This document shows positions 1 to 33,967 of a DNA stretch of 33,967 nucleotides, one piece after another (positions within the stretch are counted from its first letter, which is position 1; every line of letters starts with the position of its first letter). A program made the translations under genes and the position numbers. The stretch is taken from positions 1 to 33,967 of the forward strand of contig JAHFED010000063.1 of the NCBI GenBank assembly GCA_023248635.1. The letters are read 5' to 3'. The DNA comes from Myxococcales bacterium (GTDB lineage: Bacteria; Myxococcota; UBA727; VGSZ01). Under the pieces are notes generated by a model. The model was given only the letters and a program-made list of their open reading frames with translations. It was not told the origin of the DNA and ran no database searches.

Positions 1-637
1 ACACGACGCTGGCTGGGCCCGAGACCGCCAACGCGAGGCCGGTGGCCGAGGCCGACGTCCAAAACACCCAGGGATCCAACGGCGGCGGATTGAGGCGCAC
101 CGCCAATTGGGGAGCGACCCCGCGTGTGCGACCGGCCTTGAGCGGAGCTTCGGGGAAGAGGACTTCGACGGAGGGGCCTACCACCGCCAGGAATTCTTCG
201 CCGTTGGCGCGCTCCAAGCGCTGGTTCACCTGGCCGACGACTTTGGCTTCGCGCTGGTCGATGCGCTTGAGTCCAAACACGTTGCCCTCGCCGACGCTGG
301 CGGCGCTCCCCACGACGACGATGTCGACACCAAGAGCGGCGGCGATGTCGGCGAGACAGGATTCGTCGGTGCAGCCAACGAGTTGCTTTTGCGCTTCGAT
401 GTCGAGCATGGCGCGCACCTCGTCCATGCCGATGACGCTCAAGCCCTCGAGCTTGCGCAGCTCGGCGACCAGGCTTTCGGTCAGAATCGGTCCCAGCTGA
501 TGTGGCAGCCCCGACGTCGTGATCTCGTAGACCGCGATGCGGGGCACGCGCATCCCAGAGGGGGTCGATGAGGGTGGCGGCGCCACAGGAGCGGGGTCGG
601 CGCCGCCCAGCACCAGAGCCATGAGGATCGCGTTCAT
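1..637 (-). CDS. TolB/CsgG-like envelope protein, 3' end outside window (partial)
   Basis: This is a minus-strand gene that starts with ATG at 637 and runs off the window at position 1, so only about 212 residues are visible. A short hydrophobic N-terminus is followed by a Pro/Ser-rich stretch. Residues 31-150 then form an alpha/beta domain of the kind seen in TolB N-terminal or CsgG-like proteins (RIAVYEI near 33, GLSVIGMDEVRAML near 65). A C-x4-C pair sits at C89/C94 in the motif GCTDESC, followed by ALGVDIVVVGS. A hydrophobic segment near residues 190-210 looks like a transmembrane helix. The same core, including the paired cysteines, recurs in the genes at 23696 and 24935, so these are paralogues. 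The exact role is unknown; sensing or assembly at the envelope is only a guess. No clear Shine-Dalgarno precedes the chosen start, and an in-frame ATG at 622 is an alternative. Confidence 0.8.
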   Translation of the reverse strand, partial: MNAILMALVLGGADPAPVAPPPSSTPSGMRVPRIAVYEITTSGLPHQLGPILTESLVAELRKLEGLSVIGMDEVRAMLDIEAQKQLVGCTDESCLADIAAALGVDIVVVGSAASVGEGNVFGLKRIDQREAKVVGQVNQRLERANGEEFLAVVGPSVEVLFPEAPLKAGRTRGVAPQLAVRLNPPPLDPWVFWTSASATGLALAVSGPASVV

Positions 638-666
638 GCCGCCAAAATACCCGGGATCCATCGCGC

Positions 667-756
667 GGGCTTGGCACGGCGCAAAGTTTGCCATCCGCCC
701 CCGGCCGCAAGACGCTGGAGTTGCTTGCTGCTTTGAGCCGTCGGCCCGGTGCAAAC
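667..756. repeat. Degenerate copies of the TGGC-loop palindrome
   Basis: The 208-bp gap between the divergent genes at 637 and 846 holds two decayed relatives of the 35-bp palindrome arrayed at 30161. Positions 671-686 match its right half (TTGGCACGGCGCAAAG). Positions 732-755 keep the 24-nt layout (TTTGAGCCGT, loop CGGC, CCGGTGCAAA) but the arms no longer pair fully. The 11 bases before 732 resemble the array spacer with two changes. The gap must also contain promoters for both genes, but I could not pick reliable -35/-10 boxes. Confidence 0.6.
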
Positions 757-832
757 GTCGACAGCCTGCTCGCGAGGCGCTTTCCTCAGGGTTGGAAAGA
801 GAAAACCAGAAATCAGCCGGCTTCCGGCAACG

Positions 833-840
833 AAGGAGGA
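833..840 (+). promoter_or_regulatory. Ribosome binding site for the gene at 846
   Basis: AAGGAGGA lies five bases upstream of a GTG codon at 846. This near-perfect Shine-Dalgarno decides the start, since no ATG is available in that frame near the beginning of the reading frame. Confidence 0.8.
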
Positions 841-845
841 GATAG

Positions 846-1919
846 GTGCTGTTGGTGCTTTTTCTGGCTGTCTTCCCTCCCACCAGGGTCGTTCTTCGTT
901 CAACACCAGGCAGCGAGAAGGTGGAGACCTACGTGCGGCAGCGGTTGAAAGCCTACGGAAATGAGGTCAGTGACGACGCCGACGGCGCCGACCTGGTGCT
1001 CTTTTTGGACGCGAGCGCCGCCGGACGAGTGGTTTCCCTCGCGATCACCGCGGCCGACGGCAACGCAACGCGAGAGATCCACGCGGCGGATGCCGACGAG
1101 GCCCAGGCCCTGACTTGGCTGGTGGTTCGCGGCGCCATCGATCGAATCCGGCTCGTCGGTCGCCCCCCGGAGGTGCCCGTGGTGCCGCCGCCCGCCGAGA
1201 TCGGCCTTGTCCCCTTGCCCGTGGTCGCGCCCCCCCTGATCCCCGAGATGAGCCCAGTGGCAACCCCGACGACGTCGGCCACCGCCGAACCGGCTTCGAG
1301 CCCCGTTGCCGCCACCGCGCGCGCCGGCGTGGCGAGCGCCGCCGTCGACAGCGCCGCCGTCGAGAGCGCCGCCGTCGTGAGCCCTGCGCGCCCGCCGCCC
1401 TGGCTTCGGACCCGAGCGGTATTCCGGGGAGAGACTGGCTTTGCGGGCGTCGGCATTCCTGGCGATCTCGTCGACCTGCCCCTGCCCCTGGGTTTCGGCA
1501 TCGGCGTCGACGTCGGCGACAGCCTGGTGCTCGGGTTGGACATTGGCTGGCTCATGAGCAGAACCGACGACGTCGACGTCCACGACCTCCCCATCGGGGT
1601 GCGGGCGGAGTGGCGCGCGCTGCCGGCCGTCGCCATCGGTGTGCGCGCGGCGGTGGGGCCCTCCATCGGGGTCGGAAGGTCCGAGAGTCTCGGCACGGCA
1701 GCCGGCGTCGCCGCCTCCTTTGGTCCCTGCGTGCGTCTGCGGCTGCCCTTCCTCGACACCCCGCTGCCTTTGGCGATGGCTCTCGAGGCCGGGGTCGAGT
1801 TCCGCGCGCTTCGCCCCCGCTTCCTCACCGACGGCGGCGCGGTGCAACATCTTGAGGCCTTCGGCGTTCCGCTTGCCTTGTCCGTCGAGCTCGACCCGCC
1901 TTGGGGTGCGGCGCCATGA
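846..1919 (+). CDS. Predicted envelope protein, first gene of an ECF sigma cluster
   Basis: The protein has 357 residues and starts with GTG. A short hydrophobic N-terminus (LLVLFLAVF) may be an export signal. Residues 20-100 form a small alpha/beta region (EKVETYVRQRL, DADGADLVLFLDAS). A long Pro/Ala/Thr-rich linker follows, including imperfect repeats of VDSAA/VESAA near residues 158-178. The last 170 residues alternate short hydrophobic stretches with Gly and Asp turns (FRGETGFAGVGIPG, VLGLDIGWLMSRTDD, AIGVRAAVGPSIGVG), the pattern expected of an outer-membrane beta-barrel-like domain. Its TGA overlaps the ATG of the sigma factor gene by four bases (ATGA), which implies translational coupling. 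I do not recognise a named family. Its position suggests a part in the signal or output of the sigma system, which is inference. Confidence 0.75.
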   Translation: MLLVLFLAVFPPTRVVLRSTPGSEKVETYVRQRLKAYGNEVSDDADGADLVLFLDASAAGRVVSLAITAADGNATREIHAADADEAQALTWLVVRGAIDRIRLVGRPPEVPVVPPPAEIGLVPLPVVAPPLIPEMSPVATPTTSATAEPASSPVAATARAGVASAAVDSAAVESAAVVSPARPPPWLRTRAVFRGETGFAGVGIPGDLVDLPLPLGFGIGVDVGDSLVLGLDIGWLMSRTDDVDVHDLPIGVRAEWRALPAVAIGVRAAVGPSIGVGRSESLGTAAGVAASFGPCVRLRLPFLDTPLPLAMALEAGVEFRALRPRFLTDGGAVQHLEAFGVPLALSVELDPPWGAAP

Positions 1920-2473
1920 CCACGCTCTCGACGTCAGACGTGGTGCGACAGCACGGACCGGCGGTGCTTTCACGGCTGCGGCGGATGTTTGGCGTTCACG
2001 CTGACATCGACGACACCTTTCAGCAGGTCATGCTCGAGGTGGTCCGCGGCCTGCCGGGTTTTGCGGGCCGCAGCGAGGTGTCGACGTGGATTCACCGCAT
2101 CACCCTCAACGTTGCCTACCAACGGATGCGCCGTCACTACCGCACCCCAGGGAGTGTCGCCTTGGACAGCGAAAACGAGCCCCCCAACAACGACGAAGAC
2201 GCGTTGGCTCGGCTGGAGCGCGCCGAGACAGCCCGCCTGTTGCACACCTGTCTCGAAGCCCTGCCGCCCAAAAAGCGGGTGGCGGTCGTGCTGCACGACA
2301 TCGAGGGGCTGACCCTGCAAGCGATCTGCGAGCACATCGGTGTTCCGCTGCAAACAGTCGCCTCCCAACTCAAGGCCGGGCGGGCCGAGCTCGCCGCCCT
2401 CATGCACCGCGCGCTGCACGACCAAGCGCGCCGCACGCAGTCCCCCCAGCCCGTGCAAAGAGGCACGTCATGA
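1916..2473 (+). CDS. ECF-type RNA polymerase sigma factor
   Basis: The product has 185 residues, the usual size for an extracytoplasmic-function sigma-70 factor. Region 2 is seen at about residues 24-66 (DIDDTFQQVMLEVVRGL, then STWIHRITLNVAYQRMRRH). Region 4 with its helix-turn-helix is at about residues 118-165 (LPPKKRVAVVLHDIEGLTL, then ICEHIGVPLQTVASQLKAGR). An upstream in-frame ATG at 1901 exists, but 1916 gives the ATGA overlap with the preceding stop and the normal family length. The 3' end overlaps the next gene by the same ATGA arrangement. The factor is expected to direct RNA polymerase to its own regulon and be held inactive by the anti-sigma protein encoded next. Confidence 0.93.
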   Translation: MTTLSTSDVVRQHGPAVLSRLRRMFGVHADIDDTFQQVMLEVVRGLPGFAGRSEVSTWIHRITLNVAYQRMRRHYRTPGSVALDSENEPPNNDEDALARLERAETARLLHTCLEALPPKKRVAVVLHDIEGLTLQAICEHIGVPLQTVASQLKAGRAELAALMHRALHDQARRTQSPQPVQRGTS

Positions 2474-3867
2474 GTCGTTCCTGCGAAGAACACCGCGCTG
2501 ATCTAATGGCCCATCTCGCCGGCGACCTGGCGGCCTTGGAGCACGCCCGTCTCGAGGCGCACCTGGCTCACTGCGCCGATTGCACCGCTTTGCGCCGCGT
2601 CCTCGCCCTCGGGCTTGCGGCTGCCCGCGATGTGCCCTCCCCCACCGACGCCGAGATCGAAAGGCTCATCCAGCAAGCGCAGCCGACGACGGCGGTGTCT
2701 CGCATCCGCCCGCCATTGCGCCTGCTGGGCTTGGTCGTGCCCTTGGCGGCAGCAGCAGCCCTGGCCTTCGTCGTCATCGGCACGCCGCCGCCCCAACCGC
2801 CGCCCCTTCCCGGACCCGTCGCCGGCCTCTTGCCGCCCGCGCGATTCTCTGGCCTCGTGCCGGGCGGCCCAGTGGATGCCGGTCCCGTGGTGTTGCCTGC
2901 CTCGGGCCCAGAGCCCGTCGAAGCGCAGCCGAGCGCCTACGTCCGACTCGTTCACGACGGCGGCTATCGGGGCGCGGTTGCGGAGCGGAGGGCCGGCGAG
3001 ACGGTCCTGGTCGTCGATCAGGGCTCCGTGGCTGTGTCCTTCATGGGCGGCGAAGGCCGGCGATTGCGCGTCGAAGCAGGCGACGTCTCCATTGATGTCA
3101 CCGGCACCCGCTTCTACGTCGCACGACCCGACGCAGCTCGGGTGATCGTTGGAGTGCGCAGTGGACACGTCGAGGTCCACGTTGGCGCATCGACCCGCAC
3201 GCTGGGTCCAGCAGAGGTGCTCCAGATCGAGGGATCCGCCATCAGCAATCACAGCAGCGACGGCGACGCCTTCGTCTGGACGGATCGTCCCTTCCTGCTC
3301 AGCGGTGAGCGGCACGCCGACGTCCATGTCGATCCCCAACCGCCCGGCGCCGAGCTCAGCCCCAGCTCGACGCCGCAGCGAGCCGGTGCCCCCCTGGTGA
3401 GCGCATCGCGAAACGACCCCGACGGCAACGCGCGCGCCCCCCAGCACGAAGCCACGGCGGCCCTGCTCGCGCTTTTCGCCGATGCTGAGGCCCGCACCTT
3501 GGCTGGGGACGTCGACGGAGCTCGGTCGCTCTATCGTCGCGGGGTGAGCGATCCCATCTTTGGCAGCAAGCGCGCTCTCGCCGAGTTCGAGTTGGGCCGC
3601 TTCCTCGCGCTCACGGACAAGGACCCCGCTGCCGCTCGCCCCCTGCTGGATCGGCTGGCCCACGGATCGAGCAACGTCGCCGGAGACGCCGCCCTGCTGT
3701 TGTGCCGCCTCGACGAAGCCACCGATCCATGCGCCAGCGATCGTTGCCTGGCGAAGCTTGCCGCCGCCGGTGGTGCCATCGGTCGCGACGCGGCGCTGCT
3801 GAGGACCAAATTCTCTGCCCTCAGGCCGGGCGGCCAATTGCAGCTGCGCTGCCAAACGCCGGAGTGA
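2470..3867 (+). CDS. Zinc-finger anti-sigma factor with FecR domain
   Basis: The protein has 465 residues and starts at the ATG that overlaps the sigma factor stop. The cytoplasmic N-terminus holds an H-x3-C-x2-C zinc motif (H31, C35, C38 in HLAHCADC), typical of zinc-binding anti-sigma domains. A transmembrane helix follows at about residues 81-104. The periplasmic part has a Pro-rich linker, then a FecR-like domain at about 157-253 (RRAGETVLVVDQGSVAV, DVSIDVTGTRFYV, VRSGHVEVHV). The C-terminal 130 residues are helical and TPR-like (ARSLYRRGVSDPIFGSKRALAEF) with several cysteines. The order sigma factor then membrane anti-sigma factor is a standard cell-surface signalling pair: the FecR part would receive an envelope signal and the N-terminus would release the sigma factor. 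Confidence 0.88.
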   Translation: MSRSCEEHRADLMAHLAGDLAALEHARLEAHLAHCADCTALRRVLALGLAAARDVPSPTDAEIERLIQQAQPTTAVSRIRPPLRLLGLVVPLAAAAALAFVVIGTPPPQPPPLPGPVAGLLPPARFSGLVPGGPVDAGPVVLPASGPEPVEAQPSAYVRLVHDGGYRGAVAERRAGETVLVVDQGSVAVSFMGGEGRRLRVEAGDVSIDVTGTRFYVARPDAARVIVGVRSGHVEVHVGASTRTLGPAEVLQIEGSAISNHSSDGDAFVWTDRPFLLSGERHADVHVDPQPPGAELSPSSTPQRAGAPLVSASRNDPDGNARAPQHEATAALLALFADAEARTLAGDVDGARSLYRRGVSDPIFGSKRALAEFELGRFLALTDKDPAAARPLLDRLAHGSSNVAGDAALLLCRLDEATDPCASDRCLAKLAAAGGAIGRDAALLRTKFSALRPGGQLQLRCQTPE

Positions 3868-3966
3868 TTCGTCGTGGCTGCTCACGAGCACCAACGCGGT
3901 ACCTCGGGCCCTTCCGTTGGGAGCGCCGTGATCCTTGTTGAGAAAGCCGCTCTGCTCGCAGGCGAG

Positions 3967-5469
3967 GTGCTGCATCGGGCGCTTCTTGGGCGAAGCCGCT
4001 GCGCCGCGCTGGCGGGGCCGCTGGTGGCCGCGTCCTGTGTGCTGCCGGTCGATCTGCGCCGCACCCCAGCCGAAGGTGGGGACGAACAACCGCCCATCGC
4101 CACGAACGCCGACATCCGGCTCCTCGACACGGATCCCCTGCACGACGGAACCGCGGAGGCGGCGCTGGTGCTGCACCACGGCTCGGTGTGGGCAGGGCCT
4201 TCCAGCGACGGGCGTCGGCTGGCCCAATACTCCTTGGACGGCTCCAGCCTGGGGGCGCGCACCTTCTCCATCGCTGCCGATCAAGGCGGCGCGCACACCA
4301 ACTCGAACAGCACTCCCCCCCCCTACCAGACCTTCGGCGCCCCGAACTGCATCATCAACACCGCCGCCTGCGGGCCCGACAACGAAGGCAGCGCCGTCTT
4401 CCTCGCGGGCGTCAATTGGCCGCCCGGCCCGAGGGCAGAGAATTTCGCTGGCGCCGATTGGCTTGTGGCAGGTGCCAGCAGGGCCGACGGGGGCGTGCGC
4501 TACCTCTACATGGGGCAGGACGGCGGCGACGACGTCATTGCTTTTGCCCCCGTCGAGCTGAGCGCCGTGTTGGATGACGTCGACGGAGCCTCGAACGCGC
4601 TGGGATTGGCCACCGTCGCCGTCGTCGGGGAGCGCTTGTACCTGGGCCTGCCGGCGACCGGCGCCAAGCGACCGCGCTTGCTGGCTCTCCTGCACCCGCC
4701 GCCCGATCCGGAGCAGGTGTTCGAGGCCCGCGCCACTGGGACCTGCGATCCGGCGATCGACGACGTCTGCGACCTTCAGCTCGATCAAGTCCCGCTGCTC
4801 GCAGAAACGAGCAGCGTCGCCGGCATCGACGCCGTCGTGAGGTATGAGGGCCGCACTTATCTCGCCGACGCCGCCGTGGTCCTGCAGGCCGATTCCACGA
4901 CGCCCACGGCAGGCGAGCTGTGGACCGACGCGACCTCCAACGACGCCCGCCTTTCCGAGAGCCAGCTGGTTTCAGCGACCGGGCCGAGCGTCCAGACGCG
5001 CGACAAGGGGACCCCCGGCCTCATCAACGTGGGAACGGGGCTTGTGATGCTGAAGAACACCCAGGACGGAGCCCGCGTCTTCGTCTGTCAGCGCGACGAC
5101 TCTGCACCGACTTTTCAGTGTGGGGCCTGGCACGAGGCCACGCTCCCCTCTGAGTTCGTGGCGTCGGTGGACCCCTTGGACCCGAACAACGGGGGACGCA
5201 TCTCGGCCTTGGCCCTTGTTCGCGGGGTGCTGCTGCTCGCTCTCGACAACTCGACCGGAGCGTTGTTCGCGGCCTGCCCCCTGATCGCTGGCGTCATCAA
5301 CGACACCCCGCAGCTCGTGACCTTCGACCTCCTTGGGGATCCCGGCCTGGGAAACCCCAGCCTCACCCGCGTCATCGGCGCCGTCGACGTCGGCGACGCC
5401 GCCTTCGTGCTGCTCGGAGACGGGACCACGCCCGGTGAGCTCTTCCGCATCGCGATCGGCGGTCCCTGA
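3967..5469 (+). CDS. Predicted lipoprotein of unknown function
   Basis: The reading frame is open from 3874, but the GTG at 3967 gives a clean lipoprotein signal: basic start, hydrophobic segment ALAGPLVAAS, then C24. With this start the protein has 500 residues. The mature part is rich in short beta-type segments with Gly/Asp turns (LATVAVVGERLYLGLPATG, VVRYEGRTYLADAAVVLQ, ISALALVRGVLLLALDNSTG). This suggests a beta-propeller or similar repeat fold, though no blade motif is clear enough to name. Cysteines are few and partly paired by sequence (CDPAIDDVC, CQRDDSAPTFQC). It lies about 100 bp after the anti-sigma gene on the same strand and may be the last gene of the same unit. Function is not known. 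If the upstream start is used, the extra 31 residues would spoil the signal peptide. Confidence 0.75.
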   Translation: MLHRALLGRSRCAALAGPLVAASCVLPVDLRRTPAEGGDEQPPIATNADIRLLDTDPLHDGTAEAALVLHHGSVWAGPSSDGRRLAQYSLDGSSLGARTFSIAADQGGAHTNSNSTPPPYQTFGAPNCIINTAACGPDNEGSAVFLAGVNWPPGPRAENFAGADWLVAGASRADGGVRYLYMGQDGGDDVIAFAPVELSAVLDDVDGASNALGLATVAVVGERLYLGLPATGAKRPRLLALLHPPPDPEQVFEARATGTCDPAIDDVCDLQLDQVPLLAETSSVAGIDAVVRYEGRTYLADAAVVLQADSTTPTAGELWTDATSNDARLSESQLVSATGPSVQTRDKGTPGLINVGTGLVMLKNTQDGARVFVCQRDDSAPTFQCGAWHEATLPSEFVASVDPLDPNNGGRISALALVRGVLLLALDNSTGALFAACPLIAGVINDTPQLVTFDLLGDPGLGNPSLTRVIGAVDVGDAAFVLLGDGTTPGELFRIAIGGP

Positions 5470-5499
5470 ACCGATCCGCTCGGTGCTTCGCCGCTTGTC

Positions 5500-5634
5500 G
5501 ATGAATTCACCGACAGCGCTGCGCGTGTCGGTGAATTGTCTACAGGTTCATCGCCTGGCGGCGATGAATTCACCGACAGCGCTTTGCGTGTCGGTGAATT
5601 GTCTACAGGTTCATCGCCTCGCGGCGATGAATTC
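5500..5634. repeat. 63-bp tandem repeat with two palindromes per unit
   Basis: Two full 63-bp units begin at 5500 and 5563, and a third starts at 5626 but stops after about nine bases. Each unit holds a 10-bp stem (TTCACCGACA with TGTCGGTGAA) and a junction hairpin with a 9-bp stem (TTCATCGCC with GGCGATGAA). The first junction hairpin has the loop TGGC, the second TCGC. The units differ only at a few loop bases. They sit between the lipoprotein stop and the RlaP-type gene and could act as a terminator, an mRNA-stabilising element or a mobile REP-like element. The period is a multiple of three, so the frame stays open through it. Confidence 0.9.
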
Positions 5635-5649
5635 TTGCAAGATGCCGCC

Positions 5650-7635
5650 ATGCACCGCCCCTTCGCCCTGGCCAACGATGACGCTCTGCTGCCGCGGGGA
5701 ACCCGCGCCGTCATCAAGGTCAGCGCCGTCGACGACGCGGGGGTGCGCCACCGTTCGGGAGTGCTCGTCGTCGTCAAAGAGCAGCTGCCGGGTTCGAGCT
5801 ATGGGGTCGAGAGCATCGCTGGGGCCCACTTCGTCGTCGGCCGCGACGCTCTGGTGTTGGAGAAGCCGGATCACCTGCAGGCTCTCGCCCAACGCCAACA
5901 CGATCACGCGCGCCTGACCGAGCACGTGGTGCTCGCCGTCGTCGTCGGCAGCCGCGCCTGGGGCCTCGCCAACGCCGCCTCCGACGAAGATGTGCGGGGC
6001 TGCTTCGTGCTGCCCTTCGACGAGGAATCATCCATCTACGACGCGCCTGAGGAGATCCACGCGGGCGAGGCCGCGTATTGGGAGATCGAGAAAATGGTGC
6101 GGCAGGGGTTGCGGGCCGATCCCAACACCCTCGAGACCCTCTGGTCGCCGCTGGTGAAGGTCGAGCACGGCATCGGGGCCCGCCTGCGCAGCGAACGCGC
6201 CATCTTTTCTTCGCTGCGGGTCATCGATGCCTTTGGCCGCTATGCCCAAAGCCAGCTGAAAAAACTCGAGCGCGCCTTGGCACGACGACGTCATCTCAAG
6301 GTGCTGCTCCACGTCGTGCGCGCGGGTCACGTAGCGACCGTCAACGCCGCCCAAGCGTTCCTCCCGCCCGGCGAAGATGTGCATGCTTTGGTGCGCTCCC
6401 TCTTCGATCGCGGGCTGCTGGCGTCGTCGACCTTTGGAGCCCTGATCGATGCCGTCGCCGCTGTCGGCGTCGAATCGCTCCTGCCCGACGAGGTGCGGCC
6501 CAAGAACGCCTACAACCTCGTGCGACTGCTGCACTCCTGTGCCCATTGGATCCGGGTCGGCGAGCCCTTGATCACCATCAGCGGACCCTTGAGGCACGAG
6601 CTGCTGGCCATCAAGCGCGGCGACTTGTCCATCGACGACACCCTGCTGCGCGCCGCCGACGCCGCCGCCCTCGTCGATGACCTGGTCAAAAGCGGCGGCT
6701 CGCCCTTGCCCGCCGAGCCAGACGTGCAAGCCGCCGACGCCATCGTGCGCGCCGCCCGCCGGGATGCCGCCCGCTTGGTTTTTGCGGTGCCCGAGACCCA
6801 CGTCGACGGCTGGCCGCCCGATCGCTTCACCACCACCTTCGCGCCCACGCCCCTGCCCCTCGACGTCGACCTGGCGGCTTTGCGCGCGTTTCTGGACGAG
6901 AAAGCCCAGCGCCTGCCCGGGCCTTTTCTCGTCGTGGGGCTGACAGGTTCCCACGCCTACGGCTTCCCCTCGCCGGACTCCGATCTCGACCTCAAGGCCG
7001 TGCACGTGGCGCCGGCCCGCTCCCTCCTCGGGCTCTCGCCGGCGGTAACGCCGCTGGAGCTCGTCGAGATCTACCGGGGCAGAGAGATGGATCTCTCGTC
7101 CCACGAGCTGCTGCTCAGCGCCCAACTCTTGCTCAAGGGCAACGGCAACCTGCTCGAGCGCTTGCTCGGTCCCTGCGTGGTGCTGCGTTCCCCCGTCGGC
7201 GAGGATCTCAGCACCCTGGCCCGCCGCACGCTCTCGCGTCGCGTCGTGCACCACTACCGCGGCTTCTTCGAGCGCATGATCACCGAGCATGAAGGGGCGA
7301 AGGCGACGTCGTCGTCGTCGACGGCGAAGCGCCTCCTGTATGCCTATCGGGTGGCATTGACTGGGGCCCATCTCTTGGCCACGGGAGCACTGGTCACAGA
7401 CGTGCGGGAGCTGGCCCCCCTGTATGGCTTCGACATCAGCGCGCTGCTCGAGCAAAAGCGCAGTGGCGAAAAAGCCCCGGTCAAAGACGACGGCGCCTTT
7501 CTCGTCGACACCATCGTCTTGCGCGCCTTGCTCGACGAGAAGCTGCAGAGCTCGCCCCTGCCCGAGCACCCCCACCCCGAGGCTGCCGCCGCCCTCGATG
7601 CTTTCGTCGTCGAAGCCCGGCTCTCGTGTCCTTGA
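5650..7635 (+). CDS. Double RlaP-type nucleotidyltransferase-fold protein
   Basis: With the ATG at 5650 the protein has 661 residues. It carries two separate polymerase-beta-type nucleotidyltransferase signatures. The first is GSRAWGLANAASDEDVRG at residues 100-117. The second is GSHAYGFPSPDSDLDLKAV at 433-451, with D445 and D447 as the likely metal ligands. Both match the GSxxxG...SDxDxxG pattern of the RlaP family, named for RNA-ligase-associated polymerases; most members have a single domain. Each half continues with a helical region of about 200 residues. The frame is open upstream to 5536 through the 63-bp repeats, but homology-like sequence begins near 5650; there is no clear Shine-Dalgarno. 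The gene overlaps the DTW-domain gene by ten bases, so the two are probably co-translated and may act on the same RNA. The substrate is unknown. Confidence 0.85.
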   Translation: MHRPFALANDDALLPRGTRAVIKVSAVDDAGVRHRSGVLVVVKEQLPGSSYGVESIAGAHFVVGRDALVLEKPDHLQALAQRQHDHARLTEHVVLAVVVGSRAWGLANAASDEDVRGCFVLPFDEESSIYDAPEEIHAGEAAYWEIEKMVRQGLRADPNTLETLWSPLVKVEHGIGARLRSERAIFSSLRVIDAFGRYAQSQLKKLERALARRRHLKVLLHVVRAGHVATVNAAQAFLPPGEDVHALVRSLFDRGLLASSTFGALIDAVAAVGVESLLPDEVRPKNAYNLVRLLHSCAHWIRVGEPLITISGPLRHELLAIKRGDLSIDDTLLRAADAAALVDDLVKSGGSPLPAEPDVQAADAIVRAARRDAARLVFAVPETHVDGWPPDRFTTTFAPTPLPLDVDLAALRAFLDEKAQRLPGPFLVVGLTGSHAYGFPSPDSDLDLKAVHVAPARSLLGLSPAVTPLELVEIYRGREMDLSSHELLLSAQLLLKGNGNLLERLLGPCVVLRSPVGEDLSTLARRTLSRRVVHHYRGFFERMITEHEGAKATSSSSTAKRLLYAYRVALTGAHLLATGALVTDVRELAPLYGFDISALLEQKRSGEKAPVKDDGAFLVDTIVLRALLDEKLQSSPLPEHPHPEAAAALDAFVVEARLSCP

Positions 7636-8804
7636 ACGGGCGGGAGACCTGCTGGCGCTGCCGCCGACCCCAAAAGACCTGTTGGTGCGCGCAGCTGCCT
7701 TCATTGTCGACGACGAAGACGCGCGTGGTCTTTGTGCAACACCCGCGGGAACGAGACGTGGCCATCGGCACGGCGCGCATGGCCCATCTCGCGCTGCCCG
7801 GCTCGCTCTTCATCGAGGGCTTGGCCATCGACGATCACTTGCCCGACGAAGACGACGTCGCCGTGCTCTTTCCCGGCGAGGGCGCCCGGCCACTGGCGCA
7901 GTGGCTGCAGAGTCCGCCCAGGGTGTTGATCGTCGTCGACGGCACGTGGTCGCAGGCTCGCAAGCTGCTGCGCTTGAACCCACGCCTGGCCGCGCTCCCC
8001 CGCCTCTCGTACGATCCGCCTCAGCCCGGCAACTACCGGATCCGCCGCGAGCCCAGTGACAAGCACTTGTCGACCATCGAGGCCACCGCCGCCGTGCTGG
8101 GCGTCCTCGAGGGAGATCCCGCGCGCTTCGCCACCATGCTTTTGCCTTTCGATCTCATGGTCGATCGCCAACTGGCCGCCGTCGCAGCCCAGGGACGTCG
8201 ACGTCAAGCGCGGGTGCGACCCCACCAGAGCCCCCTCCCCGAGCTCGAAGCCCTCGACCCCGAGCGCGCCGTCGTCTGCTACGCCGAAGCCAATTGCCAC
8301 CCCCAGCCCGATCGCGCTGCCGGCGCACCTGAGCTCTTACACCTCGTGGCCAGCAAGCCGCTCTCGTCGTCGCCATCGTTTTTTTCTGTGGTGTTGCGCC
8401 CGCGTCGGCCGTTGCACGAGAGCGTGGCGCCCCGGCTCGGCCTGGCGCGCGCAGACCTCGAGGCCGGCGTCGACGTCGACGTCGCCTTGCAGGGCTTCCG
8501 GGCCTTCGTCGGCGACCAAGCTTTGGTGTGTTGGGGCTCATTCGCCCGCGACCTGCTCGCGCAAGAGGGAGAGCCGCGCCGTGGCTTCATCGATCTCCGT
8601 GCCCTGGTCGCGCGCACCCGCCAGCGCGCAGCCGGTGGAGTCGAGCGCGCGGCGCGAGAGCTCGGGGTCGTCGCCGACGTCGACGCCACCGCCCCCCGCG
8701 CTGAACGCATGCATGCGGGGATCGCCGCGCTGCTCGTGGAGCTGTACCGCCGCCGCTCCCAATGGCTGGGTGCCCCTCGGTCGCTGCAGGGCGCTTCTCG
8801 CTGA
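7626..8804 (+). CDS. DTW-domain tRNA-uridine aminocarboxypropyltransferase-like protein with decayed exonuclease-like C-terminus
   Basis: The GTG-started protein has 392 residues. The N-terminal 200 residues are a DTW domain: zinc-type cysteines C9, C12, C19 and C21 (CWRCRRPQKTCWC), the signature DGTW at 105-108, and YRIRREP near 137-143. DTW enzymes of the TapT type use S-adenosylmethionine to place an aminocarboxypropyl group on tRNA uridine. Residues 210-385 look like a DEDDh exonuclease fold (LRPRRPLHESVAPRLGL, ALVCWGSFARDLL, FIDLRAL, MHAGIAALLVEL). However, the catalytic acids appear lost: the D-x-E pair reads YAE at 219-221, the WGxxD position reads WGSFA, and the acid after H363 is replaced by Ala. 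The tail may therefore only bind RNA. It overlaps the double RlaP gene, suggesting a joint role in tRNA modification or repair, which is inference. Confidence 0.85.
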   Translation: MSLNGRETCWRCRRPQKTCWCAQLPSLSTTKTRVVFVQHPRERDVAIGTARMAHLALPGSLFIEGLAIDDHLPDEDDVAVLFPGEGARPLAQWLQSPPRVLIVVDGTWSQARKLLRLNPRLAALPRLSYDPPQPGNYRIRREPSDKHLSTIEATAAVLGVLEGDPARFATMLLPFDLMVDRQLAAVAAQGRRRQARVRPHQSPLPELEALDPERAVVCYAEANCHPQPDRAAGAPELLHLVASKPLSSSPSFFSVVLRPRRPLHESVAPRLGLARADLEAGVDVDVALQGFRAFVGDQALVCWGSFARDLLAQEGEPRRGFIDLRALVARTRQRAAGGVERAARELGVVADVDATAPRAERMHAGIAALLVELYRRRSQWLGAPRSLQGASR

Positions 8805-8883
8805 GGCGAAAGCGGCAGCCACAGAGCAGCGACCCGCAGCGACCGGCGCGCAGCCGGCGTCGACCTGATTTAGGGTTGGGCCC

Positions 8884-10125
8884 ATGCGCGTGTTGCTGGC
8901 GACCTTTGGTACCCGCGGTGATGTGCAACCGATGCTGGCGCTCGCCCGCGGGCTGCGACAGGCCGGGCACACCGTCACTTTCTGCATGCCTCCCGATCAT
9001 GTCGCCTGGGTCGAGGGGGATGGCTTTCGCGTCGTCCCCTGTGGCCTGCCCTACAGCGAGCTCTTGGTCGAGCTGACCCAAGGTCTGGGCCGGGCGTTTG
9101 CCGCCTTGGCAAACCAAATCCCGGCCCAGTTCGCGGCCCTCGACGCGCTGGTCGACGAGGCCGACGTCGTCATCGCGGCTTCGCTCGAATACGCCACCTC
9201 GACCCTGTGCGAACAAAAGCGCAAGCCGCGGCGCTACGTCTCCTACTCGCCCTGTGCCCTGTGGTCGTCGGCGAACCCAATCCCGCCCTTGGCCATGTTC
9301 ACGCCGCCGCGCTTCATCAACGCGTTGACGTGGATGCTTGCGGGCTTCGCCGCGCGCTTTTCGGTCTTGCGCCCCGTGGAAAAGGAGCGGCGGCTGCGCG
9401 GCCTCCCGCCCATCGCCAACATCTGGACCCACACCGGCTCTGGCGGTGTGCTCTTGAGCTTCGCCGACAACCTGGCGCCGACCCCGTCGACACCCGTGCC
9501 CATCGCGCAGGTGGGCCCCTGGCTCTTCGACGACGACAGACCCTTGGCTGCCGACGTCGACGCCTTCCTGCAGGCTGGTCCGCCGCCGGTCTATGTGGGC
9601 TTTGGCAGCATGCTCGATCAATCCCCTGCCCATACCCGCGCTCTCGTTGCCACGGCGGCCAAAGCAGCCCAGGTGCGCGTGCTCTTCGCTGGGCCGCGCG
9701 CCGACGTCCCTGTCGACGAACGCGATGACTCCTTCTTCGTCGCCGGCGGACCGCTGCCTCATCGCGCCCTCTTCCCGCGCTGCGCCGCCATCGTGCACCA
9801 CGGCGGCGCTGGCACCACCACGGTGGCGACCCTGGCTGGGGTCCCCCAATTGCTGGTGCCTCACGAGGTCGATCAGTTCTTCCACGGGCGCCGCGTCGAA
9901 GCCCTGGGGCTGGGGCCTCGAGCCATCTTCCGCAAGAAGCTGACGGCGCAGAATCTCGAGCCGGCGCTGCGGTCCCTGGTCTCGGGCGCCTTCAACGCCA
10001 CTTGTCGCGAGCACGCGGGAAGGGTGCGCACCGACGGCGTCGCCGCTGCCGTTGCCTTGATCGAAGGCGCAGCCCAGCAGACCCTGCGGTCGCCGTCGCC
10101 GAAGCAACTCGCCGCGTCCGCCTGA
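8884..10125 (+). CDS. GT1-family (UGT-like) glycosyltransferase
   Basis: The protein has 413 residues and begins MRVLLATFGTRGDVQPML, the typical N-terminal acceptor-side strand and loop of UDP-glucosyl/macrolide-type transferases. The C-terminal donor-binding motif is complete: HHGGAGTTTVATLAGVPQLL starts near residue 305 and is followed by VPHEVDQFFHGRRVEALGLG. PPPVYVGFGSM near 237 marks the start of the C-terminal domain. Such enzymes transfer a sugar from a nucleotide-sugar to a lipid, sterol, rhamnolipid-like or polyketide acceptor; the acceptor cannot be read from the sequence. It is a cytoplasmic or membrane-associated enzyme with no signal peptide. The start has only weak ribosome-binding sequence. 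A 79-bp gap separates it from the DTW gene and a 104-bp gap from the pilin gene, so it may be transcribed alone. Confidence 0.92.
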   Translation: MRVLLATFGTRGDVQPMLALARGLRQAGHTVTFCMPPDHVAWVEGDGFRVVPCGLPYSELLVELTQGLGRAFAALANQIPAQFAALDALVDEADVVIAASLEYATSTLCEQKRKPRRYVSYSPCALWSSANPIPPLAMFTPPRFINALTWMLAGFAARFSVLRPVEKERRLRGLPPIANIWTHTGSGGVLLSFADNLAPTPSTPVPIAQVGPWLFDDDRPLAADVDAFLQAGPPPVYVGFGSMLDQSPAHTRALVATAAKAAQVRVLFAGPRADVPVDERDDSFFVAGGPLPHRALFPRCAAIVHHGGAGTTTVATLAGVPQLLVPHEVDQFFHGRRVEALGLGPRAIFRKKLTAQNLEPALRSLVSGAFNATCREHAGRVRTDGVAAAVALIEGAAQQTLRSPSPKQLAASA

Positions 10126-10216
10126 TCGAGCCGTGCCCGAGCTGGGACAGAGCAGGTCACATCGTCGCCGGCGGACCAGACGGCGTATCGTGGCTGCCCA
10201 CAAGCGCGCGACGTGC

Positions 10217-10223
10217 AAGGAGG
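10217..10223 (+). promoter_or_regulatory. Ribosome binding site for the pilin-like gene
   Basis: AAGGAGG lies six bases before the ATG at 10230. It fixes the start over the longer open frame that begins upstream at 10002. Confidence 0.85.
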
Positions 10224-10229
10224 AACGCC

Positions 10230-10817
10230 ATGTCTCGCCAGAGGTCCGCCAAGGGTTTCACCCTGATCGAGCTGATGATGGTGGTGGCGATGATCGGCAT
10301 CTTGGCCGCTCTCGGCAGCGCCAACTATCAGAAGTTCACGGCCAAGGCGAAGATGGGCGAGGCCCAAGCCAACCTCAGGGCCATCGTCGCTGCGGCGGCC
10401 TCCTATCGGGGGGAGCACGGCAGCGGCGACGGCCCCGGCAGCGGCGGGAACAAGGCCGTCGGATATCGGCCCAGCCCCAACCACCTTTATACCTATGTCA
10501 TCCCCGACGGCGGCGACGACGCTGGCGGCGGTGGTGACAACATGGTGATGTTTGAGGGAAAGCTCGGCTCGCTGGTCGATTGTATGGCCGCCGCTGACGC
10601 GCCCGGGGGGCCAGGGTCCCTCTTTGCCGAGTTCGACGGTGGCGAGGAGGAGAAGGACGAGACCGTCGGGGCCATCGCCTGTGCCAACCTCGACGGTGAC
10701 CCCCAAATGGACTTCTGGGTGGCGGTCGCTGGCACGAAATACAATGGTATGTACCACATCTTTGACGACGTCAACAATGCCTTTCTAATCCAGCACAAAG
10801 TGCAGATGGAGCACTGA
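10230..10817 (+). CDS. Type IV pilin-like protein (prepilin)
   Basis: The product has 195 residues. It starts with a short basic leader ending in glycine (MSRQRSAKG), followed by FTLIELMMVVAMIGILAALG, a classic class III signal: prepilin peptidase would cut after the Gly and methylate the Phe, and Glu5 of the mature protein is kept. The helix continues as NYQKFTAKAKMGEAQANL. The globular part holds a Gly/Asp-rich loop (DGGDDAGGGGDN) and two cysteines (in VDCMAA and AIACAN) that may form a disulfide. Its size suits either a minor or major pilin or a type II secretion pseudopilin. No other pilus genes are nearby, so it is an isolated pilin. It converges on the Hsp70-like gene with only 13 bp between stops. 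Confidence 0.9.
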   Translation: MSRQRSAKGFTLIELMMVVAMIGILAALGSANYQKFTAKAKMGEAQANLRAIVAAAASYRGEHGSGDGPGSGGNKAVGYRPSPNHLYTYVIPDGGDDAGGGGDNMVMFEGKLGSLVDCMAAADAPGGPGSLFAEFDGGEEEKDETVGAIACANLDGDPQMDFWVAVAGTKYNGMYHIFDDVNNAFLIQHKVQMEH

Positions 10818-10830
10818 CGCTGGCCCTCGA

Positions 10831-13296
10831 TCAGCGCAGACCAGACGCGAAGGCCCGGGCCCGATCTTGGGCCGAGACGGGCATGAGCTCGGCAAGCTGA
10901 TCGCAGACCCCACGCAGGGCGGCGGCGTCGCCTTTGGCGACGAGCTTTCGACCCTGATCGACCAGAGCCTCGGCGCGCTTCAGATCGCGGGCCTCGTGCA
11001 CGTGGCTCTGAAGGTTGTCGAACACCGTTACCCACGCCCGGGGGTCGCGGAAAAAGGCGGCGTTGGCCAAGCGACGCACCACGCGGCGGTGACGTTCGAG
11101 ATCTTTCACCGAGCGCGCTTGGCGGGCGCGGTTGATGCCGCCGATGGCGTCGTCGAGCAGCTTCTTTTCGGCGCTGGTGCCGTCCATGCCCACCAAGCCC
11201 GTCGCCCAGGCGATGTCGTCGAGGGCGCGGCCTTCGAGCTCGGGCCAACGTCCCTCGGCCTCGAGCTCGGAGACCTTGGCTTCTAGATCGAGCATCAAGC
11301 GTCGCGCGCGCTGGGCTTGTTCTTCGTCGCCGCCGACGGCGCGGTCGAGGGCCCGCTCGACCTCTTGCTGCTCGCGCAACATGCCATCGATGCGCTCGAA
11401 CAACGACGTCGCTCCCTGGCGCTTGGCGTCGGCTCTGAGTCGGGCGAGGCGGTCGAGCAGCTGCACCACCCCACTGCGCAGAGCATCGAGGGAGGCCTCG
11501 GGCACCACCAGATGGGCCACCGATTCAAACACTTTCTTCAAGCTCGGAATAAAGGCCTTCGCAGACAGTTGTCCACCCTTGTCCAGCTCGAGGGTCACCT
11601 CGACAGCGGTATTTGCGGGCAGTACTTGATCGAGATCTTTTCCGTCAATTTCGAGGGATCCAATAAGGCGACAGAGGTGGGCTTCTTCCATTTCTCCCTG
11701 CACCAGCGGAATGCGCAGCGCCGGCCCTGGGGACCCCGGCAGGGTGGTCTCGATGGTGTGGTGCGTGAATGTGCGCCGGGTGGGCAGGGGCGCCCCTTTC
11801 TCGAAGTAGACGCGCACCATGTTGTTGGCGAGGGCGACCCCGACGGAACGCGAGACCGGGGGATCGCCGATGGTCACGCCATGCACGATCGACAACGACG
11901 ACGGCGACACGGGGGTGAGGTTTCCCTGATCGTCTTTGGCTTCGAGCGAGAATGCATTGCCCTTGCGCGCGACCAGCTCGGTGACGATGGCAAAAGCGCC
12001 TTCGTCGTCGCGGGGCACCCATTCACTGCTCCACGCCGGTTCCGTCGGTGAGACGCGCACCAGCCTCAGTTGACGAGGGGATGCCGGCAAGGACAGGTCC
12101 ACGACCTTGCACAGCACGAAGGGCATCAGATCCGTCGACAGCGTCGGCGCTTTGACCACCAGGCGGTGCCCGGGCTCGACCTTCTTCGTCAACGTCGTCG
12201 GCCGCGCATCGAGACCCGAAGCGGCGGCGGCGAGGGCGGCGCCCTGGGCGACCAGGGTCATCGGATCGTGAGCTTCGGCTGCGAGGGGCCCGACCCGCTG
12301 GGCCACGAGGCCGCGCACGAAACCCATGGCGGTGGGGCCGCCGACGAGGACGACGTGCTCCAGATCGGCGCGCTCGACGTTGTGCGCGCTCAACAACCGC
12401 GCGCACACCTCGCAGCTGCGCACGACCAAGGGCTCGACCAAACGCTCGAGCACGGCCCGGCTGAGCGTCAGCTCGAGCTCGATCTCGGCGTCGCCCAAGG
12501 GTACAGGCTCCCCCGCCGTCAACGTCACTTCGTCTTGCCGCCCCAGCTCGATCTTTGCTTCTTCGGCGATGGAAGCGAGTCGGCGCAAGAAGGGCTGGTG
12601 TGTAGGGTTCTTTGGATCGACGTTGAGGCCATCAGCCTGCAGCATTTCGACGGCCCAGGCTACGATCGCCTGATCAAAATCCCGCCCGCCCAAGAAGTTG
12701 TCGCCGTCGTGGCCGATCACCCGCAAAAGGCCATCTTTTCCTTGCAGTAGGGATACGTCGAAGGTTCCGCCGCCAAGGTCGTATACCAGCCAGGTGCCCT
12801 CAGATCCCGATTTGAAGCCAGCAGCCAAAGCCGACGCCACGGGCTCCTGCAGGATCTCGACCCTCTCGAAACCAGCGAGGCGGGCGCTCTCGGCGGTGGC
12901 CCGCGTCTGGGGCAGCTCGAACAAAGCGGGCACAGTGATGATGGCCCGCTGGGGGCGCAGGCCCATCTGCACGTCGACGTCGTGGATCAGGGCCTTCAAC
13001 ACTTCGGCAGACAGCTCCTCGGGGCGCAAGTCCTTGGCCGCGGCGGCGAAGTGCAGCCGCGTGTCGGTGCCCATCAGGCGCTTGAAGCCGCTGCGCGTGT
13101 TTTCGGGATCGGTTTCCAGTTGGCGCCGGGCCTTCTCCCCGACGGTCACGGTGCCCTTGGAGGAGATCCGCACCACCGAGGGCGTGAGTGTCGAACCCGC
13201 CGCGTTGCGCACCACGGTGAGCGCAGTGCCGTCGAAGGCTGCTGCCGTCGAGTTGGTCGTGCCCAGATCAATGCCGACGTAGAGGGGACCCGCCAT
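10831..13296 (-). CDS. Atypical Hsp70/DnaK-like protein
   Basis: The protein has 821 residues, longer than DnaK (about 640). The N-terminal ATPase is well preserved: GIDLGTTNS at 8-16, GFKRLMGT at 70-77, the second phosphate loop DLGGGTFDVS at 173-182, and the adenosine motif LVGGPTAMGF at 317-326. A substrate-binding-like beta region follows (about 385-600) but lacks close similarity to the DnaK core. The C-terminal 200 residues are strongly helical and charged (RLRADAKRQGATSLFERIDGM, LMLDLEAKVSELEAEG), likely an enlarged lid or a protein-interaction region. No dnaJ or grpE lies nearby. Such stand-alone Hsp70-like proteins are common in Myxococcota, and this one may serve a specialised client rather than general folding. 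It is transcribed divergently from the esterase-like lipoprotein across 64 bp. Confidence 0.92.
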   Translation of the reverse strand: MAGPLYVGIDLGTTNSTAAAFDGTALTVVRNAAGSTLTPSVVRISSKGTVTVGEKARRQLETDPENTRSGFKRLMGTDTRLHFAAAAKDLRPEELSAEVLKALIHDVDVQMGLRPQRAIITVPALFELPQTRATAESARLAGFERVEILQEPVASALAAGFKSGSEGTWLVYDLGGGTFDVSLLQGKDGLLRVIGHDGDNFLGGRDFDQAIVAWAVEMLQADGLNVDPKNPTHQPFLRRLASIAEEAKIELGRQDEVTLTAGEPVPLGDAEIELELTLSRAVLERLVEPLVVRSCEVCARLLSAHNVERADLEHVVLVGGPTAMGFVRGLVAQRVGPLAAEAHDPMTLVAQGAALAAAASGLDARPTTLTKKVEPGHRLVVKAPTLSTDLMPFVLCKVVDLSLPASPRQLRLVRVSPTEPAWSSEWVPRDDEGAFAIVTELVARKGNAFSLEAKDDQGNLTPVSPSSLSIVHGVTIGDPPVSRSVGVALANNMVRVYFEKGAPLPTRRTFTHHTIETTLPGSPGPALRIPLVQGEMEEAHLCRLIGSLEIDGKDLDQVLPANTAVEVTLELDKGGQLSAKAFIPSLKKVFESVAHLVVPEASLDALRSGVVQLLDRLARLRADAKRQGATSLFERIDGMLREQQEVERALDRAVGGDEEQAQRARRLMLDLEAKVSELEAEGRWPELEGRALDDIAWATGLVGMDGTSAEKKLLDDAIGGINRARQARSVKDLERHRRVVRRLANAAFFRDPRAWVTVFDNLQSHVHEARDLKRAEALVDQGRKLVAKGDAAALRGVCDQLAELMPVSAQDRARAFASGLR

Positions 13297-13360
13297 GGGA
13301 ACGTTGTAGCGCCTTTGCTCCCGGCTCGAAGTGGAGCTCGCCTTTGGCTAAGGTCAGCCC

Positions 13361-14575
13361 ATGCCCAGGACCAAAGTGCTCACCCGCTCGCTCCTCGTTG
13401 CGTGGGGCCTCGTCGTCGCCGCCTGTGATTCCCCTCCCGCCGAGGGAGAAGGTGAAGGAGAGGGCGAAGGAGAGGGCGAAGGAGAGGGCGAAGGAGAGGG
13501 CGAAGGAGAGGGCGAAGGAGAGGGCGAAGGAGAGGGCGAGGGCGAAGGAGAGGGCGAAGGAGAGGGCGAAGGAGAGGGCGAAGGAGAGGGCGAAGGAGGG
13601 GGCGAGGGCGAAGGAGAGGGCGAAGGCGAAGGTGAAGGTGAGGGAGAAGGCGAAGGCGAGCCCCCGATTCCGTCGGCGGGCTGCGGCCTCCCCGTCGAGA
13701 CCGACCCCGACCACGACGACGCCGCCGTCTTTTACCCCTACAGCGTCACAGTTGGTGGGCTCCAGCGCGACGCTCGGGTGGTGTTGCCGCTCAACTACGA
13801 TCCCGGCGCGGCGCTGCCGGTCATCTTTGCCTTCCACGGTGACCAGGACTGCCTCACCCCCAACAACGGCAACCCCGACGGGCAGGTGCAATGCGACGAC
13901 CCGATCCCCGCAGCGCTCGGGGACCCCGACCACCTGCCCGACCCGATCGGCCCGATTGTCAACGTCTTTGGCATCGAGGGCGAGCTGGGTGATGAGGCGA
14001 TCATCGTCAGCCTCGACGGCGAAAACCTGAACCGCTTCTTCTCCTTTGGCTCCTGGGACAGCGTGTCCCAACCCAACGACAATCCCGACATCCTCGCGGT
14101 GCGCGCGTTGCTGGCTCGCCTGGAAACGGATTTTTGCGTCGACAGCTCACGCACCTTCGCTGTGGGCTTCTCGGGCGGGGGTTTCTTCACGCACACGATG
14201 GCCTGCTACGGCGAGCCCTTCACCGCCTTCGCCGTCTTCGAGGGCGGGTTTGAAGATGGCTTCGAAGGTGCCGGCAACGTCGTCGACGTCGCGACCTGTA
14301 CGGACGAAGCGCAGAACATGCTGATCGTCAGCGCGCAGGGCGATCCGAACATTACGCCCGGCCAATACGGTCAGCCAGCCCGCGACGTCTGGGCCGACAT
14401 CGCAGGGTGCGCGGCGACCAACACGGTGAGTGACCTCGACCCCGAGTGCGACGAGCTCGATGGCTGCGATGCCGACGTCGTCTATTGCGAGCCCAGCGAT
14501 CCCAACATCGTGCATGAAGTCTGGCCCCCCCAGGGTCCCACCGTGCTGGTGAACTGGCTGCGGCGCTTCTTCTGA
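13361..14575 (+). CDS. Secreted esterase-like lipoprotein with Gly-Glu linker
   Basis: The protein has 404 residues. A lipoprotein signal ends in VVAAC with C22 as the lipid-modified residue. It is followed by 73 residues (28-100) of almost pure Glu-Gly alternation, broken once by a Gly-Gly-Gly. The C-terminal 300 residues resemble the alpha/beta-hydrolase fold of polyhydroxybutyrate depolymerase/feruloyl esterase (CE1, LpqC-like) proteins: [13 protein letters not shown] gives the oxyanion-side strand and [19 protein letters not shown] the nucleophile elbow with Ser in GFSGG. A final VHEVWPPQG may place the catalytic His near the C-terminus. Several cysteines suggest disulfides outside the cytoplasm. 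The acidic linker probably holds the enzyme away from the membrane. The substrate is unknown. Confidence 0.85.
13442..13660 (+). repeat. 12-bp coding minisatellite (Glu-Gly)
   Basis: A 219-bp tract inside the esterase gene is built from a 12-bp unit, GAGGGCGAAGGA, with a few synonymous variants and one change giving Gly-Gly-Gly near 13600. It encodes 73 residues. Repeat number can change without a frameshift, so length variation between strains is likely. Confidence 0.95.
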
Positions 14576-14594
14576 CCGGCGCGGACGTACGGGC

Positions 14595-15831
14595 ATGACG
14601 ACGTCGCGGCCGCCCCGGTCCGCCGCTGTGCCCTGGTCGCGCGTCGTGCTGCACGTCGACATGGACGCCTTCTACGCCAGCGTCGAGCAGCGCGATCGAC
14701 CCGACCTGCAAGGCAAGCCCGTCGTCGTCGGCGGCACCGGGCGGCGCGGCGTGGTGTCGACGGCGTCGTACGAGGCCCGCAAGTTTGGTGTGAAGAGCGC
14801 GATGTCGACGATGCTGGCGCAGCGCCTGTGTCCCCACGCCATCTTCGTGCGGCCTCGGATGAGCGTCTATGTCGAGGTGAGCAAGCAGATCATGGCCGTG
14901 CTGGGCCGTTTCTCACCGAGCATCGAGCCCCTCTCGGTCGACGAGGCCTTCGTCGACGCCACCGGCACTGAGGACCTGTTCGGGCCACCCGTCGAGCTCG
15001 CCTGGCGCATCCAGCGCGCCATCCGTGAAGAGACAGCGCTGTCGTGTGCCGTGGGTGCAGCGGCGAACAAATATGTGGCCAAGGTCGCGTCAGACCTCAA
15101 GAAGCCCGGCGGCATCGTCGTCGTCGCCCCCGGCGAAGAACGGGCCTTTCTCGCGCCGCTGCCCATCGAGCGCTTGTGGGGCGTGGGTCCAAGGACCGCC
15201 GAGAGGCTGCGCGCCGACGGCTTCGACCTGATCGCCGATATCGCCGCCTCCGATCCAGGGGAGCTGCAACGCCGCTACGGAGCTCTCGGCACCCACATTT
15301 CGGCGCTGGCCCGCGGCCAAGATGATCGACCCATCGACGACGACCACCAGCGCAAATCCCTGGGCGCCGAGCGCACGCTGGAGCACGACATCACCGGCGT
15401 CGCCGCCGTCCGCTCCCAGCTGGTGCCCCTCATCGACGAAGTCGCCGCTGGCCTGCGCAAGGCTGAGCTTCGCGCGAGCGGGGTGCGCTTGAAGTTGAAG
15501 TACGCCGACTTCCGCCGCACCAGCCGCGAGATCTTGTTGCCCGAGCCCGTGCAAGACACAGCGTCGCTGACGGCGGCGCTGGAGCACCTGCTCCCCCGAG
15601 CCGACCTCTCGCGTCCCATGCGCCTGGTGGGACTGGCCGCCACCCACCTCGTGCCCGCCAGCGCCCCGCGCCAGGCCTCCCTCTTTGATCAGCCGCAGAC
15701 GGCGAAAACACGAGGCCCTGGGCCGGGCCGTCGACGCCATCCACATCAAGCACGGGCGCAGCGCCATCATCCGCGGTGAGGTCCGGGACCTCGAGGGCAC
15801 CGACCGCGGCAACGAACACCTTGAGGACTGA
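14595..15831 (+). CDS. dinB: DNA polymerase IV, with apparent +1 frameshift near the 3' end
   Basis: This Y-family translesion polymerase shows the palm signature HVDMDAFYASVE near residues 20-31, SYEARKFGVKSAM, the catalytic SVDEAFVD near 117, CAVGAAANKYVAKVASDLKKP and the helix-hairpin-helix LWGVGPRTAERL. The frame from 14595 ends at a stop at 15777-15779 after an Arg/Pro-rich tail unlike the family. If one A is removed from the AAAA run at 15705-15708, the frame continues AKHEALGRAVDAIHIKHG and SAIIRG to a TGA at 15829-15831. That matches the usual little-finger end of DinB and gives about 411 residues. The extra base could be a sequencing error, a real mutation or a frameshift site. The true start could also be a GTG at 14628. 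The gene follows the esterase gene by 19 bp. Confidence 0.88.
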
Positions 15832-16171
15832 TCCCCGATCTCGTTGAACTTCGACCGCGGACCGGTCTCGTTCATCTCCGTCGGGGATGCCCTTCTGGGG
15901 GAGGTCTGGTGCAGACCTCCCCCCGCGCCGGCGGAGCCGGACGCGGGGCCCCCCACCAACTCCGCGTTCCGCGGGCGCGCTTCACGCGCATCATCCCGCG
16001 TCTTCCCATCTCGGAACGCGGTCGAACATCAAGCGGACGCGGGATGAGCAGCCCTGCGCCGCCGCTCCGGCCTCAGCAACAAGAAAAGGAGTTGAGACGC
16101 GGCGCACATGACCGATGCGCACCCCATATACAGATCGCCAACGCAACCCAACCCTGCCCCTGAGGTGAGGC
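15832..16171. other. 340-bp hairpin-rich intergenic region
   Basis: No convincing gene is seen here; the small open frames are Arg/Pro-rich with no family resemblance. The strongest element is a perfect 12-bp hairpin (GGGGGAGGTCTG at 15897-15908, loop GTG, right arm 15912-15923), followed at once by a second hairpin (CCGCGCCGGC, loop GGA, GCCGGACGCGG with a bulged A). Further downstream, arms at 15962-15970 (CCGCGTTCC) and 16013-16021 pair, while arms at 15992-16002 (CATCCCGCGTC) and 16036-16046 also pair, in interleaved order. The region must also hold the promoter of the giant lipoprotein gene. GAGG at 16162-16165 is its likely ribosome binding site. Confidence 0.6.
15897..15923. terminator. 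Strong hairpin downstream of dinB
   Basis: A perfect 12-bp stem with a three-base loop lies 65 bp after the restored dinB stop. There is no T-run after it, so it is not a classical intrinsic terminator; it may still end or protect transcripts. The call as a terminator is tentative. Confidence 0.4.
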
Positions 16172-19100
16172 ATGGTGTCGGAGCGCGTCACAGCATTGCA
16201 TCTAGGCCTCACGGCCGTCGTCGTCGCCGCCGCCCTGCTGTCTGCCTGCGACCCTCCGATTGCGTTGGCCGGCGACACCACCCTCTCCGTCGGTGTGCCC
16301 CTGCCGGTCATCGATCGCCCCAACGGCGCGCCCGATCTGGTGACCACCCTGGAGGTCCCGGGTTTGCTCGGGGAGGTCAAGCTGGTGGAGAGCGACGGAG
16401 CAGCCACCGGCTCCTTCGCCTTCGCCGTGCCTGAGGCTGCGACCGTCGCTGCCACCTTGAGGGTGAGCGGCGCCCTGCGCCCCGGCGACGCCGACGCTGT
16501 GCTGGCCGTGGCCGACTTGAACATCGACGTCGGGCCGGGGGCGGAATCGACCTTGGATGCAAACGTGGACTCCTACGAGTTCGCCGTCTCTCCTGCTCGC
16601 CCCTGGCTCGACCTCAACCGCAACGGTGTCGAGAACCGCGCCGACTACGAGGCTGGCTGCGACCCTGCGGTGCCAGAGCGCTTCCTGGGGGTCTCGGCCA
16701 CCGACCTGCAGCTGCCCCGCGATGGCGACCGCGCGGTGCTGATCGTCGACAACCTGCTGCCGCGTCGCGTGCACCTGCAGATCGATGTGATCGACGCTCC
16801 CGGGGTGGGCATCGACGTCGTGGGCGATGCCGAGAACGCGACCTCGCTGCCGGCCGTCGGCCAGCGGGTCGTCGAGCCTGGCCAGTCGTTGCTCGTGGCT
16901 GTCTCGTTCTCGGCGCCCAACGCGTTTTTTTCCAGCGGCTTCCTCGACATTGGCGCCACCGACGACGTCGACGCCGGCGCCTGCGGTACCCGCCTCACGG
17001 TCCCGGTGCGCGTGCTGGCCAACGTGGGCACCGAACCCCGTCCCAGCCTGGTCGAAGCACCGATCGCTCCCCAGGACGACGTCGGCGGTTTCCCGGCTGA
17101 TCTCATCGCCGTACCTGCCGCCGCTGCCGTCGCCAGCGGAACGCCTTTCCTCACCTCGCTCTCCGCCGTTCCGTCGGGCCGCACCCTGAGCGTGAAGGGC
17201 GTCGCCGTCCCCGCCGACGCTGTCTTTCTGATCGAGATTCCACGGGGAGGTCGGCTGTCTGCGGTCGTCGGCGCTGCGCCCTTCGATCTCGATCTGGTGG
17301 TCTTGGCCCTCGACGAAAACGACCAGCCCGAAGCGGTGCTGCCGCGGCACCCCGATGACGTCGTCGGGGCCGTCGGCGCGGTGTTGCCGGCGGGCAGCAT
17401 GGAGACTGCCGAGATCCGCTTCGAAACCGCGGCGCGAGGGCGCGACATCGCGGCCAGCCGGGTGCTCGTCGTCGTCGGCGCCAGCGGCGTCACCGAAGCG
17501 CGCTTGCTCGATGTGCGGGATCGGGTCGCCGAAGTCGCCATCACCCTGCGCACCTCGACGACGCCGCGCTTGCTGGCGCGCGCTGAACCTGCCCTCGGCT
17601 CCGTCGCCGGCGGCACCGTCGTCAAGCTGCTCGGGGAGTCACTGGCCAGCGACGGCGTCTTGTTCTTTGGCCACACACCGGCGGTCTGCGAGGCTCCAGT
17701 CGACGCCGGCAACGGGCGCCAACGCCTGATCTGCACGGCACCCGCCGGCACCTTGGCCGTCGCCGAGAATCCCGTCGACCTCGTCTATGTCTCGTCTGCG
17801 GCCGACGGCAGCGAGCGCGCAGCCCTCGTCGACTCCTTCCTCTACGAACCCCAGCCCCCGCGCATCGACAGCGTCGAACCCTCGATCGTCGTCGTCGGTG
17901 CCGGCGCGGCGCTGACCATCTCGGGTTTTGGTTTCTCGGAGCGCTACGCGCCCGTGCAACTCACCCTGGGGGGCGTCGCCGTCGCCGTCGACCTGATCGA
18001 CGACCACACTTTGTTCGCGGCGGGTCCGGACCTCGGCCCCGGCACCAAGGATCTTTCGATCACGGTGTTCTCCTCGACCCATGAAGCCTTGACGTCGACG
18101 CGCACCAACGCGGTGCTCTACATCGACGACGACGTGGCGGCTCCGGTGCTCGCAGCCGTCGTCCCCCACCAGGGCGATGTTGCTGGCGGCACGCAGGTGA
18201 CGCTCACGGGATCAGGTTTCGTCGCTGGCGCAAAGCTGTTCGTTGCTGACGAGGAGGCCAACGTGCTCTTCGTCGGCGCCACCGCGATCATCGCGCTCAC
18301 GCCCCCCGGGGTCCCCGGCGCCGCCGACGTCCGGGTCGAGAATCCGGACCTGCAGGGGAGCACCCTCGACGCTGCCTTCAGCTACACCGCCGCCCCGACG
18401 CCCCCGCCCCAAGCCTTCTCGCTGGTGCCGTCGACGGGCAGCACCCTCGGCGGCGACGAAGTCACCATCCTCGGCACCGCCTTTCAGGGCTCTACCGTCA
18501 CCTTCGGCGGCGTCGGCGCGGCGGTCTTGCACAGCGCCGACGGCGCCATCGTCGCCCGTGCCCCAAGCCACAGCGCCGGGCTCGTCGACGTCGTCATCGA
18601 AAATGCCGATGGCCAGCAAGACCGCGTCGTCGCTGGCTACTCCTATGTGGCTCCGATCGTTCCTGGTCCGCAGGTGTTTTCTCTCAGCCCTCAGACGGGA
18701 GCTCTCGCGGGCGGCACGCTGGTCACCATCGTGGGCGCGAGCTTCGCGGAGCCGACGCTGACGGTGGGTGGCAGCGCCGTCACGCCCCTCGACCGCAGCC
18801 CCAACGCTCTCGTCTTTGTCACGCCGTCGCACAGCGCTGGCGCCGTCGACGTCGTCGTCACCAATGCCGATGGACAGAGCGCGCGGGTGCAAGGGGCCTT
18901 CCTCTATGCCGACGTCCCCGTCACGCCCACGCCGCCGCCGCAGGCTTTCACCTTGGTGCCCTCGACGGGCAGCACCGTCGGCGGTGACGAGGTGACCCTT
19001 CTCGGCGCCGGCTTCCACGGCTCGATCGTGCGCTTCGGCGGCGTGGAGGCAGTCGTGCTCAACATCTCCGACGGCGCCATTGTGGTGAGTGCGCCGGACC

Positions 19101-22100
19101 ACAGCGCGGGCGTCGTCGACGTCCTGGTCGAAAACGCCGACGGCCAGCAGGACAGCGTCGTCGCCGGCTTTTCTTATCTGGCCCCCGTCGTCCCCGCGCC
19201 CCAGGTGTTTTCTCTCAGCCCCCAAACGGGAGTGCTCGCCGGTGGCGCCCTCGTCACCATCGTGGGCGCGAACTTCGCCGAGCCGACCTTGACGGTGGGC
19301 GGCGCAGCCGTCACCCCCCTCGACCGCAGCGCCAACGCCATCGTCTTTGTCACGCCGCCCCACGGAGCCGGCGCTGTCGACGTCGTCGTCACCAACGACG
19401 ACGCCCAGAGCGCCCGCGTGCAGGGGGCCTTCCTCTATGCCGACGTCCCTGTCGCTCCGCCGCCGCCCCCGCAGGCCTTCACGCTGGTGCCCTCGACGGG
19501 GAGCACCGTCGGCGGCGACGAAGTCACGATCCTGGGTGCCGGCTTCAAGGACTCGAGCGTGCGCTTCGGCGGTGTGGCTGCCATCGTGCTCGACGTTGCC
19601 GACAGCGCCATCGTCGTGCGCGCCCCGGTCCACGGCGCTGACGTCGTCGACGTCGTCATCGAAAACGCCGACGGCCAGCAAGACACCGTGGTCGCCGGCT
19701 ACTCCTATCTGACCCCCATCGTCGCATCACCCCAGGTCTTCTCTCTCAGCCCGCAGACCGGCGCCCTCGCCGGGGGCACGCTGGTCACCATCCTCGGAGC
19801 AAGCTTCGACACGCCCACCCTCACCGTTGGTGGCACCGCCGTCGCGCCCATCGACGTCAACGCCAACGCCATCGTCTTTGTCTCCCCCGCTCATGCCGGA
19901 GGCTCCGTCGACGTCGAGGTCAAAAACGCCGACGGCCAGACCGCGCTGGCGCGAGGCGCCTTTGCGTATGCGGACCCCTTCGTCGACGTCAACACGCCGC
20001 TGGTCGTCAGCGTCACCCCCGATCCCGCCCATGCCGGCGTCGGCGGCGAGAGGCTGCGCCTCATCGGCCAGGACCTCAAAGACACCGTGGCGGCCACCAT
20101 CGTCGCAGGTGGGGTGCGACTGCCGGTGGTGTTGGATTCCATCGCCGACAACGTGGTGGCCTGCAGCATCGACGCTGCCTTGCCGGAGGGGCAGTTGGTC
20201 GTTGAGCTCGTCGATCGCGTCGTCGGCGTGCACAGCTCCCCGGCGTTCCAAGCTCGCAGCCCGGTGCCTGTGGACCTCTCCGTCGGGGGCCGCGCCGACG
20301 AAGGATCGGCCTTCACCCTGCTCGTCGACGGCAGCGACCTGAACCCCGCCCGTTTGATCGGCGTGCGCTTCTCTCCCCTCGATGCCGGTTCGGGGGCCGA
20401 GGTCGTGCTCGACACCTCCTTCGCCAGCGAGACCGTCATCGCCGTCGACGTCGCCGACACCGATCTGGGACGCGGCGCCTGGGTCGTGGCGCTCATCTAC
20501 CTGGAAGCCGATGGCGACGACGTCGTCGTACCCGTCGACCTGCTCGAGGTGGGTGGTTTCTGTCCGGGATCGCGTCTGTGCGAGACCTGCGGTGACGCCA
20601 TCCGCGATCCCGGCGAGGCCTGCGACACCCCCGACTTCGACGGCGAGACCTGCCTCACCAACGGCTTCGACGGCGGCCAGATCAACTGCGTGGGCTGCCA
20701 GCTCGACTTCAACCAGTGCTCGCGCTGCGGCAACGGACGCAAAGAGACCGACGAGCAGTGCGACGGCATCGACCTCGGTGGCGCCAACTGCAGCAACGCC
20801 GGCTTTGCCGCCGGCACGCTCAGCTGCTCGTCGTCGTGCGATTTCAACGTCACCCAATGCCGCACCTGTGGCGACGGCGTGTGCAGCAACGGCGAGACGA
20901 GCGGCAACTGCGCCGCCGACTGCGGACCGACCTGTGGCAACGGCAGTTGCGATGTCGCTGGCGAGTCCTGTCATTCCTGCCCGCGCGACTGCAACCGCTG
21001 CGCGCCCTACTCCCTCGTCCTCGTCGACGGTGGGGGTCAGCACGCGGCCATCACCGCCACCCTGACGACCGCGATCAAGGTGAGGCTCGTCGACGACGTC
21101 GGAGTCGGTGTCGCCGGCGTGCCCATCACCTTCGGCATCGAAGCCGGCGACGCCACCTCCGATACCGATTTCATCGTCGTCACCGACAGCGCCGGCCTGG
21201 CTTCGCTCGCCTGGGTCCTTGGGCCGCGCGTCGGCGTGCACACCATGACCCTCAGCGCCAACCCCGCCGACGGCAGCGCGGTGGCAAACCAAGCGCAAAC
21301 GGTGACGGCCATCGCCGACGACGTCGCCGACGGCACCATCGTTCGTCTTGCTGGCGGCACCGGGCTCACGGGGACCGCCATCTTGAATTCGGGCATTCGC
21401 TCGCGCATCGGCGGAGCCGCCGGCCTCACGCTCGACGGCGACGGCAACCCGGTCTACCTCGACAACCCCGGCGGCAACTCGCACATCACCCGCTTGCAGC
21501 TCCCCAATGGCGTCCTGCAACCCATCGTCGTCGGCGGCGGCAGCAACGTGGCGGCGGGCACGGGTGACGGCGGCCCGGCGATCAACGCCAAGGTCAGAAA
21601 CGGCGCAGCGCTCAGCACCCGTGGTCGCGAGATCTTCGTGCTGGAGAGCCAGGATTCGCCGACCAGCGATCGCGTGCGGGTCATCGACGACGCGGGCTTC
21701 ATCTCCACCGTCGCCGGCGGCGGCGCCACCGGTCAACCTGCCAACGGCGACGGCGGCCCGGCCACCGCTGCCCATTTCGAGCAGGCCACGGATCTCGGCT
21801 TCGATTTCAACGGCGATCTCGTCGTCATCGACAACGGCACTGGCCGCAACCACATGCGCCACGTCGTCGACGGCGGCATCTCCACCTTCACGGTGCCTCT
21901 CACGCGCACCGGCACCAACTTCACGGTGTTGAGCGTGAGCCAGGCGCAGACCGTGCGTGGTCCCCTGCAGTTCCTCGCCGAGGACCTCTACGCCGTCGGC
22001 ATCGCCTCGAACACCGTTGGCTTCGGGACCGGCTCGCACCTCAACGTCTGCGACACCACGACGAACGCCTGCATGGCCACCCGCGGCGCCAACGTGCTGC

Positions 22101-23689
22101 AGATCGCCCGCGGCCCCGACGGCCTCCTCTACACCGCCACGCAGCTGACCATCGAGCGCCACGACGGCGTGGGCGGTCGCACCGTCATCGCCGGCAGCAC
22201 CATCGGCTTCTCCGGCGACGGCGGCCCAGCCACCGCTGCCCAGTTCAGCGGCATCGTGGGCCTGAAGTTCAACGCCGACGGCGACTTGTTCGTGCTCGAT
22301 GCCGGGACCAACAACGCCCTGCGCATGATTCGCCGGGTCGCCAGACCGACGCCGCCGACGTCGCTGACGGTGCTCGACGGCGATGCCCAGAGCGCCCGCG
22401 TGTTTGGCAGCCCCACCCAGCCCGTGCGCGTGGGGTTGACGACGAGAGAGAGCGTCGGCGAGTGGCCCATGCAGGTGCGTGGCGCGACCGGCGGCCAATC
22501 GGCCCAGGCCACCCAGCTCGTCTTCACCAGCGCTCAAAACGCCCAGGCCGTGATCCCCTTGCTCGGTCGCGCCGTCGGCGAGCAACTCTGGTTCACCGAA
22601 CCGCCGCTGCCCTTGCGCCGCCTGCTGCCAGCCGCCCTGCCGCCGACCTCGTTCACCGTCGAGGCGACCGCTCTGGTCGACGGCGACAACCTGGTCGTCA
22701 ACAGCTCGCCCATCGTCATCGCCACGGCACCAGCCGTCGGCACGGTGATTGCCGGCACGCGCCTGGACTTCAGCTCGGTGTTGGGCAGCGGCACGTTCAG
22801 CGAGCCGGCCATCGCCTTCCGCGGCTCCGATGTCTTCATCACCGATCCGCCGCTCAACGTCGTCTGGCACATGGATGCTTCCGGAGCCGTGCGAGCACTG
22901 GCAGGCAACGCAAGGACCAGCGGCAACGCCGGCGACGGCGGGCCCGCCTCATTGGCCACCGTCAACCGCCCTGCAGGCGTCAGCGTCGCTGGCATCGACG
23001 GCGACGTGCTCTTCACCGATCCCGCGCAGGATCGCGTGCGCCGGGTGCGCGGCAGCGATGGGGTCATCGTCAGCGCCGCCGGCACGGGCAGCACCACCTC
23101 GGGCGGCGGCAACGGAACCCCGGCCACCGCAGCCATCGTCGACACGCCGCGTCTGGTGCTCGGACGACCCGACGGCAGCTTCTTCCTCACCGACAACAAG
23201 GGCGTGCGCTTCATCGACGTCACCGGCGTCATCCGCAACATCATGGCCGATGGCACTTGCCTGGGCGGCGAAATCAAGGCGACCGCGGCGGCAACGACGT
23301 CGACCATCGCGCTCAATCCGCTCACCAATCGCGTGCTCTCGACGATCTTCATCCCCAACGCCGGTGCCTGCCCAATCGCCACCAACCGTTTTCACATCGT
23401 CGACATCACCAACGGTGTGTTGACGACGACGCCCGTGTTCAGCGAGGCCAGCGCCAGCAGCGGGATTCTCCCGGTGTCGATGGCCATCCGCCCCACCGAC
23501 GGCCGCGTCTTCCTCATCACCACCAATTCAGCCGGGCAAGCCGCCAACTATGTGCTGCGGCAGCTCATCGGCACGACGCTGTCCACGGTCGCCTTCCCAG
23601 GAAAGCCCTATGCCATGGCCTTCGACGTCGACGGCACCCTCTGGGTCGTCGATCAGGTGAACCGAAACATCGTTCAGCTGCGGCCCTGA
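16172..23689 (+). CDS. Giant IPT/TIG, Cys-rich and beta-propeller surface lipoprotein
   Basis: The 2505-residue protein has a lipoprotein signal ending LLSAC (C26). Residues 30-460 are beta-rich and unassigned. From about 467 to 1460 there is a run of IPT/TIG Ig-like domains, at least nine of them (for example QAFSLVPSTGSTLGGDEVTI and QVFSLSPQTGALAGGTLVTI), six of which form three nearly identical pairs of 177 residues starting at 747, 924 and 1101. Residues about 1464-1612 are Cys-rich with CGDAIRDPGEACD and CGNGRKETDEQCD, the Myxococcus-type cysteine-rich repeat. A Big-1-like domain follows (about 1613-1715), then NHL-type propeller blades (GDGGPATAAHFEQATDLGFD, FSGDGGPATAAQFSGIVGL), an intervening Ig-like stretch (about 2062-2188) and a second propeller to the C-terminus. 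This architecture suits an adhesin or surface-matrix protein. The two genes downstream follow closely and may be co-transcribed. Confidence 0.93.
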   Translation: MVSERVTALHLGLTAVVVAAALLSACDPPIALAGDTTLSVGVPLPVIDRPNGAPDLVTTLEVPGLLGEVKLVESDGAATGSFAFAVPEAATVAATLRVSGALRPGDADAVLAVADLNIDVGPGAESTLDANVDSYEFAVSPARPWLDLNRNGVENRADYEAGCDPAVPERFLGVSATDLQLPRDGDRAVLIVDNLLPRRVHLQIDVIDAPGVGIDVVGDAENATSLPAVGQRVVEPGQSLLVAVSFSAPNAFFSSGFLDIGATDDVDAGACGTRLTVPVRVLANVGTEPRPSLVEAPIAPQDDVGGFPADLIAVPAAAAVASGTPFLTSLSAVPSGRTLSVKGVAVPADAVFLIEIPRGGRLSAVVGAAPFDLDLVVLALDENDQPEAVLPRHPDDVVGAVGAVLPAGSMETAEIRFETAARGRDIAASRVLVVVGASGVTEARLLDVRDRVAEVAITLRTSTTPRLLARAEPALGSVAGGTVVKLLGESLASDGVLFFGHTPAVCEAPVDAGNGRQRLICTAPAGTLAVAENPVDLVYVSSAADGSERAALVDSFLYEPQPPRIDSVEPSIVVVGAGAALTISGFGFSERYAPVQLTLGGVAVAVDLIDDHTLFAAGPDLGPGTKDLSITVFSSTHEALTSTRTNAVLYIDDDVAAPVLAAVVPHQGDVAGGTQVTLTGSGFVAGAKLFVADEEANVLFVGATAIIALTPPGVPGAADVRVENPDLQGSTLDAAFSYTAAPTPPPQAFSLVPSTGSTLGGDEVTILGTAFQGSTVTFGGVGAAVLHSADGAIVARAPSHSAGLVDVVIENADGQQDRVVAGYSYVAPIVPGPQVFSLSPQTGALAGGTLVTIVGASFAEPTLTVGGSAVTPLDRSPNALVFVTPSHSAGAVDVVVTNADGQSARVQGAFLYADVPVTPTPPPQAFTLVPSTGSTVGGDEVTLLGAGFHGSIVRFGGVEAVVLNISDGAIVVSAPDHSAGVVDVLVENADGQQDSVVAGFSYLAPVVPAPQVFSLSPQTGVLAGGALVTIVGANFAEPTLTVGGAAVTPLDRSANAIVFVTPPHGAGAVDVVVTNDDAQSARVQGAFLYADVPVAPPPPPQAFTLVPSTGSTVGGDEVTILGAGFKDSSVRFGGVAAIVLDVADSAIVVRAPVHGADVVDVVIENADGQQDTVVAGYSYLTPIVASPQVFSLSPQTGALAGGTLVTILGASFDTPTLTVGGTAVAPIDVNANAIVFVSPAHAGGSVDVEVKNADGQTALARGAFAYADPFVDVNTPLVVSVTPDPAHAGVGGERLRLIGQDLKDTVAATIVAGGVRLPVVLDSIADNVVACSIDAALPEGQLVVELVDRVVGVHSSPAFQARSPVPVDLSVGGRADEGSAFTLLVDGSDLNPARLIGVRFSPLDAGSGAEVVLDTSFASETVIAVDVADTDLGRGAWVVALIYLEADGDDVVVPVDLLEVGGFCPGSRLCETCGDAIRDPGEACDTPDFDGETCLTNGFDGGQINCVGCQLDFNQCSRCGNGRKETDEQCDGIDLGGANCSNAGFAAGTLSCSSSCDFNVTQCRTCGDGVCSNGETSGNCAADCGPTCGNGSCDVAGESCHSCPRDCNRCAPYSLVLVDGGGQHAAITATLTTAIKVRLVDDVGVGVAGVPITFGIEAGDATSDTDFIVVTDSAGLASLAWVLGPRVGVHTMTLSANPADGSAVANQAQTVTAIADDVADGTIVRLAGGTGLTGTAILNSGIRSRIGGAAGLTLDGDGNPVYLDNPGGNSHITRLQLPNGVLQPIVVGGGSNVAAGTGDGGPAINAKVRNGAALSTRGREIFVLESQDSPTSDRVRVIDDAGFISTVAGGGATGQPANGDGGPATAAHFEQATDLGFDFNGDLVVIDNGTGRNHMRHVVDGGISTFTVPLTRTGTNFTVLSVSQAQTVRGPLQFLAEDLYAVGIASNTVGFGTGSHLNVCDTTTNACMATRGANVLQIARGPDGLLYTATQLTIERHDGVGGRTVIAGSTIGFSGDGGPATAAQFSGIVGLKFNADGDLFVLDAGTNNALRMIRRVARPTPPTSLTVLDGDAQSARVFGSPTQPVRVGLTTRESVGEWPMQVRGATGGQSAQATQLVFTSAQNAQAVIPLLGRAVGEQLWFTEPPLPLRRLLPAALPPTSFTVEATALVDGDNLVVNSSPIVIATAPAVGTVIAGTRLDFSSVLGSGTFSEPAIAFRGSDVFITDPPLNVVWHMDASGAVRALAGNARTSGNAGDGGPASLATVNRPAGVSVAGIDGDVLFTDPAQDRVRRVRGSDGVIVSAAGTGSTTSGGGNGTPATAAIVDTPRLVLGRPDGSFFLTDNKGVRFIDVTGVIRNIMADGTCLGGEIKATAAATTSTIALNPLTNRVLSTIFIPNAGACPIATNRFHIVDITNGVLTTTPVFSEASASSGILPVSMAIRPTDGRVFLITTNSAGQAANYVLRQLIGTTLSTVAFPGKPYAMAFDVDGTLWVVDQVNRNIVQLRP
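18410..20002 (+). repeat. Three 531-bp direct repeats inside the giant lipoprotein gene
   Basis: The repeats begin at 18410, 18941 and 19472, with an exact period of 531 bp (177 codons). Each encodes two IPT/TIG domains of different type, one beginning QAF[ST]LVPSTGST and the other QVFSLSPQTG. DNA identity is visibly high along the whole unit, including synonymous positions, which indicates recent duplication or gene conversion. Unit number may vary by recombination. Confidence 0.92.
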
Positions 23690-23695
23690 GGATCC

Positions 23696-24919
23696 ATGCA
23701 CCTGCTTTCTTCCGTCTCGATTCTCCTCGCGCTGGCACCGGTCTCGTCACCGGCCCCCAGCGGTTCGCCCGGCGCGCCGAAGATCTTGATCCTCGACGTC
23801 AAAGCTGCCGCCGCCAGCGACGTGGCCGAAGCCCCGCTGGTGACGGCGGCCTTGGCGCGCTCCTTTGGCGAGCTGCACGCTGGACCAGTGGTGGCGGTCG
23901 CCGACGTCCGCTCCCTGCTCGACGCCAAGGCGCAAAACGAGCTTTTGGGCTGCGCCGATCCCCGCTGTGCCAAGGACCTCGGTGATGCCCTCGCCGCCGA
24001 CCTGATCGTGGCCTCGGTCTACGGCACCCTCGGCGGACAAAAACACCTCGCCCTCACTCTCCTCGATGCCAAGGAGGGTCGCGTCGTCGATCGCTCCTCG
24101 TTGAGCTTCGCCGCCGGAGGCCTGCCCCTCGCGGCCCAGACCCTGGCGCTGCGGGCGCTGAGCCCGGGCATGCACGAGAGCGGCGATCAAGCACTGAGCC
24201 AGCTCCGCACGGCGGTCTTGATCAGCGAGGTCGACGAGAAGCAGGTCCCGCAGCCGACGTCGACGGTGGCCACCTGCGTGCAGGGCGCGTTGATCGACGC
24301 CGGTGTGCCCGTGGTGTCAGCGCAGCAGCTTCAGCGCATCAAGAGCCGCCTCGATCCCACCTTGCGCGGACCCGACGTCGCCGCCGTCCTCACCGCCGAC
24401 GACGCCGACGTCATCGTCATTGGCACGGCCCGCAGCAGCATGGTCGGCGCGATGGGGTCGCGCACGGCGGTTCGCACCGCCCTCTCCTTCGAGATCGTGA
24501 AAGTCGACACCGGCGAGGTGATCGCCGCTGCCAACTCCTCCCCCATGCAGAACGCGTTCACTCTCGAGACCGCCACCGAGATGGCGTCGAGTCTGGCCTG
24601 CAAGCAGGTGCGACCCGCCCTCGCGACCGCCCTCACCCAACGCGTGCAGCGCGGGAACCGCGTCGTCGTCGACGTCGCCGCGGGCCTGGCGCCTGGACAA
24701 TCCACCATCGCTGGCGCCAACGCGATCGTGCAGACCTTGAGCGCACTCAAGCCCCTGGTGGCGAAAGCGACGCTCAAGAATGCCAGTGAAAAAGGCATCG
24801 TCGTCGACGTCGTCGTCGGCGGCGGCGACGGCGGCGCGCTGGCGCTGCTGCTCGAAGAACGCGGGCTCGGCGCCCGCATCACCCACGCGGGGCCCGGCTC
24901 GCTCACTCTTTTGCCCTGA
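23696..24919 (+). CDS. Two-domain TolB/CsgG-like secreted protein
   Basis: The protein has 407 residues and starts six bases after the giant lipoprotein stop, so the genes are probably co-transcribed. A signal peptide is plausible (LLSSVSILLALAPVSSPAPS). Residues 28-150 form the same alpha/beta domain as the gene at 1-637 (PKILILDVKAAA, VVAVADVRSLLDAKAQNELL), including the C-x4-C pair C86/C91 in GCADPRC and the following ADLIVASVYG. A second alpha/beta domain covers about 190-300 (TVATCVQGALIDAGVPVVSA, DADVIVIGTARS). A third short alpha/beta part ends the protein. There is no clear membrane segment after the signal, so it would be periplasmic or extracellular. The biochemical role is unknown; TolB-N and CsgG-type domains usually act in envelope assembly. 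Confidence 0.8.
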   Translation: MHLLSSVSILLALAPVSSPAPSGSPGAPKILILDVKAAAASDVAEAPLVTAALARSFGELHAGPVVAVADVRSLLDAKAQNELLGCADPRCAKDLGDALAADLIVASVYGTLGGQKHLALTLLDAKEGRVVDRSSLSFAAGGLPLAAQTLALRALSPGMHESGDQALSQLRTAVLISEVDEKQVPQPTSTVATCVQGALIDAGVPVVSAQQLQRIKSRLDPTLRGPDVAAVLTADDADVIVIGTARSSMVGAMGSRTAVRTALSFEIVKVDTGEVIAAANSSPMQNAFTLETATEMASSLACKQVRPALATALTQRVQRGNRVVVDVAAGLAPGQSTIAGANAIVQTLSALKPLVAKATLKNASEKGIVVDVVVGGGDGGALALLLEERGLGARITHAGPGSLTLLP

Positions 24920-24934
24920 CGCCTTGGAGCATCG

Positions 24935-26080
24935 ATGTCGCTCGCGCTCATTCTTGCCTGCTCGCTGCTCGCCGCCGACGCCGACGTGGCTCCGCCCGCA
25001 CCTTCCAGTCGCACCAGCGGCTTGCACGACAAAGCGTCAACGACCAAGACCGTGATGGCCGCCGACGCCGAGGCCCTGGCTGAGGGGGCCGCGCGTGCTC
25101 GGGGCGAAGATCCAGCCCGCAAGGTTCCCCTGGTGCTGCTCGATCTGCGCGCCGACGGCGTCGACGTCGCGCTGGCGTCGGCGGTGTCGTCGGTGGTCGG
25201 CAGCGAGCTCTTTGACCTTGGCGTCGTGCAGGTGACCACCGAAGAAGACGTGCGTCGCCTAATGGACTTCGAGCAGATGAAGCTCATCCTGGCTTGTGAG
25301 GATGAAGCCAAGTGCCTGGGCTCCTTTCAAAAAGCGCTCGGCGCCGAGATGCTGGTGACCGGCAGCGTGGGAAAGGCCGGCAGCGACGTCGTCGTCGGCC
25401 TGGTGCTCACAGATCTGAGCGAGGGCGTGCCCACGGGTCGCGAGGCGGCCACCATCAAGACGCCGGCGTCGCTGGTCAGCGAAGTGCGCGTCGCCGTTGG
25501 ACGGCTGCTGCGGCCCCTCTTGGCTCAGCGCGGCGGCACGCTGGTGGTTTTGGGCAACGAGGCGGGCGCGACAGTGCTCGTCGACGGCGCGGCGGTGGGC
25601 ATTACGCCCCTGCGACGAGACAACGTGCCTTCGGGCCCCCACCGCATCGAGGCCGTCAAAGACGGGTTCCTGAAAGGGACCGTCGACATGATCGTCCACC
25701 CCCAGCAGACCTCCGCCGTCGACGTCCTCTTGATTCCCAGCAAGGAGCTCAGCGAGACCCACAAGCGCAACAACAACATCCTGCGCATCTTGAGCGCGAG
25801 CACCGCCGGGCTCGGCGTCGCCGCCGTCGGCAGCGGTGCCGCCGTGTGGTGGTTTCAATACGACCGCCTCAACAACCCCGACAGCGGCTACATCGCCCAA
25901 TACGCGAAGGACCCTGGCGGCGCGATCCTGCTGCCGACAACAAAATACAATGAAATCAGCACGCTTCGGCTGGCATCCTATGGAGTCGCCGCCACCGCCG
26001 TGCCCTTGTTCGTCGCCTCGGCGGTGTTGTTTTCGGTCAGCGAGGATCCAGGGAAATACGATGCATTGCTGAGCGAGTGA
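24935..26080 (+). CDS. TolB/CsgG-like protein with PEGA domain and two TM segments
   Basis: This 381-residue protein follows the previous gene by 15 bp. It has an N-terminal signal (LALILACSLLAADADVA). Residues 64-190 match the domain shared with its neighbour and with the gene at 1-637 (VPLVLLDLRADGV, LGVVQVTTEEDVRRLMDFEQM); here the cysteine pair is C-x5-C (C121, C127). Residues 201-268 are a PEGA domain (ATVLVDGAAVGITPL, SGPHRIEAVKDGF), a small surface beta-domain. Two hydrophobic helices follow at about 282-306 and 344-367. The 1-637 gene also has a hydrophobic helix after the shared domain and could have the same plan. The set looks like a locally expanded paralogue family. Confidence 0.83.
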   Translation: MSLALILACSLLAADADVAPPAPSSRTSGLHDKASTTKTVMAADAEALAEGAARARGEDPARKVPLVLLDLRADGVDVALASAVSSVVGSELFDLGVVQVTTEEDVRRLMDFEQMKLILACEDEAKCLGSFQKALGAEMLVTGSVGKAGSDVVVGLVLTDLSEGVPTGREAATIKTPASLVSEVRVAVGRLLRPLLAQRGGTLVVLGNEAGATVLVDGAAVGITPLRRDNVPSGPHRIEAVKDGFLKGTVDMIVHPQQTSAVDVLLIPSKELSETHKRNNNILRILSASTAGLGVAAVGSGAAVWWFQYDRLNNPDSGYIAQYAKDPGGAILLPTTKYNEISTLRLASYGVAATAVPLFVASAVLFSVSEDPGKYDALLSE

Positions 26081-26138
26081 GAGAACACGCCAAACGGTGT
26101 GAAGCTCCCGCTGTTGGCGCCGTCGACGACATCGGCGC

Positions 26139-26990
26139 TCAGGTCATTCCCTGGGCATTGAAAGCGGCGCCACCGGGGATGGTCTCCTTGAACAAATCGG
26201 CATCGTCCTGCCAAGCGACGTCGTCGCCGTCGACGATGTAGGCCACGAGCACGGTGCAATTGTCGTCGCCGCCGCGGGAGTTCGCCATGTCGATCAAAAT
26301 TTCGGGCACGCGATGCAAAAAGTTGTCGCTGATGACGTCGCACATCTCAGGATCGGTGACGAGATTGCACAGCCCGTCAGAGCACATCATGTAGGCGTCG
26401 CCGACTTTGACCTCGACGGCGATCATGTCGACTTCGACGTCGGCGTCGAAGCCCACCGAGCGGGTGATGATGTTCTTGAAACGGCTCTGTCGCGCCTGGG
26501 CTTCGGTGATGAGCCCCGCCTTGAGCTGCTCGTTGACCAGGGAGTGATCTTCGCTCAGCTGCAAGATGCGTCCGTCGCGCACGAGGTAGCAGCGGCTGTC
26601 GCCGACGTGGGCGACGAAGGCGTGGCGATCGTGAAAGAGCACCGACGTCGTCGTCGTTCCCATGCCCTGCAGCTCTCGCACCTGCTGGGACTTGGAGTAG
26701 ACGGCGTTGCAGGCCGCGCGCACGGCGTTGCTCAGCAGACGGGCAACGGGCGACTTCTCGATGCTGCCGTCGTGGTGGGTGTTGGGATCGATGGTGGCCT
26801 TCTCGCCGCGCACGGTCTTTTCAACGGTGCGCACCGAGATGCCCGAGGCCATTTCGCCGCCGGCGTGCCCACCCATGCCGTCGGCGACGACGAAGAGGTT
26901 GAGGTCGGGGGCGAGGAGGTAGCTGTCCTCGTTGTGGTCGCGCTTCATGCCGACGTCGGTGCTGCCCCAGGAGTAGATGCGGAACTTCAC
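26139..26990 (-). CDS. PP2C-type Ser/Thr protein phosphatase (Stp1/PrpC-like)
   Basis: The frame is open to 27152, but GTG at 26990 is preceded by GAGGTC (26995-27000) and places the conserved motif at the expected distance, giving 283 residues; the longer form would overlap the carbamoyltransferase gene. All PP2C metal motifs are present: KRDHNEDSY at 16-24, VVADGMGGHAGGE at 34-46 with D37, GMGTTTTSVLF near 109-119, HVGDSRCYLVRDG near 128-140, CSDGL at 203-207 with D205, and GGDDNC at 240-245. It should remove phosphate from Ser/Thr on proteins using Mn/Mg, opposing a Hanks-type kinase, though no kinase gene lies in the window. The extra 30 residues after the last motif are acidic. It converges on the gene at 24935 across 58 bp. 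Confidence 0.95.
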   Translation of the reverse strand: MKFRIYSWGSTDVGMKRDHNEDSYLLAPDLNLFVVADGMGGHAGGEMASGISVRTVEKTVRGEKATIDPNTHHDGSIEKSPVARLLSNAVRAACNAVYSKSQQVRELQGMGTTTTSVLFHDRHAFVAHVGDSRCYLVRDGRILQLSEDHSLVNEQLKAGLITEAQARQSRFKNIITRSVGFDADVEVDMIAVEVKVGDAYMMCSDGLCNLVTDPEMCDVISDNFLHRVPEILIDMANSRGGDDNCTVLVAYIVDGDDVAWQDDADLFKETIPGGAAFNAQGMT

Positions 26991-26994
26991 AGAT

Positions 26995-27000
26995 GACCTC
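26995..27000 (-). promoter_or_regulatory. Ribosome binding site for the PP2C gene
   Basis: On the minus strand GAGGTC lies four bases before the GTG start at 26990. It supports this start over the longer upstream frame. Confidence 0.65.
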
Positions 27001-27082
27001 GTCAACGCCGGTAGCCAGAGCACATGAGGAAACGCAGCATCGTGCGCAATTGTGCGGCCGTTCGCAAGGCAGCCCCCGTCGA

Positions 27083-27982
27083 TCAGGGGCCGAGCAGATG
27101 CTCGAGCAGGGCCTGTTGCACGGGAAGCCGGTTCTGCGCCTGCTGGAAGCACACCGAACGGGAGCCCTCCAGGACGTCGTCGGTGATCTCCTGCCCGCGG
27201 TGGGCCGGCAGGGAGTGCAGCACCGTGACGTCGTCGTCGGCCCGCTGCAGCAAGGCGTCATCGACGCAAAACCCCGGTGCCACCGGGCGCGACCAGGCGG
27301 CAGTTGAGACGACGTCGGCGCCCTCAATGGCGTCGCTGGGCGATCGGTGCAGCGAGACCCGAGCGCGAGCCTGGGCGCGCTTGAGCAGGTCAGCGTCGAC
27401 GTCGACGCCGACCGGGAGGGCGAGGCGCAGCTCCCAACCCGTGAGCAGGGCCAGGGCCAGGTAGCCCTGCGCGATGGCAACGCTGTCGCCGACGAAGCAG
27501 ACCTTGCTCTCGTAAGGACGCTCGCGGCGCTCGTAGAGGGTGAACAAGTCGGTGAGCACCTGGCAGGGGTGGTCGCGGTCGGACAAGCCGTTGACGACGG
27601 GGACGGCGGCGTGTCGCGCCAGCTCTTCGACGGTGGCGTGGGGCCCATGGGGGCGCACCACCAGGGCATCCAAGCTGCTGCCCAGCACCCGGGCGGTGTC
27701 GCGCAGCACTTCACCGGTATCGGCGCCCTCTGCCGGGGCACCCAGCCACAGGTCGCGGCCCTGCAACACGATGGTGGCTCCCCCCAGCAGCTTCACGCCG
27801 GCCTCGAAGCTGACGCGGGTGCGCGTCGACGGCTTCTCGAAGAGCATGCCGATGACCCGACCCGAGAGAGTGGGCGCGAGGCGTCGGGCGACGCGGTGGC
27901 GCTTGAGCTCCTGGGCCCGCAGCAGCAGGCCCTCAAGGGTCTTGAGGTCAACGACGTCGAGGGTGGTGCGCAGGTGTCTCAC
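27083..27982 (-). CDS. Ornithine carbamoyltransferase-like enzyme with altered acceptor motifs
   Basis: The GTG at 27982 overlaps the preceding gene's stop (GTGA) and gives 299 residues. The carbamoyl-phosphate half is intact: EKPSTRTRVSFE with STRTR at 52-56, DTARVLGS near 95 and HPCQVLTDLFTLY with HPCQ at 138-141. The half that binds the amino acceptor differs from ornithine enzymes. The usual GDxxNN loop reads GDSVAIAQ at 165-172, the DTWxSMG loop reads TAAWSRPVA, and the HCLPA motif reads HSLPAHRG at 256-263. It could be a divergent argF, or a paralogue that carbamoylates another amine, as N-acetyl- and N-succinylornithine enzymes do. No other arginine-synthesis gene is next to it. The upstream partner gene is a HEAT/cyclophilin lipoprotein, with no obvious metabolic link. 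Confidence 0.85.
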   Translation of the reverse strand: MRHLRTTLDVVDLKTLEGLLLRAQELKRHRVARRLAPTLSGRVIGMLFEKPSTRTRVSFEAGVKLLGGATIVLQGRDLWLGAPAEGADTGEVLRDTARVLGSSLDALVVRPHGPHATVEELARHAAVPVVNGLSDRDHPCQVLTDLFTLYERRERPYESKVCFVGDSVAIAQGYLALALLTGWELRLALPVGVDVDADLLKRAQARARVSLHRSPSDAIEGADVVSTAAWSRPVAPGFCVDDALLQRADDDVTVLHSLPAHRGQEITDDVLEGSRSVCFQQAQNRLPVQQALLEHLLGP

Positions 27983-30093
27983 CGGGCCGCCTTGCGCAGC
28001 GCGGTCGTGAGCTCGACCGAGAGCAGGAGGTCGTCCTTCTGCAGGGCATCCATGACGTCGTCGCCGTCGACGACGCGGGCGAAGAGGGTGTAGCGGCCGT
28101 CGAGATGGGGCTGGTGCGAGTGGGTCAGGAAAAACTGGCTGCCGCCGGTGTCTTTGCCGGCGGTGGCCATGCCGACGGCGCCGCGGGTGTAGGGGGCGTC
28201 GCTGTTTTCGCAAGGCAGCGTGAAGCCGGGGCCGCCGGAGCCGTCGCCGCGGGGGTCACCGCCCTGAGAGACGAAGTCGGCGATGACGCGGTGAAAGGGG
28301 GTGCCGTTGAAGGTGCCCTTGGCCGCAAGGTCGGCGAAGCTCTTGACCGTGCGAGGAGCAAGCTCTCGTTCAAAGGCAATCAGGATGTCGCCGCGCGAGG
28401 TGTGCAGGAGGGCGGCGACGGGCAACTTGCCGAAGGCGACCTCGGGCAGGGCCAAGGCTCGCGGCCCCGGTGCTCGTTCGCCGGCGGGGACGTCTTTGGC
28501 GGCGTCTCTGACCCGCGCATCGGAGTGCGAAAGCAAGGTGTCGCGCAGCGCTTGCATCGTCGGCCCCGGGCGTGTGCGGGTGAGGGCGGCGAGGGCCAGC
28601 AGAGGCTCGGTGTGCTCGAAGTCGGTGCCACCCAGAAAGCGCTGCACGGACTGCGAGATGGTGCGATCCTGCAGCACGTCGGCGTTTTTTCCGTCGACGA
28701 AGCACTCCAGCAGGGCCGATGACACGCCTGGGTCGGGCTCGTCGATCAAGCGGGCGGCAGCGACGTCGGCGGCGGCGAAGGTGGGGTCGGCGCACACGAC
28801 GGAGGCAGCGGCCATGCGCACGCGGATGTTCTCGCTCCTGAAGAACTCGCCGGCGGCCTTGGCCTTCTCGGGCGACGGGGTGCGCGCGTGTTCGATGGCG
28901 GTCAGCGCCATTTTCTGCTGGAACTCCGGGGGCTGGCCCTGGCTGCAGGTCTCGACCGCATCGTCGTCGCCGCCGAGGACTTCGATGGCCGCGGCGCAGC
29001 TGCAGCGCGCCTGCAGGCTGTCGGCACCCGTCAGGCCCGCCACCGCCGCCGTCACCGCCGGCAAGGCCGTGGGTGCGCCGATGTCGGCGAGGAGGAGGCA
29101 GGCCTCGGTGACGACGTGCCGCTGGCCCTTGCCCACGGCGGCGGTCAGCACCGCAGGGATGAGGTCAGCGTTGCGATCGGCCCTGACAGCGGTCGCCCGC
29201 AGCGCCTCGATCTGCACCCGCCAATCGGGATCGTCGAGCAGCGTGGGCAAGGCGCTGTCGGCGACGGCGGGACCAGCGGCGGCCATCGAGCGCGCCAAGA
29301 AAATGCGCGTCTGGGGGCCGCCCGTCAGGGCAGCGTCGACGGCGTCTTTGGGCAGGACCAGCTTTTGGCGGAAGGCGGCGTAGGCGGCGGCGGCCCGAAC
29401 GTCGTCGTCAGCGTCGGCGAGACCAATGGCGACGGAGGCCAGCACCCCGGCGTCGTCTTTGCGCGAGGCCTGGCGCCGCGCCCCCGAGACCCCGATGGCA
29501 AAGAGGGCTTCCCGCCGCTCTGCCGCGCTCGTCCCTGTGGCAAGGGGCACCAAGGCATCCAGACCACTGCGCGATCCGATTCTGCCCAGCGCGCGGATGA
29601 GCGCGAGCCGCGCTTGGAGATCCCGCTCGGCGCTCAGGGCGGCGGTGAGGGCGGTCTCGATGTTCTGCCGTTGGGTCTCGTGGGACGGCCTCTTGGGATC
29701 GATGGCCAGGTCGAGCTGGCCGGCGGCGAAGGCAGCCCCGCGGCGCACGGCGGCGTCTTTGTCCTTGAGCGCACCCAGGATGGGTTCGACGGCATCGAGA
29801 CGTTCCAGACGGCCCAGCGCCAACACCGTGCGAGCGCGCAGCTCGGCGTCGCTGTTGGCAAGCCCCGGCCCGAGGTCCGCCGCCGCCGCCCGCGCACCCT
29901 CTCGCTGGATGATGGTTGCCTTGTCGATGTCGCCCTCGTCGCGTCGTCCCGCGCCTGTTCCCCTGGATGCGGGACACGCTGCGACAAGGAGCGGCACGAG
30001 CAGCCAACCCAGGGTCCGCAGGCGCTGGCGTCTGGCGGTGATGACGTTCGGGGCGACGCGGGGCGGGGAAGGGGAGCACTTCGAGGCAGACAT
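27979..30093 (-). CDS. HEAT-repeat lipoprotein with C-terminal cyclophilin domain
   Basis: The chosen ATG at 30093 gives 704 residues; the frame is open far upstream only because the palindrome array has no stops. A lipoprotein signal LLVPLLVAAC places the lipid on C40. Residues about 60-530 form HEAT-like helical repeats (DAELRARTVLALGRLERLDA, KDAAVRRGAAFAAGQLDL, DADDDVRAAAAYAAFRQ). Residues about 545-700 are a cyclophilin-type peptidyl-prolyl isomerase: GTPFHRVIADFVSQGGDPRG, then GSQFFLTHSHQPHLDGRYTL and FARVVDGDDVMDAL, including the FHR and Q-x-F positions of the active site. It would face the periplasm and may help fold or assemble envelope proteins, using the HEAT part to hold clients. 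The start has weak ribosome-binding sequence. The stop overlaps the carbamoyltransferase start, so they are coupled. Confidence 0.9.
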   Translation of the reverse strand: MSASKCSPSPPRVAPNVITARRQRLRTLGWLLVPLLVAACPASRGTGAGRRDEGDIDKATIIQREGARAAAADLGPGLANSDAELRARTVLALGRLERLDAVEPILGALKDKDAAVRRGAAFAAGQLDLAIDPKRPSHETQRQNIETALTAALSAERDLQARLALIRALGRIGSRSGLDALVPLATGTSAAERREALFAIGVSGARRQASRKDDAGVLASVAIGLADADDDVRAAAAYAAFRQKLVLPKDAVDAALTGGPQTRIFLARSMAAAGPAVADSALPTLLDDPDWRVQIEALRATAVRADRNADLIPAVLTAAVGKGQRHVVTEACLLLADIGAPTALPAVTAAVAGLTGADSLQARCSCAAAIEVLGGDDDAVETCSQGQPPEFQQKMALTAIEHARTPSPEKAKAAGEFFRSENIRVRMAAASVVCADPTFAAADVAAARLIDEPDPGVSSALLECFVDGKNADVLQDRTISQSVQRFLGGTDFEHTEPLLALAALTRTRPGPTMQALRDTLLSHSDARVRDAAKDVPAGERAPGPRALALPEVAFGKLPVAALLHTSRGDILIAFERELAPRTVKSFADLAAKGTFNGTPFHRVIADFVSQGGDPRGDGSGGPGFTLPCENSDAPYTRGAVGMATAGKDTGGSQFFLTHSHQPHLDGRYTLFARVVDGDDVMDALQKDDLLLSVELTTALRKAAR

Positions 30094-30160
30094 GGTGACG
30101 CCGTCGTTACCAGAGATTCGCCCCCGGCGTCGGAAGTCTTGGCGTTTGAAGTGCCCATGG

Positions 30161-30499
30161 CTTGAGCCGCTGGCACAGCTCAAAGGGCTTCCTGCTTTGC
30201 GCCGTTGGCACGGCGCAAAGTGCTTCCTGCTTTGCGCCGTTGGCACGGCGCAAAGTGCTTCCTGCTTTGCGCCGTTGGCACGGCGCAAAGTGCTTCCTGC
30301 CTTGCGCCGTTGGCACGGCGCAAAGTGCTTCCTGCTTTGCGCCGTTGGCACGGCGCAAAGTGCTTCCTGCTTTGCGCCGTTGGCACGGCGCAAAGTGCTT
30401 CCTGCTTTGCGCCGTTGGCACGGCGCAAAGTGCTTCCTGCCTTGCGCCGTTGGCACGGCGCAAAGTGCTTCCTGCTTTGCGCCGTTGGCACGGCGCAAA
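30161..30499. repeat. Ten-unit array of a 35-bp palindrome with TGGC loop
   Basis: The 418 bp between the genes at 30093 and 30512 contains no gene but holds ten units at an exact 35-bp period (starts at 30161, 30196, 30231 and so on to 30476). Each unit is a hairpin TTTGCGCCGT, loop TGGC, ACGGCGCAAA, followed by the spacer GTGCTTCCTGC. Inner units pair over 11 bp. The first unit is a variant (CTTGAGCCGC, TGGC, ACAGCTCAAA; spacer GGGCTTCCTGC). Units 4 and 8 of the nine regular copies share a T-to-C change at their first base. Such an array could cap or stabilise mRNA, stop transcription, or be a REP-like element. Open frames within it on both strands are artefacts of the repeat. Confidence 0.97.
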
Positions 30500-30511
30500 C
30501 AACAGAACGCA

Positions 30512-31345
30512 TTATTCCAGGCGATCGGGATCCGCGGCGTCGAGGGCCGCCTTCAAGACGGCGGGGTCACCGAGTGCTTCCTGCAGCAGACGGGCAAGCA
30601 CCATCAAGTTGGGGCGGTTGCCGATGGCGACGAACATGCCGGCTTCGGAGTCGAAGCTGATCTGTTCGGCGAGGTCGGGACGGCGCAAGCGCACCAACGA
30701 ATCGGCGACGGCCTCCCAGGTGTACCCGCCCCCCTCGAGGCCCCGCTCCTGAAAGAGCGCGACTTCGGGCATTTTGAAATCATCGAAACACAAAGAGAAG
30801 CGGCCTTCGCCGTGATCGACCAGGCGGCAGGGAGCGACGTCGTCGTCGTCTTCAACCCCGCGGATTTCCCCCTCGGAGCGCAAGCCCCCGTCGTTGGCTT
30901 CGTCCATCTGCTCAGAGGTGACGGCGTGGGCGAGGGCGTCGCCGCCCTGGTAGGCCGTCGTCAAGGACGCCAGGTCGACGGGCTTTTTGCGCGCGGGCAG
31001 CGGAATGACCTGCGCCTCCGCCGGGGCGGGAGCCGGGCTCTGCGGCCTCACGCTCTTCTTCGGGGCCTTCGTTGGAGCCGTCGCCATCTTGGCGGTCTTC
31101 TTGGCGGTCTTCTTGGCGGTCTTCTTGGCGGTCTTCTTGGCGGTCTTCTTGGCGGTCTTCTTGGCGGTCTTCTTGGCGGTCTTCTTCGCGGTCTTCTTCG
31201 CGGTCTTCTTCGCGGTCTTTTTCGCGGTCTTCTGCACGGTCTTCTTCGCCCTCTTCTTGCTGACGGTCTTCCCCTTGCCTCCTGCCTTGGGCTTGGGGGC
31301 GGATTTCGTCGTCGACTTTTTCTTCTTCTTCTTCTTCGTCGCCAT
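30512..31345 (-). CDS. Histone-H1-like basic protein with Imm51-like C-terminal domain
   Basis: The 277-residue protein starts MATKKKKKKKSTTKSAPKPK, then has about thirteen KKTA/QKTA repeats, a highly basic tail like histone H1 or bacterial H1-like nucleoid proteins. A Pro/Ala linker follows (APTKAPKKSVRPQSPAPAPA). The C-terminal 104 residues are a folded, acidic-to-neutral domain: HGEGRFSLCFDDF, GLEGGGYTWEAVADSLV, FDSEAGMFVAIGN, LMVLARLLQEALGDPAVL. This pattern resembles the Imm51 family of immunity proteins (GY-x-WE followed by FD-x-EAGMF). ATG at 31345 has GAGGAGA upstream (31351-31358). The protein may bind DNA through its tail; the role of the C-terminal domain is unknown. The fusion has no toxin gene beside it in the window. 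Confidence 0.85.
   Translation of the reverse strand: MATKKKKKKKSTTKSAPKPKAGGKGKTVSKKRAKKTVQKTAKKTAKKTAKKTAKKTAKKTAKKTAKKTAKKTAKKTAKKTAKKTAKMATAPTKAPKKSVRPQSPAPAPAEAQVIPLPARKKPVDLASLTTAYQGGDALAHAVTSEQMDEANDGGLRSEGEIRGVEDDDDVAPCRLVDHGEGRFSLCFDDFKMPEVALFQERGLEGGGYTWEAVADSLVRLRRPDLAEQISFDSEAGMFVAIGNRPNLMVLARLLQEALGDPAVLKAALDAADPDRLE
31087..31255 (-). repeat. 12-bp coding minisatellite (Lys-Lys-Thr-Ala)
   Basis: Read on the plus strand, a 12-bp unit CTTGGCGGTCTT is repeated, changing to CTTCGCGGTCTT in the last part. It encodes KKTA units in the H1-like tail. Unit number may change without breaking the frame. Confidence 0.93.
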
Positions 31346-31350
31346 GGAAT

Positions 31351-31358
31351 CTCCTCAG
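31351..31358 (-). promoter_or_regulatory. Ribosome binding site for the H1-like gene
   Basis: CTGAGGAG on the minus strand lies just upstream of the ATG at 31345, a strong Shine-Dalgarno. Confidence 0.75.
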
Positions 31359-31399
31359 CAGGGGGTGTCGATGCATCGCCGGGCCAGGCCCTACCGCGG

Positions 31400-32128
31400 C
31401 TACTGGGCGGCTTCGAGTGCTTCTTCGTCGTCGAGGTCGCTGGCCGCGGCGCGGGCGACGGCGGGGTCTTCGAGGGGTGCAGTGGCGACCAGAGCGCGCT
31501 CCAGGGCTTCGAAGACGTCGCGGACGGCGCCGTCGCCCAAGACGGAGCGCAGGGCCATCAGGTTGCGTTCCGCATTCTTGCGATAGCGCTGGACCATGCG
31601 CAGACCCTTGGGCATCGGCACCACGCAGGCCACGCGGTGATCGCGGCGGTCCCGCTGTTTTTCGACCAGGCCGAGGCGGGCCAGCTTGTCCACCAACACC
31701 GACGTCGTCGATTGGGCGAAGCCCAGGATCTCCTTGAGCTCGGTGACGCTGGCCTGGCCGCGGGCGGCGAGAAAAGAGAGCGCGTGGTACTGCGTCAAGG
31801 TCAGCTCGCTGCGTGGGCCACCGCGGCTCAGCGGCTTGATGAGACGACGCTGCAAGAGCGCGATGCACTGCTCGGCGCGCACGAAGGGTTCGCCGTCGAT
31901 GTGCGGGCTCGTGGGGTCGACGTGCAGGGGAGCGCCCGCCGACGCACCCAGGGCTCCGAGTGCAGGACGGTGGGCCGCGATCGAAGTGCCGATGCTCGAA
32001 GCGTGGCGGTTCACGGAGCCGATGTTTGAGCCGTTGGCCGGCGCAGGTGGCGTCTCCACCAGGTAGCGGGTCGTCGACGTCGCCTTCTTCGAGAGCGTCG
32101 CCACCGTGCCTTTGCCGTGCACATTCAT
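31400..32128 (-). CDS. MarR-family transcriptional regulator with long N-terminal extension
   Basis: With the ATG at 32128, preceded by GAGGTGG, the protein has 242 residues; typical MarR proteins have about 140-160. The winged helix is at about residues 80-200: LTLTQYHALSFLAARGQASV, TELKEILGFAQSTTSVLVDK and the wing LARLGLVEKQRDRRDHRVAC. The first 80 residues are low complexity (Ala, Ser, Gly, Pro) with no clear domain and could be non-conserved or regulatory. An internal start nearer the winged helix is possible. A 16-bp hairpin lies 22 bp upstream of the start, likely in the leader. It is followed on the same strand by the H1-like gene across 54 bp, so the two may be co-transcribed. The ligand and targets are unknown. 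Confidence 0.88.
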   Translation of the reverse strand: MNVHGKGTVATLSKKATSTTRYLVETPPAPANGSNIGSVNRHASSIGTSIAAHRPALGALGASAGAPLHVDPTSPHIDGEPFVRAEQCIALLQRRLIKPLSRGGPRSELTLTQYHALSFLAARGQASVTELKEILGFAQSTTSVLVDKLARLGLVEKQRDRRDHRVACVVPMPKGLRMVQRYRKNAERNLMALRSVLGDGAVRDVFEALERALVATAPLEDPAVARAAASDLDDEEALEAAQ

Positions 32129-32149
32129 TCTGGCCACCTCAACGTGCTT

Positions 32150-32185
32150 CCCGCTCTTGAGCCGTTGGCACGGCTCAAGAGCGGG
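32150..32185. repeat. 16-bp-stem TGGC-loop palindrome upstream of the MarR gene
   Basis: The arms CCCGCTCTTGAGCCGT (32150-32165) and ACGGCTCAAGAGCGGG (32170-32185) pair perfectly around the loop TGGC. The preceding GTGCTTCC matches the spacer of the 35-bp array at 30161. The stem differs from the array unit at several positions, but each change is matched on the other arm. It lies between the divergent MarR and AstA genes and may act in the MarR leader. Confidence 0.92.
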
Positions 32186-32356
32186 AGCGAACAAAACCTG
32201 GAAGCGTGAACACTGTCAAGCGCACTTGCGCAGACTCCGTGTCGTTGCGCGATCGACCGATGCGGCGTCATCGCCCACCCGTGAGGCTCTCCTTCGGTTG
32301 ACAGCAGGGTGGCGAGGGGCGAGTGCAAGCTTCACAGGCAGACGCCCGAGGGATCC

Positions 32357-33427
32357 ATGTTCGTCATCCGCGACGCCCGCATGGACGACCTGCCTGGCCT
32401 CGAGCGCTTGGCCGCCGTCCTCAACACCGTCAACCTGCCCAACGACAAAGAAGCCTTGCAGGAGCTGCTCGATCTTTCGGAGCGCAGCTTCTCGGGTCGT
32501 GTGCGCAGCCCCCTGCGCCGCGAGTACTTGTTCGTGATGGAGGATCTGGCGACGGGTGTGCTGGCTGGGACGAGTCAGATCATCGCCCAACACGGCACGC
32601 GCGAAGCCCCCCACATCTACTTCGATGTCCTCGACGAGGAGCGCTACTCCCAGACCATCGATCGCCATTTTCGACACAAAGTGCTGCGCCTCGGCTTCGA
32701 CTACGACGGACCCACCGAGATTGGCGGGCTGGTCCTGGATCCCGAGTTTCGCCGCGCCCCGGGCAAGCTCGGCAAGCAACTCTCTTATGTGCGCTTCGTG
32801 TTCATCGCCATGCACCGGACGTGGTTTCGGCAGCGCGTGCTCGCCGAGCTCTTGCCCCCCCTCGGTGAAGGGGGGCGTTCGGTGTTGTGGGAGGCGCTCG
32901 GACATCGCTTCACCGGCCTCAGCTACCTCGAGGCCGACCGCATTTCGAAAAACAACAAAGAGTTCATCAAGGGGCTCTTTCCCACCGGACACATCTACGC
33001 CTCCTTGCTGGACCCCGCGGCGCAGAAGGTCATCGGGGAAGTCGGTCCGAGCACCGAGGGGGTGAAGAAGATGCTGACGGCGGTGGGCTTTCATCCCCTC
33101 GGCCGCATCGATCCCTTCGACGGTGGACCGCATTTCGAAGCCAACGTCGACGAGGTGTGGCCCATCACCAAGACCCACCAGGGAACGGCCGCCATCGTCG
33201 ATCTGGCGACGCTCAGCGATGCACCTGGCGAGTCCTGCGAGGGCCTGGTCGCCATCGAGCGCCGCAAGAGCAAGACGGAGGCGTCGGCGACCTTCCGCTG
33301 CGTCTCCACCGAATTCGGCGAGAGCGGCCCCACCATCCAGGTGCCCCGAGAGGCGGCGGCGGCGCTGCAAATCCAAGAAGGCGACGACGTCTGGGCCTTG
33401 GCTGTGGCTCGCCACACCCGTCTTTGA
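32357..33427 (+). CDS. astA: Arginine/ornithine N-succinyltransferase (AstA-like)
   Basis: With the ATG at 32357 the protein has 356 residues, close to the family's 340-345. It begins MFVIRDARMDDLPGLERLAA, the GNAT-like first strand of AstA/AruF/AruG. Other family stretches are LPNDKEALQELLDLSERSFSG, the core GPTEIGGLVLDPEFR, ELLPPLGEGGRSVLWEALG, GHRFTGLSYLEADR and EFIKGLFPTGHIYASLL. The enzyme transfers succinate from succinyl-CoA to the alpha-amino group of arginine, the first step of the AST degradation pathway. No astB, astC, astD or astE is seen in the window, so the pathway genes would lie elsewhere or this enzyme works alone. An open frame upstream to 32309 exists but the domain begins at the chosen ATG. 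It is divergent from the MarR gene, which might control it. Confidence 0.93.
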   Translation: MFVIRDARMDDLPGLERLAAVLNTVNLPNDKEALQELLDLSERSFSGRVRSPLRREYLFVMEDLATGVLAGTSQIIAQHGTREAPHIYFDVLDEERYSQTIDRHFRHKVLRLGFDYDGPTEIGGLVLDPEFRRAPGKLGKQLSYVRFVFIAMHRTWFRQRVLAELLPPLGEGGRSVLWEALGHRFTGLSYLEADRISKNNKEFIKGLFPTGHIYASLLDPAAQKVIGEVGPSTEGVKKMLTAVGFHPLGRIDPFDGGPHFEANVDEVWPITKTHQGTAAIVDLATLSDAPGESCEGLVAIERRKSKTEASATFRCVSTEFGESGPTIQVPREAAAALQIQEGDDVWALAVARHTRL

Positions 33428-33432
33428 GCACA

Positions 33433-33535
33433 AGTGGTCGGAGCGGTCGGCGCAAGTGCTTCCTGCTTTGCGCGGTCGGCACGGCGCGATGGTGCTTCCT
33501 GCTTTGCGCCGTGGCCACGGCGCAAAGTGAGGCAG
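33433..33535. repeat. Cluster of TGGC-loop palindrome copies
   Basis: After the astA stop there are two recognisable copies and one remnant of the 35-bp family. The copy at 33467 reads TTTGCGCGGT, loop CGGC, ACGGCGCGAT. The copy at 33503-33526 reads TTTGCGCCGT, loop GGCC in a shifted form, ACGGCGCAAA. Both are preceded by the spacer GTGCTTCCTGC, and a further GGGCTTCCTGC lies at 33605-33615 just before the next gene. All copies are in the same orientation as the array at 30161. They may help end the astA transcript. Confidence 0.88.
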
Positions 33536-33626
33536 CCGCCTGGGCCGTTGTCGTCGTCGGCTATGGTCTTCCCGTTGTGAGTCCGCGTGCCGTTCGCCAG
33601 CAGCGGGCTTCCTGCAGAGGTGAAGC

Positions 33627-33967
33627 GTGAAGGTCCACCGCACCCTGTTGCTTGCCGCCGCGAGCCTGACTGCTTGCGTGCTGGCGCCCGTCGAGGTCCT
33701 CGACGCTGATTGCGACAACGAAAGCCATCCTTGCGTCGTCGGCGGCGACGTCTGCATTTTTCGTCGTTGTGTGGCCGCATGTGACATCGACAACGACGAC
33801 TGTCCGCTCGATCGCACCTGCCGACGTGATCCCGCCAGCGATGAGTTTGGCTGTGTGCCCAAGAGCGCCGCCGGCGAGGGGGAGGGCGAGGGAGAAGGCG
33901 AGGGAGAAGGCGAGGGAGAAGGCGAGGGAGAAGGCGAGGGAGAAGGCGAGGGAGAAGGCGAGGGAGA
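33627..33967 (+). CDS. Cys-rich lipoprotein with Gly-Glu linker, 3' end outside window (partial)
   Basis: The GTG at 33627 follows AGAGGTGA and gives a lipoprotein signal LLLAAASLTAC with C17. About 65 residues with seven cysteines follow (DCDNESHPCVVGGDVC, RCVAACDIDNDDC, CRRDPASDEFGC), a small disulfide-rich module like those found in surface proteins of this group. From residue 83 the protein is a Gly-Glu repeat that runs to the window edge. Nothing can be said about the main domain beyond the edge. It is the second Gly-Glu lipoprotein in the window, the other being at 13361. Confidence 0.85.
   Translation, partial: MKVHRTLLLAAASLTACVLAPVEVLDADCDNESHPCVVGGDVCIFRRCVAACDIDNDDCPLDRTCRRDPASDEFGCVPKSAAGEGEGEGEGEGEGEGEGEGEGEGEGEGEGEG
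33873..33967 (+). repeat. 12-bp coding minisatellite (Gly-Glu), cut by window end
   Basis: The 12-bp unit GAGGGAGAAGGC repeats without change to the window edge. It encodes the same Gly-Glu linker as the tract at 13442 but with a different codon order, so the two tracts expanded independently. Confidence 0.93.

Follow-up and report, generated by a model that had tools for sequence, protein, structure and literature searches.

Two unlike RlaP-type nucleotidyltransferase domains in one chain from a Myxococcales bacterium, and their paired relatives

Introduction

RlaP (PF10127) is a nucleotidyltransferase family that occurs alongside RNA ligases and is predicted to restore lost nucleotides before ligation (PMC7824862). 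The passage concerned describes no pair of RlaP proteins, whereas in the gene reported here, both halves of which match the family, two diverged members that are conserved together have become fused, and one half carries an added barrel. HalB of the Hailong system and the aminoglycoside nucleotidyltransferases share with both halves the polymerase-beta nucleotidyltransferase fold (Z about 9–10), but they differ in sequence (10–16% identity), contain a single nucleotidyltransferase domain and act on other substrates. For HalB itself the values are Z 9–10 at 11–14% identity, and a shared fold alone does not amount to membership.

The Rtc operon (RtcR, RtcB, RtcA and Ro60) is related to the pair through neighbours in some relatives. 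An unfused RlaP pair lies in or beside such operons at three of the loci described below (L102, L110 and L138), whereas no such operon adjoins the fused gene and RtcR is missing from its genome. To our knowledge, no RlaP pair is found among the genes of the Rtc operon of E. coli or Salmonella. With the tRNA acp3U transferase TapT the downstream gene shares a DTW domain; that gene, however, is a separate one with its own history, and its place next to the pair is not conserved.

In the literature searched, which did not cover the founding paper of RlaP, we found no description of a paired or fused RlaP, and a prior description is possible. We therefore regard as provisionally new a conserved pair of unlike RlaP proteins that is sometimes fused and in which one partner carries an additional barrel and an altered site.

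Results

The fused gene and its domains

The window, that is, the whole stretch of 33,967 nucleotides that was analysed, contains the following features at the locus.

5650..7635, + strand: fused two-domain RlaP gene, 661 aa, ATG start, matching PF10127 twice
5683..5874, + strand: N-terminal Tudor/SH3-like barrel, about residues 12–75 (VIA-align, fold resemblance only)
5902..6672, + strand: N-type RlaP nucleotidyltransferase domain, about residues 85–341 (PF10127, 73.4 bits; motif residues D112, D114, E140)
6850..7632, + strand: C-type RlaP nucleotidyltransferase domain, residues 401–661 (PF10127, 109.9 bits; motif residues D445, D447, D481)
7626..8804, + strand: DTW-domain (TapT-like) gene, GTG start (PF03942, 148.3 bits)

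The original prediction of two RlaP-type domains in one chain is borne out, as both halves exceed the PF10127 cut-off and both yield confident models. Pfam hmmscan matched PF10127 in two stretches of the 661-residue protein (E 1.5e-52 and 179.2 bits over the whole protein, against a cut-off of 23). In the genome search, 6934–7611 (109.9 bits) and 5902–6369 (73.4 bits) each passed this cut-off alone, and both stretches share one open frame without a stop. The N half contains the motifs GSRAWGL (100–106) and SDEDVRG (111–117) and the C half GSHAYGF (433–439) and SDLDLK (444–449). The proposed spacing of 333 residues between the two signatures holds, but the second does not follow the proposed SDxDxxG, as it reads SDLDLKA. 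The ATG start at 5650 agrees with homologues that align from the first residue, and an alternative in-frame TTG at 5536, upstream of it, falls inside a genome-wide repeat.

A search for solved-structure relatives by sequence returned none that was convincing, the best being an editosome TUTase (E 0.2). The NCBIfam model of MntA, from the MNT-HEPN type VII toxin-antitoxin system, scored 19.5 bits against a cut-off of 60, and the head domain of CCA-adding enzymes and poly(A) polymerases (PF01743) gave no match in the fused protein at E ≤1.

An AlphaFold2 model of the whole chain, built from an alignment of 46 relatives, reached a pLDDT of 89.9 and a pTM of 0.83; the full-length relatives of the fused protein number three, at 45–47% identity. 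The pTM suggests a fixed packing of both halves, short of proof. The C half is confidently modelled as a polymerase-beta nucleotidyltransferase, aligning with HalB at Z 10.2 over 177 residues (at 425–626) and with AadA at Z 10.1. In the VIA results for the whole chain the rows were taken up by the C half and the barrel, and a separate model was therefore built for the N half (40 sequences; pLDDT 92.1, pTM 0.84). Its model, likewise a confident one, has the same predicted fold, with Z 9.0 to HalB over 170 residues at 92–341 (VIA-align) and a best E of 3.7e-11 to predicted viral nucleotidyltransferase structures. Each of the two motifs is placed by the models in a nucleotidyltransferase fold, so that the outcome named beforehand as refuting the original prediction, a motif outside such a fold, did not occur. 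The barrel aligned in VIA-align with 8h43_C (Z 8.2 over 54 residues) and 6kco_A (Z 8.5 over 56). It resembles Tudor, PWWP and SH3 domains (Z about 8 over 50–57 residues), a common shape from which function is not implied.

Several other features of the window were recorded. A 63-bp unit is arranged head to tail at 5482–5634, upstream of the fused gene, and contains internal inverted repeats. Its 37-base core has 59 matches in the genome with at most three mismatches (42 forward and 17 reverse; the reversed control gave 0), often in tandem with a spacing of 62–63 bp, and looks like a dispersed intergenic repeat family. A 33-nt inverted repeat (3808–3840 and 4413–4445, 97% complementary, 572 nt apart) flanks the gene start at 3874, and 2086–3867 encodes a protein with an anti-sigma zinc-finger (zf-HC2) match and a weak FecR match.

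Two paralogue clades and their fusions

The two-domain form had been described as duplicated, which the comparison of the halves contradicts. BLASTP found no similarity between the N half and the C half (E 0.49). A quick IQ-TREE tree of 81 domains with SH-aLRT support separated long N-types with the barrel (24 rows, support 99), short N-types without it (14 rows, 95) and a group of C-types with three other RlaPs (43 rows, 100). The halves thus appear to be members of two old paralogue clades, N-type and C-type, that were joined by fusion, and the BLASTP result together with the separate clades rules out a recent tandem duplication.

N-C fusions are those of the window, L074, L131 and L005; in the tree their N halves group together (support 96), as do their C halves (95), which fits a single N-C fusion event. 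Locus L113 carries a C-N fusion with two PF10127 stretches in 684 aa. On this sequence evidence, fusion arose at least twice, in opposite orders. A survey of fusions across Myxococcota had been proposed, and among 195 genomes of the phylum, 85 of which contain PF10127, a single-frame match spanning both halves in N-C order was found in four (the window's genome, G018, G019 and G020).

The C half appears from its alignment to possess the complete set of three catalytic carboxylates, D/D/D. The positions of D445, D447 and D481 are occupied by D in 80, 81 and 80 of 81 C-type rows, respectively. The alignment of long N-types holds 55 rows including the window. Wherever the first two acids can be read (53 rows) they are D, while the third position, readable in 54 (one row has a gap), is S in 48, E in three (the window, L074 and L131) and T, A or C in one each. 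The N half of the window keeps D112 and D114, with E140 as the third residue. The fourth fused member has D there, so that the fused clade overall shows E or D, and in the short N-types the position is D or E in 13 of 13 readable rows out of 17. Loss of the third acid would therefore seem to accompany the split long N form, the fused clade having retained an acid. In the group with Ser, an Asp two places before the third position is common and might replace the lost acid. Calling the N half dead is unwarranted by the change at the third position alone; E140 could still act as a metal ligand, so that this half of the window's protein may have activity of its own.

Pairing of N-type and C-type genes in relatives

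All 85 RlaP-positive genomes of the phylum are listed with two PF10127 matches each. Those without a fusion mostly contain separate, neighbouring N-type and C-type genes, among the matches with places listed. A single-sequence search of contigs from named genomes gave no relatives, and an alignment profile search of the same contigs gave 457 C-type relatives, of which the best 80, biased to close ones, were analysed.

Of these best 80 of 457 loci, 71 have another RlaP domain no more than 2.5 kb from the C-type gene, a number to be read with the fact that the loci are not independent, many being from Myxococcaceae. The 71 paired loci comprise 53 with a split long N-type, 11 with a split short N-type, three with a short N-type on the opposite strand, one with a split short N-type in C-N order, two N-C fusions and one C-N fusion. 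Stop and start codons overlap by 4 nt (ATGA or GTGA) in 37 of the 64 split N-C tandems in this set. Pairs are also found in records named Acidimicrobiaceae (L107), Verrucomicrobiota (L126) and Thermoanaerobaculaceae (L153). This pattern suggests that N-type and C-type proteins work as a mated pair.

No near partner was found within 2.5 kb at nine of the best 80 loci. RlaP pieces lie more than 3 kb from the C-type gene at L081, and L144 and L151 are short contigs (3192 and 3898 bases). In the genomes G102–G105 (L054, L057, L060 and L061) the N-type has no adjoining C-type, and a different RlaP is located on another contig (for example L055 and L056). The two genes are 7 kb apart in G072 (L049), and at L058 an RlaP of a third kind is followed directly by a short N-type.

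Irregular N-type genes were observed as well. That of L061 (G104) is interrupted by a stop, and those at L059 6065–7170 (G039) and L062 6268–7219 (G074), each with an adjoining C-type, are split over two frames, which reflects either a decaying N partner or a sequencing error. The record L084, titled Comamonas sp. KCTC 72670, contains a Myxococcus-like pair and is probably misnamed.

Gene neighbourhood and Rtc RNA repair

Neighbours (77 downstream and 66 upstream) were picked from among the genes called by a simple gene finder. The commonest Pfam families among them are protein kinases, APH and redox enzymes with 3–5 members each, in lists that show 25 of 93 and 25 of 97 families. Most pairs are flanked by ordinary genes that differ from locus to locus. 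A conserved neighbourhood was sought at 20 Myxococcota loci and rejected, as nothing beyond the pair was common to distant genera.

An RNA-repair setting, as originally predicted, gains support from a few relatives in which RtcR, RtcB, RtcA and Ro60 adjoin the unfused pair. RtcR adjoins the pair at L102, L110 and L138, that is, at three of the best 80 of 457 loci, two of which (L102 and L110) come from isolates with near-identical names and are possibly close kin. RtcB and RtcA are present at two of the three and Ro60 at one. We estimate that RtcR at three of 80 short flanks is far above chance, given about one RtcR gene per many-megabase genome. The whole contig of L138 (L176, 12,040 bases) carries, in order, RlaP-N, RlaP-C, RtcR on the other strand, Ro60 with vWA and TROVE domains, an unknown ORF, RtcB, RtcA and a tRNA nucleotidyltransferase. 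On the contig of L102 (L177), RtcB and RtcA run in one direction and RtcR, RlaP-N and RlaP-C in the other. The unknown ORF of L176 (6967–7641) encodes 224 aa without a Pfam match between Ro60 and RtcB, an arrangement seen at one locus. An Rfam scan of L176, L177 and the window gave no match.

Across the phylum, RtcB is present in 84 of 85 RlaP-positive against 64 of 110 RlaP-negative genomes, figures that are uncorrected for kinship. RtcR is present in 68 of 85 against 9 of 110, likewise uncorrected. In both comparisons most of the genomes come from one large family, and P-values calculated from them are not reliable. In the family to which the window belongs, RtcB and RlaP are both present in the window's genome and both absent from its three relatives. 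The rtcB gene that was to be looked for elsewhere in the genome does exist, on a different contig from the fused gene; RtcR was not found in this genome.

The DTW gene

The fused gene shares its last 10 nt with the start of the DTW gene, and in the window the two are probably co-transcribed. The DTW family profile matches a solved tRNA-uridine aminocarboxypropyltransferase (E 1.5e-11). Coupling to a tRNA-modification gene had been taken as functional evidence, a claim that found no support. A DTW gene occurs at one of 77 downstream neighbours, namely the window's own, and the same-family genomes G001–G003, which keep DTW orthologues of 61–64% identity, contain no RlaP. As a functional partner the DTW gene was accordingly rejected; the link is local, and the gene stands outside the conserved module. 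About 200 residues (8190–8804) extend its product at the C terminus and are conserved in three relatives. The extension matches DEDDh exonuclease chains at chance level (E 0.64 and 0.97) and might be a degenerate exonuclease-like domain.

Discussion

We are inclined, by no means firmly, to read the gene product as a two-part template-independent RlaP nucleotidyltransferase for the 3′ ends of damaged RNA, in which the C half is catalytic and the N half is its partner; the substrate is probably tRNA. The enzyme would take part in RNA repair, dealing with ends that have lost nucleotides when RNA is damaged, as by an anticodon nuclease. The C-type half would restore these nucleotides at its D/D/D metal site, while the N-type half with its barrel would mainly bind or position RNA or protein and tune the activity of the C half. 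In the usual state, separate subunits from adjacent and often translationally coupled genes would touch and act as a heteromer, and in the window the two parts would be held 1:1 in a single chain. The putative N-half site is altered, with E140 in the window and Ser in most barrel-bearing relatives, and one member of the pair may be shifting from enzyme to helper. The suggestion that one domain regulates the other is plausible in light of the third acid lost in most barrel-bearing N-type relatives.

RtcB ligates 3′-phosphate or cyclic ends to 5′-OH, so that a 3′-OH produced by nucleotide addition would not be its direct substrate. Possible ways round this mismatch are another ligase, a phosphate added later or a function at the CCA terminus. 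Also against the reading that we favour, RtcR adjoins only three of 80 loci while most pairs have ordinary, variable neighbours, nine of the 80 loci gave no near partner, the N-type of G102–G105 stands without an adjoining C-type, and the window's genome carries its RtcB off the contig and has no RtcR.

The N half of the window retains the GS...D.D motif and an acid at the third position, a position that is E or D throughout the fused clade and acidic in all 13 of the 17 short N-type rows that can be read. These features would be expected if both halves were active on different substrates or nucleotides and had been joined to channel two repair steps, one half extending a cleaved tRNA half, for instance, and the other the 3′ end. 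We consider such a division of labour, and that example of it, appreciably improbable but worth keeping in view, as Ser occupies the third position in 48 of 54 readable barrel-bearing N-types, even if the earlier Asp could substitute there. A target other than damaged RNA ends seems unlikely, be it protein, small molecule or an intact tRNA whose modification would stop translation. Polymerase-beta families offer precedent in aminoglycoside transferases and MNT-type antitoxins, the solved structures nearest in fold are those of aminoglycoside nucleotidyltransferases and HalB, and most pairs lie outside repair operons. The sequence match, however, is to PF10127 and not to the aminoglycoside-transferase or MNT families, one of the viral proteins with this fold bears the name "RNA repair pathway protein", and some relatives have RtcR, RtcB, RtcA and Ro60 as neighbours.

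The N/C pair might instead be an obligate heteromeric maker of an oligonucleotide signal that is read by the CARF-domain activator RtcR, which would then trigger repair. The barrel and altered site of the N half would serve to sense damaged RNA, and the C half would polymerise. The structure of HalB, the nearest solved fold, is titled with an oligodeoxyadenylate (9dbh), and the window's genome, having no RtcR, would need another reader; we hold this signalling role to be very unlikely. That the fused gene is a functionless relic or an assembly accident in this genome is scarcely credible. G001–G003 of the same family are without RlaP and the estimated contamination of the genome is 2.91%, but the 661-residue frame is open with every motif retained, and three other genomes carry the same N-C fusion in one clade with the window. 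Two further features place the contig in this lineage, namely orthologues of its DTW gene in G001–G003 at 61–64% identity and the presence of the genome's dispersed repeat.

The role of RlaP is predicted and not assayed in the literature examined, and the pair makes the mechanism of the family directly testable. That two unlike members normally occur together in these bacteria, with fusions in both orders, offers a possible reason why a single member may look inactive in an assay. Through the pair, a little-studied enzyme of social bacteria is also connected with Rtc repair.

Follow-up and report, generated by a model that had tools for sequence, protein, structure and literature searches.

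REP and BIME elements, which are associated with RAYT (TnpA-REP) proteins and include GTAG- and CGTC-tagged families, are 20–40-bp palindromes that occur outside genes in high copy number (PMC3733652, PMC8266576). Their hairpins bear an unpaired 5' tag at the foot, one genome can hold several stem families, and the stems change by complementary substitutions. REP/BIME units lie mostly as inverted HH/TT dimers, and head-to-tail arrangement is said to be absent or under-represented (PMC3733652). CGTC-tagged REPs include hairpins that lack a dedicated transposase (PMC3733652), and for them the still-open question has already been posed of how a REP-like hairpin spreads with no evident transposase. 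In IS200/IS605 and REP systems alike, the hairpin is preceded on its 5' side by a short sequence that serves as guide or recognition motif (PMC8266576). IS200/IS605 elements and their non-autonomous derivatives carry such a sequence next to a subterminal hairpin and insert 3' of a short AT-rich pentanucleotide, which for ISDra2 is TTGAT (PMC2806898). CRISPR arrays also combine a palindromic repeat with regular spacing, and their spacers are variable.

Here we describe hairpin arrays of a Myxococcales bacterium that share features with each of these systems. They are neither GTAG- or CGTC-tagged REPs nor CRISPRs. Like REPs and BIMEs, they consist of high-copy extragenic palindromes of 20–40 bp with a 5' foot tag, several stem families, and complementary stem changes. 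Unlike them, they are tagged GATG(G) or CCTGC, insert 3' of NGAA, line up mostly head-to-tail in arrays that reach 18 units, and come from a genome in which we found no catalytically intact RAYT. CGTC-tagged REPs differ from them in the tag and in the tandem arrangement. With IS200/IS605 they share the hairpin preceded by a short sequence and insertion 3' of a pentanucleotide (here TTGAA or TTGAT), and given the ISDra2 target and the 5' guide motif, the layout of the units resembles the working parts of IS200/IS605 and REP systems. In contrast to IS200/IS605, the units measure only 33–35 bp, contain a single hairpin and no ORF, and end in an apparent copy of the target. CRISPR is set apart by its variable spacers; the spacers here are nearly invariant, the arrays occupy dozens of sites, and no defence context was seen. 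We consider it probable that these are REP-like non-autonomous hairpin elements seeded by insertion 3' of NGAA, whose arrays grew by local duplication. The arrays also show a route from a dispersed element to a regular, CRISPR-looking tandem array.

A ten-unit array and its surroundings

The stretch of DNA analyzed, hereafter the window, is a 33,967-nt contig (C115) of a 6.53-Mb assembly in 135 contigs, 96.7% complete. It contains ten palindromes of 24 nt, each with a TGGC loop, that begin at 30161 and recur every 35 bp up to 30476. Tandem Repeats Finder returned positions 30162–30499 at period 35, with 9.7 copies, 97% matches, and 0% indels, bearing out the periodicity that had been read from the sequence. 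Unit 1 is a deviant palindrome, CTTGAGCCGCTGGCACAGCTCAAA, at 30161–30184, with the divergent stem CTTGAGCCGC-TGGC-ACAGCTCAAA. Units 2–10 (30185–30499, plus strand) each comprise an 11-nt tag, GGGCTTCCTGC in one unit and GTGCTTCCTGC thereafter, and a 24-nt palindrome with the stem TTTGCGCCGT-TGGC-ACGGCGCAAA. The near identity of these linkers upholds the earlier judgment that the array is not a CRISPR. Two of the nine regular palindromes begin with C in place of T: unit 5 (30301–30324) and unit 9 (30441–30464), 140 bp apart. These are the fourth and eighth regular copies in the numbering of the original prediction, and the four-unit block it proposed is visible at these positions. Several other arrays of this short-read assembly contain N gaps or contig ends; the number of copies and the order of blocks, the four-unit block of the window among them, therefore depend on the assembly.

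The true left edge of the array lies at 30151, upstream of the start first reported, since unit 1 is also tagged. Its tag, GTGCCCATGG (30151–30160, plus strand), is a variant of GTGCCGATGG and directly follows TTGAA (30146–30150, plus strand). This pentanucleotide is the presumed insertion target; solitary and first units elsewhere follow GAA or AAA.

Two minus-strand genes flank the array: a putative lipoprotein with HEAT repeats and a cyclophilin-type PPIase domain (27979–30093), and a protein with an H1-like AKKTAKK tail (30512–31345). The latter carries an immunity protein 51 domain (Imm51, PF15595; E 9e-21) at its C terminus, and its AKK tail differs in length between this genome and two relatives of the same genus, G001 and G002. 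Both relatives keep the order MarR, H1-like, HEAT/PPIase with no array between the last two genes, and the window array therefore arose in this lineage after the split within the genus. Together with the high copy number and almost exclusively intergenic location of the unit, described below, this supports the recent expansion proposed for it. In the flanking protein, these nearest relatives are just 46–55% identical to the window, so "species-specific" here means absent from these relatives only.

The window holds further copies on its plus strand. A solitary unit with the tag GTGCTTCCCGC(T) and the palindrome CTTGAGCCGTTGGCACGGCTCAAG lies at 32144–32179, a two-unit array with GTGCTTCCTGC tags and degenerate palindromes at 33456–33526, and a degenerate solitary palindrome, TTTGAGCCGTCGGCCCGGTGCAAA, at 732–755. 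A different stem with the same loop, TTCATCGCC-TGGC-GGCGATGAA, forms part of a 63-bp composite tandem repeat at 5499–5634 (plus strand). Such composites, which also occur at L066, L068, L076, and other loci, join this palindrome to a second one, TTCACCGACA...TGTCGGTGAA, and a linker, TTGTCTACAGG.

Three hairpin families in one genome

Allowing up to 2 mismatches, the 25-mer palindrome of the window array, which we term family A, has 294 copies in its own genome, and its reversed control has 0; for the 11-nt linker GTGCTTCCTGC, the counts are 152 for the motif and 9 for the reversed sequence. By these controls, the A palindrome is not a product of chance. The unit thus recurs across the genome, which the original prediction had named as a check on its reading, and it does so at high copy number and almost only between genes, which supports the reading as a REP-like element. 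The A palindrome had 0 copies in 96 relatives, two of which belong to the same genus. Scans of GTDB genome contigs and of viral contigs (IMG/VR) did not return the exact unit pattern, and Rfam gave only chance hits far under gathering scores. We rejected a phage or plasmid origin, as neither IMG/VR nor similarity searches of phage and plasmid collections gave a match.

The TGGC loop recurs in two sister families. Family B, the stem found in the composites, has 246 copies, and family C, with the stem TTCAAGACGC-TGGC-GCGTCTTGAA and a period of 33–34, has 398 copies and no match among the 96 relatives. G001 holds six B-like stem-variant copies, in some of which the stem is changed pairwise (e.g., TTCATCACC-TGGC-GGTGATGAA). 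Families A, B, and C together amount to about 940 copies in one genome, spread throughout it as solitary units and as arrays, with 1–18 units per site. In 1.02 Mb, we counted 388 perfect hairpins of at least 9 bp versus about 50 in shuffles; 208 have a TGGC or GCCA loop, and the TGGC-loop hairpins group chiefly into the three families. A genome-wide continuum of TGGC-loop stems was considered and discarded: outside A, B, and C, TGGC is not enriched, save for a few CTTCAGGCGC stems.

We read about 1.42 Mb of the 6.53 Mb directly, mainly the surroundings of A arrays. Each unit consists of a 5' tag of 9–11 nt followed by the hairpin. The tag is GTGCCGATGG in A, whereas C units have the related GTTCTGATGG or GTTTGGATG; most A units bear GTGCTTCCTGC, which looks derived. 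The 5' pentamers include CCTGC (162), GATGG (22), and CGATG (7) among 265 A units, and GGATG (23), TGATG (20), and GATGG (13) among 99 C units. At the 3' end, A units finish in ..CAAA, B units in ..GATGAA, and C units in ..CTTGAA, so that all members end in GAA or AAA. The families are tied together by this shared layout of tag and loop and by five places where A and C units are mixed within arrays. C stems covary, with 33 both-side changes; shuffles averaged 13 and never exceeded 26. Arrays are mostly head-to-tail in a single orientation; at the loosest threshold, 8 of 108 combine both orientations. At L083:9429–9592 lies an A array in which every palindrome is inverted relative to its linker (TGCCAA centre behind GTGCTTCCTGC). 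The directional tag, the NGAA target, and the two families with other stems had escaped the original prediction, whose interpretation is, as a whole, partly supported.

Insertion sites and array growth

Solitary units sit 3' of NTGAA. GAA directly precedes the tag at 18 of 31 C loci against a background of 1.3%, and AA does so at 18 of 28 A loci (background, 3.3%). At some loci, the GAA or AAA on the left could be what is left of an older, decayed unit instead of a target. The N of NTGAA differs by host for solitary C units, however, which indicates that the site is part of the target and does not derive from a decayed neighbor alone. In A arrays, GAA or AAA is found upstream only, and no common target is apparent downstream.

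Empty sites, few in number, are available for two host contexts in C and one in A. At L065:1201, a single 33-bp C unit lies inside an approximately 220-bp dispersed repeat, of which the sample contains 35 uninterrupted copies; the empty site reads CGCTTGAT|GTTCGACC. This C unit ends in TTGAT, identical to the TTGAT of the empty target, where the family norm is TTGAA, and the match hints that the target is copied into the 3' end of the element. C units at L064:5250 and L073:18042 split another repeat at the same host site, CCAGTTGAA|GTTCGCTC, for which there are 5 and 3 empty copies, respectively. For family A, the array at L068:10385–10680 splits a B composite precisely at the junction of GGCGATGAA and TTCACCGACAGCG. 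Since this genome combines about 940 copies from three related families with exact empty sites and a target rule that is simple, excision and insertion are directly testable in it. The dispersed repeat that hosts the L065:1201 insertion is itself represented in the window, at 15826–16050; it has an inner hairpin, GGGAGGTCTG-GTG-CAGACCTCCC, and about 54 copies in the 1.42 Mb.

Local duplication is at work as well. Identity is 92.5% within arrays versus 89.5% between them, and in certain arrays most units carry variants private to that array: all units of L065 are 34 bp long, and L063 has GCGCACC. These observations and the four-unit block led us to propose that arrays grow mainly by tandem duplication. 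We envisage that one or a few tag-plus-hairpin units would first insert 3' of NGAA, probably from single-stranded DNA, a step we liken to IS200/IS605 and RAYT/REP systems. The GAA or AAA end of each copy could then offer a new landing site, so that the next unit lands directly behind it; with such an end on every unit, and with insertion requiring NGAA on its 5' side, arrays would be head-to-tail and of one orientation. Most of the length of an array would come from local tandem duplication, by slippage or unequal crossing-over in the 35-bp register, as the window block may exemplify. A bolder version, in which this hairpin class (TGGC loop, GATG-type tag, 3' end copying its own NGAA target) moves without any Y1/HUH transposase and builds its arrays by reinserting behind itself, strikes us as rather unlikely.

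The same private variants, the 34- and 35-bp registers, and the four-unit block would also fit a repeat that expands through slippage and unequal exchange with no transposition-like step, and that disperses through ectopic recombination, template switching, or gene conversion at short GAA-containing homology. The C insertions lie between direct repeats of 5–9 bp (TTGAT-GTT, TTGAA-GTT), which could be microhomology, and we found no transposase. Recombination alone, however, can hardly account for exact insertions of single units that number in the hundreds and keep a fixed 5' boundary, and we regard this explanation as possible but doubtful.

Candidate enzymes and relation to genes

The preferred reading, insertion followed by local duplication, calls for a mover, and on this point the genome speaks against it. 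No Y1 transposase (Y1_Tnp, PF01797), no TnpB zinc-ribbon domain, and no IS110-type transposase (IS110 C-terminal domain) was detected in the 96.7%-complete genome; a Y2_Tnp search gave no match, and its control likewise matched nowhere. A RAYT gene, another check put forward for the array, does have a homologue here, but it is the sole one found and is catalytically degenerate. This protein, fused to a DnaA C-terminal HTH (Bac_DnaA_C), is encoded on the minus strand at L171:961–1914 (contig C9, ~359453–360406) and is the only match to NF047646, at 43 bits against a cut-off of 80. Judged by the published Y---NP/HuH motif definition (PMC6006769), ExR replaces HuH, and W replaces both the Tyr and the Asn of Y---NP. 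HuH, Tyr, and Asn are missing in all ten orthologues in the alignment; the gene is single-copy and conserved across the order, and GTDB genome contigs contained no relative of the protein. It could be no more than a domesticated binder, a TnpA-REP derivative that is probably non-catalytic. The mover of the A, B, and C elements may have been lost, may be missing from the assembly, or may be of another type.

A canonical REP system, in which GTAG- or CGTC-class REPs are moved by a working RAYT of this genome, would account for the size, copy number, extragenic location, and hairpin-plus-tag layout of the units. It could also draw on the Bac_DnaA_C-bearing homologue, whose stop codon is followed after 16 bp by a B element, a neighborhood that may be due to chance. 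The tags belong to neither class, the homologue lacks HuH, catalytic Tyr, and Asn in all ten aligned orthologues (although the genomes of those orthologues are without A or C repeats), and the head-to-tail arrangement is the one described as absent or under-represented in REPs (PMC3733652). We therefore consider such a system improbable.

Genes were placed with a home-made caller, which called 88% of the genome coding. By these calls, 45 of 47 A arrays are intergenic, whereas solitary C units are found inside predicted genes too. Of 39 intergenic A arrays, 20 lie in codirectional, 10 in convergent, and 9 in divergent gaps, which make up 55%, 13.5%, and 31% of intergenic bases, respectively; the nearest gene end is a 5' end at 31 A loci and a 3' end at 24. 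A arrays thus favor neither gene 3' ends nor one orientation. No orientation bias of units with GC skew or replichore was seen, as lagging-strand insertion might have given, although this test is weak. The recurrent gene families inspected among the neighbors of arrays are ordinary kinases and response regulators, and we dropped a link to a transposase gene, having recognized none among them.

Selection of the units as a protein-binding array, with sites for nucleoid, partition, or regulatory proteins, might explain the strongly conserved TGGC loop and tag, the regular spacing, and the intergenic location; it sits poorly with wholly different stems in the sister families, 1–18 units per site, the lack of a consistent relation to gene orientation, and absence from the same-genus relatives, and we hold it very unlikely. 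The mRNA-protecting or terminator role once suggested for the array is rejected as least credible of all since, despite hairpins that are stable as RNA (−13 to −16.5 kcal/mol per hairpin) and a mild excess in convergent gaps, A arrays show the above indifference to 3' ends, occupy divergent as well as convergent and codirectional gaps, and in the window have no U-tract after the last unit. Most likely, the window array is intergenic DNA of a selfish or neutral kind and does not regulate its neighbors.

Aside from these hairpins, the window contains low-complexity 12-bp repeats, CGAAGGAGAGGG and GGCGAGGGAGAA, at 13441–13660 and 33873–33967, which possibly encode G/E-rich tracts.
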